Positions 1 to 21,081 of a stretch of 21,081 bases of DNA are shown piece by piece. Below the pieces are notes generated by a model. That model did no database searches. It saw only the letters and a list, made by a program, of their open reading frames with translations, and was not told the origin of the DNA. The position numbers and the translations under genes were made by a program. Every line of letters begins with the position of its first letter. Within the stretch, counting starts at the first letter, position 1. This DNA comes from a virus. Location of the stretch: the IMG/VR virus record IMGVR_UViG_3300006057_000006, positions 1 to 21,081 of that record; one strand, given 5' to 3'.

Positions 1-1392
1 AGCCCAAGTATCGCCAATCGAACCGCCCGCAGTGGCAGTAAGACCGGGGCTGCCTTGCTCGATCGCCACCCCTGCGGTTTGGTTCCAAATTCTCCCCCCA
101 AACCCCAAACATCCGCACCCTTGCCAATTGTAGGAAATGATGTAAGTTCCGGCTGGTAATGTGAATCTACTAGCCGAGACAATAGCCAGAAAATTATCAT
201 CATTACTGGCTACTGTAAAAGGCATGGCAACCCATACATCAGCAGTGGGGTAGTTGCCTGCATTTGTACCCGCAGGCTGCTTAAATTCAAGATTAGCCAC
301 CTGTGGGATAAATGCACCAAGTGCGGGCGTATCTTGGAATTGAATATTGTTACCCGGCGTACTGGCAATCACTTTATTTGCTGGAAATGGTGCGGTTGTA
401 GCCAGCGCTGCAATTTCAGTTAAATTTGCGTTTTTCCGCTGCACATTTACATCCAATTGCCTTGCGTTTGAGGCTGTTGTAACTGTTGCCGTCTGCGCTT
501 CTAAATCGTTAGTTTTTGTAACCAGCGCATTGATTGAAGGAGTTAGATTATTTAGCCTAGTTAGTAATAGTTGGTTGGAGTTTGTCAGCGTAGTTAGCCC
601 TGCATTGATAGCTGTTAGCTGTGGCGTGATGCTCCCACCGCCCAAACTGGCTAGCTGTTGGTTAAGTAAGGCTGTGCGTTGGATTAAAATTTGGTTAGCA
701 TTATCTTCTAATTTCAGCCTATTAATTAGCGCTTGCAACTGCGGGTTAAACGAACCGAGCGCGTCGTTGTTATTCGAGTTTAGGAGTTCGGGTACGGGTG
801 TTAGTTCGGCTATTGGTGCTAGCGCCGTGGTTGCATCTAACCAGGGAATCGGTGCATCTTCTACACCGGGCAATCCCTCTAGAATTGTACTGCCATCTAG
901 CAGCCTCGATCCATCTAATAAAATTGCATTAATATATCGAATTGATATCAACTTCCTACTAGGAGGTTTCAGCATATTTATAATAGCTTCCACCTCTGAA
1001 TAGCGAAAGGGCTGCTGCATTAATACCTCAAATTCTCCCCACTTTTTTATCGTGTCAATTGTGGGGTTTTCGCTGAATGTTGTGCCTGGGTAGCCAAAGA
1101 TTTCTAAAGTGCGCTTGATTGAATACGGACTACCTGATATCAGCGCAATTTGACTGGCTTCTGCTAGTAATTGGCGCTGAGATGCGATCGGCAATCTGGC
1201 CGCCTGACCTGCAATCTGACCCAGCCCAAATTGAGCCAATTTGTAAGGGATGAGTGACGGGGGGATGGTGGCGGTGTCCAACTGATCGGCTTCGCAGCAC
1301 ATCCAGTACAGAATTTTCACAAAATGCTCACCGCGTGTATCTCTGATTGAGGCGGGTAGGAGATTCAGGGCGTTGGTGAGGGTGATGGGCAT
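1..1392 (-). CDS. gpI-like baseplate protein fused to a tail-fibre region (partial, runs off left edge)
   Basis: Reading the minus strand from the ATG at 1392 gives 464 codons without a stop up to base 1, so the C-terminus is missing. Residues 1-140 resemble phage tail protein I (P2 gpI-like): a DTRGEHF stretch near the N-terminus, PYKLAQFGLGQIAGQ in the middle, then RQLLAEASQIALISG and TLEIFGYPG. This family joins the baseplate rim to the fibres. From about residue 200 the protein changes to an N/Q/L/T-rich, probably coiled-coil trimeric stalk. From about 370 it becomes beta-rich, with FTLPAGTYIISY and a nearby IWNQTAG, as in C1q/TNF-like trimeric heads of phage fibres. P2 gpI is about 176 residues, so this looks like gpI joined to a receptor-binding fibre. 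It follows the gpJ-like gene on the same strand, as in P2, but a plus-strand regulator lies between them. The gpI call is good; the fibre call rests on composition. Confidence 0.7.
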   Translation of the reverse strand, partial: MPITLTNALNLLPASIRDTRGEHFVKILYWMCCEADQLDTATIPPSLIPYKLAQFGLGQIAGQAARLPIASQRQLLAEASQIALISGSPYSIKRTLEIFGYPGTTFSENPTIDTIKKWGEFEVLMQQPFRYSEVEAIINMLKPPSRKLISIRYINAILLDGSRLLDGSTILEGLPGVEDAPIPWLDATTALAPIAELTPVPELLNSNNNDALGSFNPQLQALINRLKLEDNANQILIQRTALLNQQLASLGGGSITPQLTAINAGLTTLTNSNQLLLTRLNNLTPSINALVTKTNDLEAQTATVTTASNARQLDVNVQRKNANLTEIAALATTAPFPANKVIASTPGNNIQFQDTPALGAFIPQVANLEFKQPAGTNAGNYPTADVWVAMPFTVASNDDNFLAIVSASRFTLPAGTYIISYNWQGCGCLGFGGRIWNQTAGVAIEQGSPGLTATAGGSIGDTWA

Positions 1393-1398
1393 GGCTTA

Positions 1399-1419
1399 GT
1401 TGACAGTTGACGGTTGCAC
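1399..1419. repeat. Heptamer tandem repeat (GTTGACA type), three copies
   Basis: Three successive 7-base units, GTTGACA, GTTGACG and GTTGCAC, lie between the divergent gpI-like and Rha-like genes. Short tandem heptamers of this type are common in filamentous cyanobacteria. Two of the units supply TTGACA/TTGACG words that could act as alternative -35 boxes for the Rha-like gene. Confidence 0.6.
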
Positions 1420-1436
1420 CCATGATACAATATAGA
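1407..1436 (+). promoter_or_regulatory. Putative sigma70-type promoter of the Rha-like gene
   Basis: TTGACG (1407-1412) is followed after 18 bases by TATAGA (1431-1436). TACAAT at 1426-1431 is a second possible -10 box, 20 bases after the TTGACA at 1400-1405. Either choice puts the transcript start around 1440, leaving a leader of about 60 nt before the ATG at 1499. Confidence 0.5.
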
Positions 1437-1440
1437 AATA

Positions 1441-1498
1441 GCCACAGCGGTATTCGACTACCCTGCGGCTTGGTTAACCTAGTGTAAGTAGGATCAAC
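1441..1498 (+). promoter_or_regulatory. Structured 5' leader of the Rha-like gene
   Basis: GCCACAG (1441-1447) pairs with CTGCGGC (1463-1469) with one mismatch. Then come GGTTAACC (1472-1479) and a CCTA (1478-1481) / TAGG (1489-1492) inverted repeat whose AGG is the only Shine-Dalgarno candidate. The layout GC hairpin, GCGGC, GGTYAACCTA, AGG, TCAAC, ATG recurs in front of the minus-strand regulator that starts at 17658, and the AACCTA...TAGG part recurs before the regulator at 4614. Confidence 0.45.
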
Positions 1499-2197
1499 AT
1501 GAATATTTTAGCAGATTTGCGTTACGTACAGGCAGACACGGACATAGCTTATGTCGATAGTCGGGTCTACTGTGCAGAAATTATTGAGGTAGATCATCAC
1601 GACTGGATGAACAACGTCCTCAAAAAGTATTTAGCCATCATAGAGCAACATTTTGGAATAGTGCGTTTTAAAAACGCACTATCTGGAAAACGCGGGATGC
1701 CGGAAGTTTACGCATTGTTGACGGAAGATCAATCCAGTTTTTCTTTAACACTTTCGCGCAACACTGCAAAAACGATGCAGCGGAAAGCAGAGTTAATTGC
1801 AGAGTTTGCAGCAGCTAAAGCCTACCGTCGCACCCAACTCGAAGCGCAACTAGCAGCGCCCGCCTACACCGCCCCAACGTTCGACTACCCGGTTAGCCAA
1901 CTTCGAGCGATCGCCAACTATTGCACTTTCAGCTACACCAAAGCAGCCATCCGTCGCGACTACGTTGAGGGCCTGCACTACGTGATGGTTGGTTCCGAGA
2001 TGATGCTCAGCGAGATTTGCTTTGGACTGGCAGTGAATGCTAGCCGATCGCGCAAGGGTGTCGATCTGGAAAATTGCCCAGATATCCAAATTTCGATCCG
2101 AGATGCGATCGCGCACCACAACGCGAAAGCCGCAAACAAACAGAACGCGCGGTTAACCAGGCAATGCCCTGGACAATTGAGTTTGGCACTTGGTTAA
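1499..2197 (+). CDS. Rha-family-like phage regulatory protein (antirepressor-like)
   Basis: The protein has 232 residues. Roughly residues 30-105 fit the phage Rha domain: a DHHDWMNNVLKKYL helix at the place of the usual H-(K/D)-N/W-V-L motif, a GMPEVYALLTEDQ strand pair, then SLTLSRNTAKTMQRKAELI, the family's closing helix that normally reads like TGKKA..FK..YI.AF. A linker rich in A, P and T leads to a second region (about 135-205) that I do not recognise. Rha proteins are regulators and toxic or antirepressor-like factors of temperate phages and act as DNA-binding or decoy proteins; the role here is inferred. The gene has its own promoter and leader and interrupts the minus-strand gpJ-gpI pair, so it behaves like a moron. 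A small gene follows after a hairpin. Confidence 0.6.
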   Translation: MNILADLRYVQADTDIAYVDSRVYCAEIIEVDHHDWMNNVLKKYLAIIEQHFGIVRFKNALSGKRGMPEVYALLTEDQSSFSLTLSRNTAKTMQRKAELIAEFAAAKAYRRTQLEAQLAAPAYTAPTFDYPVSQLRAIANYCTFSYTKAAIRRDYVEGLHYVMVGSEMMLSEICFGLAVNASRSRKGVDLENCPDIQISIRDAIAHHNAKAANKQNARLTRQCPGQLSLALG

Positions 2198-2203
2198 AAG
2201 TTT

Positions 2204-2235
2204 AAGCCTTATCCTGTTGATATGGGATAAGGCTT
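2204..2235 (+). terminator. Strong hairpin between the Rha-like gene and the 60-residue gene
   Basis: AAGCCTTATCC (2204-2214) pairs perfectly with GGATAAGGCTT (2225-2235) across a 10-base loop. No T-run follows on the plus strand, so it may attenuate, protect a 3' end, or be a processing hairpin rather than a full terminator. Confidence 0.5.
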
Positions 2236-2275
2236 GTAGTAGGATAAAAGAAACAACCACCAAAGGAACAAAATC

Positions 2276-2458
2276 ATGACCAAGTATGTAGCCATCGTAA
2301 ATAAAGCAGGTGCAAAAGAAGTAATTGTTGCTGCTGAATCTGCCAAAGAAGCCACGGAAAAAGTAGCAAAAGCTTGGGGGCGGGACGCAATTCTGGGTAA
2401 GCCGGAACTGCCTCGACCGGGACAAATTGAATCGATTTTAGAAAACGATCAATACTAA
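2276..2458 (+). CDS. Small protein of unknown function (60 residues)
   Basis: The start is well supported: AAAGGA (2262-2267) lies 8 bases before the ATG, one of the clearest ribosome binding sites in the window. The product is charged and alanine-rich: a short beta start (TKYVAIVNKAG), a helix rich in A, E and K (residues 17-33), then a PELPRPGQIESILEN tail. No signal peptide, membrane segment or known motif is visible. It follows the Rha-like gene after a hairpin and ends in a 4-base convergent overlap with the gpJ-like gene; its likely terminator (2477-2518) lies inside that gene. It may form a two-gene unit with the Rha-like regulator. I do not recognise it. Confidence 0.6.
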   Translation: MTKYVAIVNKAGAKEVIVAAESAKEATEKVAKAWGRDAILGKPELPRPGQIESILENDQY

Positions 2459-3135
2459 AGCCGTCCCGCAACCGACAATACCGTCGCAGAGCAAAACCCA
2501 TAACTCTGCGGCGGTATTATTATGTTGGTCGTTGGTAGTGTCACCAACACGTCCCTAATTTCAGAAAAATTCCTGAGTAAATCGATAATATCACTCCTTA
2601 CAATGTCCGCCCCTAATGTGTTCTGCTTGCCGTCTGTATACGTTTTTAAAGCTGCTGTTGCCAATGCAATAGTAGTTTGTTCGCTAGCAGTAATAGACAG
2701 TGTTAATTGAGCATTTATTTGATAGTTTTGCGCGGTTGCTGGTTGCACGGTTATTGTGTCGCAAACCATGCGGTTGCTGTCAGCTTGCATGGTGCTTTGT
2801 ACTAGCGCTAACAACTCTGTAGAAGGCTGCCCAAACTTGGCTAGCAGATGAATTGTGAGATTGTTGCCGCTGGGGTTGGTGATGCCGGCATCTACAATGT
2901 CTGCTGATATCAGCAGCACGCGGTCGCGGTAAGCTTGTGCGCTGCCGCCGATTGTGCCGGGTTTGGCGGTAGTTGCGATCGCCTTTCTGGCATTCAGGAA
3001 GAAGCCGACTAAGTAAGTCAGCACCTTGAGGTACAAGCGCTCTAACTGGCTAGGCAAACTGGGTTTGTCTGTGAGGTATTCCCAGATTGCAATAGTTTCG
3101 TTTTCTAGTTTTTGTAAATCTTGTTGTAGTGTCAT
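2455..3135 (-). CDS. Baseplate J-like protein (gpJ), N-terminally short
   Basis: With the ATG at 3135 the product has 226 residues; I prefer this to the ATG at 3171 because it forms a TAATG stop-start overlap with the upstream gene. The C-terminal two thirds follow the gpJ pattern: GGSAQAYRDRVLLISADIVDA (P2: ...TDAWIYRAL...ADVKDV), TIHLLAKFG in place of the VTVL strand, RMVCDTITVQPATAQNYQI (P2: RPLTDRVTVQAA), then LGADIVRSDIIDLL and a final strand pair. gpJ forms the baseplate wedge and contacts gpI. P2 gpJ has about 300 residues; here the N-terminal part is reduced to helices with LERLYLKVLTYLVGFFLNARKA. The gpJ-gpI order on the minus strand is conserved but split by two plus-strand genes. 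The last bases overlap a plus-strand gene and a plus-strand terminator hairpin. Confidence 0.72.
   Translation of the reverse strand: MTLQQDLQKLENETIAIWEYLTDKPSLPSQLERLYLKVLTYLVGFFLNARKAIATTAKPGTIGGSAQAYRDRVLLISADIVDAGITNPSGNNLTIHLLAKFGQPSTELLALVQSTMQADSNRMVCDTITVQPATAQNYQINAQLTLSITASEQTTIALATAALKTYTDGKQNTLGADIVRSDIIDLLRNFSEIRDVLVTLPTTNIIIPPQSYGFCSATVLSVAGRL
2477..2518 (+). terminator. Terminator-like hairpin for the 60-residue gene, inside the gpJ-like coding end
   Basis: AATACCGTCGCAGAG (2477-2491) pairs with CTCTGCGGCGGTATT (2504-2518). The single non-Watson-Crick position is G-U in plus-strand RNA but A-C in minus-strand RNA, so it favours the plus transcript. ATTATG follows, a weak U-rich tail. 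Confidence 0.55.
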
Positions 3136-3557
3136 TATTTTTTTAGTTTTTGGTTTTGAAGTTTCAGCCATTCATCCAATTTAGCCCCGCTATACATTTG
3201 GCTAAACTTTTTATCTACCGCTCTGTGCCAAGCATCATGTGCAGCTTGATCTGGCGGTTTTAGTATGTGTACTTCCTCATCTTGAAATGGGTTAATTTCC
3301 AATCGCATAATGATGTCTTTATAGTCTGCACTGAATATAAAAGCCTGATTAATACATTGTTGTTTGGCTTCCTCTGAGCCTAGCAGATTCCACACGCAGA
3401 GCGCACACCAGCGCTTTTCCCAGTCGGAATTAGCCAAGCGCGGCACTTCGATCTGAATCTCCCCAATCAACTCCTCATGCTCACCTGTCGCATCATCTGG
3501 CGGGCGGTGCTTGAGTTCGACTTGGAAGCGTCGCACTGGGATTTTGTCAAGCTTCAT
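3135..3557 (-). CDS. Unknown protein upstream of gpJ (140 residues)
   Basis: The stop codon overlaps the start of the gpJ-like gene (TAATG), so the two are probably translated together. I chose the ATG at 3557, just after a 20-base palindrome; the ATG at 3590 would add 11 residues (MKHPVKYCYFT) but sits at or before the likely transcript start, given a TATAAT on the minus strand at 3601-3596. The protein is hydrophilic: beta-rich in residues 8-45 (RRFQVELKHRP, IGEIQIEVP), then a W-rich helical part (DWEKRWCALCVWNLLG), ending in LDEWLKLQNQKLKK. In P2 this slot holds gpW (gp25-like), but I see no gp25 motif. Position suggests a baseplate or tail accessory role; function unknown. Confidence 0.55.
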   Translation of the reverse strand: MKLDKIPVRRFQVELKHRPPDDATGEHEELIGEIQIEVPRLANSDWEKRWCALCVWNLLGSEEAKQQCINQAFIFSADYKDIIMRLEINPFQDEEVHILKPPDQAAHDAWHRAVDKKFSQMYSGAKLDEWLKLQNQKLKK

Positions 3558-3558
3558 G

Positions 3559-3578
3559 GTAAAATAGCAATATTTTAC
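3559..3578. promoter_or_regulatory. Palindrome between divergent genes (operator or leader hairpin)
   Basis: GTAAAATA, GCAA, TATTTTAC forms a perfect 8-base inverted repeat. It ends 2 bases upstream of the minus-strand ATG at 3557 and lies about 14 bases upstream of the plus-strand ATG at 3592. A TATAAT for the minus strand lies at 3601-3596. The palindrome could be an operator controlling both genes, or a hairpin at the ribosome site of the minus gene. Confidence 0.45.
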
Positions 3579-3591
3579 GGGATGTTTCATT

Positions 3592-4176
3592 ATGGATTAT
3601 AAAGCAGCGTTAGCCAAAATTGCGGATCAAGCGGAAGTCGTCGAGGCTATCATGGCTCACGTCAGTAATTTAAATGCGGAGTCTATGAACCGCCGCCACG
3701 AACTTACTAAATCATTAGAATTAATTGAAGCCTTGAAAAAAATAGCTGGTGAAGAAGCGGACTTAATAAAGTTTGCATCCGAAACCAAGAAAAAAACCGA
3801 AAGCAGCGACGCAATTGTTGCCGATTTACAAACCAAATTAGACGCTGCATTAGTGACAGCAGCAACCGAGCAAAGGCAATACTTGCTCTTGAAAGCAGCG
3901 CAACTTTCTAAGGCTGATGAAAAGGCGTTGCACAAGCTATTAGAAGCTGTACCAACTGATAAAATAGCAGTAGATTCAGAGGTAAAAATTGAGGGCAAAA
4001 CCCTCAAAGATTATGCAGTTGCACAGGGTGAATTCTGGGAAAGGGCGCTATTTCCGACAGCACCAAGCGAAGCTGTACCGACGGGCGGGGCGTTGCCGGA
4101 AACACCCGCTAATCCAACCTCTGTATACCTGAGTAATCAGGCATCAGCACTGGCTAAAACGTTAGGAATAAAGTAA
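3592..4176 (+). CDS. Scaffold-like coiled-coil phage protein
   Basis: The 194-residue product is mostly helical and charged. Residues 5-105 are rich in A, E, K and L with heptad-like spacing, interrupted near 60-75 (FASETKKKTESSDAIVADL). Residues 110-150 (KADEKALHKLLEAVPTDKI, GKTLKDYAVAQGEFWERALF) are more globular, and the C-terminus ends in SNQASALAKTLGIK. Size, acidic coiled-coil character and place upstream of the capsid gene fit a capsid scaffolding (GP20-like) protein, which fills the prohead and is later lost. This is positional inference, not a motif match; another structural coiled-coil protein is possible. Nothing resembling a protease domain is present. It is followed after 4 bases by the next gene, and separated from the capsid genes by a regulatory gene. 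Confidence 0.45.
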   Translation: MDYKAALAKIADQAEVVEAIMAHVSNLNAESMNRRHELTKSLELIEALKKIAGEEADLIKFASETKKKTESSDAIVADLQTKLDAALVTAATEQRQYLLLKAAQLSKADEKALHKLLEAVPTDKIAVDSEVKIEGKTLKDYAVAQGEFWERALFPTAPSEAVPTGGALPETPANPTSVYLSNQASALAKTLGIK

Positions 4177-4180
4177 AACC

Positions 4181-4537
4181 ATGAGCAAAGATCCGCTGTA
4201 CGATCGCATTGAAAAAATAGCCAGCAGAAGGCACATGATCGGCTCTCGTGCTAGTCGCATCTGCACCCGCGAAGCTCTGAGCAATCTGGCTGTCGATGCT
4301 TTTGAACTATTCAGCCGAACCTACGATGACAACTTGCCTTATCCGCAAGAGCTGATTTATTTACTAATAGAAATTAATCGAGCTATTGCTAATAAGAATT
4401 GGGAGCGATTGGAAGAATTGCAGGAGAAGATTGAGGCGAATATTGAATACCTGGAAAGTTGGAGCGCGTCGGTTAGCTTGGTTGAAGTGGTAGCCGAGGG
4501 TGGCGTGACCAAAGTTGGCGGCTCGTATATCGTGTAG
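4181..4537 (+). CDS. Unknown 118-residue protein in the head region
   Basis: It starts 4 bases after the scaffold-like gene and is probably cotranscribed. The N-terminal half is basic (DRIEKIASRRHMIGSRASRI), the middle is helical with aromatic residues (NLAVDAFELFSRTYDD, LIYLLIEINRAIANKNWERL), then an acidic helix (EELQEKIEANIEYLES) and a short beta tail (SLVEVVAEGG). No known motif. Its stop codon abuts the -10 box of the next gene's promoter. A capsid-assembly or head-tail accessory role would fit the context. Confidence 0.5.
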   Translation: MSKDPLYDRIEKIASRRHMIGSRASRICTREALSNLAVDAFELFSRTYDDNLPYPQELIYLLIEINRAIANKNWERLEELQEKIEANIEYLESWSASVSLVEVVAEGGVTKVGGSYIV

Positions 4538-4543
4538 TATAAT
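4515..4543 (+). promoter_or_regulatory. Promoter of the plus-strand P63C-like gene
   Basis: TTGGCG (4515-4520), 17 bases, then a consensus TATAAT (4538-4543) placed immediately after the stop codon of the preceding gene. The transcript should begin near 4550, giving a leader of about 60 nt. Confidence 0.6.
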
Positions 4544-4550
4544 TAAATAC

Positions 4551-4613
4551 GCGATCGCATGGTAGTTCACACCAGTGCGATCGCTAACCAGCAAACCTAC
4601 CTTTTCTAGGCTC
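4551..4613 (+). promoter_or_regulatory. Leader with paired HIP1 octamers and a CCTA/TAGG element
   Basis: Two GCGATCGC octamers (4551-4558 and 4577-4584) can pair with each other across an 18-base loop. AACCTA (4594-4599) and TAGG (4607-4610) then form a small inverted repeat that contains the only AGG near the ATG at 4614. The second part resembles the leaders of the regulators that start at 1499 and 17658. Confidence 0.4.
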
Positions 4614-5300
4614 ATGGCTAAAAATATTGTAGCAAAAGATTTCGTGTTCACTTCCGATCGTACCCATGCAAAACTATCTAATCGTGGGACGGCACGACTA
4701 CTCAAAGTAACGGAAAACTCAATCCGTAAAATATTGAAGAGTGCGCACCTGTTTACTGATTTAGAGCTTCAAGCCATTGAAATAGAAGGGTTTGAGGGTG
4801 CGCACCTGGTTAAACTTGTCAAGCATTTTGCAGTGTCCGCTCAAACCAAATCAGAGACCAAACTTCACTGTTGGGATCTGTTTGAGAAAATGGCGACGAT
4901 GGGCGCTCAACTTTTTATCGACAGCCTTGCCGGAGTCAGCCCCACACAGAAACAGTTGCCGTGTCGCATCCTAGACCAACCAACACCGTGGGAACAGTTG
5001 TATGAGGTTGAATTCTGCGATCGCGTTTTCAAGTGGTTTGGCGCTCAATTCTACTGGGAGTTTGCCTATTGCTTTCTCAACCCACTGGAAATCTGTCGCC
5101 TGAATGAACTAAACCCGCCCAACAAAGGCGATCGCAAATACCGCATCCATCAGTATTTAGAACCCGACACCCGCAAGCGCCTAGAACCGCACGTATTGCA
5201 ACTGATAGCCATCTGTAACGCATCTGAGGACAAGCAGCAGTTCCTCACTGGCTATCAACGCCATTTCAACAAAAATAGCCAGTTGAAACTCAATTTCTAA
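4614..5300 (+). CDS. P63C-like regulatory protein, copy 1
   Basis: The product has 228 residues from the ATG at 4614 (a GTG at 4575 would add 13 residues but falls within the leader). Residues about 20-42 (LSNRGTARLLKVTENSIRKI) look like a helix-turn-helix. The C-terminal half matches the P63C domain pattern: PWEQLYEVEFCDRVFKWFG, ICRLNELNP, KGDRKYRIHQYLEPDTRKRL, HVLQLIAICNAS, then FLTGYQRHFNK. P63C domains occur in phage and plasmid proteins, often with ANT or other antirepressor-type N-termini. Two paralogues lie at 11974-12750 and 16855-17658; this one is the most diverged. It has its own promoter and a strong terminator, sitting as an independent unit between the scaffold-like and capsid genes. 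Role as transcriptional regulator or antirepressor is inferred. Confidence 0.6.
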   Translation: MAKNIVAKDFVFTSDRTHAKLSNRGTARLLKVTENSIRKILKSAHLFTDLELQAIEIEGFEGAHLVKLVKHFAVSAQTKSETKLHCWDLFEKMATMGAQLFIDSLAGVSPTQKQLPCRILDQPTPWEQLYEVEFCDRVFKWFGAQFYWEFAYCFLNPLEICRLNELNPPNKGDRKYRIHQYLEPDTRKRLEPHVLQLIAICNASEDKQQFLTGYQRHFNKNSQLKLNF

Positions 5301-5306
5301 CCCACA

Positions 5307-5319
5307 TTACAATTTGTAA
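5307..5319. promoter_or_regulatory. Short palindrome after the P63C-like gene
   Basis: TTACAA, T, TTGTAA is a perfect dyad with a one-base centre, 16 bases upstream of the -35 box of the capsid operon promoter. An operator is possible; nothing else supports it. Confidence 0.3.
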
Positions 5320-5325
5320 CAATAT

Positions 5326-5351
5326 CCCCGCAGTTTGACGACTGCGGGGTT
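5326..5351 (+). terminator. Intrinsic terminator of P63C-like gene copy 1
   Basis: CCCCGCAG (5326-5333), loop TTTGACGA, CTGCGGGG (5342-5349), followed by TTCTTGTG. The stem is eight perfect GC-rich pairs. Its loop contains the -35 box of the next promoter. Confidence 0.75.
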
Positions 5352-5363
5352 CTTGTGTATGCT
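5335..5363 (+). promoter_or_regulatory. Promoter of the capsid/tail operon, nested in the terminator
   Basis: TTGACG (5335-5340), exactly 17 bases, TATGCT (5358-5363). The -35 box is the terminator loop and the spacer is its 3' arm. Transcription should begin near 5370, at the first hairpin of the structured leader. Confidence 0.6.
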
Positions 5364-5369
5364 AGGGGA

Positions 5370-5483
5370 GTCTGTGCGGGTCAGTGACCGGGACACAGAA
5401 CAAAGCCAGCTAGCGACTGGAATGGCGAGATGCCACAAGGATCGGGCGAGATGCCCAAGTACAACACATAATCCTTTGAGGCT
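5370..5483 (+). promoter_or_regulatory. Structured leader of the capsid operon (four hairpins)
   Basis: Hairpin 1: TCTGTG (5371-5376) with CACAGA (5394-5399), enclosing GGTC-AGT-GACC (5379-5389). Hairpin 2: CCAG (5406-5409) with CTGG (5417-5420). Hairpin 3: TGGC-GAGAT-GCCA (5423-5435). Hairpin 4: GGGC-GAGAT-GCCC (5444-5456). The last two share the loop GAGAT and form an 11-base direct repeat, GGCGAGATGCC, spaced 21 bases. Nothing in this stretch looks coding. It matches no riboswitch class I know; it could bind a protein, a regulatory RNA, or, as DNA, a regulator at two sites on the same helical face. Confidence 0.5.
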
Positions 5484-5954
5484 ATGGCCAAAATCACGGC
5501 GACAACAACGCCGACATTTCTTCCAGACTTTTTAGCGGAACCAATAGGCTCAGGCACGGATCACCTAATCCCTGCGGGCTTGCCTGTCGATGTTGCCAGC
5601 GTGACCGCAGTTGGTGGCATCAAGTCGATCGTCGCCGGCGCGATCGTAAACAGGCTTTGGGCTAACCAGCAAGGTGTAGGTGCTCTGGGTAAATTCAAAT
5701 TGTGGGATGGCACCGGCACACCTGATGCTCTGGAGGAATTCTACATAGTGCCGTTCGCAGTGACTGATTTGGAGGGAGTGCGATCGGATATACCACCACT
5801 GCCGACCGGAGAGGCTGCGTGCAACGCTCTGCGCTGGGGAACTCTGATTTATGAGGATAGGTTGCCAGCCTACTATCAGGCGCTGTCGGCGGCGCTTAAG
5901 GGTACGATCCGAGGCAAATATCAGATGATTGTGGCTAGGAAGGTGGCACTATGA
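5484..5954 (+). CDS. Head decoration-like protein
   Basis: First gene of the capsid operon, 156 residues, ending in an ATGA overlap with the capsid gene. The sequence is beta-rich and neutral: DHLIPAGLPVDVASVTAVGG, IVAGAIVNRLW, FKLWDGTGTPDALEEFYIVPFAVTDLE, and a C-terminal helix before IVARKVAL. Small beta-rich decoration proteins (lambda gpD type) are regularly encoded directly before a gpE-type major capsid protein, and the LPAG...-to-strand start is compatible. The call rests mainly on position and size. The N-terminus is T/A/P-rich and probably flexible. Confidence 0.45.
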   Translation: MAKITATTTPTFLPDFLAEPIGSGTDHLIPAGLPVDVASVTAVGGIKSIVAGAIVNRLWANQQGVGALGKFKLWDGTGTPDALEEFYIVPFAVTDLEGVRSDIPPLPTGEAACNALRWGTLIYEDRLPAYYQALSAALKGTIRGKYQMIVARKVAL

Positions 5955-7123
5955 ATGTCACTTCAGTTAGCCAGCTAATCAGTTGGATGAACGATACCGG
6001 GCAATTTTCAGCTTTGGCTAATTCCCCTCTGTCGCAATTTGGCACGCCCCAAGAGCGTTTATTGGGTGCAACAATCCTGCCGGAACAGCAGGAAATGGAG
6101 AATTCAGGAAAGGAATCAGGAATAGCCATCGATGGGGAGATAGGCAACAGCGGGGCTGACCTTTCACCCGCACAATTAAATAAAGCTTTTGGTGATTATT
6201 CCGGTGCTTGGACACTGGGAAAAATCGACGCGGCAACGCAATTAACTGGCGGTGATATCGAAAAAATAATCCAGTATTTGATGAGGCTCAGGCCATCAAA
6301 TACACCAGTTGAAAGCAGCGCCGAAATCGTCACGCGGTGGTTCGATCGCGGGGTAATGGGTTCGCTTGCGAAAGTAATCGAACACCAACGATGGCAGGCA
6401 ATTGTAGATGGAGTTGTGAAGCGACGCGGTGCTAATGGCTATGCTGAGGATGTGACCTATCCTTTTCCGCCAGGCCATCAGGTTACTGTTGCTAGTAGCG
6501 GCACTGTAGCTGCTCCTGCGGGTTGGTACGATCGCAATCCAGCGACGGCGGCTGATGCTTTGGAGGATCTTCTATCCGCACAGCAACGACTAGCAGACAA
6601 AGGGTATACGCTCAATCGCATTATTTCTAGAAAAGCGATGAGAACTGTATTCATGCGTAATGGGAAAGTGCGGCAAAGTGCTTTGCCAGATGGTGCTACC
6701 CGCGCAACTAGCCAAAGCGATATTGATGCAATGCTAGAAAGTTACGGGTTGCCACCGTGGGAAATCTACGATACAACTTTCCCTTATAGAAACCCCAACA
6801 ATTCTAGTATCTTGACCCGTGTTTCTTACCTAGATCGCGCAACATTTGACCCTGTAGTTCTGCTAGCTTCTACTTCATTAGAAGCTCAGATTGACATGGG
6901 CAGAGACAATGGCATTTTGACACTTCCTAATACTTTGGGTTTTTACAAATTGGGCAGACCCGAAGGACAAACGCAGTACGGTAAAGTAGCCAAAGCGATT
7001 GTTTACGATGAAAAATACCCGCCATCGGTGTATGGTGAAGTGGTAGCAAAAGGACTGCCAGTTATCAATACGCAAGTGATGGAAGGTATTATCATTTTGA
7101 AGGTTCCTAAGCCAACTCCTTAA
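5951..7123 (+). CDS. Major capsid protein (gpE-like, HK97 fold)
   Basis: 390 residues, translationally coupled to the decoration-like gene by ATGA. Residues about 195-235 carry the most family-like segment: ATAADALEDLLSAQQRLADK followed by GYTLNRIISRKAMRTVFMRN, as in gpE-type capsid proteins (a dipeptide-rich helix, then a strand reporting a 'new/missing residue' loop). An IYDTTFPYRN stretch and a TLGFYKLGRPEGQT strand follow, and a VYGEVVAKGLPVINTQVMEGIIILKV C-terminal strand pair closes the fold. This protein builds the head shell. Size and gene order (scaffold-like, decoration-like, capsid) agree. The first 90 residues are less ordered and may form an N-arm or a segment removed in maturation; no protease gene is in the window. 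Confidence 0.75.
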   Translation: MNVTSVSQLISWMNDTGQFSALANSPLSQFGTPQERLLGATILPEQQEMENSGKESGIAIDGEIGNSGADLSPAQLNKAFGDYSGAWTLGKIDAATQLTGGDIEKIIQYLMRLRPSNTPVESSAEIVTRWFDRGVMGSLAKVIEHQRWQAIVDGVVKRRGANGYAEDVTYPFPPGHQVTVASSGTVAAPAGWYDRNPATAADALEDLLSAQQRLADKGYTLNRIISRKAMRTVFMRNGKVRQSALPDGATRATSQSDIDAMLESYGLPPWEIYDTTFPYRNPNNSSILTRVSYLDRATFDPVVLLASTSLEAQIDMGRDNGILTLPNTLGFYKLGRPEGQTQYGKVAKAIVYDEKYPPSVYGEVVAKGLPVINTQVMEGIIILKVPKPTP

Positions 7124-7125
7124 TT

Positions 7126-7272
7126 ATGAAAAAATACAAATTCATAGAATCTGTATCGATTGACGGAGTATTTTATTTAGCAGATAACGTTTACGAATTA
7201 TCTGCTGAAACGGTTGCCAAGATTTCTAAAGAATCAATTGAGGAGGTAGTAGAGCCAAAAGCAACAAAATAG
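7126..7272 (+). CDS. Small neck/head protein (48 residues)
   Basis: The ORF begins 2 bases after the capsid stop and ends in TAG at 7270-7272, directly abutting the stop of the antisense gene. The product begins MKKYKFIESVSIDGVFYLA, then DNVYELSAETVAKISKESI, and ends EPKATK. It resembles in size and layout the 62-residue protein at 9053-9241 (beta start, a short acidic 'ELSAETV/DLPEEI' turn-helix, ATK end), a type that often lies in phage neck and sheath regions. Function unknown. Confidence 0.6.
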   Translation: MKKYKFIESVSIDGVFYLADNVYELSAETVAKISKESIEEVVEPKATK

Positions 7273-7680
7273 TCACCAAATTACGTTTTTTCGCACCCCT
7301 AAAGTGCAAGCTGGTAAATTAGATGCGTTGGGAGTTAGTGCCTGCACTAAGCCTACAAGCCGCAAGTATTCGTCACAAAAAGGGTTGTTTTTAGACCCGC
7401 CTGAATTGCTCAGGTACTTGACTCGATAACCAGCCTCGCGCACCTCGAATTCAGCCAAACCAGCAGAACCCAAAAACTCAGGATTGATCTTAGACAATTG
7501 GCAGGCGAGTAAATTCTCAATTGCCCTATCCTTAAATCCCTGCCAGCCAGCCCCTAACAATTCCCATTCGTAGCGATCGACTTCTGCCACGGCATCAGGC
7601 AAAAGCAAATCAAATTGAGGCTGAGTTAAATCAGCAAAGTTGATAAACTTAGTCTTGAACCCTAAAAAAGTAACTGCCAT
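7273..7680 (-). CDS. DUF4054-like head-tail connector, antisense within the operon
   Basis: 135 residues on the minus strand. The layout follows the small all-helical neck proteins of the DUF4054/gp6-like group: an N-terminal FADLTQPQFDLLLPDAVAEVDR helix pair, GAGWQGFKDRAIENLLACQLSKI (the usual W/D...A..LLAAHLLA helix), an exposed strand with EVREAGYRVKYLSNSGG, and FCDEYLRLVGLV at the end. These form the ring joining portal to tail. The gene belongs here in order (capsid, connector, stopper) but is inverted with almost base-perfect edges: its stop abuts the upstream stop and its start is one base from the next ATG (CATAATG). GAGGTAGG about 6 bases before the minus ATG is a fair ribosome site. 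No clear minus-strand promoter is visible. Confidence 0.6.
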   Translation of the reverse strand: MAVTFLGFKTKFINFADLTQPQFDLLLPDAVAEVDRYEWELLGAGWQGFKDRAIENLLACQLSKINPEFLGSAGLAEFEVREAGYRVKYLSNSGGSKNNPFCDEYLRLVGLVQALTPNASNLPACTLGVRKNVIW

Positions 7681-7681
7681 A

Positions 7682-8137
7682 ATGACCTACCTCGACCGAT
7701 TAATTCAAAGTACAAAAGCTTCTATCCCTGGTTACTTCAGACCAGAGATATTTAACCATAGCACGATGACTTTTAGAATCAACGGCCCGCAAAGTGGGAC
7801 TGACAGTCGAGGCAATCCAATCTATCCGGTTACTGAATTACTTGTTAAAGCGGTTCTATACAAAAAACCGCGCATTAACAAAGTAATTCAGCGAATAGAT
7901 AGGCTGTCAAGTTTTGATGTTTACGAAGGGAATGTGATCGAGCCTCTAGAATTTCCTTCTATTTTTCAGCAGGAAATATCTAAATCCGAAGGTGAAATTG
8001 TAGGCGATGCAGTGATTAATGGAGTAGCCGGCAAGGTGCGGTTAGTGTCAATCGGACGCGGGTATTTAGAGCCTTACAATCGCTTGATCGGTCGCGTGAT
8101 TCAGGTTGAATTTATCGGAGACAAAATTAATGTCTAG
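7682..8137 (+). CDS. Probable neck/stopper protein (151 residues)
   Basis: I start at the ATG at 7682, which makes CATAATG with the divergent connector gene; the ATG at 7640 would lie inside that gene. The product has a basic N-terminus, a FRINGPQSGTDSRGNPIYPV segment, then strand-rich sequence (TELLVKAVLYKK, GEIVGDAVINGVAGKVRLVSIGRGY, GRVIQVEFIG). The many beta strands and its place after the connector and before the morphogenesis and tail terminator genes fit a head-tail stopper or neck protein. No motif I can name. It overlaps the next gene by 8 bases. Confidence 0.5.
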   Translation: MTYLDRLIQSTKASIPGYFRPEIFNHSTMTFRINGPQSGTDSRGNPIYPVTELLVKAVLYKKPRINKVIQRIDRLSSFDVYEGNVIEPLEFPSIFQQEISKSEGEIVGDAVINGVAGKVRLVSIGRGYLEPYNRLIGRVIQVEFIGDKINV

Positions 8138-8552
8138 AAAAATTACGGTTGACAATTCTGATCTAAAAAAGTGGACTGGCAAGATTACCAGCCGATTGCG
8201 TGATTTACGAGCGCCACTGCTAGCAGCCCGCAACCATATTGAAACCAAGTTAGAGCGCCAATTTGCCACGGGAACTGACCCTGACGGCATTCCGTGGGAA
8301 CCTCTCAAGCCTGATACTTTAGCTCGCAAACAAGGCGGATCGATACTGGTCAAATCGGGGAAACTTCGAGATAGTTTTCAATACGATCTAACCGAGAAAT
8401 CGCTGACAGTATCCTCTGGTTCCCCAGTGTTCGCAGCGCACGATCAAGGTGTTTTACCACAGCCAGAACGCCAGATTTTAGGGTTAAATGCTGAGGATAA
8501 AAACGAAATTGCTGGGTTGGTGCGAGGCTACGTCAAAGGGAGTCGGCGATGA
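8130..8552 (+). CDS. Phage virion morphogenesis protein (Mu gpG-like)
   Basis: The ATG at 8130 overlaps the previous stop by 8 bases (a TTG at 8106 would add 8 residues). The 140-residue product has the family's pattern: a helix ending in ARNHIETKLERQFATGTDPDG, then PWEPLKPDTLARKQ (the W-x-P-L-x-x-x-T-x-x-x-K motif), GSILVKSGKLRDSF (the I-L-x-x-S-G-x-L-x-x-S motif), a T-V-S-S strand, PVFAAHDQG and PQPERQILGLNAED. This matches the Mu gpG / minor head-tail completion family, needed to finish the neck. It ends in an ATGA overlap with the Gp37-like gene. Confidence 0.78.
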   Translation: MSRKITVDNSDLKKWTGKITSRLRDLRAPLLAARNHIETKLERQFATGTDPDGIPWEPLKPDTLARKQGGSILVKSGKLRDSFQYDLTEKSLTVSSGSPVFAAHDQGVLPQPERQILGLNAEDKNEIAGLVRGYVKGSRR

Positions 8553-9049
8553 GTAGCTTCTCTGACTACGAGAAGCTGATATCAGCGCAATTGCAGCCAC
8601 TGCGGGCGGTATTAGCTAGCGGGAACATTCCCGTTGCTTCATTACCCAAGGAAGCCGCTAAGTTTACTCAGAAATACCCCGGTAGCTTGCGGGTGCTGGT
8701 TGGGCATTCTTACAGGGGGAAACAAGTTGTTACGGGAGGGCAAGAAAGAGAAATTGATGTAGCGGTATTTATCAGGCTTTCCGATCGTTACGATGACGAT
8801 CCGCCAGAGACTCGCAATGCTGCGATCGACTGGGTTGAGGATGAAGTTGTGGGACTATTGTTAGGCTTTTTGTTGCCGACAGCAGCCACCGAATTAATCC
8901 TTGCTAGCGGGCGCTTATTGCCACCAGAAGAGGGTGAATGGCAGAAAGAAATTACTTTTAAGTTCTCGGATTCCTTGGAATATAGGAGGGAGGAAACACC
9001 AATTTTGTCACTTGCTGAAATCGTAGAAACTAAAGCAATAGTGGAGTGA
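8549..9049 (+). CDS. Gp37-like tail terminator protein
   Basis: 166 residues. Features consistent with the Gp37/tail terminator fold: an N-terminal helix before ISAQLQPLRAVLASGN, then a PGSLRVLVGHSYRGK strand, a GGQEREIDVAVFIRLSDRYDD strand pair (the typical 'V.V.......' central strands), a helix from ETRNAAIDWVEDEVVGLLLG and a beta edge EGEWQKEITFKFSDSLEYRRE. Such a protein caps the tail tube at the neck in Mu- and P2-like phages. Its place between the gpG-like gene and the sheath fits exactly. Confidence 0.7.
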   Translation: MSSFSDYEKLISAQLQPLRAVLASGNIPVASLPKEAAKFTQKYPGSLRVLVGHSYRGKQVVTGGQEREIDVAVFIRLSDRYDDDPPETRNAAIDWVEDEVVGLLLGFLLPTAATELILASGRLLPPEEGEWQKEITFKFSDSLEYRREETPILSLAEIVETKAIVE

Positions 9050-9052
9050 AAA

Positions 9053-9241
9053 ATGCGCTATTTGTATGTAGGAACTGTCATCGACACGCTTGATTTTAGC
9101 GGCAAAGAAATTTATCTTGTGCCACAAACAGAGGTAGATTTACCAGAGGAAATAGAGAATTATCTTTATTTCCAAAGATTGATTGCCAATGGAATATTAA
9201 AAGCGGTATCGCCCGCACCAGCACAGGAGGCTACTAAATAA
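9053..9241 (+). CDS. DUF2635-like small protein before the sheath
   Basis: 62 residues, 3 bases after the previous stop; its own stop overlaps the sheath start (TAATG). The layout is a short beta start (MRYLYVGTVID), a KEIYLVPQTEVDLPEEI segment, YLYFQRLIANGILKAV and a flexible PAPAQEATK tail. Mu-like phages encode a DUF2635 protein of this size with the same order (V-x-x-P...V-P/L-P...YW...R.L..G.L) directly before the sheath gene. The role is not established. Confidence 0.6.
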   Translation: MRYLYVGTVIDTLDFSGKEIYLVPQTEVDLPEEIENYLYFQRLIANGILKAVSPAPAQEATK

Positions 9242-10620
9242 TGCCACTAGCGATAGGACTTCAATTTACTCAGGGTACGCCTATTTTGGCTACCGCCCCA
9301 AGCACCGGGGTAATTGCGATTGTAGGCACGGCTGCGATCGGCACAAAGGACACGCCATTTTTGATTAAAAACATGGCAGAGGCGATCGCCACATTTGGCT
9401 ATCAAACTACAGGCGCAACCATTCCCGACGCATTAGCCCGCGCGTATACCAGCTACGGCCAGATTTTATTCGTAGGGGTGAATGTAGCCACGCCTGCGGT
9501 GGTGGCAGTGGCTGAAGCTGAGTATACTTTCGATTCTCAGGATCGCATCCAACTACCGCACAAACATATCAGTTTGGTAGTAGTAAAAAATCAAGCTGGC
9601 ACGACTACTTACGTGGCGGATACTGATTACACTGTTGATTTAGTCAAGGGAATTGTACAGAGAAAAGGATCGACAATTCCAGCCGGAGCAATCGTTAAAA
9701 TTGGCTATTCCCGCCCCGATTTTAGCGCCGTTACAGCCACGCAAATAGTTGGCGGGGTCAATGGTACAACGGGCAAACGCGAGGGCTTAGAGGCATTGAT
9801 TGATGCTGAATTTGTAAGTCTAAGTCCGAGCAATATTACCGATATTATTTGCCCTAGTTATTCGCAAGTGCAAACTGTTGCTACAAAGATGGCTGAGCTA
9901 GCCACAAAGTTACGCGCTCAATATTACCTGGATGCACCTGCAACAGCTACCGTACAAAATGTGATCGAAGGGCGGACGGCAGGGGCTGCACCCGTGGCAC
10001 ATTTTGCCACCAAAGACGCTAATGCTATCCTCTGTTATCCCAATGTAATTATTGGCTCTGGAGTGTCAGCAAAAGAGGAATGGTATTCAATTCACGTAGC
10101 TTGTGCGCGGGCGATCGCTCCCGAATGGCAAGCGCCAACAAACCTAGAAGTGAGGGGTATAACTAGCTGGAAAACGGCGCTACTAACCTCTGCTAGTAAT
10201 CCCTTGGCTGACAATAGCAGATTAGTAGAGAATGGCGTAGTTACCTACCTCAATCGCAGTGGACAAACCCCTGTAATTTGGGGTCATTTCAATGCTTCTT
10301 ACAAGGAAGAAAACGCAGCTAAAAAAGGACTCGATCGTATTCATGTGATCCGAATAATTAATTCGGTTTATGATCAAGCTGAGAAAGAACTAGCTGGCTA
10401 CATCGGTCGGCGACTTGGTATCAATTGGAATGCTGCAATTGCTGTAATTGAGGCTTCTGTTAGCCGAATTATCAGCGATAACGAAAGCATTGATTCAGGC
10501 AAGATTACCTACTTACCTTTAGCTTCCGATTTGCCCAACCGTAAGCTTGCTTTCAGGTTGGAGGTGAAGATTGCCGATGTTCTCGACATCATTATGCTCG
10601 ATTTGGTCTTTGTAATTTAG
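9241..10620 (+). CDS. Contractile tail sheath protein
   Basis: 459 residues. The N-terminus carries the usual sheath start (TGVIAIVGTAAIGTKDTPFLI, then FGYQTTGATIPDALARAYTSYG), a middle strand-rich insertion (about 85-175), a conserved second domain (IICPSYSQVQTVATKMAELATKLRA), VIIGSGVSAKEEWYSIHVACARAIA, and the C-terminal subunit-linking domain with LVENGVVTYLNRSG, a FNASYKEENAAKKGLDRIHVIRIINSVYDQ, and a final strand DVLDIIMLDLVFVI. The sheath polymer contracts to drive the tube through the host envelope. Strong support for a myovirus morphology. Confidence 0.9.
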   Translation: MPLAIGLQFTQGTPILATAPSTGVIAIVGTAAIGTKDTPFLIKNMAEAIATFGYQTTGATIPDALARAYTSYGQILFVGVNVATPAVVAVAEAEYTFDSQDRIQLPHKHISLVVVKNQAGTTTYVADTDYTVDLVKGIVQRKGSTIPAGAIVKIGYSRPDFSAVTATQIVGGVNGTTGKREGLEALIDAEFVSLSPSNITDIICPSYSQVQTVATKMAELATKLRAQYYLDAPATATVQNVIEGRTAGAAPVAHFATKDANAILCYPNVIIGSGVSAKEEWYSIHVACARAIAPEWQAPTNLEVRGITSWKTALLTSASNPLADNSRLVENGVVTYLNRSGQTPVIWGHFNASYKEENAAKKGLDRIHVIRIINSVYDQAEKELAGYIGRRLGINWNAAIAVIEASVSRIISDNESIDSGKITYLPLASDLPNRKLAFRLEVKIADVLDIIMLDLVFVI

Positions 10621-10629
10621 GGATAACCA

Positions 10630-11136
10630 ATGGCAAGAAGATTTATTTCAAGAGCCGAAATCTATTTAATTAATCCTGCTAGCATTGACCCCACAACTGG
10701 CAATTTTAGCAATGCAGCGCAAATCGGAACGCCGCTGTACGCAAGCTCGATCACGATACCTTTCAGTATGAAAACTGACGAGGTGGAATTTCTTGGAACA
10801 AACGGCACTTACGTTCAAGTGATGGGCGTTGAGGCGATCGAGATGGAAATGACCATCACAAATTGGTCGCTCGATTTTATCGACGCTATTATTGAGCGTG
10901 ATGAAAACAATCGAGTGTTTAGCAAGAATGTATCATTCCTTATTCAAGGTACGCTACAAGAGCAAGGTAGTAGCCTAAGAGAGGATGTTGAGTTTATTGT
11001 GTTTGGTCAATTTATGGAAGGAGATATCTTCAATTTGGAAGCAGGATCGGCTCAATCAACCGATTACACTTTCTCGGTTGAGCAACTGAGCATTAAGTCA
11101 CAAGGCAGATCGAACACTTACAATTTAGTCGGATAA
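10630..11136 (+). CDS. Tail tube protein (P2 FII-like)
   Basis: 168 residues, 9 bases after the sheath gene. Strand-rich with the tube pattern: an N-terminal RRFISRAEIYLINPAS, IGTPLYASSITIPFSMKTDEVEFLG, MGVEAIEMEMTITNWSLDF, SFLIQGTLQEQ, VEFIVFGQFMEG, then YTFSVEQLSIKSQG. The fold forms hexameric rings that stack along the tape measure. The sheath-tube pair is the best-conserved gene order of this module. Confidence 0.82.
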   Translation: MARRFISRAEIYLINPASIDPTTGNFSNAAQIGTPLYASSITIPFSMKTDEVEFLGTNGTYVQVMGVEAIEMEMTITNWSLDFIDAIIERDENNRVFSKNVSFLIQGTLQEQGSSLREDVEFIVFGQFMEGDIFNLEAGSAQSTDYTFSVEQLSIKSQGRSNTYNLVG

Positions 11137-11137
11137 T

Positions 11138-11854
11138 ATGAGCAAACCCGCCAAACAAGATTTACCCGCATTGTTTGCCTTACCTGAGCCTACAGCGCCA
11201 ATTACGCCAGAGATTGACAATCTAGAAGAAGAGTTAATTGGTGAAGCCGTACTTAAGGATTTTGTACCTGGTATTATCTATTTTGATTATCAGGATATTC
11301 TCAATCAAAAAGTAGCCAAAGCAGAGGGGGAAGAAGGCAAGCGCAAAGCCATTTACAACGCTCAAGTTTGGCTGATGTGCCAAATGTATGAAGTAGTTGA
11401 GCCTGATGGAAAGGTGCGACCTTTGGGGCTGCAAGATATCTCGTTTATGGAGGGTGAAGACCTTGCCTTTCGGATAGCAGATATTATGTCGCTGACTCTA
11501 ACTGTTAACTTTCTGGATGAGAAAAACAGTTTAGAAAGCAGTTTGTTATTTGAAATTACTGAGAAAGCGCAGCGGTTTAGAGTGCATAGATTGTCGGTAG
11601 AGAAAGGGGTAGAAATTCAGCAACAAAGTCAGAAAGACCCGACTGGGGTCAAATTGACTAAGTGGCTAATTACCGAGCGAATTACGCTTAACGACGAAAA
11701 GATAAAAGAGGAAGATTTTAAGGATAAATTAGACTTTCAAACTACTGTGTTGCTAGCGAGTAAAATCAATTTTTTGTTATCGCAATTCCAGCAAAAAGGG
11801 ACATCATTCTCTTTACGAAGTACGCGGGTTGGGCGTACTCCGACATCAAAATGA
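11138..11854 (+). CDS. Tail assembly chaperone (zero-frame product)
   Basis: 238 residues, in the position of P2 gpE / lambda gpG between the tube and the tape measure. The N-terminus is P/E-rich and flexible; residues about 35-200 are mostly charged helices (KAEGEEGKRKAIYNAQVWLMCQM, SLLFEITEKAQRFRVHRLSVEKGV, KIKEEDFKDKLDFQTT). The protein coats the tape measure during tail assembly and is not kept in the virion. A -1 slip at 11770-11776 yields an extended form (see next entry). The zero-frame end after the slip site (SQFQQKGTSFSLRSTRVGRTPTSK) is unlike the family and looks like a simple terminal tail. Confidence 0.65.
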   Translation: MSKPAKQDLPALFALPEPTAPITPEIDNLEEELIGEAVLKDFVPGIIYFDYQDILNQKVAKAEGEEGKRKAIYNAQVWLMCQMYEVVEPDGKVRPLGLQDISFMEGEDLAFRIADIMSLTLTVNFLDEKNSLESSLLFEITEKAQRFRVHRLSVEKGVEIQQQSQKDPTGVKLTKWLITERITLNDEKIKEEDFKDKLDFQTTVLLASKINFLLSQFQQKGTSFSLRSTRVGRTPTSK

Positions 11855-11931
11855 TGGATTGCTTGGAGTTTCAGTCGTGGGTGAGCGAGGTGGTGAAATT
11901 GATGCAGGAAGAAGCGGACGCTAGGCAATAA
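11138..11931 (+). CDS. Tail assembly chaperone, -1 frameshift product (264 residues)
   Basis: The zero frame reads AAT TTT TTG at 11768-11776, a canonical heptamer T TTT TTG (11770-11776), the same as in P2 gpE. In the -1 frame the previous stop (TAA) lies at 11761-11763, just upstream of the slip site, and the frame then stays open until TAA at 11929-11931, well past the zero-frame stop (11852-11854). The extension reads VIAIPAKRDIILFTKYAG, WAYSDIKMMD, CLEFQSWVSEVV and KLMQEE: an aromatic-helical 'AGW...S.I..M...EF..W' pattern as in T-extensions. A separate start at 11851 (ATGATG, ATGA overlap) would give only 26 residues of it. The longer form recruits the tape measure in related phages. 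Confidence 0.7.
11770..11776 (+). promoter_or_regulatory. Slippery heptamer T TTT TTG (programmed -1 frameshift)
   Basis: In the correct phase (X XXY YYZ) in the chaperone gene. A second, weaker candidate, CAA AAA GGG (11792-11800), lies 22 bases downstream, still before the zero-frame stop. Confidence 0.7.
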
Positions 11932-11933
11932 AA

Positions 11934-11954
11934 AACCCGCTGGTTAGGCGGGTT
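11934..11954. terminator. Bidirectional terminator between the chaperone and the P63C-like gene
   Basis: AACCCGC (11934-11940), TGGTTAG, GCGGGTT (11948-11954). On the minus strand the stem is followed by an extended T-run (GCGGGTTTTTTATTG), an excellent terminator for the P63C-like gene; on the plus strand only GTTGTT follows, weaker for the sheath-tube-chaperone operon. Confidence 0.72.
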
Positions 11955-11973
11955 GTTGTTAGCAGCAAATGAA

Positions 11974-12750
11974 CTAATTTAGTTCTAGCTGCAATTGAAT
12001 TGCTACACCAAATCGGTTTTGCATTAACCGCCAAAAGTCAACCTGAGTCGTTGACATTTTTAGCAGCGTTAAAACCTCCGAAATATGAGCTTTCAACACC
12101 CGTTCATCAACCTCAGCGTCAAAGTGCTGGTAGTGCAGATTTTCGCGGTGTGCAGTGCCTGCAACGTAAGGATTGACCTCGTTCAGTCGCTCGGTCACAC
12201 TGACGCCCAAAGACCCGTATACCGAACGCTTGATGAAGTTAGCCATCGGCATCCCTTGCCAGTGGTAGCCTGTTACGCGAGTTGCTTCTTTTTGCCAGTC
12301 TGGGCTGAAATGTTGGGGTCGTGTTTTGTCGGGAACCTCGCTGATGCGACTGGCTAAATAGCCTTGTCGCTGGGCTTGTTCAAACACAACGCCAAAACTG
12401 TCAGAGAAGATTTGGACTAGAGACAAGCCGATCAAAGCTCGGCTAATTGAGATTGCTTGGCTGTTGCCTAAGACCGTCAACTCAAACAACAATTTTTCAA
12501 GATCGATCAAGAATACGCAATTGATAAGCTGACGCTTACCTTCTATTCGCGCCTTGGATGCTTTAAAATCGTTACCCAGTAAGCGTCTTAAGTCTCTTGA
12601 TGCAGTATTGTTGGATGCACTAAAACTTATTAGTTGATTCAACTGAGGCACTGCTACGCCGTAGCGTCCATCTTCAAACAACAGTCCCTCAAACTCGATC
12701 GCCCCAAAGCGCATGATCGCAACTTTTGCAGTTAAAATGTCCGTAGCCAT
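11974..12750 (-). CDS. P63C-like regulatory protein, copy 2
   Basis: 258 residues. AGAGGA (12766-12761) 10 bases before the ATG is a good ribosome site. The N-terminal part (about 15-105) has an antirepressor-like layout: FEGLLFEDGRYGVAVPQLNQLI, SRDLRRLLGNDFKASK, and LINCVFLIDLEKLLFELTVLGN. The C-terminal ~120 residues (DKTRPQHFSPDWQ, RVTGYHWQGMPMANFIKRSVYG, RLNEVNPYVAG, RENLHYQHF, HISEVLTLLKMS, FWRLMQNRFGVAIQ) match the P63C pattern and are more than half identical to copy 3 at 16855-17658. The gene lies between tail chaperone and tape measure, opposite to them, with a bidirectional terminator at its end and a divergent region at its start. DNA-binding or antirepressor function is inferred. 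Confidence 0.65.
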   Translation of the reverse strand: MATDILTAKVAIMRFGAIEFEGLLFEDGRYGVAVPQLNQLISFSASNNTASRDLRRLLGNDFKASKARIEGKRQLINCVFLIDLEKLLFELTVLGNSQAISISRALIGLSLVQIFSDSFGVVFEQAQRQGYLASRISEVPDKTRPQHFSPDWQKEATRVTGYHWQGMPMANFIKRSVYGSLGVSVTERLNEVNPYVAGTAHRENLHYQHFDAEVDERVLKAHISEVLTLLKMSTTQVDFWRLMQNRFGVAIQLQLELN

Positions 12751-12859
12751 GATTCAGCTTTCCTCTGAGTTGTGGTTAGCCACCTTGTTCAAGGGGGGCG
12801 CGGGCGGTTAAGTGGGCTGTTAGTCGCAGCCCTGTCCCGTAAATTATTGTACACCCAAA
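12751..12859. promoter_or_regulatory. Divergent region between P63C-like copy 2 and the tape measure
   Basis: 109 bases. For the minus gene, TACAAT (12851-12846) is a good -10 box with a poor -35 (CTGAGT-like) inside the tape measure start. For the tape measure I see only weak candidates (TTGTTC at 12785-12790, 17 bases, TTAAGT at 12808-12813). GGGCTG (12814-12819) and CAGCCC (12827-12832) form a hairpin or dyad between them. Confidence 0.4.
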
Positions 12860-15800
12860 ATGGCCGATACTCAGGTAACAATCCTAATTACCGCGATCGA
12901 TGAAGCGTCCCAAGCATTCAAAAGCGTGCTTGACAATAGCGAATCGATGGCGAGCAAATTGTCAAAAACTGCCAACACCCTAGGCGAGTTAGGGGAAATA
13001 GCGACGGATTTTACCGAGCCGCTAGCCAAGGGATTAAAAGCCTCAAAATCTGCTGCGATCGACTTTGAATCGGGCATGGCAGAAGTGCGGAAGACCACCG
13101 GGTTAAGTGCCGCACAAACTGCCGAATTAGGCAATGAAATCAAGAAGCTGTCGAGGACAATTCCACTCACTACTGAGGAATTGACAAACATCGGTGTAGC
13201 AGCAGGACAGTCAGGAATAGCCATGAAGGATATTCCCAACTATGTAAAAGATATTTCTAAAGCTTCTGTTGCTCTTGCTGTCGATACAGACAAAGCAGGT
13301 TTGGCATTTGGTCGGCTGGCTAATATCTACGGAATGTCCACCAATGAAATACCCAAATTAGCAGCAGCAATCAATGTACTTGGAGACAGTTCAGTCGCAT
13401 CAGAAAAGGAAATTTTAAACGTAATTATGCGGACGGCCGCACTCAGCAAGCAAGCCAATTTGACCGCTAAAGATAGCGCTGCTTTGGGTGCTTCGTTTGT
13501 GAGTTTGGGCATGGCTCCCAGTGTCGCAGCAACCGCAATTAACGCACTTTTGAGTAGAATGACCACTGCCGAAATTCAATCAGCGAAATTCCAGCAAGGA
13601 CTTGCTATGATTGGGATGACGGGCAAAGAGTTGCAAAATATGACCTCTAAAGACGGCGCTCAGGCTATTTTCGCTCTAGGGGCTGCTGTTGACAAATTAG
13701 ACCCGCAAGAAAGAGCCAAAGCAATCGGCTTAATGTTTGGCGCGGAACACTCCGATAACGTGGGGATATTCTTGGATCGGATGGACGTATTTAAGCAGTC
13801 TCTCGGAAGCGTTGCCAATGACCAATCTAACGTAAATAGATACAATGAAGTATTTGCGACGCAACTCGACACAACAGCGTCAAAAATGCAAATCCTTAAT
13901 AATAGTTTTCAGGAATTAGCCATTGAAATAGGCACGGCATTGTTGCCTGCAATCAAAGCTTTTGCAGCATTTTTAACGCCAATTATCAACAAAGTAACTG
14001 AGTTTGCAGCCAAGCACCCCAACATCGTTCGACTGGGTTCTGCACTTGCTGGTTTGGCTATTTCTTTAGGGCCTCTGTTGTTTGGACTGTCGGCACTGGT
14101 AAAAGCTTGGAGTTTATTCAGCGCTGGCATCCCAATTGTTGCAGCACTAAGCAATAAATTCTTAGGTGTGGGCAATCCCATATCTAAGATGCTCAATTGG
14201 CTGGCAGGAACCAACCAAAGATTGCTGGGAATTGGCAAGGCTTCTGATGCAATTACCCCGCCGGATCTGATGGGCAAAATGGGTAAGTTACCCAAGATCG
14301 AGGAATGTTTGCCAGTTTGTATTTGCCCTAAGATTTGCGATGATTTTGAGGCAAAATTAAAGGCATTAGCAGCAAAGATTGAGTATTGTATTCCAATTTG
14401 TATTTGCCCTGAAATCTGTACGGAAGGCGGGAAATTGCCTGATATCAGCAAAAAACCGACTGCCGATACCAGTACGGGAGAACTGGCTAAAGCATTACCA
14501 AAACCAGAACCCGCACCAATAGCAGCAGCAACAGAGGTAAAAGCAGAACCGGAGAAAGTAGCAGAAAAAACAGCAGAGAAACAGGGGCTATCTTTACCAC
14601 AAATAGCCATGTTAGTTGCTGCATTGGGTGCAACTGTTCTGGCGGTACAAAAGCTCACTGATAGCAACGCTGGATTAGGCGAGAAAGTAGTCAGCGCTGC
14701 AACTGCAATCGGTGCGGGAACGGCTGCGAAAGAAATGTTAAAGACCAAAACACCGCAAGAAGAGGCGACAGAACTAGCAGATATCCAACAGCAAGCAGCG
14801 CAGCAGCTAGGAGCAACGCAGTTAGAAATAGCGAACAAATTATCAACAACTCAACTGGCTAACGCGCAAGAATTAGCCAAACAAACGCAGGCAAATCAGC
14901 TAGCAGAAATAGCCACAGCGGATAAGATTGCTGCGGGTAAATTGCTCGCACAACAAGCCTCAAATCAATTAGCAACCCAACAACTGCAAACCCAACTAGC
15001 AGCGCAAAAAGCGGCTGCTGCAATTGAAACTGAGAAAGCGCGATTGATTGCCCAGCAGCAAGTCGCCGCCACTGCAACCCAGTCGATGATGCAGGCCGCC
15101 ACCAAGTCTCACACCGCAGTAACTGATGTTGCAGGTGCTCAGCAAGTAGGAATGCAGCAGAATATTGCAGCCCAGCAAGTAGCCGCGACTCAGCTAAAAT
15201 CCGACGCCGATCGCAGGCAGGCGCAGGAACAAGCGGCCCAAAAAGCGGCGATGGCTGCTGAGGAAAAGAGGCAGGAAGCGGCAAAAATTGCTGCTGAGAG
15301 AAAAGCGGAAGACGATCGAAATTTTGTACCGGTTGAAGATTCCGAAGGGCCGACACGATCGGAAATGCGATCGCAACCCGCTCAAAAATCTGGTGGCGGT
15401 ATTGGCGGCTTTCTGAAAAATGCAGCTTTGCTTGGGGCTGGTGCTGTTGGATTGGGTGGTGTTGCTTATGCTGTTTCTAAAGTTGCAGGGGGTTTGGGCG
15501 GTGTTGTGGGCGGGTTGGTGAATGCAACTAAAGGTGTAGCTGGTGCTGTCAGCGGCGTAACAGGGGCAATTTCTAAAGGGAATGCTATAGCCAGAGGTGC
15601 GGGTGAGGTTGCGGGCGGGGCGATCGGTACAGGTGTTAGAGGAATCGGGGCCGCCAGTTCCGTAGCCAGAGGCGCGGGTGAGGTTGCAGGCAGTTCAATC
15701 GGCGGGGTAATCAAAAGCTACGGCGCGGTCATGGATGCAGCCAAAAATTCAGGCGCTGCCGTGGGACAGGCGATGGGTAGCGCTATAAAAGGTACTCAAT

Positions 15801-16795
15801 CACTGAGTCAGGCCGCCAGTTCAGCAGGTAGCGGTATCGCCGGGGCATTTGGCAAGGCAGGGGCATCGATGGCTGGCAGTGCGGCAAAAGTTGGGGAAGC
15901 TGCTACGGGTGCGGTAGCGAATACTGCCTCAGCTTGGAGCCAAGTGCAAAAAGCAGCATCCGTAACAGGGACTGCAATGAAAGGTGCTAGCGGGGCGATC
16001 GGTAGTGTGCTCGCACCTGCAAAGACCGGGACGGCTGGTTTGCTTTCGGGATTGGGCAACTCGGTATCGGGAATAGCCAGCGGGGCAAAAGGGGCAATTT
16101 CCAGCGCGGTTGATGTTGCGAGCAAGTTTGCAGCATCGCCTGCAAGTAAACTGATTTTACCTGTGGCTACCAGTGCCGCCGGGGCTGCGGGTGCTGCACA
16201 AATAGCTGGTAGCACAGAGCCGCCCGCAACTCCCATGCCCAAAAATGAGATTGCCAAATTCACCAGGGCAAGTACGGCACCAGAAATTACACCTGCATCG
16301 GAATTAGCCAGTCAGTCGGCTGCGGTAGCTCAAAATAATATTGTTCCTCTGGTTAGATCGAGCAGAGAAAGCGGTAAAGCGATTGCTGGGGAATTAGCCA
16401 AAGGGATAGAGGAAAGCAAGCCGCAGGCAGAGTTAGCAGCCGCTGGATTGGCTCAATCAGTAAGTAGTTACCTGCCAAGATCGCCCGCAGAGAAAGGGCC
16501 GCTTTCAGATTTAGACCAAACTGGTTTTGGACTGACTCAGGAATTTATCAAAGGCATTGATGGCAGTGCGATTCAAAATAAGTTTGAAGAGGTGATGAAT
16601 CCGCCGTCAAAATTTGCTGGCATGGATATGGGTGGCAGTGGTGGCAATAGTTCTAGCAATGCAGTGTATTCGCCTACTTACAATTTATCAGGCACACCAC
16701 CTGAGAATTTTATCGCTGAGCTAGAGAAACACGACCGCAAGTTTGTTGAATGGTTGCAGCAGACTCAGGAGCGGTTCAATCGGGGGAGGTATTAG
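12860..16795 (+). CDS. Tail tape measure protein
   Basis: 1311 residues, the longest gene. Residues about 70-370 match the TP901-type tape measure core (ESGMAEVRKTTGLS, LSRTIPLTTEELTNIGVAAGQSG, ASVALAVDTDKAGLAFGRLA, IYGMSTNEIPKLAAAINVLGD, NVIMRTAALSKQANLT, FVSLGMAPSVAATAINALLSRMT). Hydrophobic segments follow near 385-430. Residues 483-493 and 510-520 each read C-x-P-x-C-I-C-P-x-I-C, an unusual duplicated cysteine motif. About 600-840 is an A/Q-rich coiled coil, and 850-1130 a G/A-rich hydrophobic repeat region. The C-terminus ends in charged FIAELEKHDRKFVEWLQQTQERF. It sets tail length; at about 0.15 nm per residue, roughly 195 nm. It stands alone between two P63C-like cassettes. Confidence 0.85.
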   Translation: MADTQVTILITAIDEASQAFKSVLDNSESMASKLSKTANTLGELGEIATDFTEPLAKGLKASKSAAIDFESGMAEVRKTTGLSAAQTAELGNEIKKLSRTIPLTTEELTNIGVAAGQSGIAMKDIPNYVKDISKASVALAVDTDKAGLAFGRLANIYGMSTNEIPKLAAAINVLGDSSVASEKEILNVIMRTAALSKQANLTAKDSAALGASFVSLGMAPSVAATAINALLSRMTTAEIQSAKFQQGLAMIGMTGKELQNMTSKDGAQAIFALGAAVDKLDPQERAKAIGLMFGAEHSDNVGIFLDRMDVFKQSLGSVANDQSNVNRYNEVFATQLDTTASKMQILNNSFQELAIEIGTALLPAIKAFAAFLTPIINKVTEFAAKHPNIVRLGSALAGLAISLGPLLFGLSALVKAWSLFSAGIPIVAALSNKFLGVGNPISKMLNWLAGTNQRLLGIGKASDAITPPDLMGKMGKLPKIEECLPVCICPKICDDFEAKLKALAAKIEYCIPICICPEICTEGGKLPDISKKPTADTSTGELAKALPKPEPAPIAAATEVKAEPEKVAEKTAEKQGLSLPQIAMLVAALGATVLAVQKLTDSNAGLGEKVVSAATAIGAGTAAKEMLKTKTPQEEATELADIQQQAAQQLGATQLEIANKLSTTQLANAQELAKQTQANQLAEIATADKIAAGKLLAQQASNQLATQQLQTQLAAQKAAAAIETEKARLIAQQQVAATATQSMMQAATKSHTAVTDVAGAQQVGMQQNIAAQQVAATQLKSDADRRQAQEQAAQKAAMAAEEKRQEAAKIAAERKAEDDRNFVPVEDSEGPTRSEMRSQPAQKSGGGIGGFLKNAALLGAGAVGLGGVAYAVSKVAGGLGGVVGGLVNATKGVAGAVSGVTGAISKGNAIARGAGEVAGGAIGTGVRGIGAASSVARGAGEVAGSSIGGVIKSYGAVMDAAKNSGAAVGQAMGSAIKGTQSLSQAASSAGSGIAGAFGKAGASMAGSAAKVGEAATGAVANTASAWSQVQKAASVTGTAMKGASGAIGSVLAPAKTGTAGLLSGLGNSVSGIASGAKGAISSAVDVASKFAASPASKLILPVATSAAGAAGAAQIAGSTEPPATPMPKNEIAKFTRASTAPEITPASELASQSAAVAQNNIVPLVRSSRESGKAIAGELAKGIEESKPQAELAAAGLAQSVSSYLPRSPAEKGPLSDLDQTGFGLTQEFIKGIDGSAIQNKFEEVMNPPSKFAGMDMGGSGGNSSSNAVYSPTYNLSGTPPENFIAELEKHDRKFVEWLQQTQERFNRGRY
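15588..15691 (+). repeat. Direct repeat in the G/A-rich part of the tape measure
   Basis: 29-base units at 15588-15616 and 15663-15691 differ at two positions, period 75 bases (25 codons), both encoding ARGAGEVAG. This suggests recent unit duplication within the tape measure, a way for tail length to change. Confidence 0.65.
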
Positions 16796-16805
16796 GCAGC
16801 AAAAA

Positions 16806-16827
16806 ACCGCCCGGAGGCGGTGTTTTT
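16806..16827. terminator. Bidirectional terminator after the tape measure
   Basis: ACCGCC (16806-16811), CGGA, GGCGGT (16816-16821), then GTTTTT on the plus strand; on the minus strand the stem is followed by TTTTTT. Serves the tape measure and the convergent P63C-like gene. Confidence 0.78.
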
Positions 16828-16858
16828 AACAGTGGTGACAATTTGTCACTACTGTTAA
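16826..16858. repeat. 33-base near-perfect palindrome
   Basis: TTAACAGTGGTGACAA (16826-16841), T, TTGTCACTACTGTTAA (16843-16858); the one mismatch is a G-U pair in plus-strand RNA. It contains the stop codon of the convergent P63C-like gene and abuts the terminator stem. It may be a second hairpin in termination or a protein-binding dyad. Confidence 0.65.
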
Positions 16859-17658
16859 TTTAAATCGAGTTCAATTTGAATCGCTTCACCAAAGCGATTT
16901 TGCATCAACTGCCAAAACTGAAATTCAGAGAAAGACACTTTCAAAAGCGTTCCAATTTCGTCAATATGACGCTGCAACAAAGCTTCATCGATATCCGGTA
17001 CAAAGTGTTCGTAGTGGTAGTTTTCGCGGTGGCGTCCGTCAACAATTGGGTTGACTTGGTTGAGGCGATCGGTGCAAGGTTTGCCAAAGAAGTTATACAC
17101 GGAGCGGCGGATAAAATTAGCCATCGGGTAGCCTTGCCAGTTGTAGCCAGTCACCCGACAAGCATGAGTTTGCCAGTCTTTATTGAAGTGGATAGGACGG
17201 GTTTTATCGGCAGTTTCGCTGATGATGCGATCGATTGTGCTGCGAGCAATTTGGGATGATTGGTATTGCTCAGGTAGCCAGCCGGTCACAGCTTGGATGT
17301 AGCTGGTTAGACCGATAACCCCGGTAAGCTGATCTATTTCTTGCGCTTGCTCAGAACCAGAATAAGCGTAGTGCTTGATAACTGCTGAGCAAAAACTAGC
17401 GTTATAGACGATCGCACCTGCGCCACGCTTTCCAGTCTTGACAATTTCAGTAACCAATTTTAAATCTTTACCTACAAAGGATTGCAGCCATTTTGAAGGT
17501 GATTTGGTAATCAATTGTTTTTCAAGCTTCAGTATTGCTGGATTTGTTACTCCACAAGCCCGTGCTAGCCCGCGTTGGCTCATGCCTGATTCACCCGTGG
17601 CTACTAGCGTGTAGTATTCAACGCCGTCGCGGTTAACTCGCAAAATGTTATTATTCAT
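16855..17658 (-). CDS. P63C-like regulatory protein, copy 3
   Basis: 267 residues. Residues 26-46 (MSQRGLARACGVTNPAILKL) are a clear helix-turn-helix; about 48-140 is a middle region with IVYNASFCSAVIKHYAY and LTSYIQAVTGWLPEQYQ. The C-terminal ~120 residues (DKTRPIHFNKDWQ, RVTGYNWQGYPMANFIRRSVYN, RLNQVNPIVDG, RENYHYEHF, HIDEIGTLLKVS, FWQLMQNRFGEAIQ) match the P63C pattern and are close to copy 2, while the N-terminus is unrelated to copy 2. The gene is convergent with the tape measure and divergent from the tail operon, the same arrangement as copy 2 on the other side of the tape measure. Domain shuffling around a conserved C-terminal domain is typical of phage antirepressor families; the DNA-binding role is inferred from the HTH. 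Confidence 0.68.
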   Translation of the reverse strand: MNNNILRVNRDGVEYYTLVATGESGMSQRGLARACGVTNPAILKLEKQLITKSPSKWLQSFVGKDLKLVTEIVKTGKRGAGAIVYNASFCSAVIKHYAYSGSEQAQEIDQLTGVIGLTSYIQAVTGWLPEQYQSSQIARSTIDRIISETADKTRPIHFNKDWQTHACRVTGYNWQGYPMANFIRRSVYNFFGKPCTDRLNQVNPIVDGRHRENYHYEHFVPDIDEALLQRHIDEIGTLLKVSFSEFQFWQLMQNRFGEAIQIELDLN

Positions 17659-17728
17659 GTGTTGACCTGCTGATTAGGTTGACCGCGCCGCTGGATCGTA
17701 AGTCCGAGCGGCACTTTCTAATATTCTA
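17659..17728 (-). promoter_or_regulatory. Leader of P63C-like copy 3
   Basis: Read on the minus strand: a -10-like TAGAAT (17728-17723; no convincing -35), a hairpin formed by 17714-17704 with 17694-17685 (GCCGCT/AGCGGC core), then GGTCAACCTA (17684-17675), AGG (17668-17666), TCAAC and the ATG. The order and several words match the leader of the Rha-like gene (1441-1498). Confidence 0.45.
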
Positions 17729-17736
17729 GCACCCCC

Positions 17737-17765
17737 CTGACAAACCCGGCTACCCCTGCTAGTAT
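17737..17765 (+). promoter_or_regulatory. Promoter pointing into the CRISPR-like repeats and tail operon
   Basis: CTGACA (17737-17742), exactly 17 bases, TAGTAT (17760-17765). Transcription would begin near 17773, about 8 bases before the first CRISPR-like repeat, leaving a 180-base leader before the gpU-like ATG. It is divergent from P63C-like copy 3. Confidence 0.45.
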
Positions 17766-17780
17766 CAATTCAAGCGCTGG

Positions 17781-17871
17781 TTAAACCCCTATCAGGGATT
17801 GAAACGAACTCTAAAGCTGTGCTTTGAATTCTATTTATTCTTTAAAATAAATTCCTATTAGGGATTGAAAC
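17781..17871 (+). CRISPR. Two CRISPR-repeat-like units in the tail operon leader
   Basis: CCTATCAGGGATTGAAAC ends at 17805 and CCTATTAGGGATTGAAAC ends at 17871; over 25 bases (17781-17805, 17847-17871) 21 positions agree, period 66 bases. The ATTGAAAC end and the CCT...AGG stem are typical of cyanobacterial CRISPR repeats and of the 8-nt crRNA handle. Similarity fades 5' of these 25 bases, shorter than a usual 36-37-base repeat, and there are only two units. The segment between them contains a hairpin, AAAGC-TGT-GCTTT (17813-17825). No cas gene is in the window. Could be a mini-array, a repeat mimic, or a decayed array. Confidence 0.5.
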
Positions 17872-17889
17872 AAATAAAAACTACAACTT

Positions 17890-17915
17890 AAAACCCCTTC
17901 ATTGACAGGGGCTTT
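17890..17915 (+). terminator. Weak terminator-like hairpin after the CRISPR-like units
   Basis: CCCCT (17894-17898), 8-base loop, AGGGG (17907-17911), extended by three A-T pairs beyond a mismatch; CTTTATCC follows. It could end a short RNA of about 140 nt starting near 17773, or attenuate the tail operon. On the minus strand the stem is followed by TTTTAAG. Confidence 0.4.
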
Positions 17916-17952
17916 ATCCTATGCGAGCATAAAACCACTCTCACATTTGACT

Positions 17953-18414
17953 ATGTTCGGAAGCTTTGGCTCAATCCCTATCAAGAAAGCCACGATGCTC
18001 AATAGATCGCGGTTTTTCCCTGTGGCTGAGGCTGATGTTGCTTTGGGCCTGCCTTCGCTACAAGTGGTAAGTCGAAAATTGGAAGATATCGAATTAGCAC
18101 TGAGTTTTTTTGGCGCAAGCACTGCCGATGATGTTGTGGCGTGGCAGAGAGTAGCCAGTAGCAGGGAGCCTGCTGTGTTCGTAATTGGGGGCAAACCACA
18201 GGGCAGATGGATTGTCACGGCGCTGACAGAAGAGATTAATCATGCAATCGGCGATCGCATAGTTGCCCAAAGGTTGCGTGTCACCTTCAAGGAAGAGGGC
18301 GCATTTTTGTGGGCGGGGAATTACAGCCCTTACGAGCCTCCACCTGTTGCGCGTCGGCAGGCTGAGCAAGGTCTGGGTGGTTTACTAGATGGATTAAAGG
18401 GATGGTTGGGATGA
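17953..18414 (+). CDS. gpU-like tail protein
   Basis: I chose the ATG at 17953 (153 residues); an upstream TTG lies within the leader hairpin. Sequence order follows P2 gpU: a short N-terminal strand (MFGSFGSIPI), RSRFFPVAEADVALGLPSLQVVSRKLEDIELALSF (in P2: W-x-x-x-x-R-V-G-R-x-P-x-x-Q-F-L...I-x-L-x-G), a helix-turn near DDVVAWQRVA, then PAVFVIGGKPQGRWIVTALTEEINH (P2: P-x-I-E-G-x-G-x-x-Y-G-x-Y-V-V-E-x-I), and RLRVTFKEEGAF, the closing strand. gpU completes the tail end at the neck. It is coupled to the next gene by ATGA. Confidence 0.72.
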   Translation: MFGSFGSIPIKKATMLNRSRFFPVAEADVALGLPSLQVVSRKLEDIELALSFFGASTADDVVAWQRVASSREPAVFVIGGKPQGRWIVTALTEEINHAIGDRIVAQRLRVTFKEEGAFLWAGNYSPYEPPPVARRQAEQGLGGLLDGLKGWLG

Positions 18415-19751
18415 TAACTTTTACCACTAGAGCGAACGATCGGTGGGATTTGATAGCCGGCGACTTGTGGCAGTTGCCAGAATTGGGGTGGGCAATTGCT
18501 GAGGCTAACCCCGATATTGCCGACAGCCTTGTCCTGAGAGCCGGGATAAGTCTTATTCTGCCAGAATTGCGATCGCTAAGGCGGCCGCTAACTGCGGCTA
18601 ATCCAGCGCGCGAGGATGATGGCGAGTTTCAGCAACTACCGCCACAACCACCGTCGCCGATCGTGCCTCCTAGTGGAGGGGGCGGATCGGTAGTGTTCCC
18701 AATTACCATTGCTCAGGGTGGTACGGGCGGGGTCACGGCTCAGGAAGCTTTGCAAAATCTGGGAGCGGTAGCCTTAGCCAGCGTGGGAGCGGTTGGGGGG
18801 ATTGCGGGGCTTGATGGCAGTGGCAAGGTGTCAGCGGCTAATTTGCCCCCGTTTCAATCGCCACTTACCTTCCCGATTGCTGTTAATCAAGGTGGTACGG
18901 GAGCCAACACGGCAGCAGCAGCAAGAGCGAATTTGGGGGCGATCGCGCTGAGTGATGTTCCGGCGTCAATTCCACCAAGCGCGATCGGGGTTTCTGTAGC
19001 TCCTTTGGTTAGCGGCTTGGTTCCTGTTAGCAACTTGCCGCTTTATCCAACACTTTCAAGTTTAGGGGGGATTCCACTTACTCAAAAAGGAGCTGTAAAT
19101 GGTGTTGCACCGCTTGATTTTAATAGTCTTGTTCCTTCTCTCAATCTTCCCCCATACCCCACACTTGCTAGTTTGGGTGCTTTGGCTGCTAGCAGTCGGG
19201 GTGCTGCTAATGGAGTAGCTCCTTTGAGTGCTGATGCGCTTGTCCCCGTAGCTAATCTTCCCCAATACCCCACACTAGCCAGCTTGGGCGCGGCTTCTTT
19301 GAGCGCCAATCAAACTTTTAGCGGTCTAAATAAATTTAGTGGTGTCTTTTCAGTCACAGGTTCGACCACAAATTTAATAGATTTAAATGTGGGAGCAATA
19401 GCCAATGCCTATTATTGGTTCAATCCTACAAATACAGCAAATGTAGGTCAAAGATTGTCCGATATCGTCAAAATTTCTAATGGAAATTTAGTCCTACGCC
19501 ATCTTACCGACAACTATTCTGCTGTTACTTTTCAGTGGCAATTTACCGCTTCGGGCAATCTTATTTGTCCCGGCATGGTACAAGCTGCAAGCTTTGCGTC
19601 AAATCCTACTGGCGCATCCTTTATCCCTGGTGGCTTCTATTACAATACTACTTTGGGTTGCTTAGTGTATTCGGGCGCGGGCCCGGCAGGATCGCCATCT
19701 GCGGGGACTATTAGCTGGCGCAGAATGGACACTAATGCAATTGTTACATAA
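18411..19751 (+). CDS. gpX-like LysM tail protein fused to a tail-fibre region
   Basis: Start at 18411 (ATGA overlap with gpU; an in-frame ATG at 18402 would add three residues). Residues 2-53 (FTTRANDRWDLIAGDLWQLPELGWAIAEANP...LRAGISLILPEL) are a gpX-type LysM-like domain; P2 gpX is only about 67 residues. A P/Q/G linker leads to two fibre motifs QGGTG..T...A..NLGA (about 101-120 and 158-177), then three repeats of VAPL...LVP..NLP.YPTL.SLG (about 195-294), and a beta-rich end to residue 446 with FYYNTTLGCLVYSGAG. QGGTG repeats are standard in phage fibre stalks. So a 446-residue protein seems to unite a tail-tip LysM module with a fibre. Gene order U-X-D as in P2 supports the gpX part. Confidence 0.7.
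   Translation: MITFTTRANDRWDLIAGDLWQLPELGWAIAEANPDIADSLVLRAGISLILPELRSLRRPLTAANPAREDDGEFQQLPPQPPSPIVPPSGGGGSVVFPITIAQGGTGGVTAQEALQNLGAVALASVGAVGGIAGLDGSGKVSAANLPPFQSPLTFPIAVNQGGTGANTAAAARANLGAIALSDVPASIPPSAIGVSVAPLVSGLVPVSNLPLYPTLSSLGGIPLTQKGAVNGVAPLDFNSLVPSLNLPPYPTLASLGALAASSRGAANGVAPLSADALVPVANLPQYPTLASLGAASLSANQTFSGLNKFSGVFSVTGSTTNLIDLNVGAIANAYYWFNPTNTANVGQRLSDIVKISNGNLVLRHLTDNYSAVTFQWQFTASGNLICPGMVQAASFASNPTGASFIPGGFYYNTTLGCLVYSGAGPAGSPSAGTISWRRMDTNAIVT
18993..19291 (+). repeat. Three repeats in the gpX-fibre gene
   Basis: Units near 18993-19065, 19101-19180 and 19212-19291 encode VAPL...LVP..NLP.YPTL.SLG. Units 2 and 3 keep CCCCACACT and further stretches at DNA level. Expansion or loss of units would change fibre length. 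Confidence 0.6.
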
Positions 19752-19753
19752 AT

Positions 19754-20851
19754 ATGTTAAAGCCATCCCTTCGTATATTTCTAGAGCAAGCTGATATCAG
19801 CGCAGACATACTGCCTGATATCATTGATTGCGAGTACAACAACGAGGGAGATAACGCATCGACTTTGAGGCTAATTGTGCGCTCATCACCACGGTTATTT
19901 AACAGCGATTGGATGCCCCGCCCGTTTCAATACATTAAGTGTCAGTTCTATTATAAAGGTAATTCAAATGTTTTGAATGCAGGTAACTTTCAAGTTGAGT
20001 CAGTCCGTGAAAAAGTAGGAAATAGCTACGATGTAATTGAAATTACAGCTATCTCTGTTCCCATAAAAGGGCGGATTTATGAACGCAAAAATTTAAGTTT
20101 TAACGGCGTACTGTTAGAAACAATCCTTAGAGACAAAGCGATTGGATTGCAGTTAAATCCTAAAATACAAATACCAGAGTTGTTTGTAAATGTCAAACAA
20201 CAAGAACAATCAGACCTTGAATTCTTACGAATGATTGCGGGTAGTTGGGGCTTCAATTTCACAATTGACAACGGCACTTTAGTAATGGCAGGTGATGCGT
20301 ATTTCCGCACCATTCCACCAATACTTACCATGTCTCGCAGCGAGTACAGATCGCTTGACATCGAGCATTCTGGCTACAACACCTACGCTGATTGTGAAGT
20401 GAGTTACACTTGGCTAGGGGAGGACAAAAGCCTCACGGTGAAAGATTGGGCGGTATTTACTGACAATTTAGTATCGCTACGATCAAGCCGTAGATTAAGG
20501 CACGAGATGAAGTTTCCGGTAGTGTCGCCGTACCACGCAGCCTATGCGGGAGTAGAGCAATTAATTAAGAAAAATAACGGACAAATCCAAGGCACAATGG
20601 AGGCAATCGGACGCCCTGAATTAGTCGCATTTAATAATATTCAGCTATTAGGCAATCGATTTAACGGCAAGTATCAAATCTTGAAGGCTACCCATCGATT
20701 TAATAGTGATGGCTGGAAATGTAGCTGCAATCTGAAGTGGATACCTGTGAGGGCGGGTGATGTGCAATTTACGTGGTACGATCTATTGGAGATAGCCAGA
20801 GGCTCAATTGGAGGCTTTGGCATTGATATTCCTGGTATCCCCGGTATTTGA
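19754..20851 (+). CDS. Phage late control D-like tail hub protein (gpD)
   Basis: 365 residues. N-terminal hub barrel: PSLRIFLEQADISADILPDIIDCEYNNEGD followed by a strand with STLRLIVRSSP, then PRPFQYIKCQFYY, GNFQVESVREKVGNSYDVIEITAISV and the family signature of a cleft-linked middle region with ETILRDKAIGLQL. SDLEFLRMIAGSWGFNFTIDNGTLVMAGD is the best-conserved stretch (P2-like: D-x-x-F-L-x-x-x-A-x-x-x-G...). The C-terminal part is YHAAYAGVEQLIKKNNGQIQGTMEAIGRP, LLGNRFNGKYQILKATHRFN. The trimer forms the baseplate hub below the tube. It ends one base before the exoribonuclease gene. Confidence 0.8.
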   Translation: MLKPSLRIFLEQADISADILPDIIDCEYNNEGDNASTLRLIVRSSPRLFNSDWMPRPFQYIKCQFYYKGNSNVLNAGNFQVESVREKVGNSYDVIEITAISVPIKGRIYERKNLSFNGVLLETILRDKAIGLQLNPKIQIPELFVNVKQQEQSDLEFLRMIAGSWGFNFTIDNGTLVMAGDAYFRTIPPILTMSRSEYRSLDIEHSGYNTYADCEVSYTWLGEDKSLTVKDWAVFTDNLVSLRSSRRLRHEMKFPVVSPYHAAYAGVEQLIKKNNGQIQGTMEAIGRPELVAFNNIQLLGNRFNGKYQILKATHRFNSDGWKCSCNLKWIPVRAGDVQFTWYDLLEIARGSIGGFGIDIPGIPGI

Positions 20852-20852
20852 C

Positions 20853-21081
20853 ATGAAATATTTTTTTGATACTGAATTTATAGAGTTAGCTGAAAAAAAA
20901 ACAATCGATTTGATATCGATTGGGATTGTCGCTGAAGACGGACGCACTTATTATGCGATAAGTGAAGAGTTTGACGCAAGCGCTGCATCTAATTGGGTCA
21001 AGGAAAATGTATTAATTAAATTGCCACCGCATCCTAACTCTTTTAATCCCACAGAAGCGTCGCCTCGGTTGGTGCCGGAAT
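20853..21081 (+). CDS. 3'-5' exoribonuclease, DEDD family (partial, runs off right edge)
   Basis: The ATG at 20853 follows the hub gene by one base; 76 codons are visible. The start MKYFFDTEFIE, then KTIDLISIGIVAEDGRTYYAISEEFD is the Exo I motif (D6-x-E8) and first strands of the phage/mycobacterial Rv2179c-like 3'-5' exoribonuclease family, which trims RNA or short single-stranded nucleic acid. The remaining DEDD acidic residues lie beyond the window. Finding this enzyme at the end of a tail operon is unusual; it is more often in early or accessory regions. An A9 run (in the 20890s) early in the gene could be slip-prone. Confidence 0.72.
   Translation, partial: MKYFFDTEFIELAEKKTIDLISIGIVAEDGRTYYAISEEFDASAASNWVKENVLIKLPPHPNSFNPTEASPRLVPE

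Follow-up and report, generated by a model that had tools for sequence, protein, structure and literature searches.

What role do two reversed genes of one family play in the tail gene cluster of a cyanobacterial phage? The 21,081 nucleotides of virus record IMGVR_UViG_3300006057_000006 analysed here (the window) carry, in order, tube/chaperone genes, a hairpin, a reversed P63C-type gene, the tape measure gene, a second hairpin, a second reversed P63C-type gene and gpU-gpX-gpD (Table 1). A preliminary description had read each reversed gene as a regulator whose cassette ends one structural transcript and restarts the next, ordering tail assembly. The open reading frames, together with Pfam, PHROG and hairpin searches, bear out the layout on both sides of the tape measure. 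As to function, we favour another reading, with a probability of roughly 0.55 on the sequence data: the two P63C cassettes would be morons, and the space before gpU would encode a CRISPR-mimicking RNA, similar to RNA anti-CRISPRs and perhaps serving as the gpU leader.

Table 1. Features of the window discussed in the text
Feature	Coordinates	Strand	Basis
Third, more distant P63C-type relative, head gene region	4575..5300	+	PHROG search; homology
Putative tail assembly chaperone-like gene, gpE position, 5' of upstream cassette	11138..11854	+	ORF list
Overlapping frame, 26 codons, ATGA overlap with preceding gene	11851..11931	+	Sequence; three-phage alignment
Predicted terminator hairpin of upstream P63C gene	11934..11954	-	Conserved minus-strand T-tract, not plus-strand
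Upstream P63C-type gene, 258 aa	11974..12750	-	Pfam (sub-cut-off); homology; relatives
5' leader of upstream P63C transcript, 73 bases	12771..12843	-	Identical in L005
Tape measure protein, 1311 aa	12860..16795	+	Pfam PhageMin_Tail 3.1e-26; PHROG 28, E 3e-60
Predicted terminator hairpin of downstream P63C gene	16806..16821	-	Minus-strand T-tract in 3/3 phages
Downstream P63C-type gene, 267 aa; HTH-containing domain at the N-terminus, P63C-type half at the C-terminus	16855..17658	-	Pfam; homology
Extended -10 TGCTAGAAT for downstream P63C gene	17723..17731	-	Identical in three phages (11/11 columns of stretch)
Conserved sigma-70-like promoter site facing gpU	17737..17765	+	Three-phage alignment; motif score
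R1, first CRISPR-repeat 3' half, stem and ATTGAAAC handle	17782..17805	+	24 nt identical to real array repeats
R2, second CRISPR-repeat 3' half	17849..17871	+	Rfam CRISPR-DR5 family, below gathering score
Conserved hairpin, weak T-tract	17894..17911	+	Shuffle-tested site search; alignment
gpU-like tail gene	17954..18414	+	Pfam Phage_P2_GpU 26.5 bits, below cut-off 27.5
gpX-like N-terminus fused to tail-fibre-like repeats	18402..19751	+	Pfam and PHROG searches
gpD-like tail protein	19754..20851	+	PHROG 52, E 2.2e-30

The gene at the gpE position is 95% identical in the related phage L005, the provirus of a cultured host, and 88% in L006; Pfam and PHROG searches returned no match for it, and its position suggests a chaperone-like role. 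The short frame overlapping its end may be a frameshift extension of the chaperone. This frame lies between the structural gene, which ends at 11854, and the upstream hairpin. The gpU gene most likely starts at ATG 17954 rather than at TTG 17902.

The region between the downstream P63C gene and gpU contains two divergent promoter-like elements conserved in the three phages. Facing the P63C gene is the extended -10; facing gpU is a site of the form TTGACA-17-TGCTA[G/A]TAT (CTGACA in the window) with 9-10 of 12 consensus positions in the three phages. Identical columns amount to 5/6 in its -35, 8/9 in its TGN-10 and 6/15 in the promoter spacer. Sigma-70-like sites are not above chance in the region (7, against 11.2 in shuffles), so that an isolated promoter match carries little weight unless it is conserved; the conserved hairpin includes a TTGACA (17902-17907) that could belong to another gpU promoter. 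The conserved plus-strand site and the divergent extended -10 together make a separate start of gpU-gpX-gpD plausible, and transcription from it would initially yield an RNA carrying a pair of CRISPR-repeat halves, a feature that the preliminary description had not mentioned.

These halves, R1 and R2, match real array repeats exactly over 23-24 nt. Each comprises about 24 of the 37 repeat bases, the 5' third being absent from both, and each has one mismatch, where 0.01 matches would be expected by chance at up to three mismatches. Against RF01318, R2 scored 30 bits in the window, 30.8 in L006 and 38.0 in L005 (gathering score 40). Nostoc, Kamptonema, Okeania and others have the exact 23-mer in their arrays, and 184 of 376 cyanobacterial genomes of the order contain matches to the R1-R2 element, among the matches listed mostly at repeat positions. 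Across the three phages, 21/23 columns are identical in R1 and 21/23 in R2, compared with 28/43 in the interval between them. R1 of the window folds unconvincingly alone (z 0.46); R1 and R2 can pair with each other instead of folding singly. The same repeat half occurs in 29 stretches of other viral contigs, of which, in our reading, nine are single-copy and nine belong to one other lineage. Rfam matches to MIR476, snoRNA, RNAI and Trp_leader fell below their gathering scores and were taken as chance.

In the mechanism that we propose, the forward promoter between the downstream P63C gene and gpU would drive an RNA beginning with the two 3' halves of a cyanobacterial CRISPR repeat, each a stem-loop with its 8-base handle. 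Host Cas6 would bind, and perhaps cut, this RNA as it does pre-crRNA, and the useless crRNA-like product would tie up Cas proteins. The transcript may run on into gpU-gpX-gpD, and the HTH-containing P63C protein, expressed from the nearly abutting divergent promoter, may regulate it.

The closest known counterparts are RNA anti-CRISPRs (Racrs), the solitary repeat units (SRUs) of Camara-Wilpert et al. 2023 (PMC10651486). In that paper, a full SRUFinder match requires identity of 90% or more to a known CRISPR repeat, across 90% or more of its length, and a unit is solitary when no second repeat lies within 100 bp. R1 and R2 match at 23-24 of 37 bases, the 5' part not matching, and lie 66 bases apart; with about 24 of 37 bases and two units within 100 bases, they therefore fall outside this definition. 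They do lie in an intergenic stretch (between 17658 and 17954) of a virus record, and they match CRISPR repeats of likely hosts. Like Racrs as there described, they are intergenic, phage-borne, host-type repeats led by a promoter (predicted here) that keep stem and handle; unlike them, they are paired, lack the 5' third of the repeat and sit in a putative tail-gene leader beside a P63C/HTH gene. The filter of the Racr screen, as set out in that text, would discard such paired partial units. If our reading is true, RNA anti-CRISPRs would also come as paired half-repeats that the published filters discard, could reside within a late structural operon, and cyanobacterial phages would hold uncounted candidates. 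We found no paired half-repeat element of a cyanophage in the literature searched, of which coverage was partial.

A virus-borne mini-CRISPR array, its one conserved interval acting like a spacer that directs host Cas proteins to rival phages or to a host gene, is an unlikely alternative source of the same pattern. The two repeats stand in array-like register, 66 bases apart compared with about 70-75 in host arrays, and cyanophage N-1, a phage of filamentous cyanobacteria, bears a transcribed array of the same DR5 family (Chenard et al. 2016, PMC4916379). According to the accessible part of that report, the N-1 array has five 37-bp repeats, four spacers and a leader, whereas the window has a single conserved interval flanked by two half repeats. 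Mini-CRISPR arrays in interviral conflict likewise consist of one or two virus-borne units, as far as the available accounts describe them (PMC6858448; PMC11656645); in contrast to those of PMC6858448, both repeats here lack their 5' third and no target was found for the interval's initial 19 bases, whose exact matches in IMG/VR are confined to this lineage. Moreover, the interval is shared and drifting among the three phages (28/43), not exchanged.

The repeat halves could instead be DNA operators, the copies of the nearly palindromic core CCCTATTAGGG 66 bp apart binding the P63C/HTH protein and looping the DNA by the divergent promoters. The site does lie between a regulator-like gene and gpU, with conserved spacing. 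Such operators are nevertheless improbable: both copies are 3' of the predicted start near 17772 rather than over the promoter, and the 8-base handle and the 24-base identity to host CRISPR repeats would be left unexplained. A functionless, decaying remnant of a captured host array would fit the incomplete repeats, the single-base changes that R2 shows in the window and in L006, and the commonness of CRISPR arrays in likely hosts, yet we give it equally little credence, since the repeat cores, along with the promoter elements, outconserve the interval in three phages.

Of 14 genomes with such repeat matches, 6 encode the type I-D marker Csc3 above its cut-off, as does one of the five noted for exact R1 matches. 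Of 229 ORFs counted near arrays, 105 proteins were scanned; among the 25 commonest families listed for them, five proteins matched Cas1 and four Cas6, with no clear subtype. Ten proteins near one R1-type array, out of 97 ORFs near such arrays, gave no Cas match. None of 1,509 distinct spacers from the fetched loci convincingly targets the window, L005 or L006.

Proteins sharing the N-terminal domain of the downstream P63C protein are also encoded next to CRISPR arrays of hosts, in pSYSA of Synechocystis and in genomes G169 and G076. When 35 genome and plasmid loci were scanned (L214, L199-L212 and L216-L235), arrays lay near five homologues at three of them (L214, L216 and L223). Thirteen viral loci encode the domain, two of them from this lineage; repeat-like units were found at three, namely these two and L252 (about 4 kb away), which argues against a general link of the domain with CRISPR. 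A more elaborate version of our reading, in which the paired truncated repeats form a gpU-operon leader, host Cas6 being decoyed by the gpU message and also trimming it, and the P63C/HTH protein is a dedicated regulator from a CRISPR-linked family common to hosts and phages, is improbable.

Phage morons are inserted genes with independent transcription (PMC6469090). The P63C cassettes would be self-contained antisense insertions of this kind between tail genes, each with a terminator and probably a promoter to itself, present in some relatives and exchanged in others. In L006 the upstream cassette is missing, and the tape measure starts three bases after the stop codon of the frame that overlaps the chaperone gene; L005 has a different P63C-type gene between the same flanks. 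The downstream gene is intact in L006 and broken by a deletion in L005. In the four distant relatives with a visible tape measure (L199, L202, L205 and L207), no P63C-type gene matched in the tail region. The genes flanking the upstream site in L006, and those flanking both sites in these four, are thus contiguous, and cassettes so absent or swapped are insertions rather than required gates of the tape measure. Insertion between genes contiguous in relatives, a predicted terminator of their own and the opposite strand are shared with morons; what differs from typical morons is the gene type, of which the window has as many as three copies, and the swapping of coding parts while the flanks stay the same. 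The corresponding L006 stretch has no match to the third copy, in the head region.

Predicted elements for independent transcription of the cassettes are the terminators conserved on the P63C strand and the downstream extended -10. Counting T's within 8 bases 3' of the stem, the upstream hairpin has six on the minus strand in both the window and L005, compared with four and none on the plus strand. The downstream hairpin has six, seven and six on the minus strand in the window, L005 and L006, and five, four and three on the plus strand. Conserved T-tracts on the minus strand only suggest that the hairpins end P63C transcripts; a bidirectional terminator character is not conserved. Terminator-like sites are frequent in the region (21, against 10.8 +/- 3.4 in shuffles).

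Gating of the tape measure and the gpU operon by the two cassettes is partly supported, by the layout, the conserved promoter-like site before gpU and the five plus-strand T's of the window's downstream hairpin, but we consider it improbable, given cassettes missing upstream in L006 and on both sides in four distant relatives, the broken downstream gene of L005 and plus-strand T-tracts that are not conserved. The divergent region before the tape measure offers no good restart promoter, its plus-strand matches reaching at most 7/12. The cassettes are not of one design, as only the downstream divergent region has a conserved plus-strand site; of the two proposed transcription units, that of gpU-gpX-gpD retains a plausible start. 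The speculative timing model would give way to a testable one of morons and counter-defence.

That the two convergent genes are homologous was confirmed (43% identity over 238 aa, E 4e-56, mostly in the C-terminal P63C half). Pfam gives the P63C label little support: with PF10546, whose cut-off is 26.1 bits, the upstream protein reached 20.2; no PF10546 match was reported for the downstream one, where the only hint was HTH_3 (18.1, cut-off 23). Relatives pass, L251 at 28.1 bits and L208 at 30.6, and L251 is 55% identical to the downstream protein, so the kinship holds by chain. A structure prediction for the downstream protein from five sequences (pLDDT 40.6) was discarded. Rha, Bro and KilA-N type phage regulators and antirepressors shuffle domains, and P63C-type proteins similarly join varied N-terminal domains to a common C-terminal one. 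The 73-base leader is identical in the window and L005 despite different encoded N-terminal domains, which argues against autoregulation through it; its core matched, in IMG/VR, only the L005 contig.

Close relatives of the phage were not retrieved by a tail tube search of GTDB genomes, and INPHARED gave no match to sheath/tube DNA or P63C protein. A sheath search of 388 genomes of the order yielded five matches at 26-34% identity. Cyanobacterial plasmids also carry P63C relatives, one of them with no tail gene annotated nearby.

The noteworthy feature of this region, overlooked in the preliminary description, is a paired CRISPR-repeat mimic in the gap between the downstream P63C-type gene and gpU. 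Two copies of a 19-base core (one mismatch each) are present in the window, against 0.01 expected with up to three mismatches allowed. Across the three phages compared (the window and its two close relatives, the provirus L005 and L006), 21 of 23 columns are identical in each unit, as are 28 of 43 in the interval between them. The second unit was recognised as Rfam CRISPR-DR5 in all three, with scores of 38.0 (L005), 30.8 (L006) and 30.0 (window), all below the gathering threshold of 40. Both units lack the 5' third of the host repeat. The first 19 bases of the interval had no exact match in IMG/VR outside the window's lineage and, therefore, no guide target is visible.

Features of the two P63C cassettes and of the repeat pair (window coordinates unless a locus is named)
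Feature	Position	Remark
First unit	17782-17805	ends in CRISPR stem and ATTGAAAC handle
Second unit	17849-17871	ends in CRISPR stem and ATTGAAAC handle
Broken downstream P63C gene of L005	L005 12172-12630 and 3' remnant	adjoining repeat units intact
Upstream hairpin	11934-11954	also in L005
Downstream hairpin	16806-16821	also in L005 and L006

The 21,081-base IMG/VR virus record carries 13 HIP1 sites (GCGATCGC) against 0.38 expected, and relatives are present on cyanobacterial plasmids, both of which suggest that the host is a cyanobacterium. The 23-mer of the L005 unit had exact matches in at least 119 stretches of GTDB genomes, many of them regular arrays; genera among the matches listed include Nostoc, Komarekiella, Roseofilum, Okeania and Kamptonema. 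Over its final 24 bases, the window's first unit is identical to the end of a 37-base array repeat from three viral-collection loci (L142, L144 and L153); over the same length, the second L005 unit ends exactly like the most frequent array repeat encountered (13 loci). The 191-base element has matches in 184 of the 376 genomes scanned from the order and, among the matches listed, nearly all coincide with the two units or cover the pair in register. Two earlier reports tabulate such repeats for cyanobacteria and, in Microcystis, associate one form with subtype I-D (PMC4916379, PMC4428289). Here the I-D marker Csc3 exceeded the cut-off in six of 14 genomes with such repeats, so that I-D is a candidate subtype.

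The repeat half was found in 29 stretches of the viral collection. By inspection, five hold arrays of at least three repeats, four hold two repeats at array spacing, nine come from one other lineage (a pair 45 bases apart plus one more copy), two come from relatives of the window's lineage and nine are single copies, among which L136 resembles the edge of a full repeat. The other viral lineage (L138 11168-14481, L147, L148, L160 and L161) carries the 3' half two or three times, with one pair 45 nt apart, directly after what by eye is an apparent tRNA 3' end. The viral locus L157 (1-7135) has the repeat half near two small ORFs, the second resembling by eye a HigA-type antitoxin, directly before a 1992-aa tape-measure-like ORF; judging from this locus, such additions may be favoured in the region that precedes the tape measure.

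Ahead of the two units, the gap has promoter-like sites on both strands. A minus-strand extended -10 (TGCTAGAAT) is identical in the three phages, and a plus-strand site with TGC before its -10 scores 9, 10 and 10 of 12. Although the number of such sites is not above chance, support for the plus-strand site comes from its conservation, with identical columns at 5 of 6 in the -35, 8 of 9 in the TGN-10 and 6 of 15 in the spacer. A hairpin at 17894-17911 (24 of 29 columns identical) is followed by a weak T-tract (4, 3 and 3 T's of 8), and a second candidate promoter begins within it, at 17902; the gpU start is identical at 27 of 32 columns. From this arrangement we infer that the forward promoter would yield an RNA whose first part mimics pre-crRNA, that host Cas6 would bind and perhaps cleave it, and that the products would occupy Cas proteins with no useful guide, inhibiting CRISPR. 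RacrIF1 is reported to act in this way with Cas6f and Cas7f (PMC10651486). The weak T-tract suggests that transcription would continue past the hairpin into gpU. The element most likely works like a solitary repeat unit, although its two units and their partial length place it outside the strict definition of that class.

The preliminary description proposed that two cassettes of the same design would gate the tape measure and the gpU operon. Its layout is partly confirmed: the window's tail cluster runs sheath, tube, chaperone-like gene, tape measure, gpU, gpX/fibre and gpD, and two convergent P63C-type genes do exist and are homologues, with 43% identity over 238 aa, chiefly in the C-terminal half. 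Comparison with relatives contradicts the gating of the tape measure. In L006, whose structural genes are mostly 80-100% identical to those of the window (tape measure 56%, gpX 47%), the upstream cassette is missing and the tape measure begins 3 bases past the stop codon of the frame that overlaps the chaperone gene. L005 carries at this site a different P63C-type gene (45% identical to its closest match, the window's third P63C-type gene at 4575-5300, and 30% to the downstream protein), with the window's hairpin on one side and its 73-base leader on the other. That the leader is unchanged although the encoded proteins have different N-terminal domains argues against autoregulation there. Six loci around distant sheath relatives were fetched; the four with a tape-measure match (L199, L202, L205 and L207) had no P63C-type match in the tail region, a sheath-to-tape-measure gap of 1.15-1.42 kb, like L006 (1.3 kb), and at most ~0.5 kb from the tape measure to the next matched gene. 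The downstream cassette was found in all three phages; in L005 an internal deletion has disrupted its P63C gene, leaving a 152-aa remnant without residues ~147-214. Since the upstream cassette is missing or exchanged, the four distant relatives show no P63C-type match in the tail region and the downstream gene is broken in L005, neither cassette can, on this comparison, be an obligatory gate of the tail genes; both behave as morons. A separate start for gpU remains plausible given the conserved plus-strand site.

The terminators had been described as bidirectional. Hairpins are present at both sites, and their T-tracts are conserved on the minus strand, not on the plus. In the 8 bases past the stem, the upstream hairpin has 6 and 6 T's on the minus strand and 4 and 0 on the plus (window, L005), and the downstream one 6, 7 and 6 against 5, 4 and 3 (window, L005, L006). 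Judged by these counts, the conserved role of both hairpins is the termination of P63C transcripts; plus-strand action of the downstream hairpin could still occur in the window alone.

Among 388 genomes of the order, 24 encode homologues of the downstream P63C protein, in most cases matching just its N-terminal half. Three loci place them near CRISPR arrays (L214, from plasmid pSYSA 60000-76000; L216; L223), and most others do not. These array-adjacent proteins (346-383 aa) share the N-terminal domain and differ at the C-terminus, which is HTH-like in the pSYSA homologue, encoded between cas2 and the array. Thirteen viral loci revealed no general association of P63C N-terminal-domain genes with repeat units. 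Because of these distributions, regulation of the mimic RNA by the downstream P63C protein is only a suggestion, drawn from the divergent layout.

Three further frames were observed among the structural genes. A 26-codon frame (11851-11931), present in the three phages, overlaps the chaperone stop via ATGA, after AAAA, and is possibly a programmed frameshift or coupled tail chaperone extension. Within the run of head and tail genes lies an antisense ORF of 135 aa (7273-7680, minus strand), shared by both relatives at 92-96% identity; a Pfam search gave no match for it. A Rha-like gene (1499-2197, plus strand; Pfam pRha 22.5 bits, under the cut-off) adjoins the baseplate genes, a further regulator-type gene amid structural ones.

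Follow-up and report, generated by a model that had tools for sequence, protein, structure and literature searches.

The window, by which we mean the whole stretch of DNA that was analysed, is a virus record of 21,081 bp that carries a contractile-tail phage module. The proteins of this module were identified with Pfam as capsid E-like, sheath, tape measure, gpU-like, and tail-X-like, with several of the matches falling below the cut-off. Between the end of the tape measure gene at 16795 and the ATG of the gpU gene at 17953 lies an inserted-looking block, which is made up of a divergent gene on the minus strand (16855-17658) and an element on the plus strand (17737-17915) that is the subject of this report. 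The same element was found at the same place in two related virus records, IMGVR 2830716703_000001 and 3300012346_000677, whose gpU proteins are 94% and 92% identical to that of the window. The gene downstream of the element (17953-18414, plus strand) encodes a P2 gpU-like tail protein (PF06995, E=4.2e-06, just under the curated cut-off). The divergent gene has an HTH-like N-terminus by eye, and its product shares 43% identity with that of a second gene at 11974-12750, which has a weak match to a P63C domain; both genes are on the minus strand, opposing the direction of the tail operon, and it is possible that both encode phage regulators. In the interval between the divergent gene and the putative promoter of the element, inspection of the sequence and of the three-phage alignment revealed a dyad, GCCGCT-N14-AGCGGC (17687-17712), whose arms are conserved and whose middle is variable, and which might serve as an operator for both the divergent gene and the small-RNA promoter. 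Searches of phage records with the gpU protein, the divergent protein, and the DNA gave no match, and no gpU relatives were found in the genome contigs (searched with two peptide patterns only) or in 391 genomes of the order. A search of Rfam likewise gave no match. No cas genes were found among the eight window proteins that were scanned, both flanking genes included, and the element is surrounded by phage tail genes without an adjoining cas operon.

The most prominent feature of the element is a pair of repeat units (17781-17805 and 17847-17871) that agree at 21 of 25 positions and share the terminal sequence AGGGATTGAAAC; a repeat search of the window reported them as 27 nt at 85% identity with a spacing of 66. 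With as many as 3 mismatches allowed, the 19-nt pattern CCCTATYAGGGATTGAAAC is confined to these two sites in the window and was not matched in any of 100 dinucleotide shuffles. Within the first unit, the half-repeat that we term R1 (TAAACCCCTATCAGGGATTGAAAC, 17782-17805, plus strand) contains a Cas6-type hairpin, CCCT-ATC-AGGG (17787-17797), followed by an 8-nt handle, ATTGAAAC (17798-17805). The second half-repeat, R2 (TAAATTCCTATTAGGGATTGAAAC, 17848-17871, plus strand), has the hairpin TCCT-ATT-AGGG and the same handle, and it is predicted to fold into a 7-bp hairpin both in the window and in a relative. With only 4 bp, the hairpin of R1 is short, and the isolated window unit prefers a different fold, which speaks against the decoy reading favored below, although the hairpin of the host repeat is equally weak. 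Folding of the whole RNA gave a z of -1.67, which is not decisive, and the model also shows base pairing between the two palindromic units. A third, inverted unit at 17965-17987 was considered and rejected as a chance occurrence, as it is weak, falls within the gpU coding sequence, and has not been retained by the relatives.

The repeat pair is preceded by a sigma-70-type promoter, CTGACA-N17-TAGTAT (17737-17765, plus strand), which is the sole promoter-like match in 17650-18000 and from which transcription is inferred, without expression data, to start at about 17771-17773. On its own such a match is near chance (0.7 expected), and we give it weight because it is conserved: across the three phages the boxes vary in 2 of 12 columns and the N17 in 9 of 17, and one relative has the stronger TTGACA-N17-TAATAT. 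The 5' segment of the predicted RNA (the AATTCAAGCGCTGGTTAAAC region, 17766-17785, plus strand) is also conserved, with a single variable column in 20. After R2 there is a terminator-like hairpin, CCCCTTCATTGACAGGGG (17894-17911, plus strand), that has a weak T run and is invariant in the three phages. A reading made from the sequence alone had previously described the two units, the promoter-like site, and the hairpin, and sequence checks confirmed their positions, as well as the likeness, spacing, and shared end of the units. That reading had also placed the element in a tail-operon leader, whereas the position of the terminator-like hairpin ahead of gpU suggests a separate small-RNA unit instead. 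Its further proposals of coupling to tail-operon expression and of control through the divergent regulator are conjectural.

A comparison of 20 kb of the window with the 391 genomes of the order gave matches in 84 of them. Most of the listed matches fell at window positions ~17782-17877 (query 16683-16778) and were CRISPR-array-like, and many recurred at steps of ~72 nt within one contig, as is the case in CRISPR arrays. The genomes used here are a sample of a larger set and may miss the lysogen, and the E-values are per genome. R1 is identical at 24/24 positions to the 3' part of the repeats in Microcoleus arrays, with 60, 45, and 5 copies in L032, L030, and L033, respectively, and R2 matches Microcoleus repeats at 21/24. 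The likeness is limited to the 3' 24 nt of the 37-nt host repeat, as the first 12 nt match at only 1-4 of 12 positions. The parts that have been kept are the Cas6 hairpin, the 8-nt handle, and five bases upstream, which is what would be expected of an RNA-level substrate for Cas6 rather than of an array that acquires spacers. The identity to CRISPR repeats, handle included, together with the finding that, of the whole window, it is chiefly the repeat pair that matches cyanobacterial genomes, all but excludes the explanation that the units are paired operators or an attenuator acting on the tail genes or on the divergent regulator, for which the location between the divergent gene and gpU and the nearby dyad at 17687-17712 could otherwise be cited.

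The pattern of conservation among the three phages indicates that the repeats have been maintained. In R1 the differences are confined to the loop, where two bases have changed (ATC to TTT), while R2 has one change from C-G to U-G, by which the pair is kept, and one change in the handle, giving ATTGAAGC in L026; the Cas6-type stems are intact in all three. Only 4 of 40 columns are variable in the repeats, compared with 58 of 152 (38%) at the third codon positions of gpU (p=0.0003) and 65 of 260 in the remaining intergenic region (p=0.02). These column tests assume independence, rest on three sequences only, and concern features that were picked after the alignment had been viewed. It could be argued that the element is a functionless, decayed remnant of a captured CRISPR array, given that R1 and R2 are identical neither to each other nor to full repeats and that no target was found. 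We consider this very unlikely because the loss affects only the 5' third, with R1 matching perfectly throughout its last 24 nt, because the element is conserved in three phages despite 38% variable synonymous sites, and because the promoter and the terminator-like hairpin have been retained. The sequence-only reading, which had itself allowed for a decayed array, named three refuting conditions, one of them being that no RNA is made from this strand. The other two, the absence of a cyanobacterial repeat matching beyond chance and a lack of conservation in related phages, were not borne out: the match to Microcoleus arrays is far beyond chance, and the element is present in two relatives. Its central suggestion of recognition by Cas6, with a role as decoy or guide, is thereby supported from repeat identity and conservation, with processing by Cas6 being inferred. 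Taken this way, the element is likely to be a conserved mimic of a Cas6 substrate rather than the product of simple decay.

CRISPR loci of the same genus point to type I-D as the matching subtype. Microcoleus sp. FACHB-61 encodes a type I-D effector set (cas3', cas10d, csc2, csc1, and cas6) and has 43 repeats, mostly GCCGGAAAAAACCTAAAACCCTATCAGGGATTGAAAC. A second genome, G215, which belongs to the same genus as M. vaginatus HSN003, has a complete type I-D locus (cas3', cas10d, csc2, csc1, cas6, cas4, and cas1), after which comes an array of 66 repeats, mostly GCCGCAATCAAACTAAACCCCTACTAGGGATTGAAAC. R1 agrees with the 3' 24 nt of this repeat at 22 positions, and both differences are loop bases. 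A spacer at the far end of this array matches the window at 32/33 nt (20787-20819), and the protospacer is preceded by GTA, which fits the GTN PAM reported for type I-D (PMC10212523). Over its full 42 nt this spacer has 6 mismatches to the phage, 4 of them within the first 8 nt, suggesting that it was probably acquired from a relative and may no longer lead to cutting of the window phage. Another genome of the genus, G262, holds a 43-nt spacer in an array with a different repeat type, GTTTCCATTCAATTAGTTTCCCCAGCGAGTGGGGA (L189 1501-1543, G262:C165), that matches 12858-12900, the start of the tape-measure gene, at 41/43. Based on these spacers and repeats, we infer that the phage likely infects a Microcoleus. 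The type I-D locus with a near-identical repeat and an anti-phage spacer was found in G215, which is not a demonstrated host. Cas10d was found in 12 of 30 genomes of the genus. The HSN003 genome has arrays but no Cas10d, so part of the matching arrays could belong to a different system, such as type III.

Sequence identity to host repeats, modular retention of their parts, conservation, and a matching type I-D locus with an anti-phage spacer have thus been shown. With a probability of roughly 0.6, we favor the interpretation that the element is a decoy RNA, that is, an RNA anti-CRISPR (Racr-like) directed against type I-D; its transcription, its processing by Cas6, and the resulting inhibition are all inferred. 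Under this model, 17737-17915 would be an independent gene for a small RNA in a Microcoleus phage, and its transcript of ~145 nt would contain the Cas6 recognition hairpin and the crRNA 5' handle of the host type I-D repeat in two copies each. Cas6d of type I-D systems cuts after the stem-loop and leaves an 8-nt 5' handle (PMC10212523), and the host enzyme would be expected to bind, and probably cleave, both units at ~17797/17798 and ~17863/17864. Cleavage would yield a 66-nt crRNA-like RNA consisting of the AUUGAAAC handle, a non-targeting spacer, and a hairpin, as well as a handle-bearing 3' piece that ends in the terminator-like hairpin. These products may tie up Cas6d and the Cascade subunits Csc2, Csc1, and Cas10d in non-productive complexes and so lower type I-D interference. 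With two units and both handles, the crRNA-like product might also recruit Csc1 and Cas10d, acting as a non-targeting crRNA and not as a handle-less filament. The decoy reading accounts for the kept hairpin and handle, the lost 5' third, the target-less spacer, and the element's own promoter, and also for its presence in a virus against which the likely hosts carry spacers.

Repeat mimics carried by phages, mini-arrays, and creA have all been described before, and what sets the present element apart is the paired 3' half-repeat arrangement and its relation to type I-D. RacrIF1 is bound and cut by Cas6f in a stem-dependent manner and supports an aberrant Cas6-Cas7 complex; it acts via the upstream product, and its handle is dispensable (PMC10651486). 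The Racrs that have been tested require the Cas6 stem-loop, and solitary repeats are often found behind their own promoter (PMC10651486). Like them, our element mimics a CRISPR repeat, is carried by a phage, lacks associated cas genes, has a promoter of its own and an intact Cas6 stem, and appears, as far as the host can be inferred, to match the CRISPR subtype of that host; it also meets the criterion for solitary repeat units of a promoter within 250 bp upstream. It differs in that it consists of two half-repeats 66 nt apart that keep both handles, whereas a Racr is one full repeat, and the criterion that no second repeat occur within 100 bp is not met. The presence of two repeats with both handles, when the handle of RacrIF1 is dispensable (PMC10651486), counts against the decoy reading. 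The Racr study searched IMG/VR and plasmids and performed its tests in types I-C, I-E, I-F, and V-A (PMC10651486); in the sections of it that bear on this question there is no tested Racr for type I-D, the type of our element. As SRUFinder removes any candidate that has another partial match no more than 100 bp away (PMC10651486), the paired arrangement appears to lie outside the published screen, and it remains possible that the element is nonetheless contained in the supplementary lists of that study, which we could not exclude. AcrID1 of SIRV3 is the sole type I-D anti-CRISPR in a 2023 review (PMC10212523); it shares with our element the presumed block of type I-D, but it is a protein that binds Cas10d, whereas the element would act as an RNA.

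The spacer-like segment between the half-repeats (17806-17847, plus strand) has its first 19 nt conserved and the remainder diverged in the three phages, with 2 of 19 variable columns in the former and 14 of 28 in the columns that follow (p=0.005). This conserved 5' part is not explained by a pure decoy. One alternative, raised in the sequence-only reading, is that the element is a mini-array whose spacer directs the host type I-D Cascade at a rival virus. Phage mini-arrays in such a role are known (PMC11656645), Nostoc phage N-1 has a transcribed array with repeats of this family (PMC4916379), and the spacing of 66 is close to the ~71 of host arrays. Against this, no protospacer was found in phage or plasmid records, and the 17 unrelated viral contigs that contain the 16-nt start of the spacer do not extend the match. 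The 3' part of the spacer also drifts between relatives, and the repeats of known mini-arrays are identical to those of the host (PMC11656645), whereas here the 5' third of the repeat has been lost; this alternative is therefore very unlikely. The array of N-1 and similar cyanophage mini-arrays (PMC4916379; YongM, MaMV-CH01) are likewise DR5 / type I-D, without cas genes and with an upstream promoter, but they have full, near-identical 37-nt repeats, while our element has the 3' 24 nt only.

A second alternative is a CreA-like guide, in which the half-repeats would yield a crRNA-like RNA with two handles whose seed sends the host Cascade to a partly complementary promoter of the host or phage, repressing it. 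As in creA, there are two degenerate repeats around a spacer, the needs of Cas6 are retained, and the element has its own promoter and terminator (PMC8501985, PMC9458426). The conservation of the first 19 spacer nt (p=0.005) would fit this model, as would the mutated R2 handle in L026, since the psiR2 of creA degenerates at the handle. The differences are that our element is in a phage and not beside cas genes, that no toxin or target site was found, and that R1 is better kept; R1 is nearer to the host repeat than R2, the opposite of creA. No toxin RNA was recognised and there is no neighboring cas operon, nor was the spacer seed found to pair with the promoter of a nearby toxin next to a PAM, as that of creA does. 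An 8-nt seed from the spacer start had no second site of at least 8 nt, either in the window or in those portions of the related records that were retrieved. The PAM-anchored seed GTNGAACTCTAAA was not enriched in 30 Microcoleus genomes, where it had fewer sites than the control pattern, mostly at one orthologous locus. With the spacer searched against the 391 genomes at 2 mismatches, counts were similar to those of the reversed control by inspection. We consider the guide model unlikely, and less likely than the decoy RNA to be correct, although the conserved spacer start means that it is still possible. A bolder version, in which the conserved 19-nt 5' segment directs the host type I-D Cascade, through partial complementarity, to a specific gene that is then repressed, is also doubtful; if true, a virus would be reprogramming an immune complex into a transcription repressor, which goes beyond titration.

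If the decoy reading is correct, RNA anti-CRISPRs would extend to the type I-D systems of filamentous cyanobacteria, for which the only inhibitor in the 2023 review is a protein from an archaeal virus (PMC10212523). Because published search rules appear to remove paired 3' half-repeats, such elements may be undercounted. With the first third of the repeat missing and the Cas6 part perfect, the element separates the needs of Cas6 from those of spacer acquisition, and the conserved start of the spacer provides a direct handle on the question of decoy versus guide.

Other repeats came to light during these searches. The hairpin-plus-handle pattern was present in 110 stretches of viral contigs, compared with 13 for a scrambled handle. 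In five of the records (L004, L005, L011, L022, and L023) a hairpin-plus-handle pair is spaced 45 nt apart, which is not an array arrangement, and several of these have a third unit ~3.2 kb off. A single repeat unit, CAACAGCTAACTTAATCCCTACTAGGGATTGAAAC, with conserved flanks occurs in many viral contigs (L046, L047, L059, L061, L063, L084, and L114), and another single unit recurs in L043, L055, L065, and L099. Promoters ahead of other viral single repeats were not consistently above control and were therefore not counted as support. Arrays of 12-20 repeats were observed in contigs classed as viral (L009, L077, L112, L045, and others), which may be phage-borne or host DNA. A 17-kb plasmid of Microcystis NIES-298 (NZ_CP046059, L035 2890-3090) has at least four imperfect repeats of the element's repeat family and an integrase gene, with no annotated cas gene in the stretch shown. 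The Microcystis phage MaMV-CH01 (PP681321, L138 1430-1595) has two full 37-nt repeats around one 39-nt spacer; the same array is found in MaMV-DL01 (L139), and CH02 and DL02 also match. The spacer of MaMV-CH01 is the reverse complement of its own array promoter at 35/39 positions, with the 4 mismatches clustered in a palindrome near the spacer start and GTT, a type I-D PAM, adjoining the protospacer, so that the crRNA could possibly bind and repress its own promoter. Self-targeting of this kind was also considered for the element in the window and rejected, as the match of the spacer to its own promoter was no better than that of a shuffled spacer. Lastly, Nostoc phage YongM (MT426122, L140, ~62750-62872) carries a two-repeat array near its baseplate genes, with an 11/12 promoter match upstream.
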